Assembly (NCBI GenBank): GCA_003221515.1
Contig: QHSI01000016.1
Coordinates: 1 to 51,053 of the forward strand
Direction of reading: 5' to 3'
Origin: Candidatus Rokuibacteriota bacterium
GTDB lineage: Bacteria; Methylomirabilota; Methylomirabilia; Rokubacteriales; CSP1-6
DNA length: 51,053 nt
Part shown: positions 1-51,053 of the stretch, one piece after another
How positions within the stretch are numbered: position 1 is the stretch's first letter
How the letters are laid out: each line of letters starts with the position of its first letter
Made by a program: the position numbers and the translations under genes
The notes under the pieces: generated by a model
Databases searched by the model: none
Seen by the model: only the letters and a program-made list of their open reading frames with translations
What the model was told of the DNA's origin: nothing

Positions 1-1396
1 CGAAGAACTTCGCCTTCAGCGTGGTGCGGGCGATGGACACGGGGCGCGGGAAGTGCGGCGTGAGGCTCTCGATCAAGTCCTGGGTGACGATGCCGCCGAC
101 CCATACGGTGAGGCCGAGCGAGATCGACGGGAACGCGACGCCCAGGACGAACCAGGCCGGGTGGTACGAGAACCGGTAGGCCAGGTGCCACCCGAGGAAG
201 CCGAGCACCGGATAGATCAGGGCGGCGATGGGCCACTCGACCACCTTGTTGCCGACGTGGCGACTGAGTTGCGCGAAGTTGTAGGCGGTGCGCCGGCGGC
301 GCCAGACGTCGCGGAGGAACGCGACGTCGTCCAGCACGCCTTTGTACCAGCGCGCGTTCTGCCGGACCATCTTCTCCTTCGTCTCCGGCATGTCCACCAG
401 CTCGAGCATCGGCATCGCCGCCATGAGCACGCCTCGGGCCCCCAGCGCGTAGCCGAGCGTCGAGTCTTCCGTCGCGCCTGAGGTCGGGAAGCCCCCCACG
501 CCCTGCAGCACGTCGAGGCGGACGAACTGGTTGTGGCCGAGGCAGATCTGCGAGCGGCGGAAGCAGAGCTCGAAGACGGGACGCAGCGCCCTGGCCAGGC
601 GCGGAGCGCGTTCACGTAACCCCGCGAACAACGCGAGCCGCCGTCGCTCGTTGATGAGCCGCGCGATCGAGACGCGGATGAAGATCGACGACTGCTGCAC
701 GGCGCACACGCGGCCGCGCACGTCGAGGCGGTCGAAGTTGGAGAGCGAGAGTGTCACGCCCTGGTAGGCGAGGCTCCCGCGGCCGTACAACAGATCGGCG
801 GCGATCCAGCGGTAGGCGTTCGGGTCGGGGATCGAGTCGGCGTCGCTCAGGCCGATCCAGACGCGCGCCGGGTGGTATTGGCCGTCGAGCACCTTCTCCA
901 GCACTTCCTGCCGCAGCGCCCAGTTGAGCTGATGGGCCTTGCGGCCCTGGCCCGGCATCGCGATGACGCGCAGCATCTTCTGCTGCCAGGGCGGCAGGGT
1001 CTCGCGGAAGCGGCGCACCAGCTCGGCCGTCGACGCCTTCATCGTCGGATTGGGGGCGCGCTCTTCCTCGTCGCGCGTGGCGACCACGACGTGGAGCTTG
1101 GCGTGAGGATAGCGCGAGGCGAGCAGGGCGCGGAGCGTCGTCGCGATCTCCGGCTCTTCCCACGCCGGTACCAGGTGCACGAAGACGGGCGCGGCCGGAT
1201 GGCGCTCGAGGGTCGCCTCGTCGGGCAGCGTGTCGAGGGTCGCGTAGGCGTGCTCGACGAAGCGACAGGTGGTCAGCATGCCCTTCCAGTCGAGCAGGAG
1301 CTTGAAGGCCGCACGGCCGTTGACCAGGAGCGCCGCCCAGAACGTCGCGAACCAGAACCAGCCGGTGCCCCAGAGCCAGGACCAGAACGCGTCCAC
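1..1396 (-). CDS. Family 2 membrane glycosyltransferase (3' end outside window)
   Basis: Reading the minus strand from a GTG at 1396 gives an open frame that runs off the left edge, about 465 residues seen. It begins with a Trp/Phe-rich hydrophobic segment (residues 4-25), followed by a nucleotide-sugar-type domain with LVPAWEEPEI and the acidic motif LSDADSIPD, then hydrophobic stretches near LIYPVLGFLGWHL and FVLGVAFPSISLGL. DxD motifs and C-terminal membrane helices are typical of processive GT2 enzymes acting on the cytoplasmic face of the inner membrane. The start lies 9 bases after the ftsB stop, so co-transcription with eno-ftsB is likely. Acceptor and sugar cannot be told from sequence. 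The GTG is the first plausible start after ftsB. Confidence 0.82.
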   Translation of the reverse strand, partial: MDAFWSWLWGTGWFWFATFWAALLVNGRAAFKLLLDWKGMLTTCRFVEHAYATLDTLPDEATLERHPAAPVFVHLVPAWEEPEIATTLRALLASRYPHAKLHVVVATRDEEERAPNPTMKASTAELVRRFRETLPPWQQKMLRVIAMPGQGRKAHQLNWALRQEVLEKVLDGQYHPARVWIGLSDADSIPDPNAYRWIAADLLYGRGSLAYQGVTLSLSNFDRLDVRGRVCAVQQSSIFIRVSIARLINERRRLALFAGLRERAPRLARALRPVFELCFRRSQICLGHNQFVRLDVLQGVGGFPTSGATEDSTLGYALGARGVLMAAMPMLELVDMPETKEKMVRQNARWYKGVLDDVAFLRDVWRRRRTAYNFAQLSRHVGNKVVEWPIAALIYPVLGFLGWHLAYRFSYHPAWFVLGVAFPSISLGLTVWVGGIVTQDLIESLTPHFPRPVSIARTTLKAKFF

Positions 1397-1405
1397 GGGA
1401 CGGCG

Positions 1406-3915
<2,510 letters not shown>

Positions 3916-3919
<4 letters not shown>

Positions 3920-4155
3920 TGGTCCCGCTCGGGCTCCCAGGCGAAGGGCCGGGCGGCGAGCCCTCCGCTCTCGTCCTTGGCGAGGACCTCGATGCGCTTC
4001 TCGGCCTCCTCGAGGTAGCGGGCGCAGCTCCGCGCCAGCCCCACGCCTTCCTCGAAGATCTTCAGCGACTCCTCGAGCGGGAGATTGCCCGACTCGAGGC
4101 GGCCGACGATCTGCTCGAGCCGGGCCAGGCAGTCCTCAAACTTGAGGTCGGTCAT
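3916..4155 (-). CDS. xseB: Exodeoxyribonuclease VII small subunit
   Basis: A 79-residue protein with the XseB pattern: [55 protein letters not shown], two antiparallel helices that wrap the large subunit. It forms the ssDNA exonuclease VII complex with XseA. The ATG lies 20 bases inside the end of xseA and its stop overlaps ispA by four bases, so translational coupling across all three genes is likely. Confidence 0.95.
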
Positions 4156-5425
4156 CTCGCTCCCTGGTCGCGGCCACCCGCGCGTCGAGGCTCCCCGCGT
4201 CGAGCAGCACCCGGACGTCGTCGCCGACCTTCACCTGGCGGGCGTTGCGCACGATCTCGCCCGTCGCCGTTCGCGTCAGGCTGTAGCCGCGCCCGAGCAC
4301 CGCGAGCGGCGAGAGTGAATCGAGTCGCCCGACCGCGGCGCCCAGGCGGTGCTGCGAGCCCGCGAACCGGTGGCGAATCTCGTCGCGCAGGCGCGCGTCC
4401 AGGCGCTCGAGGAGATTGCGGCCGCGGCTCAGACGCGCGAGGGGGCTCGCCGCGGCCAGCCCGCGGTCGGCGAGCCGCTGGCGGTGCCGCGCGCGCTCGA
4501 CGCTCGCGCGCACTCCCCGGCGGAGCCGCAGCGACAGCTCGTCCACGCGCCGCTCGAGGTCGCGGAGCGGGCGGGCCGCGGCGCGCTCGAGGCGCTCGGT
4601 CAGCTCGGCGAGCGTATCGACCACCGCCTGCTTCTCGCGGACGACGAGCTCGGCGGCCGCCGAGGGCGTCGGCGCGCGCAAGTCGGCGACGAAGTCGGCG
4701 ATCGTGAAATCCACCTCGTGGCCGACGGCCGACACCACGGGCGCCTTGGAGCCGGCGATGGCGCGCGCGACGACCTCTTCGTTGAAGGCCCAGAGATCTT
4801 CGAGCGATCCGCCGCCGCGGCCGACGATGATGACGTCGACGTCGCCGAGCGCGTTGAGGTCGCGCAGCCCCTGCGCGATCTCCTCGGCGGCGCCGTCGCC
4901 CTGCACGCGGGCGGGCGCGATCACGATGTGCAGCTCGCCGAAGCGGCGGCCGATCACGCGCAGCACGTCGCGGATCGCCGCGCCGCTCGGCGACGTCACC
5001 ACGCCGATCTTTCTCGGGAAGCGCGGCAGCTCGCGCTTGCGCGCCTGATCGAACAGCCCCTCGGCCTGGAGCCGGGCCTTGAGCTGGTCGAAGGCCAGCT
5101 GCAGGGCGCCGAGCCCCTTGGGCTCGAGCAGCTCGATGACCATCTGGTACTCGCCGCGCTGCGGGTAGACCTCGATGCTGCCGAAGGCCATCACGTGCAG
5201 CCCGTCGCCCGGCTCGAACTTGATCCGGCGCGCGCGGTTGCGGAACAGCACGACGCGCAGCTGGGCGTCGGCGTCCTTCAACGTGAAGTAGGCGTGCCCC
5301 GAGCCGTAGACGCGGTAGTTCGAGATCTCACCCTCGACCCACACGGCGGGGAAGCGATCTTCGAGCGCCTCGCGAATCCGCGCGGTCAGCTCGGAGACCG
5401 TCAGCACCGCGCGGTCGGCGCTCAA
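4136..5425 (-). CDS. xseA: Exodeoxyribonuclease VII large subunit
   Basis: About 429 residues. An N-terminal OB-fold ([24 protein letters not shown]) binds single-stranded DNA. The catalytic domain shows [38 protein letters not shown] and [30 protein letters not shown] long basic helical region follows, and the C-terminal tail [22 protein letters not shown] is typical. The same reading frame stays open far upstream through ymdB and rny because of the GC bias, but that extension is meaningless. The start is probably TTG at 5425, overlapping the ymdB stop as TTGA; a GTG at 5407 is the alternative. Neither has a clear Shine-Dalgarno sequence. Confidence 0.94.
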
Positions 5426-6198
5426 ACCGGGACGCGGAGTCGGCGAATGGACGAGGCTCGGCCGGTTTCTGGATCGAGCGCGATCACCACGCCCTGGAGG
5501 GACGCGGGGCCCCGGGCGGTCTCGAAGCGGATCGGCATCTGGTTGAGGAAGCGCTGGATGATCTGGTCGCGGTCGACGCCGATGACGCCGTCGGTCGGCC
5601 CGGTGAGGCCCAGGTCGGTGATGTAGGCGGTGCCGCCGGGGAGCACGCGCTCGTCGGCCGTCTGCACGTGACGATGGGTGCCGACGACCGCGCTCACGCG
5701 GCCGTCGAGGTACCAGCCCATCGCGAGCGATTCCGACGTCGCCTCGCAGTGCATGTCGACCAGGATGATCGGCGTCTCCTTGCGCAGCTCCGGCAGCACC
5801 TCGTCGGCCTTGCGGAACGGGCAGTCGATCGGGAGCATGAAGACCCGGCCCATCAGGTTCAGCACCGCGATCTTGTGCGGACCGCTCTTGATCGTGACGT
5901 GGCCGGCGCCGGGCGTGCCCGCCGGAAAGTTCGCGGGGCGCAGCAGCAAGTTCTCCCGGGTGATGTACTCCACGATCTCGCGCTTGTCCCAGATGTGGTT
6001 GCCGGAGGTCATGACGTCGGCGCCCGCCTCGAGCACCTGCTTCGCGATCGCCGCCGTGACGCCGAAGCCACCGGCGGCGTTCTCGACGTTGACCACGCAG
6101 AAGTCGATCGCGTGCTCCTGGCGGAGACGCGGCACGAGCTTGACGATCGCCTGCCGGCCCGGCTCGCCGTAGACGTCGCCGACCATCAGGATGTTCAT
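5422..6198 (-). CDS. ymdB: YmdB-family metallophosphoesterase
   Basis: A 258-residue single-domain protein beginning [18 protein letters not shown]. The family's metal-binding motifs are all present: [39 protein letters not shown] and [13 protein letters not shown]. Characterised YmdB proteins are di-iron phosphodiesterases acting on 2',3'-cyclic nucleotides. It lies 6 bases downstream of rny, the usual partner, and its stop overlaps xseA. The rny-ymdB pairing is strong context for an RNA turnover operon. Confidence 0.94.
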
Positions 6199-6204
6199 CG
6201 GGGG

Positions 6205-7764
6205 CTACTTCGCCACTTCGACGGCGCGCGTCTCGCGGATGACGATGACCTTGATGTGGCCGGGGTACTGCATCTCGGCTTCGATGCGCTTGCTGATGTC
6301 CTTGGCGAGCTGGTGCGCGTCCAGGTCCGAGACGATATCGGCCTTCGTCATCACGCGCAGCTCGCGGCCGGCCTGGATCGCGTAGCACATCTCGACGCCC
6401 TTGTAGGAGAGCGCGATCTCTTCGAGCTTGGCCAAGCGCTGGATGTACGACTCGAGCACGTCGCGCCGCGCGCCGGGACGCGCCGCCGAGATGCCGTCGG
6501 CGGCCTCGACCAGCACCGCCTCGATCGTCTCGGCCTTGACGTTCTCGTGGCCGCAGAGCGCGGCGTTGATCACCTTGGCCGACTCGTTGTACTTCGTCAG
6601 CACCTGGAGCGAGAGCTCGGGGTGGCTCCCCTCCTGCTCGTGCGTGAGCGCCTTGCCGATGTCGTGCAGCAGGCCCATACGCTTGGCGAGCTTGACGTCC
6701 GCCTTGACCTCGGCGGCCATCATGCCGGCGAGCCACGCGACCTCCTTGGAGTGCTGGAGGCAGTTCTGGCCGTAGGACGTCCGGAACTTCATCCGCCCCA
6801 CGAGCTTCACGAGCTCGGCGTGGAGCCCGTGCACCCCCACCTCGAAGCAGGCCTTTTCGCCTTCCTCGCGCAGGTGCTGATCCATCTCCTTCCTGACCTT
6901 CTCGACGACCTCTTCGATGCGGGCCGGGTGGATGCGGCCATCCGCGATCAGGATCTGGAGCGCGCGCCGCGCGATCTCGCGGCGGTAGGGGTCGTACGCC
7001 GAGATCAGCACGGCTTCCGGCGTGTCGTCCACGATGAGGTCGACGCCCGTGTGCAGCTCCAGCGCGCGGATGTTGCGGCCTTCGCGGCCGATGATGCGGC
7101 CCTTCATGTCGTCGGAGGGCAGATCGACCACCGAGACGGCCGTCTCCACCGTGTAGTCCGGCGCCAGCCGCTGGATGGTCGTCGCCAGGACTTCCTTGGC
7201 CTTCACCTGCGCGGTCTCGCGCGCCTCTTCCTCGAGCCGCATGCCGATCAGCTGCGCCTCGCGCCGCGACTCGACCTCCATCTGCGCGAGGAGCTGGCGC
7301 TTGGCTTCTTCGGCGGTCAGGCTGGCAATCGACTCGAGCTTGCGCCGCTGCTCCTCGAGCGCGGCGCCGAGCCGTCCTTCCTTCTCGACGATCGACCGCT
7401 CGCGGCCGACCAGCTCGCGATCCTTGGTGCCGAACTCGCCCATCCGCCGCTCGAGCTGGTCGAGCTTGCGCGCGAGCTCTTCTTCCTTCGACAGCACGCG
7501 CTGCTCGATCTGCTGGATGCTGCTCTCGCGCTTGCGCACCTCTGCCTCGATCTCCGCGCGCGAGCGCAGCGCCACTTCCTTCGCTTCGAGGTCGGCGGTC
7601 TTGCGGCGGTTGGTCGCCTCGCGCTCGGCGTCCTGGATGAGGCGCTCGGCCCGGCTGCCTGCGTCGCCGACCTTGCGGTCGCTGATCCACTTGTGGAGGA
7701 TGAAGCCGAGCACAAGCGCGAGGACCGCGATGACCGAGTCGAGAATGAGCCAAATGCCTTGCAT
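6205..7764 (-). CDS. rny: Ribonuclease Y
   Basis: 519 residues from the ATG at 7764. Order of parts: an N-terminal membrane anchor ([21 protein letters not shown], residues 3-23), a long Glu/Arg-rich coiled coil (about 35-190), a KH domain with the GxxG loop in [16 protein letters not shown], and an HD domain with [12 protein letters not shown] and [14 protein letters not shown]. RNase Y is the membrane-bound endonuclease starting mRNA decay in bacteria lacking RNase E. Twelve further in-frame codons lie upstream, but they overlap the promoter hexamers, so 7764 is the better start. It would then sit on the predicted transcription start, making a leaderless message. Confidence 0.95.
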
Positions 7765-7770
7765 TGGCGC

Positions 7771-7800
7771 AGTATAGGGGCCACGGCGCGAGGGAGTCAA
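7771..7800 (-). promoter_or_regulatory. Predicted sigma70-type promoter of rny
   Basis: On the minus strand TTGACT (7795-7800) and TATACT (7771-7776) are separated by 18 bases. The first A of the rny ATG is the seventh base after the -10 hexamer, so transcription would begin at or beside the start codon. The -35 hexamer directly abuts the 3' end of the 6S RNA gene. Confidence 0.7.
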
Positions 7801-7985
7801 ATCCCCACCTCTGCCGTGTGCCGAAGGTGTTTCGAACCTGGTATTACCAGGTGGGCGCCGTTAATCGGAGGGCTTCAGGCTTCCCCTTCGAGAGGGGCTT
7901 GCACACCGCCCTCTTCCACAGCTCCCCTTTTGTAAACGAGGTTGAAACGTCCCCCCCGGCATCACGAACAGCGTAGGGACAATCT
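7801..7985 (-). ncRNA. ssrS: 6S RNA (ssrS)
   Basis: The minus strand carries the conserved 6S RNA elements in order: TCCCTACGCTGTTCGTGATG at the 5' side, GGGAGCTGTGGAAGAGGGCG, GAAGCCTGAAGCCCTCCGAT, CCACCTGG...CCAGGTTCGAAAC and CACACGGCAGAGGTGGGGA at the 3' side. The ends pair: UCCCUAC (7973-7979) with GUGGGGA, and GCUGU with ACGGC, forming the closing stem around the large central bubble that mimics an open promoter and sequesters RNA polymerase holoenzyme. Its place between zapA and rny agrees with 6S loci in other proteobacteria-like genomes. Exact ends are estimated. Confidence 0.88.
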
Positions 7986-7987
7986 CT

Positions 7988-8017
7988 GGGGTACCTCAGC
8001 GCGCGACCGCGCGTCAA
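7988..8017 (-). promoter_or_regulatory. Candidate promoter of the 6S RNA
   Basis: TTGACG (8012-8017) and TACCCC (7988-7993) are spaced 18 bases apart and would start transcription near 7981-7983, close to the 5' stem of the 6S RNA. The -10 hexamer is poor, lacking the final T. The spacing matches the rny and tRNA-Val promoters. Confidence 0.4.
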
Positions 8018-8060
8018 GTTCATTGTGCCCAAGGGCGATCACCCGAGGAGAGCTTCCGCC

Positions 8061-8912
8061 ATGGAACGAGCAAGTGTGAGGACCGAGGCGGCTGGCGCCG
8101 TGACCACGATCATCCTCGATCGGCCCGATCGGCGGAACGCGATCGATCGGCCCACCGGCAAGGCGCTGGCCGCCGCGTTCCGCGCCTTCGAGCGCGACGC
8201 CGGCGCGCGGGTGGCTGTCCTGTGGGGGGCGAACGGCACCTTTTGTGCCGGCGCCGACCTGAAGGCGGTGGCGGCCGGCCCCACACGGCGCCGCATCCAC
8301 TATGGTGACGGGCCGATGGGCCCCACGCGCATGCGCCTGTCGAAACCGGTGATCGCCGCAGTCGCCGGTTACGCGGTCGCCGGGGGCTTCGAGCTCGCGC
8401 TCTGGGGCGACCTCCGCGTCGTCGAGGAGGACGCGGTCATGGGTGTCTTCAACCGCCGTTGGGGCATTCCGCTCATCGACGGCGGCACGGTGCGCCTGCC
8501 GGCGCTGGTCGGCCTCGGCCGTGCGCTCGATATCATCCTGACCGGCCGGCCGGTCGACGCGCGTGAAGCGGCCGCCATCGGCCTGGCCGACCGCGTCGTG
8601 GCCCGCGGCCGCGCGCGCGCCGAGGCCGAGGCCCTCGCCGCCACCATCGCGGCCTTCCCTCCCCACAGCGTCCGCAGCGACCGACGCTCGGCCTACGAAT
8701 CCCTTGGCGCGCGCGCGCCTCCCGGCCGCACTCCGACGCGAATACGTTCTCGGCGCCGCCTCATTCAACACCGGCGAAAGCATCGCCGGCGCCCGAAGAT
8801 TCGCCGGCGGCGCCGGCCGCCACGGCCAATTCTGAAGCGTTCCGCGCTCGCGCCCGAGCCAGACGCGAGCGCGGGCGCTGGGGGGCGGGGGGGCCTGTCG
8901 CGACCCGTGTAG
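8061..8912 (+). CDS. Enoyl-CoA hydratase/isomerase (crotonase) family, apparent frameshift near the 3' end
   Basis: A crotonase fold with the oxyanion-hole segments FCAGADLKAV and VAGYAVAGGFELALWGD, then GIPLIDGGTVRLPALVGLGRALDIILTG. At the two glutamate positions of classical hydratases I read Asn (in GVFNRRWGIP) and Asp (in RALDIILTG), so the reaction may not be hydration. The start is ATG 8061, with GAGGAG ten bases upstream. After YESLGARA (about 8715) the frame turns into Arg/Pro-rich nonsense ending at 8912. The neighbouring frame continues with the family-like tail ALRREYVLGAASFNTGE...AGGAGRHGQF, stopping at 8835. A one-base change in the GC-only tract 8706-8717 would explain this: sequencing error or true pseudogene. 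Confidence 0.78.
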   Translation: MERASVRTEAAGAVTTIILDRPDRRNAIDRPTGKALAAAFRAFERDAGARVAVLWGANGTFCAGADLKAVAAGPTRRRIHYGDGPMGPTRMRLSKPVIAAVAGYAVAGGFELALWGDLRVVEEDAVMGVFNRRWGIPLIDGGTVRLPALVGLGRALDIILTGRPVDAREAAAIGLADRVVARGRARAEAEALAATIAAFPPHSVRSDRRSAYESLGARAPPGRTPTRIRSRRRLIQHRRKHRRRPKIRRRRRPPRPILKRSALAPEPDASAGAGGRGGLSRPV

Positions 8913-9000
8913 TCAGCCTCGCTCGGGAGCCCCGTGAACGGTTACGACGAGGCGAGATCAGCAGCCGTCGTGGTCGCGACAGGCCCCCCGCCCCCAGCGC
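8875..9000. repeat. Long near-perfect inverted repeat between convergent genes
   Basis: Arm 1 (8875-8905) and arm 2 (8972-9000) are reverse complements, differing only by one G in each of two G-runs. The core CCTGTCGCGACC pairs with GGTCGCGACAGG. The arms flank a 66-base loop. The element fills the gap between the crotonase gene and zapA, which converge. There is no U-tract on either side, so it is not a standard terminator. It may act as a bidirectional transcription barrier or be a miniature repeat element. Confidence 0.75.
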
Positions 9001-9009
9001 CCCCGCCGC

Positions 9010-9318
9010 CTAGCGTTCGGGCTCGCGCGGAGCGACCTTTTCCAGAAGCGCGACGAGCGCCCCGAGCCGAGCCCCGACGTCGCCCTGGTCGCGCGACTTG
9101 TCCTCACGAGCGCGAAACAGCTCGTCGGTGATGTCGAGCGCCGCGAGCGCGAGCGCCGTCGTAGGATCCTTGACCCCGGAGCGCTTCAGCGCCGTCACCC
9201 GCTCCTCGAGGTACTTCGCGAGCGAGCGCAGGTAGTCGGGCGGCGCCTCGGACCGGATCGTCAGCGTCTGCCCGAGCAGGTGCAGCTCGATGCGGCGGGC
9301 CTCGCCGGCGGCGCTCAT
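9010..9318 (-). CDS. zapA: Cell division protein ZapA
   Basis: A 102-residue protein with the ZapA layout: a short beta-rich N-terminal part (RRIELHLLGQTLTIRSEAPPDYLRSLAKYLEERV), then a helix containing TTALALAALDITDELFRARED and a coiled-coil tail. ZapA bundles FtsZ filaments at the Z ring. It overlaps the upstream coiled-coil gene by four bases. The pheS-pheT-zapB-zapA run followed by 6S RNA and rny is a recognisable conserved neighbourhood, interrupted here by the crotonase gene on the other strand. Confidence 0.88.
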   Translation of the reverse strand: MSAAGEARRIELHLLGQTLTIRSEAPPDYLRSLAKYLEERVTALKRSGVKDPTTALALAALDITDELFRAREDKSRDQGDVGARLGALVALLEKVAPREPER

Positions 9319-9521
9319 TCCTGCGGCCGGTCCAGATCGAGCTTGGCGATGTCCTTCAGGATCACGTCCACCTGGTTGAGGATCTGGCGGCGCTCGTCGC
9401 CGAGGCGTCGCGCCTCGCGCCGAAGCTGCGTGTTCTCCTCGCGCAGGCGGCCGATCGCCTCCGCCGCTCGCCGCACTGCTTCTTCAAGCTCCGATAGTCG
9501 TTCGACGACGTTGTCACTCAT
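9315..9521 (-). CDS. zapB: Small ZapB-like coiled-coil cell division protein
   Basis: 68 residues, almost entirely heptad-patterned: VVERLSELEEAVRRAAEAIGRLREENTQLRREARRL. Such short coiled coils directly before zapA are usually annotated as ZapB-type Z-ring factors, but sequence alone would fit many coiled coils. The ATG at 9521 shares one base with the pheT stop (TGATG), which decides the start against a TTG one codon earlier. The stop overlaps zapA as ATGA. The name rests mainly on position. Confidence 0.7.
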   Translation of the reverse strand: MSDNVVERLSELEEAVRRAAEAIGRLREENTQLRREARRLGDERRQILNQVDVILKDIAKLDLDRPQE

Positions 9522-12040
9522 CAAACGCTCCGCAGAGTGATGTGGAAGGTCCCAGTGACCTTCTGGACCAGACGGTCCTGGATCGCGTTCACCTCGTCGT
9601 CCGTGAGCGTCCGATCCTCGGCCTGGAAGAGGAGCCGCCAGGCCAGGCTCGAGCGCCCGTCAGGGAAGCGAAACACATCGAACAGTACGAGCTGCCGCAA
9701 CAGCGGCCCGGCTTCCTGCCGCAGCGCCGCCTCGATCTGGGCCGCCGTCAGCGTCTGCTCGCTGCCCACGACGAAGGCGAGATCGCGCTCCACGGCGGGG
9801 AATCTCGGCAGCGCCTGGTATCGGAGGGGCGGCGCGGAGGCGCTCGCCGTGTCCAGTGAAACGACCGCGGCGAAGACCGGCGCGGAAATTCCCATCGACT
9901 CGCGGATGGTGGACGCGACTTCGCCGAACTCGCCGAGGATCGCGCCGCCGTCGCCCACGAGCGTGCCGTGGCAGTCGGGCTCGAAGCCCGTGAGCGCGCC
10001 CGCGTCGCCGGTGCTGGCGCGTAGACCGAGCGCCTCGAGCAGGTGCTCGGCGAGCCCCTTCGCGTCGTAGACGTCGGCCTGCGCGCCGCCCGCGTCCCAG
10101 CCGGGCTCGCCCCGCGTCCCGGTCAGGGCGATCGTGACCCAGCGCGGTTCTGTTGTAGCGGGGACCGTGAGCCCGCCTTGGTTTGTTGGAGCGGGGACCG
10201 TGAGCCCGCCTTGAACCGAGGGTGGCCTGCGAGGGGTGCTAGCCGGCTCCGACACGTTCGCGTTACCCGTCTCGGCGGCAGTTCCTAGGCGGGCGTAGGT
10301 CTTGCAGATTTCGAAGACGCGCACGTCGGGCTGCTGGCGACGCACGTTCGTGGCGATCGCGCCGAGCACGCCTTCGAGCGGGTGCACGCGCAGCCACGAC
10401 GCGTCAGTGGCCAGCGGGTTGAGCAGCTCGACCGGCGCCGCGTCGTTCGGCCGGCGAAAGAGCGCGGCGCGGGCGGGATCGCTGAAGCTGTGCGTGACGA
10501 CCTCGGCGAGCCCGGCGCCGACAAGCGCGCGGCGCACCGTCTGGTTCTGGCGGAGGCTCGCCGGGTGCGTGACGAGCGCGATGGCGCCGCCCGGCAGCGT
10601 CGACGGCAGCCGGTCGTAGCCCCACACGCGGATGATCTCCTCGACCAGATCGTCTTCCATCGCGATGTCGCGGCGGAAGCTCGGCACGGTCACCTCGAGG
10701 TCCGCGCCGTGCGCTTTCACGGGCAGACCGAGACCCGAGAGGATCCTCACGACCTGCGCCCGCGGCGGCGCCACGCCGAGGACGCGCTTCACCCGCGACA
10801 TCCGGAGGCGCACGCGCGAGGGCTTGCGCCGGCGTGGATAGGCGTCGACGATCCCGCGCGCGATCGCGCCGCCGGCCAGCTCGGCGATGAGCGCGGCCGC
10901 GCGGGCCGACGCCGTCGCCAGCCCCTCGATGTCGGCGCCGCGCTCGAAGCGGTACGCGGCGGCGGTTCGCAGCGAGAGCGCGCGCGACGTGCGCCGGATC
11001 GAGGCCGGGTCGAACCAGGCGCTCTCCAGCAGGATGCGGGTCGTGCGGTCGGTCACCTCGGTGTTGGCGCCGCCCATCACGCCGGCGAGCCCGATCGCGC
11101 GCTTGGGATCGGCGATGAGCAGCATCGACTCGTCGAGCGTCCGCTCTTGCCCGTCGAGCGTGGTGAAGCGCTCGCCGACGCGAGCGCGTCGCACGACGAA
11201 CGTCCCGTCGGTCACCGTTTCCGCGTCGTAGGCGTGCAGCGGCTGGCCGAGCTCCCAGAGCACGTAGTTGGTCGCGTCCACGACGTTGCTGATCGGGCGC
11301 AGGCCCACGGCGCGCAGCCGCATCCGCAGCCAGGCCGGCGAGGGCCCGACGGTGACCGCGCTGATGGCGCGCACCGTGAACCGATGACAGAGATCCGGCG
11401 CCTCGATCTGGACCCGCGTGAGACCTCGCGCGGCTTCGGCCGACTCGCGCAGCGTCACCGGCGGCGGACGGAGGCGCGCGCCGGTGAGCGCGGCGAGCTC
11501 GCGCGCGATGCCGAGCACCGAGAGACAATCGGGCCGGTTCGGCGTGATCTCGACCTCGAGCAGGTGGTCGTCGAGGCCGAGTGTCGCGATCAGATCGGCG
11601 CCCGGACGCACGCCGTCGTCCAGCAGGAGCAGGCCCGCCTCGTGCTCCTCGCCGAGCCCGAGCTCGCGCTCGGAGCAGAGCATGCCCTGCGACTCCACGC
11701 CGTGGATCTTCGCGGCCGCGATCTTACGCTCGCCGGGCAGGACCGCGCCCGGCGGCGCGAATGGAGCGCGCGCGCCCACTTTGGTGTTCGGCGCGCCGCA
11801 CACGACCGAATAGCGGTCGCGTCCGGTGCTCACGCGGCACAGCAGCAGGCGGTGGCCGCGGCTCTCGCCGAGCTCGCGCTCGATAGCCTCGATCTCGCCC
11901 GCGACCACGCCCCGGAAGTCCGGCGCCAGCGGCGTGACCGACGCGACCTCGACGCCGGCGTTGATGAGGCGGTCGGCCGCCTGCGCGGCGCTCAGGTCGA
12001 GCTCGACGAGCTCTCCGACCCAGCGGTACGGGATCTTCAT
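9521..12040 (-). CDS. pheT: Phenylalanine-tRNA ligase beta subunit
   Basis: An 839-residue protein with the full bacterial PheT plan: N-terminal tRNA-binding OB-fold (VVAGEIEAIERELG...VVCGAPNTKVGARAPFAPPGAVLPG), B3/B4 editing domain (NVVDATNYVLWELGQPLHAYDA), B5 domain (RRKPSRVRLRMSRVKRVLG), catalytic-like core, and the C-terminal anticodon-binding domain (FPAVERDLAFVV). It pairs with PheS as a heterotetramer charging tRNA-Phe. Between the core segments FEICKTYARLG and RWVTIALTG lies an extra Pro/Thr-rich piece containing GGLTVPA twice, encoded by a tandem 33 bp repeat. It is in frame, so the enzyme is probably functional with an enlarged surface loop. Confidence 0.96.
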   Translation of the reverse strand: MKIPYRWVGELVELDLSAAQAADRLINAGVEVASVTPLAPDFRGVVAGEIEAIERELGESRGHRLLLCRVSTGRDRYSVVCGAPNTKVGARAPFAPPGAVLPGERKIAAAKIHGVESQGMLCSERELGLGEEHEAGLLLLDDGVRPGADLIATLGLDDHLLEVEITPNRPDCLSVLGIARELAALTGARLRPPPVTLRESAEAARGLTRVQIEAPDLCHRFTVRAISAVTVGPSPAWLRMRLRAVGLRPISNVVDATNYVLWELGQPLHAYDAETVTDGTFVVRRARVGERFTTLDGQERTLDESMLLIADPKRAIGLAGVMGGANTEVTDRTTRILLESAWFDPASIRRTSRALSLRTAAAYRFERGADIEGLATASARAAALIAELAGGAIARGIVDAYPRRRKPSRVRLRMSRVKRVLGVAPPRAQVVRILSGLGLPVKAHGADLEVTVPSFRRDIAMEDDLVEEIIRVWGYDRLPSTLPGGAIALVTHPASLRQNQTVRRALVGAGLAEVVTHSFSDPARAALFRRPNDAAPVELLNPLATDASWLRVHPLEGVLGAIATNVRRQQPDVRVFEICKTYARLGTAAETGNANVSEPASTPRRPPSVQGGLTVPAPTNQGGLTVPATTEPRWVTIALTGTRGEPGWDAGGAQADVYDAKGLAEHLLEALGLRASTGDAGALTGFEPDCHGTLVGDGGAILGEFGEVASTIRESMGISAPVFAAVVSLDTASASAPPLRYQALPRFPAVERDLAFVVGSEQTLTAAQIEAALRQEAGPLLRQLVLFDVFRFPDGRSSLAWRLLFQAEDRTLTDDEVNAIQDRLVQKVTGTFHITLRSV
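10151..10256. repeat. Repeat element inserted in frame within pheT
   Basis: Two direct copies of a 31-base unit (10151-10181 and 10184-10214, period 33) share GCGGGGACCGTGAGCCCGCC and differ at two positions. They are followed by a 44-base segment (10213-10256) starting GAACCGAGGGTGGCCTG and ending CCGGCTCCGACACG, which closely matches 18474-18518 in the aroF leader region. The insertion is in frame and encodes the PheT loop. Confidence 0.75.
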
Positions 12041-12041
12041 G

Positions 12042-13067
12042 CTAGGCGAACTGCCTCAGGAAGCGCAGGTCGTTCTCGAAGAACAGGCGCAGGTCGTCGA
12101 TGCCGTACTTGAGCATCGCGATGCGATCGATGCCCATGCCGAACGCCCAGCCGGTGACGTCTTCAGGGTCATAGCCGACGTTGCGCAGCACGCGCGGGTG
12201 CACCATGCCCGAACCGAGGATCTCGAGCCAGCCGCCCTGCTTGCAGAGCCGGCAGCCGGCGCCGTGGCAGACGAAGCACAGCACGTCCACTTCGGCGGAC
12301 GGCTCGGTGAACGGGAAGAACGATGGCCGGAAGCGGATGCGCGACCGCGGCCCGAACATCTCGCGCGCGAACAGCTCGAGCGTGCCCCGCAGATCGGCCA
12401 TCGTGATGTTGCGGTCGACCGCGAGCCCTTCGACCTGGTGGAACATCGGCGAGTGCGTGGCGTCGGCCACGTCGCGGCGATAGACGCGGCCGGGCACGAT
12501 GATCCGCACCGGCGGCTTCTGCGCGAGCATCGCGCGGATCTGCACCGGCGAGGTGTGCGTCCGTAGTAACGTGCTCTCCGAGAGGTAGAGCGTGTCCTGC
12601 ATGTCGCGCGCCGGATGATCGCGCGGGATGTTGAGCGCCTCGAAGTTGTGATAGTCGGTCTCGATCTCGGGCCCCTCGGCCACCGAGAAGCCGAGGCCGG
12701 CGAAGATCGCCACGATCTCGTCGTGAACGCGCGTCAACGGATGGAGCGATCCCTTCGGCGGCCGGCGGCCGGGAAGCGTGAGGTCGAGTCGCCGGCGCCG
12801 GCGCTCGGCCTGGCGCTCGATCTCGAGGGCAGTGGCGAGCCGGGCGTCCAGGAGCGCCTCCAGCTCGCGCTTGGCCTCGTTGGCCGCCGCGCCGACCAGC
12901 GGGCGCTCCTCGCCGGCCAGCGAGCCCAGCGACCGCAACAGCTGGGTCAGCTCGCCCCCGCGGCCCAGAAACCCGACGCGGACCTTCTCGAGGTCGGCGG
13001 ACGACTGCGCCGCGGCGACGGCTTCCCGCGCCTGCAGCACGATGGCGTCGACGCGCGGGTGCCCCAC
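12042..13067 (-). CDS. pheS: Phenylalanine-tRNA ligase alpha subunit
   Basis: A 341-residue class II synthetase subunit: N-terminal coiled-coil arm, motif 1 around [29 protein letters not shown], motif 2 with [20 protein letters not shown], the [17 protein letters not shown] segment, and motif 3 [29 protein letters not shown]. It supplies the catalytic site of PheRS. The start is GTG at 13067, three bases after the rplT stop, and pheT begins one base after its stop. Position in the infC-rpmI-rplT-pheST operon is as in Escherichia coli. Confidence 0.97.
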
Positions 13068-13070
13068 GAA

Positions 13071-13427
13071 CTACCGGCTCTGGGCTCTGGCGGTCTCGGT
13101 GAGCTTCGCGAAAGCCGGCGGGTCATTGACCGCCAGCTCCGCCAGCACCTTGCGGTCGAGTTGGATCCCGGCCTTCTTCAGCGCGGCCATGAACTTCGAG
13201 TACGAGAGGCCGACCTGACGGCACGCCGCGTTGATCCGCACGATCCACAGCGAGCGCGCCGCGCGCTTCTTCTGCTTGCGCCCGCGATACGCGAACGCGC
13301 CGGCTCTTAATACCGTCTCCGCGGCGGTCTTGTATAGCTTCCGCCGGCCGCCGAAGTAGCCCTTGGCCTTCTTGAGCACCTTCTTGCGGCGCTGGCGTGT
13401 CTTCGAACCACCCTTAGCCCGTGGCAT
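13071..13427 (-). CDS. rplT: 50S ribosomal protein L20
   Basis: 118 residues starting [35 protein letters not shown], with [41 protein letters not shown], both diagnostic of L20. L20 binds 23S rRNA early in assembly and in several phyla represses its own operon. Length and basic composition are normal. The next gene downstream is pheS, 3 bases away. Confidence 0.98.
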
Positions 13428-13450
13428 CTTCCCGCTCCTTCTAGAGTTAG

Positions 13451-13511
13451 CGGCGCGCCTCGGTCGGCGGGGCCCCAGCCCCGCGACAGCCTGCAGCGCG
13501 CACTACATCAC
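13451..13511 (+). repeat. 60 bp interspersed repeat, copy 1
   Basis: Plus-strand copy lying in the rpmI-rplT gap. It reads GCGCGCCTCGG, then a short hairpin core GCGGGGC-CCCA-GCCCCGC, then GACAGCC and a CACTAC tail that reaches the rpmI stop codon. It aligns without gaps to copies 2 (13731-13790) and 3 (14345-14404, inverted). Confidence 0.75.
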
Positions 13512-13705
13512 AGATAGGGGACGAGCACCCGGATCCGGGCGACGTCCGCCTTGTCGATCAGCTTCCCCGCGCGGAGCGCGCGGCGGCGCTTGGGGTTCTT
13601 CTTCTCCAGCTTGTGCTGCTTCCAGCCGCTCGCGCGCACGAGCTTGCCGGATCCGGTGCGCTTGAACCGTTTCGCGGCCCCGCGCTTGGTCTTCATCTTC
13701 GGCAT
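13508..13705 (-). CDS. rpmI: 50S ribosomal protein L35
   Basis: A 65-residue, highly basic protein, MPKMKTKRGAAKRFKRTGSGKLVR followed by KQHKLEKKNPKRRRALR and a VPYL C-terminus, all characteristic of L35. It is a late-assembly large-subunit protein. It is encoded between infC and rplT, the universal order. Confidence 0.97.
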   Translation of the reverse strand: MPKMKTKRGAAKRFKRTGSGKLVRASGWKQHKLEKKNPKRRRALRAGKLIDKADVARIRVLVPYL

Positions 13706-13730
13706 GTTCGGTGTCCCTCGCCTATTTATC

Positions 13731-13790
13731 GGCTCGCCTCGGACGGCAGGGCCCCAGCCCCGCGACGTCCGGCGGCTCGCACTACCACCT
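13731..13790 (+). repeat. 60 bp interspersed repeat, copy 2
   Basis: Plus-strand copy in the infC-rpmI gap: GGCTCGCCTCGG, the core GGGCCCCAGCCCCGCGAC, then a CGCACTACCAC tail that abuts the infC stop codon. One base of the core stem differs from copy 1. Confidence 0.75.
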
Positions 13791-14310
13791 AGTTGTGGAC
13801 CTTAGGGCTCAGGATGATGTGCAGCATCCGGCCCTCGAGCCGCGGATTGTTCTCGGTGTTGGCGATGTCCTGCGTCGCCTCCACCATCTTGTTGAGCATC
13901 TTCCAGCCGAGCTCGGTGTGGGCCATCTCGCGTCCCTTGAAGCGCACCGTCACCTTGGCCTTGTGGCCTTCTTCCAGGAAGCGCCGCACGTGCTTCAGCT
14001 TGAAGTCGAAGTCGTGCCGCTCGGTCTTCGGGCCCATCTTGACTTCCTTGACCTGGATCGTCGTCTGCTTCTTGCGCGCCTCCTTCTGCCGCCTCGCCTG
14101 TGTGTATTTGTACTTCCCGAAATCCATGATGCGACACACCGGCGGCTGGGCTTCAGGCGCGACTTCGACGAGGTCGAATTCCTGCTGGCGGGCCGTCTCG
14201 AGCGCCGTGGCGATCGGCATGATGCCGAGCTGCTCGCCGTTCGCGCTCACGACACGCACTTCCCGGACACGGATGCCTTCGTTGATACGGATGTCCTTGG
14301 CTTGGCTGAT
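13789..14310 (-). CDS. infC: Translation initiation factor IF-3, starting at an ATC codon
   Basis: The conserved IF-3 N-terminus DIRINEGIRVREVRVV is encoded upstream of any ATG, GTG or TTG. The only stop-free entry is ATC at 14308-14310 (IleSerGlnAlaLys...), preceded by GAGGAG at the right distance, while an in-frame TAA lies five codons further upstream. This gives 173 residues. The linker is the KYKYTQARRQKEARKKQ region, and the C-terminal domain shows KMGPKTERHDFDFKLKHVRRFLEEGHKAKVTVRFKGREM. IF-3 polices initiation and is known to autoregulate through a rare start codon (AUU in E. coli); AUC here implies the same control. A GTG at 14259 would delete conserved residues. Confidence 0.93.
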   Translation of the reverse strand: MSQAKDIRINEGIRVREVRVVSANGEQLGIMPIATALETARQQEFDLVEVAPEAQPPVCRIMDFGKYKYTQARRQKEARKKQTTIQVKEVKMGPKTERHDFDFKLKHVRRFLEEGHKAKVTVRFKGREMAHTELGWKMLNKMVEATQDIANTENNPRLEGRMLHIILSPKVHN

Positions 14311-14344
14311 AGGTGTGACTCCTCGTTAGCCGCGTCGCGCGGCG

Positions 14345-14404
14345 TTGTGGTAGGACGCGCGGCGGGCCGTCGCGGGGCTGGGGCCCGGTCGGCCGAGGCG
14401 CGCC
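14345..14404 (-). repeat. 60 bp interspersed repeat, copy 3 (inverted)
   Basis: Minus-strand copy in the thrS-infC gap. Its reverse complement reads GGCGCGCCTCGG, core GGGCCCCAGCCCCGCGAC, and tail CGTCCTACCACAA. It is in the opposite orientation to copies 1 and 2 and lies just upstream of the infC ribosome-binding site. Confidence 0.75.
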
Positions 14405-14438
14405 ACTGGATGGATGATGCGTTCGGCCGGTCGGCCGA

Positions 14439-16223
14439 TCACGAGCGGCCCACGGTGAGGCTGGCCTCGCGCGCCCCGATCTCGCGGACGAGATCGGCGA
14501 GCACGCGGTCGAGCGGCACGGCGCCGAGGTCGTCCCCGGTGCGGTGGCGGAGGCTCACGGTGCCGTTCTCGGCCTCCCGTGCGCCGACGACGAGCATGTA
14601 CGGCACCTTCCGCACCTGCGCGTCGCGGATGCGGTAGCCGAGCTTCTCGTTGCGGTCGTCGAGCTCGGCGCGGAGGCGCGCGGCGCGCAGGCGCGCGTGC
14701 ACGGTGCGCGCGTACTCGACGTGCTTCTCGCTGATCGGGAGGACGCGCGCCTGGACGGGCGCCAGCCACGTCGGGAACGCCCCGGCGTAGTGCTCGATGA
14801 GGACGCCGACGAAGCGCTCGAACGAGCCCAGGATCGCGCGGTGGACCATGACCGGGCGCTTGGGCTGCCCGTCGCTGTCGATGTATTCGAGGCCGAAGCG
14901 GTCGGGCTGCTGGAAGTCCACCTGGATGGTGGCGTTCTGCCAGCGCCGGCCGATCGCGTCCTGCACGTCCACGTCGATCTTCGGCCCGTAGAACGTCCCG
15001 TCGCCGGGGTTCAGCTCGAAGGCCAGGCCGTTGGCGCGCAGCGCGTCGTGCAGGGCCCGCTCGGCGGCTGCCCACTGCTCGTCCGTGCCGAGCGACTTCT
15101 CCGGACGCGTGGACAGCTTGAAGAACGCCTCGAGCATGAAGGTCTTGTACCAGTCACGGACGAGCTCGAGCATCGAGGTGATCTCGTCCTGCAGCTGGTC
15201 GAGCCGACAGTAGATGTGCGCGTCGTCCTGCGTGAACTGTCGGACGCGCAGCAGACCCGTCAGCGTGCCGGAGCGCTCGTTCCGATGCAGCCGCCCCATA
15301 TCCGCGTACCGCAGCGGCAGGTCGCGGTACGAGCGCAGAGCGTGACGGTACACCAGCGTGGACTCCGGGCAGTTCATCGGCTTCAGGCTGAAGAGCTGCT
15401 CTTCGACCTCGACCATGAACATGTTGTCCCGGTAGTGATCCCAGTGGCCCGACTGCTCCCAGAGCCGCTTGTTGACGAGGATCGGCGTCGAGATCTCCTG
15501 GTACCCACGGGCGTCGAGGTTCTCACGCACGAACCGCTCGAGCTCGCGCACCACGGTCCAGCCGTTCGGCAGCCAGAAGGGCGCGCCGGGCGAGACGTCG
15601 TGAAGCTCGAACAAATCGAGCTCGCGCCCGAGCTTGCGGTGGTCGCGCTTCTTCGCCTCCTCGAGCCGCCAGAGGTGCTTGTCGAGCTCCTCCTGGGTGA
15701 GCCAGGCGGTGCCGTAGATCCGCTGGAGCATCGGGTTGCGCTCGTCGCCGCGCCAGTAGGCGCCGGAGGACGAGAGGAGCTTGAAGTGCTTCACCTGGCC
15801 GGTCGAGGACACGTGCGGCCCGCGGCACAGGTCGATGAAGTCGCCCTGCCGGTAGAGCGACACGCGGGCGGCGTCGATGCCCTCCAGGATCTCGACCTTG
15901 TAGGGCTCGCCGCGCTCGCGGAAGAAGGCGATCGCTTCGGCCCGCGACATCTCCTGCCGCTCGAACGGATCGTCGGTCTTCGCGATGTCCCGCATGACCT
16001 CTTCGATCTTCACGAGGTCGTCGGGCGTGAACGGCTCCGGCTTGGCGAAGTCGTAGTAGAAGCCGTCGTCGATCGCGGGACCGATCGCCACTTTCACGCC
16101 GGGGAACAGACGCTTCACGGCCTGGGCCATGACGTGCGAGGTGGAATGGCGCAGCGTCGCGAGCGGCGAGGGATCGCAGTCGAACTCGCCGGTCAGCTTG
16201 AGGTGGCGCTCTTCTTCAGACAG
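14439..16223 (-). CDS. thrS: Threonine-tRNA ligase, apparently without TGS domain
   Basis: Class II synthetase with the editing-domain motif LRHSTSHVMAQAVKRLFPG at its N-terminus, motif 2 in MGRLHRNERSGTLTGLLRVRQFTQDDAHIYC, zinc ligands in MNCPE, DAHIYC and MVHRAI, and the anticodon domain (VQARVLPISEKHVEYA). The first ATG (16130) falls inside HSTSHVM and would remove two editing histidines, so translation must begin earlier. No ATG, GTG or TTG exists between there and tRNA-Val. CTG at 16223 is the most sensible start, giving 594 residues without the usual 60-residue TGS domain. Loss of that domain or an assembly error are both possible. Confidence 0.9.
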   Translation of the reverse strand: MSEEERHLKLTGEFDCDPSPLATLRHSTSHVMAQAVKRLFPGVKVAIGPAIDDGFYYDFAKPEPFTPDDLVKIEEVMRDIAKTDDPFERQEMSRAEAIAFFRERGEPYKVEILEGIDAARVSLYRQGDFIDLCRGPHVSSTGQVKHFKLLSSSGAYWRGDERNPMLQRIYGTAWLTQEELDKHLWRLEEAKKRDHRKLGRELDLFELHDVSPGAPFWLPNGWTVVRELERFVRENLDARGYQEISTPILVNKRLWEQSGHWDHYRDNMFMVEVEEQLFSLKPMNCPESTLVYRHALRSYRDLPLRYADMGRLHRNERSGTLTGLLRVRQFTQDDAHIYCRLDQLQDEITSMLELVRDWYKTFMLEAFFKLSTRPEKSLGTDEQWAAAERALHDALRANGLAFELNPGDGTFYGPKIDVDVQDAIGRRWQNATIQVDFQQPDRFGLEYIDSDGQPKRPVMVHRAILGSFERFVGVLIEHYAGAFPTWLAPVQARVLPISEKHVEYARTVHARLRAARLRAELDDRNEKLGYRIRDAQVRKVPYMLVVGAREAENGTVSLRHRTGDDLGAVPLDRVLADLVREIGAREASLTVGRS

Positions 16224-16248
16224 TGGTGCGCTCGTCTTCGTGAATGAG

Positions 16249-16323
16249 TGGTAGGCTCGGGCGGTTTCGAACCGCCGACCTCCTCTGCGTCAGAGAGGCG
16301 CTCTCCCACTGAGCTACGAGCCT
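16249..16323 (-). tRNA. tRNA-Val (GAC), CCA encoded
   Basis: The minus strand folds as a standard cloverleaf: acceptor AGGCTCG/CGAGCCT, D-stem GCTC/GAGC with loop AGTGGGA, anticodon stem CCTCT/AGAGG around the loop CTGACGC (anticodon GAC), and T-stem GGCGG/CCGCC around TTCGAAA. Discriminator A is followed by genomic CCA (16249-16251). It decodes GUC/GUU valine codons. It lies 25 bases before the proposed thrS start in the same direction. Confidence 0.96.
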
Positions 16324-16339
16324 ATCCAGAGTGACGATC

Positions 16340-16369
16340 ATGCTACACGCGGCCATCGGAGGGTGTCAA
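16340..16369 (-). promoter_or_regulatory. Predicted sigma70-type promoter of tRNA-Val
   Basis: TTGACA (16364-16369) and TAGCAT (16340-16345) on the minus strand, 18 bases apart, predicting a start about 10 bases before the mature tRNA 5' end. It probably also drives thrS and the infC operon by read-through, since thrS has no other visible promoter. Confidence 0.75.
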
Positions 16370-16380
16370 TTCGGCCCGTT

Positions 16381-17379
16381 TCAACGGAGGAAATTCATGA
16401 TCGAGGCCGAATCGAGCACGTAGTGGAAGTGGGCGACGATCGGGACTCCGGTGCTCCCTGGCTTCGCCATCGCCAGGAGCGAGGCCGGCACCGGCGGGAA
16501 CGGGGCGGCCAGCTTGATGGCGTTCACCGCCACCGAGTCGTAGACGTCCCAGGCCGCCGGCTGGTGGATGGTGACGTAGGGGACTTGGCCGTCCCGCCGG
16601 ATGCCGAACTCGACCACCAGCTGCGCCGACTTGTACTCGCACTCGCGCGTGCCCGAATTCTTGATGCACGGGTAGGTCCACTTGTCCTGGATCATCCGTT
16701 TCACCATGAAGAGATAGTCGGCGAAGCGCTTGTCCGTGGAGTTGAGCGGGATCGGGTCGCCCTCGATCCCGGCACGGCCCTCGCCGAAGCCGCCGGCGCC
16801 GGGCGCGCCGGGCCGCCGTCGTAGCGCGGAGAGGCTGTCGATCAGCTGATCGCGGGGCGGCGGCACGGCAGCGACCTGCGGCGCTGGGCTTGCCGGCTGA
16901 GCCTGACGAGGTTGGGCCTCGGAGGAGGGCGACGCCTCATTCGCCTGTGATTCGGCGGGCTTCGGAGGCGTAGCAGCCGGCCGCCCTCCGTCGGGCGCCG
17001 GCGCTTCCTGGACCGCGGGCGCCGGGGTGCTCGCGTCAGGAGCCTTAGGTCGAGCCGGAGGCTCGGCCGCGGCAACACGAGGCGTCTGAGCCGGCGGCTC
17101 GGCTTTGGGCGCCGGCGGTTGGGCCTTCGGCGGCGGCGGGGTCTTCGGCGCGGGGGTCGCTGGTGTCGGAGGGGCCGGAGCCGCTCCCTGCCCACGCTGG
17201 GCCTGCTCGTCGGCCTTCGGCATTTCCACGAAGAGCGGCTCGCCCCGGTTGACGGTGTACACCGTGGACGGTGGCCTGACTCCGGTGAGCGCGGCGAGCA
17301 GGAGGAGGTGCACGACGACCGACACGACGATCCCCGCAGGGGGCCGCCGTCTGAGCCACCGCCAAGTCTCGCGACGCAT
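16381..17379 (-). CDS. TonB-like energy transducer / periplasm-spanning Pro-rich protein
   Basis: 332 residues. A basic N-terminus is followed by one transmembrane helix (IVVSVVVHLLLLAALTGV), then a long Pro/Ala/Lys-rich rod (about residues 60-185, repeated PPAP/KPP units). The C-terminal globular domain is TonB-like: FADYLFMVKRMIQDKWTYP...ELVVEFGIRRDGQVPYVTIHQPAAWDVYDSVAVNAIKLAAPFPPVP. TonB/TolA-type proteins transmit inner-membrane energy to the outer membrane. The domain contains a Cys pair (CIKNSGTREC). ATG 17379 follows a TATAAT by seven bases; GTG 17385 is the alternative start. It lies 40 bases after aroF. Confidence 0.85.
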   Translation of the reverse strand: MRRETWRWLRRRPPAGIVVSVVVHLLLLAALTGVRPPSTVYTVNRGEPLFVEMPKADEQAQRGQGAAPAPPTPATPAPKTPPPPKAQPPAPKAEPPAQTPRVAAAEPPARPKAPDASTPAPAVQEAPAPDGGRPAATPPKPAESQANEASPSSEAQPRQAQPASPAPQVAAVPPPRDQLIDSLSALRRRPGAPGAGGFGEGRAGIEGDPIPLNSTDKRFADYLFMVKRMIQDKWTYPCIKNSGTRECEYKSAQLVVEFGIRRDGQVPYVTIHQPAAWDVYDSVAVNAIKLAAPFPPVPASLLAMAKPGSTGVPIVAHFHYVLDSASIMNFLR

Positions 17380-17386
17380 TGTCACG

Positions 17387-17392
17387 ATTATA
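17387..17392 (-). promoter_or_regulatory. Consensus -10 box upstream of the TonB-like gene
   Basis: A perfect TATAAT on the minus strand ends seven bases before the ATG at 17379, so a transcript started here would be nearly leaderless. No convincing -35 hexamer is present at 16-19 bases, so activity is uncertain. Confidence 0.4.
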
Positions 17393-17418
17393 GCCCTTGA
17401 GCCGCCAGCCCTCAGCCC

Positions 17419-18435
17419 CTACAGGTCTCGATCCATCGCCTGAGCGATCCGGCGTACGCGCTTCATCAGGGCGGCGAACTTGTCTGGCTTGAGCGACTGC
17501 GGACCGTCCGAGAGGGCCTCCTCGGGCTTCGGATGCACCTCGATGATCAGCCCGTCCGCGCCGGCGGCCACACCGGCCATCGCCATCGCCTCGACGAACT
17601 CCCAGTGGCCGGTGCCGTGGCTCGGATCGACGAGGATCGGCAGATGCGAGAGCCGCTTCACGACGGGCACCGCGTTCAGATCGAGCGTGAACCGGGTGGC
17701 GGTCTCGAAGGTGCGGATGCCGCGCTCGCAGAGGATGACGTTCCGGTTGCCGCTCGCCAGCACGTACTCCGCCGACAGGAGCCACTCCTGGATCGTCGTG
17801 GCCATGCCTCGCTTGAGGAGCACCGGCTTGCCCGCCTCGCCGACGCGCCGGAGCAGCGAGAAGTTCTGAACGTTGCGCGCGCCGACCTGGAGGATGTCGG
17901 CGTACTCGGCGACCAGCTCGACCTTGTCGGGCTCCATGACCTCGGTGACGATCGGCAGCCCGGTCTCGCGCTTCGCTTCGGCCAGCAGCTTCAGTCCCTC
18001 GTCCTCGAGCCCCTGGAAGGCGTACGGCGAGGTGCGAGGCTTGAACGCGCCGCCGCGGAGGACGCGCGCGCCGGCGGCCTTCACTTTCTCCGCGGCGTCG
18101 AGCAGCTGCAGCCGCGACTCGATCGCGCACGGGCCGGCCATGACGACGATCTGTGTTCCGCCGATCGTCACGTCGCCGACACGGACCTCGGTCGGCTCGT
18201 CGCGCACCTCACGGCTCGCCAGCTTGTAGGGCTTGAGGATCGGCGTGACCGACTCGACGCATTCGAGCGACTCGAGGCTGCGCAGCGCCTCCTTGCCGCG
18301 ATCGTCGCCCACCGCACCGATCACGGTGCGTAGCGCGCCACGGATCGTGTGGGGGCTGTAGCCCATCGACGTGATCCGATGGCAAACATCCTCGACCTCG
18401 ACATCGGTAGCTCCGGACTTGAGCACGATGATCAT
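17419..18435 (-). CDS. aroF: 3-deoxy-7-phosphoheptulonate (DAHP) synthase, type I-beta
   Basis: 338 residues. An N-terminal ferredoxin-like regulatory domain ([33 protein letters not shown]) is fused to the TIM-barrel catalytic domain with [63 protein letters not shown] and [15 protein letters not shown]. It catalyses the first step of the shikimate pathway from phosphoenolpyruvate and erythrose 4-phosphate. Besides the N-terminal domain, expression is probably controlled by the Phe/Tyr leader-peptide attenuator found upstream (18679-18843), 243 bases before the start codon. Confidence 0.96.
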
Positions 18436-18473
18436 CTTTCTGTCCTTTGTCGCGGGTGCCCTGAGGCCGGATC

Positions 18474-18518
18474 GGACCGAGGGTGGCCTGAGAGAGGCGC
18501 GACCCCGGCTCCGAAACG
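18474..18518. repeat. Element shared with the pheT insertion
   Basis: A 45-base stretch in the aroF leader, ACCGAGGGTGGCCTG ... CCGGCTCCGAAACG, matching 10213-10256 in pheT at roughly four of five positions with a one-base gap. It suggests a dispersed repeat family. The rest of 18436-18678 contains no gene I can support; one short ORF there lacks recognisable features. Confidence 0.6.
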
Positions 18519-18678
18519 CCCGTTCAACCGTCGACCCGGCTCCGCTCGCCCGCTCCGACGCTTTTGCCTTCTGGCGCTACTTCTGGTTCTCGTCCCGTGG
18601 TTCTTGTCTCGTAGCCTCTGCCATCGGCTCCGCTCATCTCATCGCCCGTTCCTTTCAGACGGGCTTGCTGGTCGTCCG

Positions 18679-18755
18679 AAAAACAAAAGGCCGCGGGAGT
18701 GGGCCCGCGGCCTGATATGCGCTGGCGCCGCGGGTGTTCGGCCTGCCCGCGGCCC
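18679..18755 (-). terminator. aroF transcription attenuator (intrinsic terminator with alternative hairpins)
   Basis: Four GC-rich segments follow the leader peptide on the minus strand: segment 1 GGGCCGCGGGC (18745-18755), segment 2 CCCGCGGCGCC (18724-18734), segment 3 GGCCGCGGGCCC (18701-18712), segment 4 CCCGCGGCC (18689-18697). Segment 4 runs into TTTTGTTTTT (18679-18688). Segments 1:2, 2:3 and 3:4 can each pair, the classical layout in which ribosome position on the leader decides between the antiterminator (2:3) and the terminator (3:4). Confidence 0.85.
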
Positions 18756-18765
18756 TCTGTCTAGT

Positions 18766-18843
18766 TCAAGTCAGAGTGCCTGGGCAGACCTCGGTGAAGT
18801 AGAAGAACGTGAAGAATCCGTACCCGCGCGTCGAGGTGCCCAT
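18766..18843 (-). CDS. Phe/Tyr-rich attenuation leader peptide of aroF
   Basis: A 25-codon ORF, too short for usual gene finding: MGTSTRGYG, then FFTFFYF, then TEVCPGTLT and TGA. Five Phe and two Tyr codons fall within nine positions (18796-18822), immediately before the attenuator. Phe and Tyr are the products that normally restrain DAHP synthase, so stalling at these codons when they are scarce would favour aroF read-through. The ATG lies 15 bases after the stop of the upstream membrane-protein gene. I see no strong Shine-Dalgarno or promoter, so transcription may come from within or before that gene. Confidence 0.8.
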   Translation of the reverse strand: MGTSTRGYGFFTFFYFTEVCPGTLT

Positions 18844-18858
18844 AGCGTGTCGGAGAGT

Positions 18859-19515
18859 CTAGCGGTAGTAGTAGAGCGGCAGGCAGAACGCAATCACGAT
18901 CGCCAGAAAGACGATGGTGTAGATGTACTTCTGCTCGGCCACGTGAGCCCCGAAATAGGACGAGATCCACGTGCCCGGGATCCGCGCGAGCGTCGAGACG
19001 ACGGCGAAGAGCCAGAGGGGCATCGGGCTGATCCCGAACAGGTACGACATGATGTCCTTCGGGAAGCCAGGCGTGAAATAGAGGACGAAGCAGATGATCG
19101 CGCCCTCGGCCTCGAGGATGAAGTTCATCCGGTTCCAGTTGTGCTCGCTGAGCCACGGCCGCACGAGCGGCTCGCCCCACTTGCGCCCGACCCAGAAGCA
19201 GAAGAGCGTGCCCATCGTCAGCCCGATCGTCGAGTAGATGAGCCCGAGCCACGTCCCGAAGAGCGCGCCGCCGACCGGCCCGGTGATCTCGCCGGGGATC
19301 GGCGAGATGATCACCTGAAGGGCTTGGATCGCGATGAAGACCAGCGGGGCCATCCAGCCCCACGACCTGACGGTCTCCTTGAGGAACTTCTTGTCCTGAT
19401 AGAGGCGGACCAGGAGCTTGATGATCGGAGCATCGACGACGACGAGCCAGATGACGACGGACAGCAGGGTGAACAGGACGGCCGTGACGATCGCCCACCG
19501 TGCGCGGTCGGTCAT
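18859..19515 (-). CDS. TVP38/TMEM64 (VTT, DedA superfamily) membrane protein
   Basis: 218 residues, largely hydrophobic, with membrane segments near WAIVTAVLFTLLSVVIWLVVV, MAPLVFIAIQALQVIISPIPGEITGPVGGALFG, GLIYSTIGLTMGTLFCFWVGRK, and the C-terminus IYTIVFLAIVIAFCLPLYYYR. The QVIISPIPGEITGPVGGALFGTWLG re-entrant loop and the YFTPGFPKDIMSYLFGISPM segment are characteristic of the VTT domain family. Relatives act in lipid or undecaprenyl-phosphate flipping, but this member's role is unknown. It starts 21 bases after the amidase stop. Confidence 0.88.
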   Translation of the reverse strand: MTDRARWAIVTAVLFTLLSVVIWLVVVDAPIIKLLVRLYQDKKFLKETVRSWGWMAPLVFIAIQALQVIISPIPGEITGPVGGALFGTWLGLIYSTIGLTMGTLFCFWVGRKWGEPLVRPWLSEHNWNRMNFILEAEGAIICFVLYFTPGFPKDIMSYLFGISPMPLWLFAVVSTLARIPGTWISSYFGAHVAEQKYIYTIVFLAIVIAFCLPLYYYR

Positions 19516-19536
19516 CGGCGCGCTCGCGCGGCCACG

Positions 19537-20946
19537 TTAGAGCGCGGGACGGCGATCTCCCCAGGGCGACGCGCTCTCGAACGCAGCGGAGGCGGCCAGC
19601 ACCGTGCCATCGGCGTGGCGGCGGCCGACGATCTGCAAGCCGACGGGCAGTCCCTCGTCGGTCCAGCCGGCGGGTACGCTGGCCGCGGGCTGCCCGGTCA
19701 TGTTGAACGGATACGTGAACGGCATCCAGCCGAGCAGCGAGACTTCCTGCCCGGCGATCTCCCGCGGCGGGGGCGCAGCGGCGGCGAAGGGCGGCACCGC
19801 GACCGTCGGCATCAGCAATATGTCGAAGCGCTCGAGGAAGGTCTGGACCTCGCGCCAATACTCTTCGATGCGCGCCACGGCGCGCACGTAGTCGCGCGCG
19901 GTGACCGCGCCGCCGCGCCGGATGAATCGCACCAGCGTCGGGTCCATCTGCGGCTCGTCCTCGGGCAGCCGATCGGACCACGCCGCGTAGAACTGCGCGG
20001 CCACGATCGTGGTGAAGATCTCCTCGGCGCTCTCCCAACCGGGGTTCACGACCTCGACGTGGCATCCGAGCGCCTCGAACACGCCGGCCGCGTTCTCGCA
20101 CGCCGCGAGCACGCGCGGGTCGACCACCGCGGCGCCGAGATCGGGCGCCCACGCGACGTGGAGCCCCTTCACGTCGGCGTCGCACGCGTCGAGATACGAC
20201 GAGGATTCGCGCGGCAGCGAGCTGCGGTCGCGATCGTCGCCGCCGGCGACCACGTCCAGCATCGCGGCGGCGTCACGCACGGTGCGGGTGATCGGGCCGA
20301 CGTGACCGACGCGCTCGAAGCCGCCGAAGGGCGCGCGGTCCGGCACGCGGCCGAACGACGGCTTGAAGCCGAAGACGCCGCAGAACGCCGCCGGGATCCG
20401 GACCGAGCCGCCGGCGTCGGTCCCCAGGGCCAGTGGGCCCACGCCGCTCGCTACCGCCGCGGCGGCACCGCCGCTCGAGCCGCCCGGCGTCAGGGTCGGG
20501 TCCCAGGGATTGCGCGTCACGCCGAACAGCGGGTTCTCGGTCAGGGCTTTGTGGCCGAACTCGGAGGTATTGGTCTTGCCGAACAGCACCGCGCCGGCCG
20601 CCTTCAGCCGGCCGACCGAGAGCGCGTCCTCCTCCGGGACGAAGTCCTCGAAGAGGCGAGAGCCGCCGGTCGTCGTCAGGCCGCGCGTCAGCAGGACGTC
20701 CTTCACCGACAGGGGAACACCGTGCAGGGCCCCGAGCGGCTCGCCCTTCATCACGGCGATCTCCGCTTCGCGCGCCGCGGCTCGCGCAGAGTCGGCGGCC
20801 ACGAGACAGAACGCGTTGAGGGCCGGGTTGACCGCGTCGAGGCGAGCGAGCACGGCGTCGAGCACCTCGAGCGGCTTCACCTGTCGCTGCCGCACGAGTT
20901 CTGCGACCTCGAGAGCCGAGCGCCAGGTCAACATTTGACGGCCCAT
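19537..20946 (-). CDS. Amidase signature family amidohydrolase
   Basis: 469 residues from ATG 20946, which has a GCGGAA sequence upstream; the frame is open further but the extra residues look non-coding. The amidase signature is intact: the catalytic Lys in HGVPLSVKDVLLTRG, the Gly/Ser-rich loop TPGGSSGGAAAAVASG with the cis-Ser, and the nucleophile Ser in TDAGGSVRIPAAFCGVFGFKPSFGRVP. The family hydrolyses diverse amides including Glu-tRNA(Gln). No gatB or gatC is nearby, and the C-terminal region resembles generic amidases, so the substrate is open. Its start region overlaps the divergent promoter region of the next gene. Confidence 0.9.
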   Translation of the reverse strand: MGRQMLTWRSALEVAELVRQRQVKPLEVLDAVLARLDAVNPALNAFCLVAADSARAAAREAEIAVMKGEPLGALHGVPLSVKDVLLTRGLTTTGGSRLFEDFVPEEDALSVGRLKAAGAVLFGKTNTSEFGHKALTENPLFGVTRNPWDPTLTPGGSSGGAAAAVASGVGPLALGTDAGGSVRIPAAFCGVFGFKPSFGRVPDRAPFGGFERVGHVGPITRTVRDAAAMLDVVAGGDDRDRSSLPRESSSYLDACDADVKGLHVAWAPDLGAAVVDPRVLAACENAAGVFEALGCHVEVVNPGWESAEEIFTTIVAAQFYAAWSDRLPEDEPQMDPTLVRFIRRGGAVTARDYVRAVARIEEYWREVQTFLERFDILLMPTVAVPPFAAAAPPPREIAGQEVSLLGWMPFTYPFNMTGQPAASVPAGWTDEGLPVGLQIVGRRHADGTVLAASAAFESASPWGDRRPAL

Positions 20947-20962
20947 TGTATCATTCCGCTTC

Positions 20963-22132
20963 GTGCAGTTGATCGACCGCCTCGGAGCCCGGCTCGCGGC
21001 GATGCGGTGGGACGACGCCGGCCGCCTCGAGAGCGCCTGGGTACGGATTCCCGACGGCTCGTGGCTCGGGATCGAGCCGCGGGCGACCGCGGACGCGCCG
21101 TGGGGCTGGTCGGATCGCCTGTGGCACGCGGCCGAGCCTCCCCCCGAAGCGGGCTGGCGCGGGACCCCGCTGACGGTGTTCGAGACGCTCGACTGGGCCC
21201 ACATCGACCGGATTCCCACGCTCGCCGAGCCCGCGCGGCTTCCGTCGGGCGGCGGCACCGCCGTGTTGAACCTCATCGCCGCACTGGCGGTCGCGCAGGG
21301 CGCGGGCGCGCTCGCCTATCGCGGCCCCTATCCGACCGAGCAACTCTTTCTGGCGCTGCTCGAATCGTTTCGCTACGAGCCGGCGGTGCGCGATCCACTG
21401 GCCGCGTTCATCGGCGGCGACCTCGCGTGGCGCCCCGCCCCGAGCGAGCGGCTCTTCGTCCGGAACGATCTCTACGTGCAGCGGCGCGAACGGATCGAGA
21501 AGGTCGTCTGGCGGGGCATCACCTACTACCGCCCGGACTGGCAAGGCGTGGCCCGCCACGCCCCGCGGCGGATCGCCGACACGCCGGGCGGTGTCCGTTG
21601 CGAGCTCTGGGCGCTCGAGCAACCGCTCGAGGAGCACCTGAGGCTCGGCGCGAACGGTGACCTCAGCGAGATCGTCGCGGCCGAGCCCGCGCCGGCGGCG
21701 AGCCGGCCGCTCCCGCCCGACGTCTGGTCGGGAGTCGTCGCGACGGTCGCCGCCCGGGCCGTGCCGCCGCTGACGCCATTCGTCGAATCGGTCGGCCGCG
21801 CGTTCTCGCTCGAGTGGGGACCGGTCGCGCGGGACCTGATCAACATCGGGCGGGGCCGTGTGCGCGTCTCGGCGCGGCTTCGCGAAGTGCTCGGCGCGCG
21901 GCTGGCGGCGGCGCCGTCACGCGCCGACCGCGCCGCCGTGGGGCTCGCGGTGGTCGTCGAGATCGCGTCGCTGGTCGGGGACGAGCTGCGCGGACGCGCG
22001 CAGGCCGAGCTCGCCCGGCGCGGGCCCGACGCGTTATCCGACGCCGGGGTGTCGAGCCCGCGGGGCGGGGCCGAGCGCGCGCGGGAGATCACGGCCGCGG
22101 TGGCGACCCTGCTCGCGGACGCGAGCGACTAG
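20963..22132 (+). CDS. Conserved-looking protein of unknown function
   Basis: 389 residues from GTG 20963, transcribed divergently from the amidase. I recognise no family. It is soluble, Trp-rich in the first 80 residues (AWVRIPDGSWLGI, PWGWSDRLWH), has a middle part with LNLIAALAVAQGAGALAYRGPYPTEQLFLALLESFRY and a helical C-terminus with repeated Ala/Arg. No signal peptide or catalytic motif is evident. A TATCAT hexamer at 20949-20954 ends eight bases before the GTG and may be a -10 box. Its stop codon shares CTAG with the stop of the convergent gene downstream. Codon use matches its neighbours. Confidence 0.72.
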   Translation: MQLIDRLGARLAAMRWDDAGRLESAWVRIPDGSWLGIEPRATADAPWGWSDRLWHAAEPPPEAGWRGTPLTVFETLDWAHIDRIPTLAEPARLPSGGGTAVLNLIAALAVAQGAGALAYRGPYPTEQLFLALLESFRYEPAVRDPLAAFIGGDLAWRPAPSERLFVRNDLYVQRRERIEKVVWRGITYYRPDWQGVARHAPRRIADTPGGVRCELWALEQPLEEHLRLGANGDLSEIVAAEPAPAASRPLPPDVWSGVVATVAARAVPPLTPFVESVGRAFSLEWGPVARDLINIGRGRVRVSARLREVLGARLAAAPSRADRAAVGLAVVVEIASLVGDELRGRAQAELARRGPDALSDAGVSSPRGGAERAREITAAVATLLADASD

Positions 22133-23355
22133 GTCGTCGCGCTGAGAATGATCCAGACGTTGAACGCGAGGAACGCGGCCACCGAGACCGTCGAGAGCGC
22201 CACGTAACCGATCCAGAGCCCCTCTTCGCGCCCGCGACGGATCCGGCCGGCCCCGGTGAACAGCCGCTTCACGTACGCGAGCGCGTCGTGCTTCAACATC
22301 GGGACGCCAAGCACGTCGACGAGCACGTGGTAGCCGTCCATCTCGATGAAACAGAACGGGTACAGCGACAGGACCAGCGCTTGCCACTGGATGATCCCGG
22401 ACGCGGCGGCGAACGCCTGCGTGAATCCGCCCACCGGGACGTGGGCGGCGACGACGAACCACGCGGCGCCGAGGACCAGATGGACGAGCGCGCCGGAGAC
22501 CGCGGTGACCACCCGCGCGCGCCGGCTCGTCATGAAGATGTCCGTCACGTCCACGTAGAACGTGGGCACGAAGCCGTGCAGGAAGGTGAACCCGAACTCG
22601 CGCACGCGCCGGCGATAGTGGATGCAGGCGAGGCCGTGGACGATCTGGTGGAGCGCCACGCTGGCGAAAAACAGGAGCTTCACGGTCACGATGCCCAGCA
22701 CCGGGCGGCTGCCGAAGCCGTCGAGGACGTCGCGCATCTCGCGCGAGAGCTGGACCGCGGCGGCGGCGCCGAGGAGACCGAGCCCGATGCCGGCGACGAT
22801 CGCGACACGGGTGAACAGGAGGAACCCGCCCCAGCGGTAGAGGCTCTGGAAGAACCCGTGCACGTTGAGGCTCGAGATCCGGATGCGCTCGAGGCTGGTC
22901 AGCGCCAGCTCGAACGCCCGCGCGACGCGCCGGCCACGATGGCGCGCCAGCGCCTGGCGCAGGCGGGACCGCGGCTCCAGCGTCAGGAGCTGCGCGTGCT
23001 GGAGCTTGTGGATGAGGTTCGGAATGATGTCGAAGTCGAACTCGCCGTACTCCAGCACGTACGCGGTCGCCATCTCCTGGAGCGACGTGGAGCCGTTCAT
23101 CTGGTCCCACAGGAAGCGCTCCGGCGTGGAGAGCAGCAGGTAGCGGTCCGTCGCCGTGTTTTTCAGGATGAAGTGCGGCCGACTGGCCACGACCCCCGAG
23201 CGGACCTCGGAGATCTCGAAGGAGCCGGCGTCGACGCGGCGCGGACGCGAGTTGATGTACCCGACCAGGCTCGCGACCTGGCGAAGCTCGAAGTCCTCCT
23301 CGCCGTCGCGGCGAACCAGCAGCTCGAGCTTCGCCGGCGCCGGGCGGTCGGTCAC
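22129..23355 (-). CDS. PqqD-like domain plus M50-type peptide metalloprotease homologue with HQIVH in place of HExxH
   Basis: 408 residues. Positions 60-125 (YLLLSTPERFLWDQMNGSTSLQEMATAYVLEY...IPNLIHKLQHAQLL) resemble the PqqD/RRE-like domain that opens putative peptide zinc metalloproteases. The rest is a polytopic M50/site-2-protease-like core: helices near 178-200 and 219-240, HQIVHGLACIHYRRRVREFGF at 236-256, FVPTFYVDVTDIFMTSRRAR, and the second metal motif IEMDGYHVLVDVLGVP (337-351). The glutamate of HExxH is Gln (Q237, codon CAG at 22645-22647), which should abolish classical hydrolysis, so it may bind rather than cut peptides. GTG start overlaps the preceding gene as GTGA. Confidence 0.82.
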   Translation of the reverse strand: MTDRPAPAKLELLVRRDGEEDFELRQVASLVGYINSRPRRVDAGSFEISEVRSGVVASRPHFILKNTATDRYLLLSTPERFLWDQMNGSTSLQEMATAYVLEYGEFDFDIIPNLIHKLQHAQLLTLEPRSRLRQALARHRGRRVARAFELALTSLERIRISSLNVHGFFQSLYRWGGFLLFTRVAIVAGIGLGLLGAAAAVQLSREMRDVLDGFGSRPVLGIVTVKLLFFASVALHQIVHGLACIHYRRRVREFGFTFLHGFVPTFYVDVTDIFMTSRRARVVTAVSGALVHLVLGAAWFVVAAHVPVGGFTQAFAAASGIIQWQALVLSLYPFCFIEMDGYHVLVDVLGVPMLKHDALAYVKRLFTGAGRIRRGREEGLWIGYVALSTVSVAAFLAFNVWIILSATT

Positions 23356-23852
23356 CGCGCTTCGACGTCGAGGCCGGTGGCCTCGAGCCCCCAGCGGGTC
23401 GCCTCGGCGACCTGCAACGTCGAGCGGCGCAGACGCTCGATGAAGACCTGCACCATCGCCTGAAAGAACGCGGCGGCGCCGCGCGGGTTCGTCTCGGTCA
23501 GCGCCTGGAGGCCGTCACGCCCGAGGACGAGCAGCTCCGCCTCGCTCTCCGCCTGCGCCGTGGCCGAGCGCGGCGAGCCGTCGAGCAGGCTCATCTCACC
23601 GAAGAAGTCGCCGGGCTCGACCCGGACCAGGACTTGCTCGACCTTGCCGGTGACCGCCTTGGAGATCAGCATCGTGCCGCGCCGGACGATGAAGATCTCG
23701 TCGCCGGCGTCCCCTTCTCGGAAGAGGATCTGGTTCCGGCGAAGCGGACGCTCGCGCATGTGTACGGCGAGCGCAGCCAGGTCCAGCTCGTCGAACGACT
23801 CGAACAGACGAACGTCACGCAGGAATGCGAGGGTTGCGGCGGACGTCAGCAC
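23352..23852 (-). CDS. Cyclic-nucleotide-binding domain protein without DNA-binding domain
   Basis: 166 residues: one cNMP-binding beta-barrel (LFESFDELDLAALAVHMRERPLRRNQILFREGDAGDEIFIVRRGTMLIS) with the phosphate-binding cassette GDFFGEMSLLDGSPRSATAQAE, whose Glu and Arg are the residues that contact cAMP or cGMP. A helical tail follows, with no helix-turn-helix, so it is not a CRP-type regulator. It sits between a NHLP-like small protein and the M50-type membrane protein, overlapping the latter by four bases. cNMP domains are recurrent parts of NHLM-type peptide export systems. Confidence 0.88.
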   Translation of the reverse strand: MLTSAATLAFLRDVRLFESFDELDLAALAVHMRERPLRRNQILFREGDAGDEIFIVRRGTMLISKAVTGKVEQVLVRVEPGDFFGEMSLLDGSPRSATAQAESEAELLVLGRDGLQALTETNPRGAAAFFQAMVQVFIERLRRSTLQVAEATRWGLEATGLDVEAR

Positions 23853-23868
23853 GCGCGCGGGCCCGAGC

Positions 23869-24087
23869 TCAGGTGGCCACGCGGCGGATCAGGATATTGC
23901 GGAGCTCGTGTCGACGCTCGCTCGGGGGCGTCGCGGCCAGCCGGACCAGCGCCTGCCGCACGGTGGCGCGCTCGGCGTCGGTCAGCTCGTACTGGGCGAG
24001 CAGCGAGTCGGGCGCTCGCTGGAGCGCGGCGAGAAATTCCGGATCGATCATCACGCGCCCCACGAGCTCGCGAAGTCCCTGGGCCAT
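23869..24087 (-). CDS. Small NHLP-clan (Os1348-like) protein, possible RiPP-type leader
   Basis: 72 residues from ATG 24087: LRELVGRVMIDPEFLAALQRAPDSLLAQYELTDAERATVRQAL, the pattern (helix, D-P-x-F-x-x-x-L, then a Y-x-L-T-x-x-E turn) seen in nitrile-hydratase-leader-like RiPP precursors of the Os1348 type. The C-terminal part (RHELRNILIRRVAT) has no Cys, Ser or Gly-rich core, so it may be a stand-alone recognition protein instead. It heads the operon with the cNMP and M50-type genes. A TATCAT hexamer lies eight bases upstream, suggesting a very short leader. A TTG at 24105 could extend it by six residues. Confidence 0.72.
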   Translation of the reverse strand: MAQGLRELVGRVMIDPEFLAALQRAPDSLLAQYELTDAERATVRQALVRLAATPPSERRHELRNILIRRVAT

Positions 24088-24135
24088 CGTGCGGGATGAT
24101 ACCAATTTCTCCCGTGCTTTGATAGGCTCGGGCGC

Positions 24136-24447
24136 ATGCGGGGCGGTTCACGCCGCGCGCTGCTCGTGGCGGCGCTTGGGTTTGCGGGTTGCGATGCGAC
24201 TCTTCCTGAAATCGAGATGTTGCGGTCGTGGCTGTCGAGCTGGCGCGGTGTCGGCCTGGTTACCGTCGGCATGGCGCGACAGGGCTACGACCTGAGCCTC
24301 ACGCGGTACGCGGACCTCGGCTGGCGGGCGACCTTCTACGTCAGCGGCCGCGAGCACTCACCGACCGGCGCGAGCGGCTCCGCCTTCGAGACGACGCCGT
24401 TCCGCGCGGTTCAGACCGCGGCGTGGGAGACGCTGGCCCGCGCGTGA
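24136..24447 (+). CDS. Small exported protein, unknown
   Basis: 103 residues with an N-terminal basic and hydrophobic signal (MRGGSRRALLVAALGFAGCDA) ending in a Cys that could be a lipobox, although Phe at -3 is unusual. The remainder contains two Trp-rich stretches (RSWLSSWRGVGLV, LGWRATFYVSGREH). No family recognised. Its TGA overlaps the GTG of the following binding protein, which supports it being a real, co-translated gene. It is transcribed divergently from the NHLP-like operon across a 48-base gap. Confidence 0.62.
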   Translation: MRGGSRRALLVAALGFAGCDATLPEIEMLRSWLSSWRGVGLVTVGMARQGYDLSLTRYADLGWRATFYVSGREHSPTGASGSAFETTPFRAVQTAAWETLARA

Positions 24448-25292
24448 GGCGCGCGCTCGCGGGGGCGCTCGCGATCGCCGGTCTGGGCGCCGCGGTCGTC
24501 GCGGCCCCGAGCGTTCCGGCGGCTCAGCCGGACGCGCACGTTCCCTGGATCGGCTATCTGGCGAACGAGCCGACGCCGGACTCGACCCCGGTGCTGCGCA
24601 ACGCCCTGCGCACGCATGGCTGGGACGAGGGACGGTCAGTCAAGATCTACTATCGCTACGCGCAGGGCAAGGTCGATCTCTACCCGCAGCACGCCGAGGA
24701 GCTCACGCGTCTGAACGTCGCCGTCATCGTGGCCATCGGCGCGCCGGCGATCGAGGCGGCGCGCGCGGCGACCAGGACGATACCCATCGTGATGGTCTCG
24801 CTCGACGACCCGGTCGTCACCCAGCTCGTCGCGGCGGCGCCGCGCCCGGACGCGAACCTGACCGGGCTGACGACGTTCGTGGCCGGGCTGAGCCGCCGCC
24901 GACTCGAGCTGCTCAAGCAGGCGGTGCCCCGCCTCGCGCGCGCGACAGCCTTGTGGAACCCGGCCAGCGCCAGCGTCGCGAACGACTTGCGCGCGCTCGC
25001 GAACCGCGAGCGCATCGTGACCTTCACCAGCCGCAACCGGCTGCCGGCGGTCTACCCGCTCCGCGACTTCGCCGACGCCGGCGGCTTCCTGTCCTACGGC
25101 CCCAGCTGGACCGACGTCTACCGCCTGGCGGCGGGCTTCGTCGACAAGATCCTGCGCGGGGCCCGGCCCGCGGACCTTCCACTGGCCCGGCCGACGCGCT
25201 TCGAGCTCGTGATCAATCTCCGCGCGGCCCAGAAGCTGGATCTTCGCGTGCCCTCCTCCTTGCTGGAGCGCGCGGACCGGCTGATCGAGTGA
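24444..25292 (+). CDS. ABC transporter substrate-binding protein, PF04392 type, internally shortened
   Basis: 282 residues starting at GTG 24444 with a signal peptide (ALAGALAIAGLGAAVVAAPSVPAAQ). Family features: VPWIGYLANEPTPD, LRNALRTHGWDEGRSVKIYYRYAQGKVD, VAVIVAIGAPAIEAARAATRTIPIVMVSLDDPV, LTGLTTFVAGLSRRRLELLKQAVPRLARATALWNP, LPAVYPLRDFADAGGFLSYGPSWTDVYRLAAGFVDKIL and RPTRFELVINLRAAQKLDLRVPSSLLERAD. Relatives are about 320-330 residues. Here some 45 residues are missing between WNPASASVANDLRAL and the NRLPAVYPL strand, which would normally build part of the second lobe. No permease or ATPase gene is adjacent. Function may be impaired. Confidence 0.85.
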   Translation: MRRALAGALAIAGLGAAVVAAPSVPAAQPDAHVPWIGYLANEPTPDSTPVLRNALRTHGWDEGRSVKIYYRYAQGKVDLYPQHAEELTRLNVAVIVAIGAPAIEAARAATRTIPIVMVSLDDPVVTQLVAAAPRPDANLTGLTTFVAGLSRRRLELLKQAVPRLARATALWNPASASVANDLRALANRERIVTFTSRNRLPAVYPLRDFADAGGFLSYGPSWTDVYRLAAGFVDKILRGARPADLPLARPTRFELVINLRAAQKLDLRVPSSLLERADRLIE

Positions 25293-25370
25293 GACGAGCG
25301 CGGACACTGCAAGCGCCGGGGAACCAGCGCGGTGAGGTCCGGGTTCTCGTCACGAGACGAGGAGGCGGCG

Positions 25371-25754
25371 ATGCGTGGATTCCGTGCGGCAGCCGTGTTC
25401 GCAACCATCATCCTGGCGGTCGGGGTCCCGCGCGCGTGGGCCGACAACTACGCGCCGCAGAGCCTCGAGCGGATCTTTCGCATCGAGTTCGAGGTCCGTG
25501 CGGATCCGCAGCGACCGACGATCAGCGGGTACGTCTACAACCTCGAGGGCGGTTACATCGCGGATCGGATGACCCTGCTGATCGAGCGCCTCGACGCCTC
25601 GGGGCGCGTCATCGGCAGCTCCACCACCTGGGTGCTCGGAGGCGTGCCGCCGGGCAACCGCAGCTACTTCAGCACGCGCGTCGAGCCCGCCGCGTCCTAT
25701 CGGGTTCGGGTCAATTCGTTCGACTGGATCGGGCGCGGCGGCGGCGGCTCGTAG
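25371..25754 (+). CDS. Small secreted beta-sandwich protein (FxLYD-like)
   Basis: 127 residues from ATG 25371, preceded by GAGGAGGCGGCG. A clear signal peptide ends in PRAWA before DNYAPQ. The mature part, RIEFEVRADPQRPTISGYVYNLEGGYIADRMTLLIERLDASGRVIGSSTTWVLGGVPPGNRSYFSTRVEPAASYRVRVNSFDW, has the alternating pattern and G-Y-V-x-N segment of FxLYD-type domains. Role unknown; probably periplasmic or surface exposed. An in-frame start at 25332 would destroy the signal peptide. Confidence 0.75.
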   Translation: MRGFRAAAVFATIILAVGVPRAWADNYAPQSLERIFRIEFEVRADPQRPTISGYVYNLEGGYIADRMTLLIERLDASGRVIGSSTTWVLGGVPPGNRSYFSTRVEPAASYRVRVNSFDWIGRGGGGS

Positions 25755-25831
25755 CTCCCGCGGTCCGATTTGACGGGTCGCCGCGCGCGTGGCACGATCG
25801 CGCGCAAGAATCGGAGCCGGGAGAGACGCCC

Positions 25832-26191
25832 CTGATCAAGAGCATCTCGATGCTGACGCGCAAGGATGGGATGACCCGCGCGCAGTTCGTCAGGCACTGG
25901 GTCGAGGTGCATGCGCCGCTCGCGCTCGCGGTGCCGGGAATGCGACGATACGTGCAGTCGCACATCGTCGAGGAACGGAAGCGACCCGATATCCCGGCGA
26001 CCGACGTCGAGATCGACGGCATCGCGGAAGTCTGGTACGACGATCGTGAGGCGATGGCGCGGGCGGTGGCCACGCCCGAGGCCAAGGCGCTCTTCGCCGA
26101 CGGCGCCCGATTCATCGGTCGGATCAAGACGTTCACGGTCGAGGAGAAGGTGATCATCCCTCCCGGCGATGGGCCGGGGCACAAGCGCTAG
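25832..26191 (+). CDS. EthD-domain protein with a probable CTG start
   Basis: About 119 residues: IKSISMLTRKDGMTRAQFVRHWVEVHAPLALAVPGMRRYVQSHIVEER...GIAEVWYDDREAMARAVATPEAKALFADGARFIG, the dimeric ferredoxin-like EthD fold. Family members start MIKx, and here the only codon at that position is CTG (25832-25834), six bases after the Shine-Dalgarno-like GGGAGAG. The first ATG (25850) would remove the first beta strand. The same frame is open far upstream only because of the GC bias. EthD proteins act in degradation pathways; the substrate is unknown. Confidence 0.82.
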   Translation: MIKSISMLTRKDGMTRAQFVRHWVEVHAPLALAVPGMRRYVQSHIVEERKRPDIPATDVEIDGIAEVWYDDREAMARAVATPEAKALFADGARFIGRIKTFTVEEKVIIPPGDGPGHKR

Positions 26192-26201
26192 AGGAGAAGG
26201 T

Positions 26202-26543
26202 ATGCGATACGTCTGCGCGATGATTCTCTCGGTGGCGTTGATCGGGCACAGCGCACCCGGCTGGGCCGGCTCGTCCTCGGACGAGGGCACGCTCAGCCAC
26301 GCCGGCTACGGCGCCGGGAGCGCGTTCGGCACGGTCCTGTACGCGCCGCTCAAGATGACCATCTGTATCCTGGGCGGCCTCGGCAGCGCGGTGACGTTTC
26401 CCGCCTCGCAGCCGACGGCCAGCAAGATCGCGACGGCGAGCTGCGGGGGAACCTGGGTGATCACGCCCGACGTGCTGAGGGGTCAGGAGAAGTTCCGGCC
26501 CATCGGGGAGTCCGCTCCCGAGCGTGCCGCCGCGACGCGCTAG
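26202..26543 (+). CDS. Small exported protein, unknown
   Basis: 113 residues from ATG 26202 with the strong ribosome site GAGGAGAAGG. Signal peptide MRYVCAMILSVALIGHSAPGWAG, then a Gly-rich, partly hydrophobic segment (HAGYGAGSAFGTVLYAPLKMTICILGGLGSAVTFPA) that may insert in a membrane, and a Cys in TASCGGTWVITPDVLRG. I recognise no family. It starts 10 bases after the EthD gene stop and overlaps rlpA by 20 bases, so it is probably part of the same transcript. Confidence 0.7.
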   Translation: MRYVCAMILSVALIGHSAPGWAGSSSDEGTLSHAGYGAGSAFGTVLYAPLKMTICILGGLGSAVTFPASQPTASKIATASCGGTWVITPDVLRGQEKFRPIGESAPERAAATR

Positions 26544-26955
26544 ATCGGTCGCATTGCTGAGGCTGGGTCTGGTACTCGGCCTCGGCGCGCTGGCGGTCGG
26601 CTGCGCCGCGACCAGGCGGCCGGCTGGCCCCAGCGAGACGCCGCCCGCGCCCGGCAAACCAGTCGTCGGGCTCGCGTCCTGGTACGGCCGGCAGCACCAG
26701 GGCCGCGCCACGTCATCCGGCGAAGCCTTCGACATGAATCGGCTCACCGCCGCTCACCGTACCCTGCCCTTCGGAACCCGCGTGCGCGTGACGAACCTCG
26801 AGACCGGCCGGAGCGTGGTGGTCCGTGTGAACGACCGCGGGCCGTTCGCCGCGGCGCGGATCATCGACGTGAGCTACGCCGCGGCGAAGGCGCTCGGCAT
26901 GGTCGGGGCGGGCGTCGCGCGCGTCGAGATGGTGGTGCTCGGCGAGGGCGGCTGA
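26524..26955 (+). CDS. rlpA: RlpA-like septal lytic transglycosylase / DPBB lipoprotein
   Basis: 143 residues with a lipoprotein-type signal (LRLGLVLGLGALAVGCAAT) and one double-psi beta-barrel domain: VVGLASWYGRQHQGRATSSGEAFDMNRLTAAHRTLPFGTRVRVTNLETGRSVVVRVNDRGPFAAARIIDVSYAAAKALGM. RlpA proteins cleave glycan strands lacking stem peptides or bind septal peptidoglycan. There is no SPOR domain, so this is the short form. The GTG start lies 20 bases inside the preceding gene; the exact start is uncertain. Confidence 0.92.
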   Translation: MPPRRARSVALLRLGLVLGLGALAVGCAATRRPAGPSETPPAPGKPVVGLASWYGRQHQGRATSSGEAFDMNRLTAAHRTLPFGTRVRVTNLETGRSVVVRVNDRGPFAAARIIDVSYAAAKALGMVGAGVARVEMVVLGEGG

Positions 26956-27093
26956 GCGTTTCGCGATTCGCGGCCCCCGCGCCCGGCGGAACCATCGCGT
27001 CGCTCGAGCCGAGGCGCTCGTTGGTGCAGTCGTATCCCTCGTCGTTCCCATGCTACAGTCACCGTCGCCGCTAATAGAAACTCGGAGGTCAGC

Positions 27094-27930
27094 ATGGCGC
27101 CCAATGTGGTCCGCGTCGGCGATATCGAGATCACGCAGCTGTCGGACGGGATGCTCGAGTTCGATCTGTGCAACTTCTTCCCCACGATCGATGAGAAGAA
27201 CTGGAGCCCGTACGAGTCGCACCTGCACGAGCACAAGGTCCGCTTCAATCTCGGCTCGTACCTGATCCGCGGCGGCGGGAAGACGATCCTCGTCGACACC
27301 GGCCTCGGCCCGCGGCCCGCCGAGACGCCGGACGTGCCGTGGGGCCAGCTCATGAACGACTTCAAGGCGAAGGGCGTCCGGCCGGAAGACGTGGACATGG
27401 TGGTGATGACGCATCTGCATCGCGACCACGTCGGCTGGAACCTCACGCCCCAGGGCGGGAAGTACGTGCCCACGTTTCCGAAGGCGCGCTATTGGATGTC
27501 CAAGAAAGACTGGGATACGTCGCACCAGTCGGACGTGCAGCCCACGCGCTACCCCAACGCGCCGAGCTGCGTCTGGCCGCTCGCCGAGCTGGGTCTGGTG
27601 GAGTTCATGAACGGCGAGCACAGCATCACGCGCGAGCTCACGGCCGTGCCGACGCCCGGCCACACGCCCGGGCACATGAGCATCCTGGTCACCTCGAAGG
27701 GCGAGCGCGCCCTGGTCCTGGGCGACGCGGCGCACAGCCCCGTGCAGGTCCTCGAGCCTGACTGGGTCTCCCGCGCCGACATGGACCCGGACCTCACGCG
27801 CGAGACGCGCAAGGCCTTGCTGGATCGCCTCGAGCGCGAGCAGATCCTGGTGGCCGCGGGCCACTTCGAGGCGCCGGGGTTCGGCCGGATCGTGCGACTC
27901 GAGGGGCGGCGCTACTGGCGGGGCCTCTAG
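27094..27930 (+). CDS. MBL-fold metallo-hydrolase
   Basis: 278 residues with the metallo-beta-lactamase metal motifs: THLHRDHVGWN (HxHxDH), TPGHTPGHMS for the third histidine, LGDAAHSP for the bridging aspartate, and GHFEAPGFGR for the last histidine. The N-terminus GDIEITQLSDGMLEFD and NFFPTIDEKNW resemble quorum-lactonase/AttM-like relatives, but substrate is not predictable. The start is supported by GGAGGT seven bases upstream. The 138 bases between rlpA and this gene hold no gene, only a possible TACAGT -10 box (27054-27059). Confidence 0.9.
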   Translation: MAPNVVRVGDIEITQLSDGMLEFDLCNFFPTIDEKNWSPYESHLHEHKVRFNLGSYLIRGGGKTILVDTGLGPRPAETPDVPWGQLMNDFKAKGVRPEDVDMVVMTHLHRDHVGWNLTPQGGKYVPTFPKARYWMSKKDWDTSHQSDVQPTRYPNAPSCVWPLAELGLVEFMNGEHSITRELTAVPTPGHTPGHMSILVTSKGERALVLGDAAHSPVQVLEPDWVSRADMDPDLTRETRKALLDRLEREQILVAAGHFEAPGFGRIVRLEGRRYWRGL

Positions 27931-27937
27931 CCCAAAG

Positions 27938-28804
27938 CTAGCCGAGCAGCGCTCCGCGCTGATAGTCCTCGACCGCGCGCACGATCTCCTCGCGGGTGTT
28001 CATGACGAACGGGCCGTAGCGGGCGATGGGCTCGCGCAGCGGCCGCGCGGCGAGCAGCAGGAACCGTGCGTGGCCGTCACCGGTCGCCGCGCTCAGTCGT
28101 TCGCCGTCGCCGAGGACCGCGAGCCGGCCTGTCGAGAGCATCTCCGCGCCACCGCCCTCGGCGGGACCGAATCGCACCCGACCGTGGTACACGTACGCGA
28201 ACGCGTTGTGACCGGCGGGAAGCTCGTGGGACAGCCGCGCGCGCGGCGCCATCGTCACGTCGAGGTAGAGCGGCTGCGTGGTGATGCCCTCCACCGGGCC
28301 ATAGACTCCGCCGGCCTCGCCGGCGATCACCCGGGCGCGCACGCCGTCGGCCAGCGCCACCTCCGGGATCTTGTCCGGCGGAATGTCCTGATAGCGCGGC
28401 GCGGTCATCTTGTCGCGCGCCGGGAGATTGACCCAGAGCTGGAAGCCCCACATGAGGCCGTCCTTCTGGATCGGCATCTCCGAGTGGATGATGCCGCGCC
28501 CGGCGGTCATCCACTGGACGCTGCCGGCGACCAGCTCGCCCTGGTTGCCGACGTGATCCTTGTGGCGCATCGACCCGGCCAGCATGTAGGTCACGGTCTC
28601 GAAGCCCCGGTGCGGATGGTCGGGGAAGCCCGCCAGGTAGTCGTCGGGCTTGTCCGACTTGAACTCGTCGAGCAGCAGAAACGGATCGAAGTGGTCGAGC
28701 GCGGGCGTGCCGATGACCCGGCTCAGCCGCACCCCGGCGCCGTCGGACGTCGCCTGCCCGGTGATGATCTTGACGACGCTTCGCTCGGTCACTGTGGCGC
28801 TCAT
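27938..28804 (-). CDS. Pirin family protein
   Basis: 288 residues, two cupin domains. The N-terminal metal site is visible in FPDHPHRGFETVTYMLAGSMRHKDHVGNQGELVAGSVQWMTAGRGIIHSEMP, matching bacterial pirins such as YhhW, several of which have quercetin 2,3-dioxygenase activity. The C-terminal cupin (LSHELPAGHNAFAYVYHGRVRFG) lacks obvious metal ligands, as usual. It converges on the MBL gene with seven bases between stops. Confidence 0.92.
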   Translation of the reverse strand: MSATVTERSVVKIITGQATSDGAGVRLSRVIGTPALDHFDPFLLLDEFKSDKPDDYLAGFPDHPHRGFETVTYMLAGSMRHKDHVGNQGELVAGSVQWMTAGRGIIHSEMPIQKDGLMWGFQLWVNLPARDKMTAPRYQDIPPDKIPEVALADGVRARVIAGEAGGVYGPVEGITTQPLYLDVTMAPRARLSHELPAGHNAFAYVYHGRVRFGPAEGGGAEMLSTGRLAVLGDGERLSAATGDGHARFLLLAARPLREPIARYGPFVMNTREEIVRAVEDYQRGALLG

Positions 28805-28846
28805 CTCGCGATTTCCTTTCGGATCGAGGATACGGCCCCCGTCAGG

Positions 28847-30073
28847 CTACGCGGCGGCCAGGACCTTTCGCCCCATCGGCGTGTTCTCGAGGCGGAAATA
28901 CCCCAGCATGTTGCGCGCCGCGATCTTGAACGCCTCGTCGGCCGGCACGTCGGCGAACAGGCGCTCGGCGAACGGGCGCGTGTTCGGCCAGTCGCACTCG
29001 ATGTGGGGGAAGTCCGTCGCGAACATGATCCGCTCGACGCCCATGTGATGGCGTAGCTCGATCGCCACGCGCTCCACGTGCTGCACGCTGAAGAAGATGT
29101 GCTCGCGGACGTACTCGCTGGGCTTCCGCTTGAGCGGCTTGAAGTTCAGAAGGCGCGCGGCCCAGTGGCGGTGGCGCTCGTACCAGTAGTCGGCCTCCTC
29201 CATCCAGAACGGCACCCAGCCCAGGCGCGTTTCGGCGAAGAAGATCTTGAGGTCCGGCAGGCGGTCGAAGACGCCGGAGAGGATCAGCTGCGCGAAGCTC
29301 ATGGACGGCGCCGTCCCCAGGAACGGCAGGGCCACCCACTCGACGAGCTTTCGCGGCCCGATCCGCTTGAGCATGTCGGGATCCACGCCCGGGTACTCGA
29401 ACGTGGGTTGGGCGGCGCGCGGGCCGAGGCGATCGAAGCCCACGTGCACGGTCAGCGGCATCTTCATGTCGATGGCGGCGGCCCAGAAGCGGTCGTCGGC
29501 CGGCGTCGGGTAGCCGTTGCCGCTCGGGAACACGCCGAGCGCCACGCCCCTGAGGCCCAGCCGCGCGCAGTGCTCGAGCTCGGCGATGGCGTCGTCGACG
29601 TTGGTCCACGGAATGACGCCGAGCCCGATGAGGCGGTCGCGCGAGGCCGCGCAGTACTCCTCGCCGAGCCAATCGTTGTAGGCGCGAACGGTCGCGCGGT
29701 AGACCTCGCCGTCCTTCAACAGGCTCCAGAGCCGCGGGCCCACCTGCATGTTGGGGAAGAGCACCTCGGCGTGGAGCCCGTCCACATCCTGCTCGCGCAG
29801 CCGCTGCTCCGGCGGTCCGACGCCCGCCGTGTCGTCGACCGTGACGCCCAGGGGCTCCCAGGTCTCGTTGGTCCGGCCGGCCCTCAAGTCCAGGAACGGG
29901 GCGGGATAGGGAGGCTGACCCTCGATCTGGATCGCGTCGCCGCCGTCGGCCAGCTTGATCGTCCGGGGCGCGTGCTCACGGTGCTTGGCCGGCATCCGCG
30001 GCGACCAGCGCTCGGGGCGAACTTCCAGGTGGCCGTCGCTCGAGATCAGGGGCGGAAGATCCGGGATCGTCAT
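28847..30073 (-). CDS. Amidohydrolase-2 family TIM-barrel protein
   Basis: 408 residues starting MTIPDLPPLISSDGHLEVRPERW, with GGAGAG upstream of ATG 30073. The SSDGHLE motif stands where ACMSD-like enzymes have DxHxH, so one ligand position differs. Later motifs agree with the family: PLTVHVGFD, LKIFFAETRLGWVPFWMEEAD, and RIMFATDFPHIECDWPNT with the metal-binding aspartate. Such proteins catalyse decarboxylation or hydrolysis of aromatic or cyclic compounds. It is divergent from a LigB-type ring-cleavage dioxygenase, which suggests an aromatic substrate. The frame is open much further upstream without coding sense. Confidence 0.88.
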   Translation of the reverse strand: MTIPDLPPLISSDGHLEVRPERWSPRMPAKHREHAPRTIKLADGGDAIQIEGQPPYPAPFLDLRAGRTNETWEPLGVTVDDTAGVGPPEQRLREQDVDGLHAEVLFPNMQVGPRLWSLLKDGEVYRATVRAYNDWLGEEYCAASRDRLIGLGVIPWTNVDDAIAELEHCARLGLRGVALGVFPSGNGYPTPADDRFWAAAIDMKMPLTVHVGFDRLGPRAAQPTFEYPGVDPDMLKRIGPRKLVEWVALPFLGTAPSMSFAQLILSGVFDRLPDLKIFFAETRLGWVPFWMEEADYWYERHRHWAARLLNFKPLKRKPSEYVREHIFFSVQHVERVAIELRHHMGVERIMFATDFPHIECDWPNTRPFAERLFADVPADEAFKIAARNMLGYFRLENTPMGRKVLAAA

Positions 30074-30160
30074 GGCGGCTCTCCTTTTCCCGGGGCGATG
30101 GTACCATCGGCCCGCTGGGTCGTGACGAGGCATGTACGGGCAGGCACGAAGGAGGGGGCC

Positions 30161-31219
30161 ATGGGCGAGATCCTGGGTCTGGGAGTGACGCACTATCCAC
30201 CTCTCTGCGGGCGGGACGAAGAAATGGCGCGCATCCTCAAGCGCGTCCTGCAGGACCCCGATCTGCCCGAGCGCTACCGGCGCTCGGACGGCTGGCCGGC
30301 GGCGATGCGCGAGGAGTACGGCGCCGACGAAGGCCTGAGCGCAGCGCGGCGCCACCGCGAGACGCTGATCGCCGGGTTCCGTGACATGCGCAAGCGGCTC
30401 GACGAGTTCGCGCCCGACCTCGTGGTGATCTGGGGCGACGACCAATACGAGAACTTCAAGGAAGACGTGATCCCGCCGTTCTGCGTGCTGGCCTACGAGT
30501 CGATCGAGCACCGGCCGTGGGCGGAGCCGCGGTGGAAGAAGTCGGGGAACGCCTGGGACGAGAACGGCGACACGACGTTCGTCTACAAGGGCCACCGGGC
30601 CGCCGCCAAGTCGCTCGTCACCGGGCTGCTCGAGGCGGGCATCGACGTGTCGTACGCGTACCGGCCGCTGCATCACCCGCTCGGCCACGCGTTCATGAAC
30701 ACGCTGCTGTACCTCGACTACGACCGCCAGGGCTTCCCCTACCCGGTCGTGCCGTTCTCGATCAACTGCTACGGCCGGCGGGTCATCTCGCAGTACGGCG
30801 GCGCGGCGACCTTCGCCGATCTGCCGACCGAGGAGCGGCTCGATCCGCCGTCGCCGGCGCCGTGGCGCTGTTTCGACGTCGGAAAGGCGTCCGCGCGCAT
30901 CCTGGCCAAGAGCCCGTGGCGCGTGGCGCTGATCGCGTCGTCGAGCTGGTCCCACGCGTTCCTGACGCCGAAGAACCACCTGCTCTACCCGGACGTCGAC
31001 GGTGACCGCGCGCTCTACGAGCGGCTGCGGGCCGGCGACTACCAGGCGTGGCGGCAGACGCCGCTGACGGCGCTGGAGGAGAGCGGCCAGCAGGAGATGC
31101 TGAACTGGATGTGCCTGGCCGGCGCGATGTCCGAGCTGGGCCGGCGGACGAACGACGCGCAGTTCGTCCAGACCTACATCTTCAACTCGAGCAAGGTCTT
31201 CGCCTCGTTCAGGCCGTGA
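30161..31219 (+). CDS. Class III (LigB-type) extradiol ring-cleavage dioxygenase homologue
   Basis: 352 residues from ATG 30161 with AAGGAGGGGG seven bases upstream. LigB-like elements: GLGVTHYPPLC, PDLVVIWGDDQYENFKEDVIPPFCVLAYE, YRPLHHPLGHAFMNTLLYLDYDRQGFPYPVVPFSINCYG, and VALIASSSWSHAFLTPKNHLLYPDVDGD. His residues in THYPP, HHPLGH and WSHAF would ligate the non-haem iron. It overlaps the CoA-transferase gene as GTGA, so the two are translationally coupled. Confidence 0.88.
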   Translation: MGEILGLGVTHYPPLCGRDEEMARILKRVLQDPDLPERYRRSDGWPAAMREEYGADEGLSAARRHRETLIAGFRDMRKRLDEFAPDLVVIWGDDQYENFKEDVIPPFCVLAYESIEHRPWAEPRWKKSGNAWDENGDTTFVYKGHRAAAKSLVTGLLEAGIDVSYAYRPLHHPLGHAFMNTLLYLDYDRQGFPYPVVPFSINCYGRRVISQYGGAATFADLPTEERLDPPSPAPWRCFDVGKASARILAKSPWRVALIASSSWSHAFLTPKNHLLYPDVDGDRALYERLRAGDYQAWRQTPLTALEESGQQEMLNWMCLAGAMSELGRRTNDAQFVQTYIFNSSKVFASFRP

Positions 31220-32448
31220 CGGCCCGCCTGCCGCTGGCGGGCCTGCGCGTCATCGACGCGGCGAGCTGGATCGCCGGTCCGGTGGCGACGACGATCCTCG
31301 CCGACTTCGGCGCCGACGTCGTCAAGATCGAGCCACCGGCCGGCGATACCTACCGCCACCGCAGCGGCGGGCCCGGCGTCCCCGAGAGCCCGTACAACTA
31401 TCGCTGGATCGTCGACAACCGGACCAAGCGCGGGCTCGCGCTCGACCTCCGCAAGCCGGAAGGGCGCGACGTGCTCTGCCGCCTGGTCGCGCACGCCGAC
31501 GTGTTCGTCACCAACGCCCCGCTCGACTCCCGCGCGCGGCTCCGCATCCGTTGGGAAGATCTGGCGCCGCTGAACCCGCGGCTCATCTACGCCTCGCTCA
31601 CCGCGTATGGCGAGAGTGGCGACGAGTCGGCGAAGACCGGGTTCGACGCGACCGCGCTGTGGGCGCGCACGGGGCTCATGGATCTGGTGCGCGCGGCGCC
31701 CGACGCGCCGCCGCCGCGCTCGCTGCCGGGCATGGGCGATCACCCGACCGGTGTGAGCCTGTACGCGGCGATCATGACCGCGCTCTACGAGCGCGAGCGG
31801 ACGGGGCGCGGCACAATGGTGTCGACGTCGCTGATGGCCAACGGCCTCTGGTGGAACGCGATCCAGGTGCAGGCCGCGCTGTGCGGCGCGCGCGTCGAGC
31901 CGCGGCCGTCGCGTGAGGAAGCGGCCAGCGCGCTAGCCAACCTCTACCGGTGCGCCGACGGCCGGTGGTTCCTGCTGAACCTCGTCCAGGACGAGCGTGA
32001 CTGGCCGTCGCTGGTGCGCGCGATCGAGCAGCCGGATCTGCTGAACGACCCGCGCTTCGCGAGCGCCACTGCGCGGCGCGCGAACGCCCGCGCGCTCGTG
32101 TCGGTCCTCGACGAGGTCTTCGCCGCGCGCCCGTGGCCGAAGTGGCGGGCGGTCCTCGACGCCCACGGACTCACCTTCGGTGTCGTCGGCACCGTGGACG
32201 ACACGCGCGACGACCCGCAGATGGTGGCCAGCGGCGCCCTCGTGCCGATCGACGATCCGCGCGCCGGCGCCAGTCTTACCGTCGCGAGCCCGCTCTGGCT
32301 CGAGGGCGTCAACAAAGTCCCGCCGCGTTGTGCGCCGGGCCTCGGCGAGCACTCGGTCGAGATCCTGCGCGAGGCCGGCTACACCGACGCCGAGATCGAC
32401 GCGCTGCTCGCCGCGCGCACGGTGGTTCAGGGCAAAGACGGCTCGTAA
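31216..32448 (+). CDS. Family III (CaiB/BaiF) CoA transferase
   Basis: 410 residues from GTG 31216. The family signature is clear: LAGLRVIDAASWIAGPVATTILADFGADVVKIEPPAGDTYRHR, then NRTKRGLALDLRKPEGRDVLCRLVAHADVFVTNA, LIYASLTAYGESG, FDATALWARTGLM, and the C-terminal VASPLWLEGV...GLGEHSVEILREAGYTDAEIDALLA. The catalytic Asp lies in GFDATALW. These enzymes exchange CoA between carboxylic acids. Pairing with the dioxygenase suggests activation of an organic acid in the same pathway. Confidence 0.93.
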   Translation: MTARLPLAGLRVIDAASWIAGPVATTILADFGADVVKIEPPAGDTYRHRSGGPGVPESPYNYRWIVDNRTKRGLALDLRKPEGRDVLCRLVAHADVFVTNAPLDSRARLRIRWEDLAPLNPRLIYASLTAYGESGDESAKTGFDATALWARTGLMDLVRAAPDAPPPRSLPGMGDHPTGVSLYAAIMTALYERERTGRGTMVSTSLMANGLWWNAIQVQAALCGARVEPRPSREEAASALANLYRCADGRWFLLNLVQDERDWPSLVRAIEQPDLLNDPRFASATARRANARALVSVLDEVFAARPWPKWRAVLDAHGLTFGVVGTVDDTRDDPQMVASGALVPIDDPRAGASLTVASPLWLEGVNKVPPRCAPGLGEHSVEILREAGYTDAEIDALLAARTVVQGKDGS

Positions 32449-32512
32449 GGCGGTCGAGCAGCGCCAGGGCCAGTCGCGCGGGCGGCCGGGATGACCGTCA
32501 CGAGGCCCCTAT

Positions 32513-33664
32513 CTACTTGAAGTAGGGCTTCACTTCCTTGGCGAACCACGCGAGCTGCTCCAGCATCACGTGCTTCGGCGTGCCCATGCTGTTGCTCACG
32601 TGCACGTACTCGAGGCCGGGGAAGCGCTGCTCGACGGACTTGAGATACGCGACGAGCTCCTCGGGCGGGCCCGCGAACCAGGCGCCGACCTTGGCGTAGT
32701 GCTCGACGGTCGGCACGCCGGCCGCCGACCAGCCGCCGCGGCCACTGGCCACGGCGGTCTGCTCGGGCGTCAGGCCCGGCACGAAGCCGAGCGGCCCGAA
32801 CATCTTCACGTGCTCCTCGTACCACGGCGTAATCTCGCGGATCGCGCGCTCGCGCGACTCGGCCAGGTGGAAGAAGATCCCGAGGCTCAGCCCCTCGCCG
32901 AGCTTCCAGTCGAGACCTGCGCGATGCGCGGACTCCTGGTAGGCGGTGATCGAGCGCTCGGCCATCGTCGCCGCGCCGCCGCCGATCAATCCCTTGATGC
33001 GGTGCTTCATCATGAAGTCGAGCCCACGCGCGCTGGCGCTCACCACCGGCTGCCAGCACTCCACCGGCTGCCGCAGGGGCCGCGGCACCAGCGTGAGGTC
33101 CTTCAGCTCGTAGCCGCGATAGGGCACCGAGGGCGGCAGCGTGTAGTGCTTGCCCCGATGCGCGAAGCGCTCGGAGTGGAACGCCTTCATGAGGATCTCG
33201 ACCTGCTCCTCGAACAGCTCACGGTTGGCCTCGGCGTCGAGCATCGGGCTGCCGAACGTCTCGACCTCGCGCGTGTGGTAGCCGCGGCCGACGCCGAACA
33301 CAGTGCGCCCGTTGGTCAGGATGTCGGCGGTGGCGAAGTCCTCGGCGAGCCTGAGGGGATGCCACATCGGCGTGATGTTGAAGCCGCAGCCGATCCGCAG
33401 GTGCCTGGTGAGATGCGCCAGGTGGACCGCCACCATCAGGATGTTCGGCAGGCACTCGTAGCCTTCGTGCTGGAAGTGGTGCTCGGCGAGCCACAGCGTG
33501 TGATAGCCGTGCTCGTCCATGCAGCGGGCGATCGCGTCGGTCTTCTCGAACACCGAGACCAGGTGCTCGTTGGGATAGCGGCGCTCGTTGGCCGGCGTGG
33601 CCATCTGCCCCATGTCGCCCAGATCCACGTGCCCGGCGTAGACGGTCGAGAACTTGCTGATCAT
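32513..33664 (-). CDS. LLM class flavin-dependent oxidoreductase
   Basis: 383 residues with the luciferase-like TIM-barrel pattern: EKTDAIARCMDEHGYHTLWLAEHHFQHEGYECLPNILMVAVHLAHLTRHLRIGCGFNITPMWHPLRLAEDFATADILTNGRTVFGVGRGYHTREVETFG, all typical of bacterial LLM monooxygenases. They use reduced FMN or F420. The start ATG 33664 has GGAGGG upstream. It is convergent with the CoA-transferase gene and divergent from the inositol monophosphatase gene. Substrate unknown. Confidence 0.93.
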   Translation of the reverse strand: MISKFSTVYAGHVDLGDMGQMATPANERRYPNEHLVSVFEKTDAIARCMDEHGYHTLWLAEHHFQHEGYECLPNILMVAVHLAHLTRHLRIGCGFNITPMWHPLRLAEDFATADILTNGRTVFGVGRGYHTREVETFGSPMLDAEANRELFEEQVEILMKAFHSERFAHRGKHYTLPPSVPYRGYELKDLTLVPRPLRQPVECWQPVVSASARGLDFMMKHRIKGLIGGGAATMAERSITAYQESAHRAGLDWKLGEGLSLGIFFHLAESRERAIREITPWYEEHVKMFGPLGFVPGLTPEQTAVASGRGGWSAAGVPTVEHYAKVGAWFAGPPEELVAYLKSVEQRFPGLEYVHVSNSMGTPKHVMLEQLAWFAKEVKPYFK

Positions 33665-33717
33665 GTCAGCCCTCCGCGCGCATTCTAGACGAAGCGCGTG
33701 CTAGACTGCTTGCGAAC

Positions 33718-34509
33718 ATGGCCTCGTCGCTCGAACGGCGGGTGGCGATCGACGCCGCGCGCGCCGCCGGCCATCTCCTCAAGTCTCAGTTCCGCGCCTC
33801 GCATCGCATCGCGTTCAAGGACACGTCGATCGATCTCGTGACCGAGATGGACGCGCGCGCCGAGGAGCTCATCGTCGGCCGGCTCTCCAGCGCCTTCCCG
33901 GACGACACGATCCTCGCCGAGGAGCGCGGCTCGGCGGCCGGCCGATCGGCTCGGCGATGGATCGTCGATCCGCTCGACGGCACGACCAACTACGCCCACG
34001 GGTTGCCGATCTTCTCGGTGTCGATCGCGCTCGAGGTCGAGCGGCGGGTCGCGCTCGGCGTCGCGTACGACCCGACCCTCGACGAGCTCTACGTCGCCGA
34101 GCGCGGCCGCGGCGCGACTGTGAACGACCAGCCGCTCGCCGTCTCGACGACGGCCTCGCTCGAGCAGAGCCTGCTCACGACGGGCTTCCCGTACGACATC
34201 CGCGAGACCCGACGGACCAATCTCGCGCAGTACGCGGCCTTCGCGATGCGGTCGCGTGGGGTGCGGCGGCTCGGCTCCGCCGTCCTCGACCTCGCGTGGG
34301 TGGCGTCGGGGTGGCTCGACGGCTTCTGGGAGCTGCGGCTCGGTCCGTGGGACGCCGCCGCCGGCAGCCTCCTCGTCGAGGAGGCGGGTGGCCGCGTCAC
34401 GAACGTGACGGGCGGGGCGCTCGACCTGGACGCGCCGGCGGTCGTGGCGAGCAACGGACGGATCCACGACGCGATGCTCGCGGTACTGCGGCAGACGCGC
34501 GAAACGTAG
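33718..34509 (+). CDS. suhB: Inositol monophosphatase family protein
   Basis: 263 residues with metal motifs of the lithium-sensitive phosphatases: LAEERGS for the first Glu, WIVDPLDGTTNYAHGLPIFSVSIAL (DPxDGTxN), and LRLGPWDAAAGSLLVEEAGGRVTN with the third aspartate. Likely dephosphorylates inositol-1-phosphate or a similar sugar phosphate; the SuhB name reflects family only. A TAGACT hexamer (33702-33707) lies ten bases upstream of the ATG. Confidence 0.92.
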   Translation: MASSLERRVAIDAARAAGHLLKSQFRASHRIAFKDTSIDLVTEMDARAEELIVGRLSSAFPDDTILAEERGSAAGRSARRWIVDPLDGTTNYAHGLPIFSVSIALEVERRVALGVAYDPTLDELYVAERGRGATVNDQPLAVSTTASLEQSLLTTGFPYDIRETRRTNLAQYAAFAMRSRGVRRLGSAVLDLAWVASGWLDGFWELRLGPWDAAAGSLLVEEAGGRVTNVTGGALDLDAPAVVASNGRIHDAMLAVLRQTRET

Positions 34510-34538
34510 CGGCGCGAATCGAGCCGGCGGCGCGACTG

Positions 34539-37265
34539 TCACTCGATCGCGCGGACCGCGTTACGCGCCTCCGTGACGTGACTCGCCTTGATCACGGTCT
34601 CGCCCGCGGCGATCGTCGGGTCGGTGTACGTCGGCGGCGCCACTCCCGCCGCCACGTACGTCGCCTCGAGCGCCGTCCGCACCTCGGCGAGGTCGATCGC
34701 GCGTACGAGGGTGCTGCGGCCGGCCAGCGCGTTCGACCACGCGTAGGAGGACAGGCGGTACTGCGTACGCAGCGCGTCGATCGCCGACCGCAGATCGAGG
34801 ACGTGCGCGGCCGCGACGACGGAGCTCCCGGCCGTCAGCGTCGAATCGGTGAAGACCTTCGAGAAGGTTGCCGTCACGGACCGCGCCGCGGTCATGCTCA
34901 CGACACAGGTCACGGAGGCGTCGCTGCACGCGCCGCTCCACGCCTTGAAGATGGCCCCGCTGCCCGCCTGCGCCGTCAGCGTGACGGAGGCGCCGCTCGC
35001 GAAATCGGCCGCGCACGTCGCCGGGCATGTGATCGCCGCGGGGGCGCTCGTCACCGCTCCGGACGCTGAGCCCTTGACGGAGACCGTCAGCGAGAACGTG
35101 GGGGCCGGGGTGATCGTGAACGTCGCCGCGCCGGACGTACCGCCGGCGGGAGCCCCGTTGAATACCGTCACGCTCGCGCTGTCGGCGGCGGCGATGTCGG
35201 CCGCCGGCACCGGCACCGTCAGCTTGAAGGCGCTCACGAACGTCGGCGGCGCGAGCTCGGCCCCGTTCCATCGCACGACCGACGTCGGCACGAAGTTCCC
35301 GCCGTTCAGGGTCAGCGTGAAGGCCGCGCTTCCCGCGATCACGCTCGACGGCGACAGCGAGACGAGCGATGGCACGGGGTTGTTGATCGTGAAGGTCGCG
35401 GCGCCCGACGTTCCCCCCGCCGGCCCCGGGTTGAAGACGGTCACCTGGACGACCGCGCCCGAGGCCAGGTCGGCCGCCGGAATGTCGACCGCGAGCTGCT
35501 CGCCGCTCTCGAACCGCGTCGTTCGGCTGGAGCCGTTCCAGCGCACCACCGACGAGACGACGAAATTGCTTCCCGTGACGGTAAGGATCGCGCCGCCCGC
35601 GCTGCCGGCCAGCACGAGATTGGGCAACAGCGCGCCGAGGGACGGCACCGGATTGTTGATCGTGAAGGCTTGCCCCGCCGAGGTTCCGCCCCCCGGCGCC
35701 GAGTTGAGCACGGTCACCGTCACCGTCCCGCCGTCCAGGAGGTCGCCGGCGGCGATCGACGCGGTGAGCTGCGCGGTGCTCACGAACGTCGTGGCGCGAT
35801 CGGCTCCGTTCCACCGGACGACCGACGTCGAGACGAAGCCGCTGCCGTTCACCGTCAGCGTGAATGGTGCTCCTCCAGCGGTCGTGCTCGACGGTGCGAC
35901 CGAGCCGATCGAGGGCGCGGGGTTGTCGAACTGGAGCTGCGCGACGAACGTTCCCCAGTTGGCCGGGCCGGTCGACGCGGTGTACTCGCCCATCACCCAC
36001 ACCGTCTCGGGCGCGCTGGGATCGACCGCCGCGCCCGAGTAGTCACCCGTCCTGCCCGAACTGTCGGTCTGAGCGCCGCCGGCGGCGCGGAGTTGGGTCG
36101 AAGCCTGGAGTGTGTTCAGCGCGTCGCCCGCCGCTCTACCCGTCACCCGCACGTCCATGTCGCTCGAGGACGACGAGGATGAGAACACCACGTGGAGGTT
36201 GCCGAACGCGTCTAGGCGAAGGGCCGGATGGTAGTAGTACTGGCCGGCGGCGCCGAACGTCATGTCCTGATGCGCAGTCATCGTGTCGGTCCGGATCTCG
36301 AGGATCCGGAGACAGCTTCGCACCGCGAAGTCATCCGTCGGCGTGCAGGACTCGGGTCCGGACAACCACAGCGAGCTGTTCTGCCACGTCGCGCTTTCGA
36401 TGCGCCCATCACTCGTGTCCAACAGCACGGCCGAGCCGAGCTGGGGCGCCTCGACCGGCGGCGTTCCCGTCCGGATCGGGACGAGGCTCGTCGCAGTCGT
36501 AAGGGTCGACCCCGGGACGCCGCTCACCCGGTACACCCTGACCGTGGTGCCGCCCGAGAGGACTTCGGCCATGTAGAGATCGGCGGTGGTCGAGAGCGAT
36601 TGGGCCGGATGGATCGTGGCGGCGTCGACGCTCGGGGCGACGCGGCTGACGGTCAGGCTGCCGGCGCAGGCACTCAGGTCGGCCTTTTTGACGACGTAGT
36701 ACCCGGCGCCCATGAACGAGTCGTCGATGAACCTGAAGCCGTTGTAGGACACGACGACCTTGTCGTCGCTCACACCGAGCATCGGAAAATCCTGAATGAA
36801 GGTCTCCGTTGTGGGATTGCCCAGGCGGTAGCGACAGAACACACCGGTCGGATCGCTGGTCGCCGAAACCGCGAGGATGATCGACGATCGCCTCATGGGG
36901 GAGGAGAACTGTAGATAGGTCGCGAGCCAGCGCCCGCTCCCCGCGTCGTAGATCACGCGGGGGTCGCTCTCGTCGACCGCCGAATCGACGTTGAAGAACG
37001 AGTTCAGGCTGAACGACGACAGCGCCCCTCCGGACTTGTTCGTGATGCGCCCGACGATGTTCGTCATCTGGAAGACGTGATCGGGCCCCACACCCAGGTT
37101 GTCGTCCGGCGGAAGGGCGGCGATGCCGGTGATGCTCGTGTTGTCTGCGTCGCTCAGGCCTTCGAACGACCGCGCGAGGTTGACGGCGAGAGCGGCCGAG
37201 GGATGGCCGGCCCCGAGGGCCGCCGCCAGCAGAAACAGCGTGAGCCGCAGCCGCGCGACGATCAC
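34539..37265 (-). CDS. Large secreted protein with IPT/TIG repeats
   Basis: 908 residues. Signal peptide VIVARLRLTLFLLAAALGAGHPSAALA; then a roughly 430-residue region of beta-propeller character (NTSITGIAALPPDDNLGVGPDHVFQMTNIVG, DPRVIYDAGSGRWLATYLQ, YYHPALRLDAFGNLHVVFSSS). Three IPT/TIG-like repeats follow, each starting NPxPSxxxxxPxxxxAGxxxFTLTVxGxxFVxxSVVRWNG (about 455-725). An InlB-like repeat (TLTAQAGSGAIFKAWSGACSDASVTCVVSM) and two C-terminal helical repeats (TLTAGSSVVAAAHVLDLRSAIDAL; TIAAGETVIKASHVTEARNAV) complete it. Probably a surface protein. GTG start overlaps the stop of a small upstream ORF as GTGA. Confidence 0.87.
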   Translation of the reverse strand: MIVARLRLTLFLLAAALGAGHPSAALAVNLARSFEGLSDADNTSITGIAALPPDDNLGVGPDHVFQMTNIVGRITNKSGGALSSFSLNSFFNVDSAVDESDPRVIYDAGSGRWLATYLQFSSPMRRSSIILAVSATSDPTGVFCRYRLGNPTTETFIQDFPMLGVSDDKVVVSYNGFRFIDDSFMGAGYYVVKKADLSACAGSLTVSRVAPSVDAATIHPAQSLSTTADLYMAEVLSGGTTVRVYRVSGVPGSTLTTATSLVPIRTGTPPVEAPQLGSAVLLDTSDGRIESATWQNSSLWLSGPESCTPTDDFAVRSCLRILEIRTDTMTAHQDMTFGAAGQYYYHPALRLDAFGNLHVVFSSSSSSSDMDVRVTGRAAGDALNTLQASTQLRAAGGAQTDSSGRTGDYSGAAVDPSAPETVWVMGEYTASTGPANWGTFVAQLQFDNPAPSIGSVAPSSTTAGGAPFTLTVNGSGFVSTSVVRWNGADRATTFVSTAQLTASIAAGDLLDGGTVTVTVLNSAPGGGTSAGQAFTINNPVPSLGALLPNLVLAGSAGGAILTVTGSNFVVSSVVRWNGSSRTTRFESGEQLAVDIPAADLASGAVVQVTVFNPGPAGGTSGAATFTINNPVPSLVSLSPSSVIAGSAAFTLTLNGGNFVPTSVVRWNGAELAPPTFVSAFKLTVPVPAADIAAADSASVTVFNGAPAGGTSGAATFTITPAPTFSLTVSVKGSASGAVTSAPAAITCPATCAADFASGASVTLTAQAGSGAIFKAWSGACSDASVTCVVSMTAARSVTATFSKVFTDSTLTAGSSVVAAAHVLDLRSAIDALRTQYRLSSYAWSNALAGRSTLVRAIDLAEVRTALEATYVAAGVAPPTYTDPTIAAGETVIKASHVTEARNAVRAIE
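35169..35222. repeat. 54 bp segment of IPT repeat 3, resident copy
   Basis: This segment, within the coding sequence of the large IPT protein (third repeat, encoding VPVPAADIAAADSASV), is repeated base for base at 37399-37452 in the same orientation, outside the gene. The match ends abruptly at both sides. Confidence 0.9.
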
Positions 37266-37501
37266 TCTCCCCGGCCGGCGGCCGCGTCCTCGACGAATCC
37301 AGGCGCCGCGGGGAGCACCCGCGGCGACTGACGCAGGAGCTCGCGCGTCTGCCGGAGCGCCTCGGCGTCGGGAGTCCGGAAAGGCTTCACCACGACGGCA
37401 CGCTCGCGCTGTCGGCGGCGGCGATGTCGGCCGCCGGCACCGGCACCGTCAGGGGCAGCGAGGAGCCCGGCGAGGCTGCTGCGAGCGCCGACAGACCCCA
37501 T
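37262..37501 (-). CDS. Small ORF upstream of and coupled to the IPT protein; chimeric
   Basis: 79 residues from ATG 37501. Support for expression: a good promoter (37539-37568), GGAGGA eight bases before the ATG, and a stop overlapping the IPT gene start (GTGA). The protein is odd: MGSVGARSSLAGLLAA, then an Arg/Gly-rich middle (GAGAGGRHRRRRQRERAV) that is the IPT-derived 54 bp segment read in another frame, then VVKPFRTPDAEALRQTRELLRQSPRVLPAAPGFVED. It looks like a former gene whose centre was overwritten. No function assigned. Confidence 0.5.
   Translation of the reverse strand: MGSVGARSSLAGLLAAPDGAGAGGRHRRRRQRERAVVVKPFRTPDAEALRQTRELLRQSPRVLPAAPGFVEDAAAGRGE
37399..37452. repeat. 54 bp ectopic copy of IPT-coding sequence
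   Basis: Exact copy of 35169-35222, 2.2 kb away in direct orientation, lying inside the small ORF 37262-37501. Flanking bases differ at once on both sides. The remaining non-IPT part of 37502-37669 holds the promoter and purine-rich sequence but no other gene that I can support. Confidence 0.9.
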
Positions 37502-37538
37502 CGCGCGATCCTCCAGTTTTCCGGGGCGTGGTGGGAGG

Positions 37539-37568
37539 AATTTAGGCGATGATCGCCGGCGCTGTCAA
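37539..37568 (-). promoter_or_regulatory. Predicted sigma70-type promoter for the small ORF and IPT gene
   Basis: Consensus TTGACA (37563-37568) and TAAATT (37539-37544) on the minus strand with the 18-base spacing seen at rny and tRNA-Val. Predicted start near 37532, leaving a 30-base leader that includes the GGAGGA ribosome site of the small ORF. Confidence 0.65.
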
Positions 37569-37669
37569 CGCGCGAGGAAGGGAGCGCGCGGAAGGGAGCG
37601 CGGGGAACCGGGCGGAGCTCCGTCGTCGAGGAGGCGGGCGGGAGGAACTTTGCGGTCCGCGACCGCGTT

Positions 37670-37864
37670 TCAGTCGTCGTGAGGCGGGCGAACCTCGAGG
37701 CCGCCGAGCGGAGCGGGCACGTCGTGCAGAGTGATCTGCACGGAGGACCGCGAATCCGGCCGACCGACGACGACCACGTCGACGTCGACGCCGCTAGCGG
37801 CCGTCGTCAGGACCTCTTCGAGCCACTGCAGGAGCTTGTCAGCTTCGAACAGTGTGCGCGCCAT
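37670..37864 (-). CDS. Small acidic protein, unknown
   Basis: 64 residues: MARTLFEADKLLQWLEEVLTTAASGVDVDVVVVGRPDSRSSVQITLHDVPAPLGG and an acidic tail. The ATG is preceded by GGAGAG five bases away. Pattern of one amphipathic helix then two beta strands looks like a genuine small domain. It is divergent from the NusG-like gene, and the AT-rich TTTATAAT between them could hold a -10 box for each strand. No family recognised. Confidence 0.5.
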   Translation of the reverse strand: MARTLFEADKLLQWLEEVLTTAASGVDVDVVVVGRPDSRSSVQITLHDVPAPLGGLEVRPPHDD

Positions 37865-37892
37865 CGGACTCTCCGTTTTTCCGGAAATGGTT

Positions 37893-37898
37893 TATAAT
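37893..37898 (+). promoter_or_regulatory. Consensus -10 box of the NusG-like gene
   Basis: TATAAT 15 bases before ATG 37914, in one of the few AT-rich spots of the window. No TTGACA-like -35 is present at 16-19 bases, so an activator may be needed. The overlapping TATAAA on the other strand could serve the divergent small gene. Confidence 0.5.
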
Positions 37899-37913
37899 TC
37901 CGCCGGCCTTCTT

Positions 37914-38441
37914 ATGAAGTCGCTCCCATCGACAGCGGTCCTCGAGGACCCGCTCTGGTACGTGCTGCGCACGCGCTCGCGTCACGAGAAGACCGTGCGC
38001 GATCAGCTCGTGCGGCACGACGTCGAAGTCTTCCTTCCGGTCGTCGAGCAGTGGAGTCGCTGGAAGGACCGTCGAAAGAAAATCGCCTTCCCCCTCTTCC
38101 CCGGGTACTGCTTCGCGCGCTTCCCGCTCGTCGAGCGCTTTCGCGTCCTCAACGTCGTCGGCGTCGCCGACCTCGTCGGCGTCGCCGGCCGACCCGAGCC
38201 GGTGCCGGACGCCGAAGTCGAGGCGATCCAGCGGCTCGCGAACACCACGCTGCAGTACGATCCGCATCCGTTCCTGTCCGAGGGCATGGACGTCGAGGTG
38301 GTCCGCGGCCCGCTCGCCGGGATTCGTGGCAAACTGCTCCGCAAAGATCGGGTGACGCGGCTCGTGCTCGCCGTCACGCTCATCCGCCAGGCCGCCGTCG
38401 TGGAGATCCATCCCGCCGACGTCGTCCAGGTCGGCTCCTAG
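37914..38441 (+). CDS. NusG-family transcription antiterminator (RfaH/UpxY/LoaP-like)
   Basis: 175 residues. N-terminal NGN domain: DPLWYVLRTRSRHEKTVRDQLVRHDVEVFLPVVEQWSRWKDRRKKIAFPLFPGYCFARFPLVERFRVLNVVGVADLVG. C-terminal KOW motif: LSEGMDVEVVRGPLAGIRGKLLRKDRVTRLVLAVTLIRQAAVVEIHPADVVQV. Such specialised paralogues prevent premature termination in long polysaccharide operons. Position beside the exporter/lipid locus fits that role, but unusually the gene is convergent with the operon and at its far end. Its TAG shares CTAG with the stop of the gene on the other strand. Confidence 0.88.
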   Translation: MKSLPSTAVLEDPLWYVLRTRSRHEKTVRDQLVRHDVEVFLPVVEQWSRWKDRRKKIAFPLFPGYCFARFPLVERFRVLNVVGVADLVGVAGRPEPVPDAEVEAIQRLANTTLQYDPHPFLSEGMDVEVVRGPLAGIRGKLLRKDRVTRLVLAVTLIRQAAVVEIHPADVVQVGS

Positions 38442-39208
38442 CTCCGCAGCAGCGCGCGCGCCTGACGGGCCGCGAGGCTCGCCGGGTAGTCCTTGACGAC
38501 GCGCGCCCAGGTCCGCTTCGCGCGCGGGGCGTCGCCGAGATTCTTCTGGCAGAGCCCGATCTTCAGGAGCGCGTCGGCCACCTTCTCGCCGCGCGGCACC
38601 GCGGCGATCAGCGCCTCGAACTCGGCGAGCGCGCCGCGGAAGTCGCGCTGGTTGTAGAAGATGTCCGCCACCAGGAACTGCGCGCCCTCGCGCAGCGGAT
38701 CGTCCGGATACGTCACGATCAGGTCGTAGAGGCTCAGGATCGCCGCGTCGAGATCCTTGGCCTGCAGCTTCTGGACGCCGGCGCGGTAGAGATCGGCCGC
38801 GGGCGTCGTGGTCGCCGACGCGAGCGCGGCGGGGGGCGGCGTCGGCGCCGTCCCGGGCGCGAGCGGGGCGAAGCCGCTCGGCACCGGCGCCTGACGGCCT
38901 CGATTCTGCGCCTCCAGCTCCTCCACGCGGCGCCGCAGGTAGGCGAGCTGATCGTCCTGCAGGCGCGATGACGCGATCAGCTTGACCACGGCGTTCTGAA
39001 GCTCCCCGAGCTCGGCGGCGATCCGGTTGAGCTGCTCGGCGACGCGCGTCTGGTCGACGGCCGCCGGCCGCGGCGCCGACTCACTCTCGACCTGGGTCAT
39101 GCCGGCGGGCGGCTTCCTCGCCTCCAGCGTGGCCGGCGGCTTGTCGAGCGTCGCGCAGCCGGCCAGGACGAGCGCCAGCACGGCGGCGCGAGCGGTCGTC
39201 CGCGTCAC
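38438..39208 (-). CDS. CpoB/YbgF-like lipoprotein with coiled coil and TPR
   Basis: 256 residues from GTG 39208 (GTGA overlap with the preceding stop). Signal and lipobox VLALVLAGCATLD; a coiled coil (VAEQLNRIAAELGELQNAVVKLIASSRLQDDQLAYLRRRVEELEAQNRG, about 55-105); a Pro-rich linker; then tetratricopeptide-like repeats: AADLYRAGVQKLQAKDLDAAILSLYDLIVTYPDDPLREGAQFLVADIFYNQRDFRGALAEFEALIAAVPRGEKVADALLKIGLCQKNLGD. This matches Tol-Pal-associated CpoB/YbgF. As the last gene of the envelope operon it may instead be a local assembly factor. Confidence 0.85.
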   Translation of the reverse strand: MTRTTARAAVLALVLAGCATLDKPPATLEARKPPAGMTQVESESAPRPAAVDQTRVAEQLNRIAAELGELQNAVVKLIASSRLQDDQLAYLRRRVEELEAQNRGRQAPVPSGFAPLAPGTAPTPPPAALASATTTPAADLYRAGVQKLQAKDLDAAILSLYDLIVTYPDDPLREGAQFLVADIFYNQRDFRGALAEFEALIAAVPRGEKVADALLKIGLCQKNLGDAPRAKRTWARVVKDYPASLAARQARALLRS

Positions 39209-39720
39209 TGAGCGAGATCCGTCGTGACGGCGACCGCCTCGAGCGGCCAGCGGGCGGGGGCGCGCAGCTGGAGCGTCACCCGCACTTCGCGGCTGAGCGG
39301 AACGTCGACGAGCCAGAGCCATCCGTCGGGCACGCTCAACGACGGGTAGCTCCTCGAGATCTCACCGCGCATGAAGAGGCGCAGGGGTCCGTCGGCGCCG
39401 AGGGCGTGGAAGCGCTCGCCGACGACCAGCGTCCCGGCGCTGGTGACGCACAAGAGGTAGTCGATCTCCTCGGGCGGCGACGCGCGGACGATCGTCAGGG
39501 CCGCCGCGTGCGGCACGGTTGGCCGCGAGATGCTGGCGACGATCTCCTCCAGGGAGGAAAAGGCTACCGGCGCATCGCGCAGCGCCCTCAGCTCGTTGCC
39601 GCCGGCATTCACGCGGATGACCGCTCGATCCACGGCGAGGAGCGGCTGCGGCTGGCTCTCGACGCGCGCCGAGGCGACGAGCGCGAGCGAGACCGCGATC
39701 GGGACGATCCAGCGGCTCAT
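39205..39720 (-). CDS. Exported protein, unknown
   Basis: 171 residues with a signal peptide (MSRWIVPIAVSLALVASARVESQ). The mature part is beta-rich (RAVIRVNAGGNELRALRD, EIDYLLCVTSAGTLVVGERFHALG, DGWLWLVDVPLSREVRVTLQLRAPARWPLEAVAVTTDL). No family recognised. Four-base overlaps with the genes on both sides place it firmly within the operon, between the ArnD-like deformylase and the TPR lipoprotein. Confidence 0.75.
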   Translation of the reverse strand: MSRWIVPIAVSLALVASARVESQPQPLLAVDRAVIRVNAGGNELRALRDAPVAFSSLEEIVASISRPTVPHAAALTIVRASPPEEIDYLLCVTSAGTLVVGERFHALGADGPLRLFMRGEISRSYPSLSVPDGWLWLVDVPLSREVRVTLQLRAPARWPLEAVAVTTDLAQ

Positions 39721-40637
39721 TCACAAGTCAGCGCGCGGCGAGCGCGGGGCTGCCCCTGAGTCGCGATCCATCCGCTCCGGCCGCCGACGGCGCGGCGGAC
39801 GACGGACGCCACCGGGAGCTCGTCGGCTCGCGCGAGCGCCCGGGCTGCGATCTGGTCGAGCGTCGTGAGCGCCACGCCTCGCTGTCGGAGCTCGGCGAGA
39901 AATCTCTCGAAGGCCGGCGCGAGCGGGCCGCCCTCGACCTCGGCGTGGAGCGTGAAGACGTTGAGGCCGGGTCGTAGCGCGCCCGCGAGCGCGCCCGGCA
40001 GATCGCGGACGCGTCCCAGGAGCTCGTCCATCGTCGGCATCGTCGTCGGCACCTGGACGGTCGCCAGGGCGACGCCGCCGACGCTCGGCCTGAACACCGC
40101 GTCGCCGCGCGTGTCGCTCGCGTAGCGGAAGCCGAAGTCCTCCTGGATGGAGAGCGCCGTGTCCGACGTCCGCCAGCCCGGCGAGGCGCTCGCGTGCGGG
40201 GCGACGCCCACCGCGGCTTCGAAGGCCCGCGCCGCCTGCGTCAGATCCGCGCGAATCGCGACCGCGTCGAGGCGCGGGATGCGGTCCTGCCAGCCGACGT
40301 GGTCCCAGCCGTGGATGGCGAGCTCGTGGCCCTCGCCGGCGATCTGGCGGAGCAGCGCGGGCGCGCCCGCGCCCACCGGGCGCGACGGCAAGAGCGTGCC
40401 CGAGAGCAGCGTGCGGAATCCGTAGAGCCGGAGCGCGTTCGTGCGCCACATCTTGAGGAGGAAGCTCGGCCGCAGGGCCCGGCGGATCGCGCGCCCGGAG
40501 CGATCGGGTCCCATCGTCACGAAGAACGACGCGCGCACGCCCGCGAGCCGGAAGAGCTCGAGCAGGCGCGGCACGCCCTCCATGAGACCGCGGCGGGTGT
40601 CGACGTCGACGCGCAGGGCTACTGTCGTTTGAACCAC
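39717..40637 (-). CDS. arnD: ArnD-like polysaccharide deacetylase (probable 4-formamido-arabinose-phosphoundecaprenol deformylase type)
   Basis: 306 residues from GTG 40637, overlapping the epimerase gene by 19 bases. NodB-fold motifs of the ArnD branch: ALRVDVDTRRGL (D11, D13), RASFFVTMGPDRSGRAIRRALRPSFLLKMWRTNALRLYGFRTLLSGTLLPSR, and GHELAIHGWDHVGWQDRI (H109, H113). ArnD removes the formyl group from Und-P-Ara4FN on the inner membrane. The resemblance to the ArnD insert, rather than generic deacetylases, and the neighbours support this call, but the sugar need not be arabinose. Confidence 0.87.
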   Translation of the reverse strand: MVQTTVALRVDVDTRRGLMEGVPRLLELFRLAGVRASFFVTMGPDRSGRAIRRALRPSFLLKMWRTNALRLYGFRTLLSGTLLPSRPVGAGAPALLRQIAGEGHELAIHGWDHVGWQDRIPRLDAVAIRADLTQAARAFEAAVGVAPHASASPGWRTSDTALSIQEDFGFRYASDTRGDAVFRPSVGGVALATVQVPTTMPTMDELLGRVRDLPGALAGALRPGLNVFTLHAEVEGGPLAPAFERFLAELRQRGVALTTLDQIAARALARADELPVASVVRRAVGGRSGWIATQGQPRARRALTCE

Positions 40638-41572
40638 TCGATCGTCCGCTTGAGCCCGTCGTCGAGCGGGGTGTCGGCCCGCACGCCGAGGATCTCCCGC
40701 ATGCGGCGCACCGCCGGCACGCGTCGCGGGATGTCCTCGTAGCCCCGTGCGTAGACCGCCTCCTGCGGCACCCGGATCACGCGGGACGCCGAGCCGGAGA
40801 TCCGGACCATCCGCTCGGCCAGGTCGAGGATCGAGACTTCCTCTTCCGAGCCGACGTTGATCGCGAGCCCCTCGGCCTCCGGCCGAAGCCCGGCCTGCAC
40901 GGTCGCGCGCACCGCGTCCTCGACGTACGCGAACGCCCGCGTCTGGACGCCGTCGCCGATCACCGTCAGGGGCTCGCCGCGCAACAGCTGACCCATGAAG
41001 ATCGTGATCACGCGCCCGCGGTCCATCTGGTCGAGCCGCGGACCGTAGACGTTGAAGTACCGGAGCACGACCACGCGGAGCCCCATGCGGGCGAACGCGA
41101 AGCAGAAATGCTCGCCGGCGGCCTTCGACGTCGCGTAGCACCACCGATCCGTCGTCGTGGAGCCGAGCACGCGGTCGCTGTCCTCGTGGAAGGGCACCGC
41201 CGTGTTCCGTCCGTACACCTCGGACGTCGAGGTGAAGACGACCTTCTTTTGGTGGCGGAAGGCGGCCGTCAGCACGTCCTGCGTGCCGTTGATGTTGACG
41301 GTGAGGACCTGGTAGGGGTCGCCCACGTAGTGCTCGACGCCGACGACCGCCGCGAGGTGGTACACGAGATCGGACCACGCGACGAGCCCTTCGAGGATCT
41401 CGCGGTTCAGCACCGACTCGCGGATCGCTCGGAATCGCGGATTCGCGCGCAGGTGGCGGATCTTGAGGTCGCTGGCCGGATCGAGCACCGTGATCTCGTG
41501 CCCTCGATCGATCCACGCCTCGGCGAGATGCGAGCCGAGGAAGCCGGCGCCGCCAGTGATCAGGACCTTCAC
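40619..41572 (-). CDS. NAD-dependent epimerase/decarboxylase, ArnA C-terminal type
   Basis: 317 residues from GTG 41572 (GTGA overlap). Rossmann motif VLITGGAGFLGSHLAEAW, then TSTSEVYGRNTAVPF (S117, E118) and DRWCYATSKAAGEHF (Y146, K150). The Ser-Glu pair before VYG and the RWxYAxSK motif are shared with UDP-glucuronate decarboxylases, including the ArnA C-terminal domain, which oxidatively decarboxylates UDP-glucuronate. In E. coli this activity is fused to the formyltransferase. Here the two are separate, adjacent genes. Confidence 0.88.
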   Translation of the reverse strand: MKVLITGGAGFLGSHLAEAWIDRGHEITVLDPASDLKIRHLRANPRFRAIRESVLNREILEGLVAWSDLVYHLAAVVGVEHYVGDPYQVLTVNINGTQDVLTAAFRHQKKVVFTSTSEVYGRNTAVPFHEDSDRVLGSTTTDRWCYATSKAAGEHFCFAFARMGLRVVVLRYFNVYGPRLDQMDRGRVITIFMGQLLRGEPLTVIGDGVQTRAFAYVEDAVRATVQAGLRPEAEGLAINVGSEEEVSILDLAERMVRISGSASRVIRVPQEAVYARGYEDIPRRVPAVRRMREILGVRADTPLDDGLKRTIEWFKRQ

Positions 41573-42510
41573 GCGACCTCCGCCAACGGCATGCCCGGGC
41601 GCAGACGCCGGCGCTCGGCCCACACGTCGGCGCGCTCCTCGGCGCCGCCCGCGCTCTGGACTCGGGAGAGCAGGAGCCCGCCAGCTCCGGTGGCTATGGT
41701 GACGCCGCGGCCGGCGACGATCTCGAGCAGCGTGCCCGGGAGGGCGCCCTGCGGAGCGGCCGGCAGCGGCGACCCACCCCAGAGCCAGAGTCGCGCACGT
41801 CCGTCGCCCACGAAGGCGCCGGGGAACGGGTGTGTGACGGCGCGGATCATGTTGGCGATCCGCGCGGCCGGCCACGTCCACTCGACGCGACCGTCCTCGG
41901 GGCGGCGGCGCGGCACGAGCGTGGCGCGCGCGTGATCCTGGGGGAGACGCGGCGCCGTGCCGGCGACGACGGCCGGCCACGACTCGAGCAGGAGGTCGAC
42001 GCCCTCCTTCACCATCCGCTGGTACAGCGTGAGGGCCGTGTCGTCGGGCGCGATGTCGATCGGCCGCTGGCCCACGATGTCCCCGGCGTCGGCCGCCTCG
42101 TTCATGTGGTGGAGCGTGACGCCCGTGCGCGTCTCGCCGTTCACCAGCACCCAGTTGAGCGGCGCGCGGCCACGATACCGAGGCAGCAGCGAGCCGTGCA
42201 GGTTGAGCGCGGCCACGCGGGGCAGCGCCAGGAGCGCGGGCCCGAGGAGCCGCCGATACCACACGGACAGGACGAGGTCGGGCGCGAGCGGTCGCAGCGA
42301 GTCGGCGACCTCCGGGAGATTCGGCGAGGACGGGGTCAAGCACGGCAGCCCGTGCGCGCGCGCGAGGCCGGCGACCGACTCGAACCAGTCCCCCTCGGCC
42401 GGATCGTCGGCGTGGGTCACCACGGCCACCACGTGCTCGCCTCGCGCGAGCAGGGCCGCGAGCGCGCGGGCGCCGATGGTGTGGTACGCGAACACGATCG
42501 TGCGGCTCAC
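41569..42510 (-). CDS. Formyltransferase, ArnA N-terminal type
   Basis: 313 residues from GTG 42510 (GTGA overlap with the glycosyltransferase). The formyl-tetrahydrofolate fold shows AALNLHGSLLPRYRGRAPLNWVLVNGETRTGVTLHHMNEAADAGDIVGQRPI, with N103, H105 and D141 matching the catalytic N102/H104/D140 of ArnA. A C-terminal OB-like domain follows (RPEDGRVEWTWPAARIANMIRAVTHPFPGAFV). It should formylate an amino-sugar nucleotide before transfer to undecaprenyl phosphate. Confidence 0.9.
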   Translation of the reverse strand: MSRTIVFAYHTIGARALAALLARGEHVVAVVTHADDPAEGDWFESVAGLARAHGLPCLTPSSPNLPEVADSLRPLAPDLVLSVWYRRLLGPALLALPRVAALNLHGSLLPRYRGRAPLNWVLVNGETRTGVTLHHMNEAADAGDIVGQRPIDIAPDDTALTLYQRMVKEGVDLLLESWPAVVAGTAPRLPQDHARATLVPRRRPEDGRVEWTWPAARIANMIRAVTHPFPGAFVGDGRARLWLWGGSPLPAAPQGALPGTLLEIVAGRGVTIATGAGGLLLSRVQSAGGAEERADVWAERRRLRPGMPLAEVA

Positions 42511-43442
42511 TCGAGCACCTCGCTGATCACGTAGCGCGGCCGCCGCCGCACCTCCTGGTAGAGGCGGCCCACGTACTCGCCGATCAGCCCGAGCGCCAGG
42601 ATCTGCAGACCGACGAAGAAGAAGAGGATCGCGAACAGCGTGAACACCCCCTCGACCTCGGGCCCGACCAGGAGGCGGCGCAGCCCCAGGAAGACGCCGA
42701 AGCCAAGACCCAGGAGCGCGACGAGGATGCCGATCACGCTGACCAGCTGGATCGGCAGCAGCGAGAACCCGGTCAGCAAATCGAAGTTGAGCCGGAGGAG
42801 ACGAAAGAGGCCGTAGCGGGAGCGCCCGTGCTCCCGGGCGGCGTGGTCGATCGGGATCTCCTTGACCGAGGTCGCGAAGCCGGCGGCGAGCGCCGGAATG
42901 AACTGGGAGACGCCTGGGCACGCCAGGATCTGATCGACCACCGGGCGCCGGTAGGCTCGCAGCATGCAGCCGTAGTCGCGCTGGCGGACACCGACGACCG
43001 CGGAGGTGACGCGGTTGACGACCCACGACGCCGCGCGCCTCGCCCACGAGTCGTGACGGCTCACGCGCCATCCCCCCACGACGTCGACGCCGTCGGTGAG
43101 CGCCTGCAGCAGGCGCGGGATCTCCTCCGGCGGGTTCTGAAGATCGGCGTCGAGCGTGACGACCACGTCGCCCCGCGCGCGCTCCATGCCCGCGAACACG
43201 GCGGCGTGCTGGCCGTAGTTGCGGTTGAACCGGACCACACGGACGGCCGAATCTTGATGATGCAGCGCGCGCAGGACGTCCGCCGATCCGTCGCGGCTCC
43301 CGTCGTCGACGAAGATCACCTCGTAGGCCTGGGCGAGCCCCTTGAGCGCGAGCGTGAGGCGATGGTGCAGGTCGACGAGGCTCGGCGCTTCGTCGAACAG
43401 GGGCACCACGACCGACAGGGTGGGCCGCGTCGCGTCGCTCAG
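42507..43442 (-). CDS. arnC: ArnC-like undecaprenyl-phosphate glycosyltransferase, CTG start
   Basis: 311 residues. GT2 domain: LSVVVPLFDEAPSLVDLHHRL, VIFVDDGSRDGS, VRFNRNYGQHAAVFAGMERARGDVVVTLDADLQNPPEEIPRLL, KEIPIDHAAREHGRSRYG; then two membrane helices (LVSVIGILVALLGLGFGVFLGL and VFTLFAILFFFVGLQILALGLIGEYVGRLYQEV). This is the ArnC/dolichol-phosphate-sugar synthase architecture, loading a sugar onto a polyprenyl phosphate. No ATG, GTG or TTG precedes the first beta strand. The reading starts at CTG 43442, overlapping the ketosynthase stop as CTGA, in the same way as the GTGA junctions around it. Confidence 0.9.
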   Translation of the reverse strand: MSDATRPTLSVVVPLFDEAPSLVDLHHRLTLALKGLAQAYEVIFVDDGSRDGSADVLRALHHQDSAVRVVRFNRNYGQHAAVFAGMERARGDVVVTLDADLQNPPEEIPRLLQALTDGVDVVGGWRVSRHDSWARRAASWVVNRVTSAVVGVRQRDYGCMLRAYRRPVVDQILACPGVSQFIPALAAGFATSVKEIPIDHAAREHGRSRYGLFRLLRLNFDLLTGFSLLPIQLVSVIGILVALLGLGFGVFLGLRRLLVGPEVEGVFTLFAILFFFVGLQILALGLIGEYVGRLYQEVRRRPRYVISEVLE

Positions 43443-44713
43443 CGCTCGATCTCCCGTACGAGCAGACAGTCGTTGTGGCCGCCGAAGCCGAACGAGTTCG
43501 AGATGGCCGCGCGGATGCGCGCCGGCGCCGGCACGTTGGGCACGTAGCGCAGGTCGCACTCCGGGTCGGGCACGCGGTAGTTGATCGTCGGCGGCGCGAT
43601 CTGATCGCGGACGGCCAGGATCGTCGTCGCCAGCTCGATGGCGCCAGCGGCCGAGATCGTGTGGCCGATCATGGACTTGGTCGAGCTGACGAGCAGCCGC
43701 GGCGCCTCGGCGCCGAACACGGTCTTGATCGCGGCGGTCTCGACCCGATCGTTCATCGGCGTCGAGGTGCCGTGGGCGTTGACGTAGTCCACCTCCGCCG
43801 GGCTCAGACCCGCGTCGGCGAGCGCGCGGCGCATCGCGCCGATCGCCCCGCGCCCGTCCGGCGCCTCGTCGGTGACGCGGTAGGCGTCGCACGTCGTCCC
43901 GTAGCCCGCGAGCTCGGCGACGGCCACCGCGCCGCGACGCCGCGCGTGGTCGGCGTCCTCGAGGAGCACGAAGCCGGCGCCCTCGCCCATCACGAAGCCG
44001 TCACGGCGCGCGTCGAAGGGGCGGCTGGCCGTCTGCGGCGCGCCGTTCTGGCGCGACATCACGCCGAGCAGGCAGAAGAGCTGCACCTCGATCGGCGAGA
44101 CGATGCACTCGGCGCCGCCGGCCAGCGCCAGATCGATCTCGCCGCGGCGAATCGCCCGGTACGCCTCGCCGATCGCCTGGGCCGACGAGGTGCAGGCGGT
44201 CTGGATCGTCGCGCTCGGACCCGCGATCGCGAAGCGCGCCGCGAGTCGCGAGGCGAGGTACTGGGGCCACGTCCGATAGAAGCGCCCCGCCGCCGCGCGC
44301 CGGGCGAACTCGTTGACGAATCCCGCGGGCGTCAGGGGCGCACCGCACGATCGGCTCGCGTACGCGATGTCGCCGAGGGCTCGCAGATCGTGGCGCTCGC
44401 CGCTGGTGCCCACGAAGACGCCGGCCCGGACGGAGGCGAGCGGCTCGCCCGCGCCGGCGCGTCCGACGGCGCCGCGCGCGGCCCGCACCCCCACCACCAC
44501 GCCGCGCGGCTCCTGCGCATCGAGGCCAGACTCGGACCGGAGCTCCTCGATCAGCGCGCGGTCGTCGAGCGCGGCGGCGATCTGCGTCGGCAGCCCCTCG
44601 GGATCGAAGTGGGCGATGCGCTTGACTCCCGAGACGCCGGCGAGCGCGCCCTTCCAGAACCCGTCGAGGTCGCCGCCGATGGGCGTCACGACGTCGAGAC
44701 CGGTGACGAGCAC
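43439..44713 (-). CDS. Beta-ketoacyl-ACP synthase II type, intact active site
   Basis: About 424 residues from GTG 44713, 19 bases after the FabL stop. Thiolase fold with all catalytic residues: nucleophile in TIQTACTSSAQAIGEAY (C174), VNAHGTSTPMND (H314), and TKSMIGHTISAAGAIE (K346, H351). C-terminal SFGFGGHNDCLLV is typical of FabF. It performs Claisen condensation with malonyl-ACP. Compared with FabF there is a roughly 15-residue insertion around GVRAARGAVGRAGAGEP. Its operon partners make a dedicated elongation system likely, separate from housekeeping FAS. Confidence 0.92.
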   Translation of the reverse strand: MLVTGLDVVTPIGGDLDGFWKGALAGVSGVKRIAHFDPEGLPTQIAAALDDRALIEELRSESGLDAQEPRGVVVGVRAARGAVGRAGAGEPLASVRAGVFVGTSGERHDLRALGDIAYASRSCGAPLTPAGFVNEFARRAAAGRFYRTWPQYLASRLAARFAIAGPSATIQTACTSSAQAIGEAYRAIRRGEIDLALAGGAECIVSPIEVQLFCLLGVMSRQNGAPQTASRPFDARRDGFVMGEGAGFVLLEDADHARRRGAVAVAELAGYGTTCDAYRVTDEAPDGRGAIGAMRRALADAGLSPAEVDYVNAHGTSTPMNDRVETAAIKTVFGAEAPRLLVSSTKSMIGHTISAAGAIELATTILAVRDQIAPPTINYRVPDPECDLRYVPNVPAPARIRAAISNSFGFGGHNDCLLVREIER

Positions 44714-44732
44714 GCGCCGGCGTGCGCCGGGC

Positions 44733-45485
44733 TCAGGCGAGGAGCGAGTAGCCACCGTCCACCGTGAGGACCTGACCCTGGATCGCCTGCGCGGCCGGGC
44801 TCGCGAGGAAGAACACGACGTCGGCGACCTCCTCGGGCGTGACGAGCGCCCCGCCGGGCGTGCGCGCGCGGATCGCCGCGAGCGCCGCGCCGCCATCGGG
44901 CATCGCCTGCCACACGTCCGTGCCCACGGCGCCGGCCGAGACCGTGTTGACGGTGATGCCCCTGGGCGCGAGCTCGGCGGCGAGGTATCGCGTGAGGGCC
45001 TCGAGCGCCGCCTTCGAGACGCCGATCGCCGCGTAGCCGGGAATGACGCGCTGACTTCCCAGGCTCGAGAGCGCGATGATCCGTCCGCCGGCGTTCATGA
45101 GACTCGCGGCTTCCTGGACGAGCACCAGCAGCGCGCGCGCGTTGGTCGCCAGCACCCAGTCCCATTGCTTCGGCGAGAGCTCGAGCCCGCTGCGGAGGAC
45201 GCCCGAGGCGGCGTTGCTCACGAGGACGTCGAGACGCCCGGCCCGCCGCTGGACCTCGGTCATCAGCTTGCGGATCTCGTCCGGCTCTTTCAAATCGGCC
45301 TGGAGCAGCTGCACCGTGCCGCCGCGCCGCTCGACGTCGTGCGCGGTCTTCTCGGCCGCCTCGCGGTTCACGAAGAAGTTCACGAAGACGTGGGCGCGCG
45401 CCTCGGCGAAGCGCAGCGCGATCGCCCGCCCGATGCCGCGGCCGCCGCCGGTCACCAGCACCTGGCGCGGCGTCGGCTCACTCAT
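44733..45485 (-). CDS. fabL: Enoyl-ACP reductase, FabL type
   Basis: 250 residues, an SDR with Rossmann motif VLVTGGGRGIGRAIALRFAE. The active site has Tyr and Lys six residues apart (Y151 in PGYAAIGVSK, K158), the YxxxxxxK spacing of enoyl reductases rather than YxxxK of ketoreductases, and at the very positions known for Bacillus subtilis FabL. NNAASGVLR-like (VSNAASGVLRSGLEL), SKAALEALTRYLAAEL and QGQVLTVDGGYSLL also match FabL. It would saturate the chain made by the neighbouring synthase. Start ATG 45485 overlaps the dehydratase gene by eight bases. Confidence 0.87.
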   Translation of the reverse strand: MSEPTPRQVLVTGGGRGIGRAIALRFAEARAHVFVNFFVNREAAEKTAHDVERRGGTVQLLQADLKEPDEIRKLMTEVQRRAGRLDVLVSNAASGVLRSGLELSPKQWDWVLATNARALLVLVQEAASLMNAGGRIIALSSLGSQRVIPGYAAIGVSKAALEALTRYLAAELAPRGITVNTVSAGAVGTDVWQAMPDGGAALAAIRARTPGGALVTPEEVADVVFFLASPAAQAIQGQVLTVDGGYSLLA

Positions 45486-45984
45486 GGGCGCCACTGGGCG
45501 CCGCCGCGTCGCCGCCGCGCGGCGCCGTCGCGAGGGGCGCCGGCTGGAGCTCACGCTGGAGGGCGCGGAGCCGATCCGCTTGCCGCCGGGCGCCGGTGCC
45601 GGGCGCCGCCCGCTCGAGCCGGAACTCGAGCGTCGCCGCCGCGACGCGGACGCCGTCGACGGTCGCGGTGGCGTCGAGCGCCCAGACGCCCTCGCCCGCC
45701 CGCCGCTCGCAACGGATGCGCAGCTGGTCGCCGGGGCGGACCGGCCGCGCGAACGCGACGCGCGAGAGGCGCTCGAGCCGGCCGATCTCGACGAAGTCAT
45801 GGCTCATGGCGATCAGGAGCTCGCACGCTTGCGCGAAAGCCTCCACGACGAGCGCTCCCGGAAACACCGGGTAGCCCGGAAAGTGATCGGCGAACACGTC
45901 CTCGGTGGCGCTGACGTTCTTCAGCGTGTCGATGCGCCGCAAGGGCTCGGCGGCGACGATACGGTCGACGAAGACGAAGCGCAT
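45478..45984 (-). CDS. FabZ-like 3-hydroxyacyl-ACP dehydratase
   Basis: 168 residues, hot-dog fold: MRFVFVDRIVAAEPLRRIDTLKNVSATEDVFADHFPGYPVFPGALVVEAFAQACELLIAM. The catalytic His (DHFPG) and Glu (VVEAFAQ) are in place. A Pro/Ala-rich tail of about 40 residues (from RAAPGTGARRQ) exceeds the usual FabZ length of about 145. It starts 45 bases after the ACP stop. Probably one of two dehydratases of the local fatty-acid synthase. Confidence 0.88.
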   Translation of the reverse strand: MRFVFVDRIVAAEPLRRIDTLKNVSATEDVFADHFPGYPVFPGALVVEAFAQACELLIAMSHDFVEIGRLERLSRVAFARPVRPGDQLRIRCERRAGEGVWALDATATVDGVRVAAATLEFRLERAAPGTGARRQADRLRALQRELQPAPLATAPRGGDAAAPSGAHE

Positions 45985-46029
45985 GGAAGTCGACGGCGCC
46001 CCCCAGACGGGCGCCCGCGCGACGCGCCC

Positions 46030-46638
46030 TCAGGCTCCCGGAGCGAGACGTCCGGCGCGCGCGAGCTGCGCCACGATGTACTCGCCGACAGCGCGCACGG
46101 TGAAGCGGTTCATCACGGCGTCCATCGCGCCCGGCGCGTGGAGACCGCCGTCGAGATAACCGGCGAGGCCCTCGACGGTGAGGCCGGCGAGATCGAGCGG
46201 CGTCGCGGACAGATCGTCGAGCATGCGCTGGACCAGCTCGCGCACGAGCGCGCGCTCGTCGCCGTCGGCGCGGGGCACACCGTGCTTGGCCGCCACGTGC
46301 GCGAGGACGGCGGCGGCGGTCGCCGGCGCGACCGTCCGCAGCTCCTCGGCCGGCACCTTGACGCCGTATCGTGCCTCGATGACCTTGGCCAGCACGGTCA
46401 GGTCGCGCCACTCGATCCGGCGGTCCTGGATGAGCCGCATCGGCAGGTCGACCCCGAAGATCTGCTGGCACTTGAAGCTCATGTCGAGGAAGTCGATCGA
46501 TTCGGCGCCGAGGTCCCGCACCAGCGCGGCGTCGTCGGTGACCTTTCCCTCGTCGACGCCGAGGGACTCGACGATCATCTTGCCGACGCTCACGTGCACC
46601 TCGGGGCGGGTCCAGATCTTCAGGGTGTCCGGCTCCAT
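46030..46638 (-). CDS. Acyl carrier protein, extended two-part form
   Basis: 202 residues, twice the size of a normal ACP. The phosphopantetheine site is RDLGAESIDFLDMSFKCQQIFGV (Ser47). After helix II comes an insertion (MRLIQDRRIEWRDLTVLAKVIEARYGV), then VPAEELRTVAPATAAAVLAHVA, which resembles ACP helix IV. The second half (RALVRELVQRMLDDLSATPLDLAGL...NRFTVRAVGEYIVAQLARAG) also ends in an ACP-like helix, but no DSL-type serine is visible. GAGGAGG ten bases before ATG 46638 indicates high expression. It would carry the growing chain for this operon. Confidence 0.85.
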   Translation of the reverse strand: MEPDTLKIWTRPEVHVSVGKMIVESLGVDEGKVTDDAALVRDLGAESIDFLDMSFKCQQIFGVDLPMRLIQDRRIEWRDLTVLAKVIEARYGVKVPAEELRTVAPATAAAVLAHVAAKHGVPRADGDERALVRELVQRMLDDLSATPLDLAGLTVEGLAGYLDGGLHAPGAMDAVMNRFTVRAVGEYIVAQLARAGRLAPGA

Positions 46639-46664
46639 GCGTTCGCGTCCTCCTCACATAGCCT

Positions 46665-47417
46665 TCAGCCGATACCGCCGTCCACGGCGATGACCTGGCC
46701 GGTGATGTAGCTCGCCTCCTCGGACGCGAGGAACACGGCGAGCGCCGCCACCTCCTCGGGCCGGCCCACGCGCCGCATCGGGACCCACTCGCGGATCCTC
46801 GAGGCGGTCGCCGCGATGAACGGGCGACTCATGTCGGTCTCGATCAGCCCCGGCGCGATCGCATTCACGGTCACGCCGCGGGGCGCCAGCTCGTTGGCGA
46901 GCGCGCCGGTGAGGGCGTTGACGCCGCCCTTGGATGCCGCGTAGTTCACCTGGCCGCGGCCGGCCCGCGACACCAGCACCGAGCTCACGTTGATGATTCG
47001 GCCCCATCCGCGCCGGAGCATGTGGTGCGCGCCCAGGCGCGCGCAATGGTAGACGCCGTCGAGGTTGGTTGCGAGCACCGACGTCCACTCGTCGTCCGAC
47101 ATCTCGAGAAACAGTCCCTCGCGGCTGATGCCCGCGTTGTTGACCAGGATGTCGAGCCGGCCGGCGCGCGCGACCACCGCCTCGATCAGCTCGCCGGCCT
47201 GCCGGCGGACGCTCACGTCGGCCTGGTGCACGAACGCGTGGCCGCCCGCCGCCTCGATGGCCGCGAGCGTTTCCTTGGCCCGCTCGTGCTGCTGGCGATA
47301 GTTGATGCAGACCGTCGCGCCCGCGCGGGCGAGCGCATCCGCGATCGCCCGGCCGATGCCGCGCGACGCGCCGGTGACGAGGGCCACCCGACCGGTCAGG
47401 TCAATCTGCAGCGTCAT
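46665..47417 (-). CDS. fabG: 3-oxoacyl-ACP reductase
   Basis: 250 residues, classical SDR: VALVTGASRGIGRAIADALARAGATVCINY, DILVNNAGISREGLFLEMSDDEW, IINVSSVLVSRAGRGQVNYAASKGGVNALTGALANELAPRGVTVNAIAPGLIETDM, catalytic S145/Y159/K163 (YxxxK), and the FabG C-terminus YITGQVIAVDGGIG. It reduces beta-ketoacyl-ACP with NADPH. The ATG lies 17 bases inside the end of the Cys-less ketosynthase gene. Confidence 0.94.
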   Translation of the reverse strand: MTLQIDLTGRVALVTGASRGIGRAIADALARAGATVCINYRQQHERAKETLAAIEAAGGHAFVHQADVSVRRQAGELIEAVVARAGRLDILVNNAGISREGLFLEMSDDEWTSVLATNLDGVYHCARLGAHHMLRRGWGRIINVSSVLVSRAGRGQVNYAASKGGVNALTGALANELAPRGVTVNAIAPGLIETDMSRPFIAATASRIREWVPMRRVGRPEEVAALAVFLASEEASYITGQVIAVDGGIG

Positions 47418-48645
47418 GATGCGCCGCTCGCACGATCAAGGCCGCGCACTCGCCGAACAATCCGAGCGAGATCACGAGGGCGCACCGGAACGCCGACGGC
47501 GGCGTGGACGGAGATACCGCGACGGCACGCGGCAGTGTAGCGTGCTCGATGGCCGCCGAACAAGCCAGGAGTTCCACCGGACTCGCCGCCGCGCCGAGGT
47601 CCGCGTGGGCCCGCTTCATCCGCAGGCGCGGCGTCGCGTCGTCCCGCGCGCCCAGCACGCGCGCCAGCGCCGCCTGCTCGGCGGCGTCGTGCGCGGGCAC
47701 GGAGTCGCCGTGAAGGCTCACGAGATCGGGCGTCTCCTCGGACTCTTCCAGGACGGCCTCGATCACTCGCGCCAGACGGTCGGCCACCCGTGCTGGATCC
47801 TCCTCGCCGGCGAGCTGCCCCGCGCCGGCGCTCGCTGCGAAGCCCGCGATCTCGCCGTGGGCCGTCGCACCCCGCGCGCGGGCGTGCTCGGCCGCTTCCA
47901 GCACGAGCAGGCCGCTGCCCTCGCCCGGCACCAGCCCCGGGCGGCCGTCGTCGGAGGCGATCACGCCCGCGCCCCAGTGCGTGGCGAAGAAGAGCTCCTC
48001 GAGCTGGTCGTCGGCGCCGCCGCAGAGCGCCACGTCGAGGTCGCCCTCGGCGATGAGACGATACGCGTCGCCCACCGCGCGCGCGCCGCCCACGTGTCCC
48101 TCCGTCATCGCGCGGCAGAACCCCTGCGCGTCGTGCGCGATCGCGACGTGGCCGGCCACCAGATTCGGCAACGTCTTGAGCGAGAAGTCCAGCGGGTTGA
48201 TCGACTTCATGCAGTAGCTGTTGGCCAGCGTCATGTCGAGGATCCCGGGCGCCTGCCGCGACTCGGACGCCGCCAGGTACTCGAGCATCGCGCGGAAGTC
48301 CCAGGCCAGCGTGCTCACGCCCAGCAGCACGCCGAAGCGCCGGGGATCGCCGGCGCCGGGCGCGAGCCCCGCGTCTTCCATCGCGAGCGCGGCGCCGAGC
48401 ACGGCGAGCAGCGTCGCGCGGTTGTAGAGCTTCTGCTGCTTGCGCGGCAGCCGCGCGAGCTCGCGCTCGACGGATTCGGTCGTCACCTCGGCGCCGCGGG
48501 CCGCCGGCAGCCCGAGCGAGGCGAGCCGGTCGAGTCGTCCGACGGCCGAGCGGCCGGCGCAGAGCGCCTCCCAGTGGCGGCCGGCGCCGACGCCGAGCGG
48601 TGAGACGATCCCGCGTCCGGTCAATACCACGCTCCGCGCGCTCAC
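47401..48645 (-). CDS. Ketosynthase-like protein with His at the catalytic Cys position (chain-length-factor-like)
   Basis: 414 residues from GTG 48645 (GTGA overlap). Ketosynthase fold: VVLTGRGIVSPLGVGAGRHWEALCAG, SLKTLPNLVAGHVAIAH, GDLDVALCGGADDQLEELFF, GEGSGLLVLEAAEHARARGA. At the nucleophile elbow, AMTEGHVGGARAVGDAY aligns with the QTACTSSAQAIGEAY of the intact partner, so Cys is His184. His and Lys counterparts remain in VSLHGDSVPAHDAAEQ and RMKRAHADLGAAASPVELL. It cannot condense by the normal route and probably partners the intact ketosynthase, as chain-length factors do in type II polyketide and aryl polyene systems. Confidence 0.85.
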   Translation of the reverse strand: MSARSVVLTGRGIVSPLGVGAGRHWEALCAGRSAVGRLDRLASLGLPAARGAEVTTESVERELARLPRKQQKLYNRATLLAVLGAALAMEDAGLAPGAGDPRRFGVLLGVSTLAWDFRAMLEYLAASESRQAPGILDMTLANSYCMKSINPLDFSLKTLPNLVAGHVAIAHDAQGFCRAMTEGHVGGARAVGDAYRLIAEGDLDVALCGGADDQLEELFFATHWGAGVIASDDGRPGLVPGEGSGLLVLEAAEHARARGATAHGEIAGFAASAGAGQLAGEEDPARVADRLARVIEAVLEESEETPDLVSLHGDSVPAHDAAEQAALARVLGARDDATPRLRMKRAHADLGAAASPVELLACSAAIEHATLPRAVAVSPSTPPSAFRCALVISLGLFGECAALIVRAAHHDAAD

Positions 48646-49079
48646 GCGCCGCCTCCGCGGGCCGCCACCGCGTCCGGGGGAACGCTGATGCATACGAACA
48701 TGAGCCTGGCGTGGGCGATCTTCTGGGCTTCGTGAAACACCTGGGCCTCGGCCTCGGCGATGCTCGTCCCGTCGGCGACGACCGACACGCCGCGAAGCGT
48801 CGCGACCGCCCGGAGACGCTGGCCGGCGGCCGCGGTCGCGTCGAAGCGGCACTCCGGCACCTTGAGGAGCAGCGGCAGCCGGCGTTCCGCGAGATGGCGG
48901 AAGACGAGGTGGCCGGCGGTCATGGCCATCAGCTCGAGCAGCATCGACTCGGGGACGCAATCGACATCGTGCGGGCCGCTGAAGACGTCGTCACCGGCGA
49001 CGAAGCGCTTGGCCACCTCGATCCGCGGCACGCCGTCGAGGGCGAGCGACACGATCTCGTCGACGAACTGATAAGGCAT
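48642..49079 (-). CDS. Hot-dog fold 3-hydroxyacyl-ACP dehydratase-like protein
   Basis: 145 residues from ATG 49079: MPYQFVDEIVSLALDGVPRIEVAKRFVAGDDVFSGPHDVDCVPESMLLELMAMTAGHLVFRHLAERRLPLLLKVPECRFDATAAAGQRLRAVATLRG. The central helix PESMLLELMAMTAG corresponds to the FabA/FabZ hot-dog helix with its acidic residue; the usual HFPG segment is replaced by FSGPHDVDC, so catalytic competence is uncertain. It resembles the ApeP-type dehydratases of aryl polyene clusters. The ATG lacks a clear Shine-Dalgarno and follows a strong hairpin. Confidence 0.78.
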   Translation of the reverse strand: MPYQFVDEIVSLALDGVPRIEVAKRFVAGDDVFSGPHDVDCVPESMLLELMAMTAGHLVFRHLAERRLPLLLKVPECRFDATAAAGQRLRAVATLRGVSVVADGTSIAEAEAQVFHEAQKIAHARLMFVCISVPPDAVAARGGGA

Positions 49080-49085
49080 GGAATT

Positions 49086-49108
49086 GGGGGGCCCTTTCGA
49101 GGCCCCCC
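49086..49108. other. GC-rich hairpin between the exporter gene and the fatty-acid synthase operon
   Basis: Perfect 8-bp stem GGGGGGCC/GGCCCCCC with a seven-base loop, filling the 35-base gap between the exporter stop (49115) and the dehydratase ATG (49079). No U-tract follows on either strand, so it is more likely an mRNA processing or stability element, or a target of the antiterminator, than a simple terminator. Confidence 0.6.
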
Positions 49109-49114
49109 ATGTGG

Positions 49115-51053
49115 TCAAAACAAAATCGCCAGCGCCGCCATGCCCAGGAGGGCGGAGCCGATGGTCTGGACGATGTCGCGGATCGTCGGCAGCGCCCGGA
49201 TCTTCTCTTCTTCCTTGGGCGGCACGATGACGGCATCGCCCGGCTCGATCTCCCGGACGTTCGTGAAGCTCGAGATCGCCGAACCGTCGGCCTTCACGAT
49301 GTGGGCGTCCTTCTTGTCCGCCTCCTTCGAGAAGCCCCCGACCCGGTTGATGTAGTAGTCGATGGAGGCGCCTTCTTTGTACTGGACCGACGTCGAGTTG
49401 CGGACCGCGCCCAGCACGTACACGGACTGCGCCGGCTCCGGGACGGTCAGCGCGTCGCCATCGATCAGGACGACGTCGTTCTCGGTGCCCTTGAGCTTGT
49501 CGGGCGGGCCGAGCTGCACCACCATCCGTCCCAGCGCGACCTTCGAGGTCAGGATCTTCAGCATCTCGCGGCGCGCCTGCAGGGCCTGCTGCTGGGCGGC
49601 GACCTCCTCCTTCTCGGCGCCCACGATCGTCGTCGACGCCGAGGCGAGCATGCGCTGCTCCTGCACCTTGAGGAAGCCGTCCAGCTGCTCCTGCTCGACC
49701 TTCCGGAGCGACGCCCGCGTGAAAACGCTACCCTTGAGGAACGCGCGCTCGGTGAAGCCACCCGCCCGCGCCAGGAGCGAGCTCAGCCGCTCGCCTTCGG
49801 CGATCGTGTAGACTCCCGGACGCACGACCTCGCCGGTGAGCGTCACCGTCCGCGCCGACTTGAGCTCGGTGCGCACGGTGATCTCGTCCAGCGCCTTCAG
49901 CAGAAGATCCTGGCTCGCGTCGCCGCTCCACGCCTTCTTGAGATCGACGGAGACGATCTCCATCGACAGATCGGGCCGACGGCGCGCCACCTCGACGCGC
50001 TCGACATACGCCTCGGGCAGGAGGCGGTCGGGCTGCAGGAGCTGGCTGATGCGCATCATCGGCTTGAGCTCGTAGGCGCCGGGATACCTCACCGCGCCCT
50101 CGACCTTCACGATGTTGTAGACGCGCGGATCGCTCCGGTGGATCAGCACGAGGTCGCCCGCGTTGATCGGCGGATTCCCGGGCTCCTCGCCCCTGAGGTA
50201 GTGGCTCGCCAGATCGACGTCGAGCGTGACCCGCTCGGCGTCCGGAAGCGCGCGGACGACCTGGACGCGCTTGAGATAGCTCGTCGGCGTGACCCCGCCG
50301 GCCAGCGCGACCACGTCGGCCAGGCGCGCGCCGCTCGTGATCTCGTAGATCGCCGGGCGTTTCACCTCGCCCGCCACCGCCACCACGTCGCCGACGGTCG
50401 GGACGAAGATCGTGTCGCCCGACTCGAGACGGTAGTCGCGCGTCCGGTCGCCGCGCTGGAGGAAATCGTAGAGGTCGAGCTTCGCGACCTGCACGTTGCC
50501 GCGGAGCAGCCGCACCTCGCGGAGCGAGCCGAGCTTGGTCGGCCCGCCGGCGCTGTAGAGGGCGTTCGTCACGGTGGAGAGCGAGCTCAGCGTGTACACG
50601 CCGGGCTGGCAGACCTCGCCGACGACGTGAACGCTCACCGTGCGCAGGCGGCCCATCGTCACGCTGGCCTGGAAGCCGCGGAAGTAGCGGCCGAGCTCGT
50701 CGCGGATCAGGCGGTCGGCCTGGGAGAACGTGAGCCCCCAGATGCGCAGGTCGCCGACCTTCGGCAGCACGATGCGGCCGTTGCGGTCCACGGTGCGGAT
50801 CAACGTGCTGTCGACGGCGCCCCACACGTTGATCGTGAGGTCGTCGCCGGGACCGAGGACGTAGTCGGGCCCCACCGGGATGTCGTCGACGGGCGCGAAC
50901 GTCGAGACGTTCGAGGCGAACATCGCGTAGCCGTACTGGCGCAGCGGCGCGCCATACGGACCGAGGAACGTCTGCTCGGACGCCGCGCCTTGCTGCTGAG
51001 CCGAGACTTGCTGCAAGCCCGCGCCTTGTTGATTCGCGAGCTGCTGCGCCGTG
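49115..51053 (-). CDS. Wza-like outer-membrane polysaccharide export protein with multiple SLBB domains (5' end outside window)
   Basis: At least 645 residues; the frame is open through the right edge, so the N-terminus and signal peptide are missing. A Gln-rich segment is followed by the Poly_export domain (VGPDYVLGPGDDLTINVWGAVDSTLIRTVDRNGRIVLPKVGDLRIWGLTFSQADRLIRDEL), then repeated SLBB-type domains: VHVVGEVCQPGVYTLSSLSTV, VAVAGEVKRPAIYEITSGARL, VKVEGAVRYPGAYELKPMMRI, VTLTGEVVRPGVYTIAEGERL, VYVLGAVRNSTSVQYKEGASI. The C-terminus is one hydrophobic helix (IVQTIGSALLGMAALAILF). Such proteins form the periplasm-to-surface channel for exopolysaccharide. Confidence 0.94.
   Translation of the reverse strand, partial: TAQQLANQQGAGLQQVSAQQQGAASEQTFLGPYGAPLRQYGYAMFASNVSTFAPVDDIPVGPDYVLGPGDDLTINVWGAVDSTLIRTVDRNGRIVLPKVGDLRIWGLTFSQADRLIRDELGRYFRGFQASVTMGRLRTVSVHVVGEVCQPGVYTLSSLSTVTNALYSAGGPTKLGSLREVRLLRGNVQVAKLDLYDFLQRGDRTRDYRLESGDTIFVPTVGDVVAVAGEVKRPAIYEITSGARLADVVALAGGVTPTSYLKRVQVVRALPDAERVTLDVDLASHYLRGEEPGNPPINAGDLVLIHRSDPRVYNIVKVEGAVRYPGAYELKPMMRISQLLQPDRLLPEAYVERVEVARRRPDLSMEIVSVDLKKAWSGDASQDLLLKALDEITVRTELKSARTVTLTGEVVRPGVYTIAEGERLSSLLARAGGFTERAFLKGSVFTRASLRKVEQEQLDGFLKVQEQRMLASASTTIVGAEKEEVAAQQQALQARREMLKILTSKVALGRMVVQLGPPDKLKGTENDVVLIDGDALTVPEPAQSVYVLGAVRNSTSVQYKEGASIDYYINRVGGFSKEADKKDAHIVKADGSAISSFTNVREIEPGDAVIVPPKEEEKIRALPTIRDIVQTIGSALLGMAALAILF

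Follow-up and report, generated by a model that had tools for sequence, protein, structure and literature searches.

Genomic context of the aroF leader

The window (the whole stretch of DNA analysed here, 51,053 nt long) comes from a genome of Rokubacteria (Methylomirabilota), closest among named relatives to MAGs of Candidatus Rokuibacteriota. Its minus strand carries aroF (17419..18435), the putative target of regulation, which encodes a type I-beta 3-deoxy-7-phosphoheptulonate (DAHP) synthase, as judged by scores above the curated cut-offs of both PRK08673 (514 bits, cut-off 335) and TIGR01361 (408 bits, cut-off 267.75). Upstream of it, on the same strand, lies a leader ORF of 25 codons (18766..18843, minus strand; stop codon TGA at 18768-18766) that was recognised from the sequence and from its retention in relatives, and whose peptide reads MGTSTRGYGFFTFFYFTEVCPGTLT. 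Read with the codon table, seven of its codons (Tyr8, Phe10, Phe11, Phe13, Phe14, Tyr15 and Phe16; 18796..18822, minus strand) specify phenylalanine or tyrosine, so that the short ORF holds codons for end products of the very pathway it would regulate. No other short ORF in the 51 kb packs five or more Phe/Tyr into eight codons, and a simulation of 20,000 upstream regions of 700 nt did not once yield an ORF with six. The codon-level constraint described below suggests that the leader is translated.

Further upstream, a membrane protein gene that has lost its C-terminal tail (18859..19515, minus strand) stops 15 nt short of the start of the leader and is a possible source of read-through transcription into it; we take its product to be of the DedA/SNARE-associated type, on a weak match to UptA. 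On the downstream side, an intrinsic terminator stands ahead of the structural gene: the hairpin AGGCCGCGGG-CCCACT-CCCGCGGCCT (18713-18688, minus strand) runs into the T tract TTTTGTTTTT (18679..18688, minus strand). The stretch from the terminator to aroF (18436-18678) is of widely variable length, as the distance from leader stop to aroF spans 93-381 nt across relatives. Two tandem copies of aroF were found in several relatives (L020, L027, L028, L030 and L031), where the leader was seen before one copy only.

The initial annotation of this DNA had described a 25-codon ORF with the run FFTFFYF just upstream of aroF, and a last hairpin followed by a T tract; each of these elements was recovered on the minus strand (ORF 18843-18766, terminator 18713-18688, T tract 18688-18679, aroF start 18435). 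RNA folding, which it had put forward as a check, showed the minus-strand RNA to be more stable than 200 of 200 shuffles (z = -4.6), plus-strand folding having been set aside since aroF lies on the minus strand. The 9+9 bp core of the terminator (GGCCRCGGG/CCCGYGGCC) occurs at two places in the 5.1-Mb genome, the aroF leader and the leader of a pyruvate phosphate dikinase (PPDK) gene, and the notion of a generic terminator core was rejected on this count. The Rfam leaders for Phe, Trp, His, Leu and Thr gave no match at gathering or permissive thresholds (up to E = 10). Elsewhere in the window, also on the minus strand, we recorded a 6S RNA (7798-7982, 88.5 bits) and a tRNA-Val (GAC) situated between a TonB-like gene and thrS (16249-16323).

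Conservation across genomes

A comparison of the regions upstream of aroF in related genomes, likewise proposed at the outset, showed the Phe/Tyr run and the stems to be conserved in 36 Rokubacteria rows (e.g., MGTSTRRIGFFSFFYFAEVRPGTLT, L004; MGSQVRRSGFFFFYFAEVCPGALS, L013). Phe and Tyr are both present in all 36 leaders, and 16 of them contain Trp too. The same leader design was found before aroF in other Methylomirabilota, in individual loci of Syntrophaceae (e.g., NRNFFGYWFYYYYASVCLSLGRTW, L041) and in one Nitrospiraceae genome; the RNA design is present before aroF in at least three phyla. In the six Syntrophaceae rows, Phe, Tyr and Trp are invariably found together.

A covariance model (R1) built from the 36 rows matched 55 of the 57 genomes of the family, and all ten matches that were checked lay just upstream of aroF (eight of them are independent, L179 and L182 being the training contigs of L037 and L035). 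By a second model the element was absent from ten genomes of one sister family, in which one genome matched. At one locus (L023) the RNA has been kept while the leader holds only one Tyr and one Phe.

The layout downstream of the ORF differs among lineages. The first hairpin of Rokubacteria lacks a T tract, so that a relay remains; two tandem terminators are found in Syntrophaceae and several Methylomirabilota, and a single hairpin (segments 2 and 3, as defined below) with its own T tract occurs in L118, L129, L149, L150 and L049. Any evolutionary order of these layout changes would be conjectural.

Two mutually exclusive folds

On the minus strand the leader RNA comprises five segments. Segment 1 (GGUCUGCCC, 18782..18790) lies within the ORF and has segment 2 as its partner, an association extended in the minimum free energy fold by an inner part, CUCUG (18772..18776), that pairs with CAGAG (18759-18755). 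Segment 2 (GCCGCGGGCAGGCC, 18740..18753) uses positions 18748-18740 to pair with segment 1 and 18753-18746 to pair with segment 3 (CCCGCGGC, 18727..18734), which may alternatively join segment 4 (GGCCGCGGG, 18704..18712). Segments 3 and 4 make up the antiterminator, and segments 4 and 5 (CCCGCGGCC, 18689..18697, the 3' arm) the terminator. The four post-stop arms (segments 2 to 5) are regularly spaced in the 36 Rokubacteria loci, at approximately +12, +31, +54 and +68 nt from the stop. The initial annotation had proposed four segments pairing as 1:2, 2:3 and 3:4; these arms exist and pair, but the segments number five, and the first, absent from that scheme, sits inside the ORF.

Two states were defined on these segments, an ON state (1:2 plus 3:4) and an OFF state (2:3 plus 4:5), and both were scored in the alignments, where invariant pairs carry no covariation information. 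In alignment A1, 90.8% of the cells of the ON state are paired (38-50% in slid controls) and 16 cells have changed on both sides, as against 5.3 in shuffles; for the OFF state the corresponding figures are 99.5% paired and 11 double changes, versus 2.3 in shuffles. Taken helix by helix, 98.8% of cells are paired in 1:2, where two pairs have changed on both sides, 72.5% in its inner helix (CUCUG/CAGAG), where four pairs have done so, 99.3% in 2:3, and 100% in 3:4, whose changes are one-sided only. The covariation of 1:2 and 2:3 recurred in the cross-phylum alignment A2. An antiterminator that excludes the terminator, as expected of an attenuator, is accordingly seen here with compensatory change (one-sided in helix 3:4), and this pattern supports the existence of both mutually exclusive folds.

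Ribosome position and the proposed mechanism

We mimicked translation by masking a ribosome footprint at each codon, the RNA being folded as far as segment 3. For most of the Rokubacteria loci, the probability of hairpin 2:3 stayed near 0 as long as the A site was within the aromatic run, rising to near 1 at about the final one or two codons of the run and remaining there through the stop codon. The difference exceeded 0.5 in 31 of 52 loci, poor separation being found mainly in loci of a different layout, and the equilibrium masking test was less clear for those with a single terminator. Once segment 4 is made, 3:4 (-17.0 kcal/mol) is at equilibrium not weaker than 2:3 (-16.3 kcal/mol), so that the switch has to be decided by folding order: the states are separated by folding to segment 3, and are not separated by equilibrium folding to segment 4. 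A dependence on which hairpin forms first is usual for attenuators. The choice of fold by ribosome position was thus reproduced in silico, with this equilibrium caveat.

We propose, with a probability of roughly 0.9, that the leader is a ribosome-mediated transcription attenuator that couples aroF to the supply of charged tRNA-Phe and tRNA-Tyr. A Phe/Tyr leader-peptide attenuator of aroF was what the initial annotation had envisaged, and it gains support from the conservation of the aromatic run, from covariation in both folds and from ribosome-masked folding. When the charged tRNAs are short, the ribosome would stall at the FFTFFYF codons and leave segment 1, at the end of the ORF, free to capture segment 2; segments 3 and 4 would then pair before segment 5 is made, no terminator would form, and aroF would be transcribed. 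When they are plentiful, the ribosome would reach the stop codon and cover segment 1, whereupon 2:3 would pair and segment 4, left without its other partner, would join segment 5; this 4:5 hairpin, together with the U tract behind it, would stop transcription before aroF. The kinetic decision between the two states would fall at segment 3. Comparison among genomes shows the leader, its aromatic codons and the base pairing that underlies each state, and from these we infer its transcription, the stalling and the regulatory response of aroF.

Promoter and expression in the window genome

In 27 of the 36 Rokubacteria rows a promoter-like motif, TTGAC(A/G/C)-N17/18-TANNNT, ends 9-13 nt before the start codon of the leader, a spacing that places the predicted RNA start approximately 3-7 nt before the start codon and makes the transcript nearly leaderless. 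Leaders predicted to be of this kind are those of L003-L026, L035, L037 and L127. A GGAGG-like site precedes the start, usually GTG, in a subgroup (e.g., L027-L030, L113 and L115).

In the window genome a -10-like TAGACT (18856..18861, minus strand) appears, by comparison with L003 and L004, to be the remnant of a promoter that is whole in relatives; its TAG serves as the stop codon of the DedA-type gene. At 18861/18862 approximately 82 nt of L003 and L004 are missing, and with them the tail of that gene and the -35 box. Expression of aroF in this genome may hence depend on read-through from upstream. A genuine attenuator of the lineage that has become impaired or constitutively silent in the window genome through loss of its promoter would agree with this gap and with a promoter search of the window that gave no match, and we grant it a minor share of the probability. 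It is rendered unlikely by the intact state of leader, segments and terminator, by the consideration that transcripts reading through from upstream would remain subject to attenuation, and by the possibility that the deletion is an assembly error.

Alternative readings of the leader

One alternative to the attenuator with an ORF-embedded segment 1 is that only the post-stop arms (segments 2 to 5) act, pairing as the 1:2, 2:3 and 3:4 of the four-segment scheme. The arms are indeed present, regularly spaced in the 36 Rokubacteria loci and able to pair as described, but none is touched by a ribosome stalled on the aromatic codons, and a ribosome that has reached the stop codon covers the first arm alone, which frees segment 3 for the antiterminator. 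Such a device would favour expression when amino acids are plentiful, i.e. it would give the opposite response; hence segment 1 matters and sets the polarity of the switch. Together with the segment in the ORF, GUCYGCC(C), and its partner GGGCRGAC, which covary and persist across phyla, this makes the scheme highly improbable.

The evolution of the ORF bears on a second alternative. In its aromatic half, codons nearly always begin with T, alternate between A and T at the second base (Tyr/Phe), and vary synonymously at the third. In its second half, G-T-C-Y-G-C is fixed at every codon phase, bar the Y, a pyrimidine whose change swaps Cys for Arg with pairing kept; GUCYGCC(C) is fixed as RNA irrespective of reading frame, also across phyla, and the same RNA is read as RRLP in L118 and L129 and as RLSA in L049. 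The aromatic half appears to evolve by codon and the VCP half by RNA, two levels of constraint that become visible together in a single 25-codon ORF. This succession, codon first and RNA second, argues against the idea that the leader end EVCPGALT acts as a nascent-peptide arrest sequence (TnaC/SecM-like) sensing free aromatic amino acids instead of charged tRNA. Strong conservation of the C-terminal part of the peptide within Rokubacteria speaks for arrest, but the GTC-TGC codon positions are all fixed or vary in step with the RNA partner, other frames are laid over the same RNA (L118, L129, L049), and the Phe/Tyr codons are freely interchanged. In these comparisons the peptide was not seen to be conserved apart from its RNA, and on the evidence of frame and codon phase we rejected arrest, to which we accord an even smaller chance than to the four-segment scheme.

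Least probable of all is that the hairpin merely terminates the DedA-type gene, with the ORF as an incidental feature, a view that draws on the 15-nt distance to the leader start and on the loss of the local -35 box in the window genome, but that is contradicted already by the conservation of the aromatic run (itself met in none of the 20,000 simulations) and of 1:2, as well as by the promoter that 27 of 36 relatives have between that gene and the leader, and by an element that stays before aroF across phyla.

Relation to known attenuators

The proposed attenuator shares with those of pheA (pheL) and trp (trpL) in E. coli a leader peptide, control codons, and the choice between terminator and antiterminator. 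It differs from both in that the Rokubacteria element has one extra hairpin before the terminator, and from trp in that the ORF-embedded segment 1 would play the role of trp region 2. The attenuators of ilvGMEDA and thr are multivalent, i.e. codons for two or more end products govern a step that these products have in common; here the codons are those of Phe and Tyr, often joined by Trp, and the step is the initial reaction of the shikimate pathway.

The nearest precedent for leader and target gene is aroR-aroF of Corynebacterium glutamicum, where a Phe-Tyr-Phe leader peptide precedes a DAHP synthase gene (Neshat et al. 2014, via PMC11802643; PMC4046766) and where expression is reported to increase when Phe is limiting and not to respond to Tyr (PMC11802643). 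The likeness concerns leader and target gene, and the phylum is another one. Given this result, the leader in Rokubacteria may sense Phe alone or Tyr as well. In Acholeplasma, the uORFC-13-1 motif upstream of aroF combines a terminator with a predicted uORF that contains Phe codons (PMC8632094), but at least one of its Phe derives from a U run, and both structure and lineage are different. The initial annotation had regarded Phe/Tyr control of an AroF-type enzyme as a notable variant, which holds for the lineage and less so for the principle, in view of the C. glutamicum and Acholeplasma precedents: this kind of attenuator is known, and the new parts are the lineage, the layout and the re-use of the scaffold. 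A literature search recognised no work on leader peptides in Rokubacteria, although both terms do co-occur in one paper. What the locus adds is a well-conserved candidate attenuator at the first step of aromatic synthesis, a control hardly described in Methylomirabilota, Syntrophaceae and Nitrospiraceae (one genome).

Apparent re-use of the scaffold with other control codons

The second strong model match in the window genome (G000:C66:7160-7314, L166; E 2e-10) has a five-segment layout like that of aroF and a Leu-rich leader, and precedes a gene for pyruvate phosphate dikinase (TIGR01828). This combination of Leu leader and PPDK gene held in all 16 such loci examined (L167-L171 and L183-L192 included) and is found in many Rokubacteria genomes (example leader MTLITARVLSLGLILLALPGLPGASAK, L168). 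The arrangement suggests that PPDK may be under Leu control. In masked folding the PPDK leader, too, changes its fold where the run of Leu codons ends.

Weaker model matches in other genomes, accepted at E-values up to about 1e-3 and with inspection, include a WWWW leader before trpE (L208), IVVV-type runs before acyl-CoA dehydrogenase (L209 and L245), a VVV leader before a malate-synthase-like gene (L205), an Ile-rich leader before a branched-chain transporter protein (L210) and a Leu-rich one ahead of the gene for a 2-oxoacid oxidoreductase subunit (L207). Runs of Trp, Val, Ile or Leu codons, followed by a similar RNA layout, were observed in leaders of Syntrophaceae and Methylomirabilota (L204, L205, L207-L210 and L242-L249).

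We consider it an evenly balanced proposition that one scaffold (GUCUGCCC in the ORF, its partner GGGCAGAC in the next hairpin, and CCRYGG hairpin cores) is common to several phyla with its control codons swapped, aromatic for aroF, Leu for PPDK, and apparently Val, Ile or Trp for other genes; that all copies descend from one ancestor is conjectural. If true, an uncultured lineage would wire its carbon metabolism to amino acid supply through one interchangeable RNA switch. The occurrence of the scaffold with other codons, notably the pairing of Leu with PPDK, suggests that amino acid supply governs central carbon flow in uncultured bacteria, and its recurrence offers a testable rule for locating further such switches.

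The TrpE-related gene of the window genome (L252; G000:C64, upstream of 123780-124895, minus strand) is preceded by the leader MIRPSPAQRWWWPPQ, closed by a stop codon, and by two hairpins in tandem. As their core is different, this appears to be a Trp attenuator in its own right.
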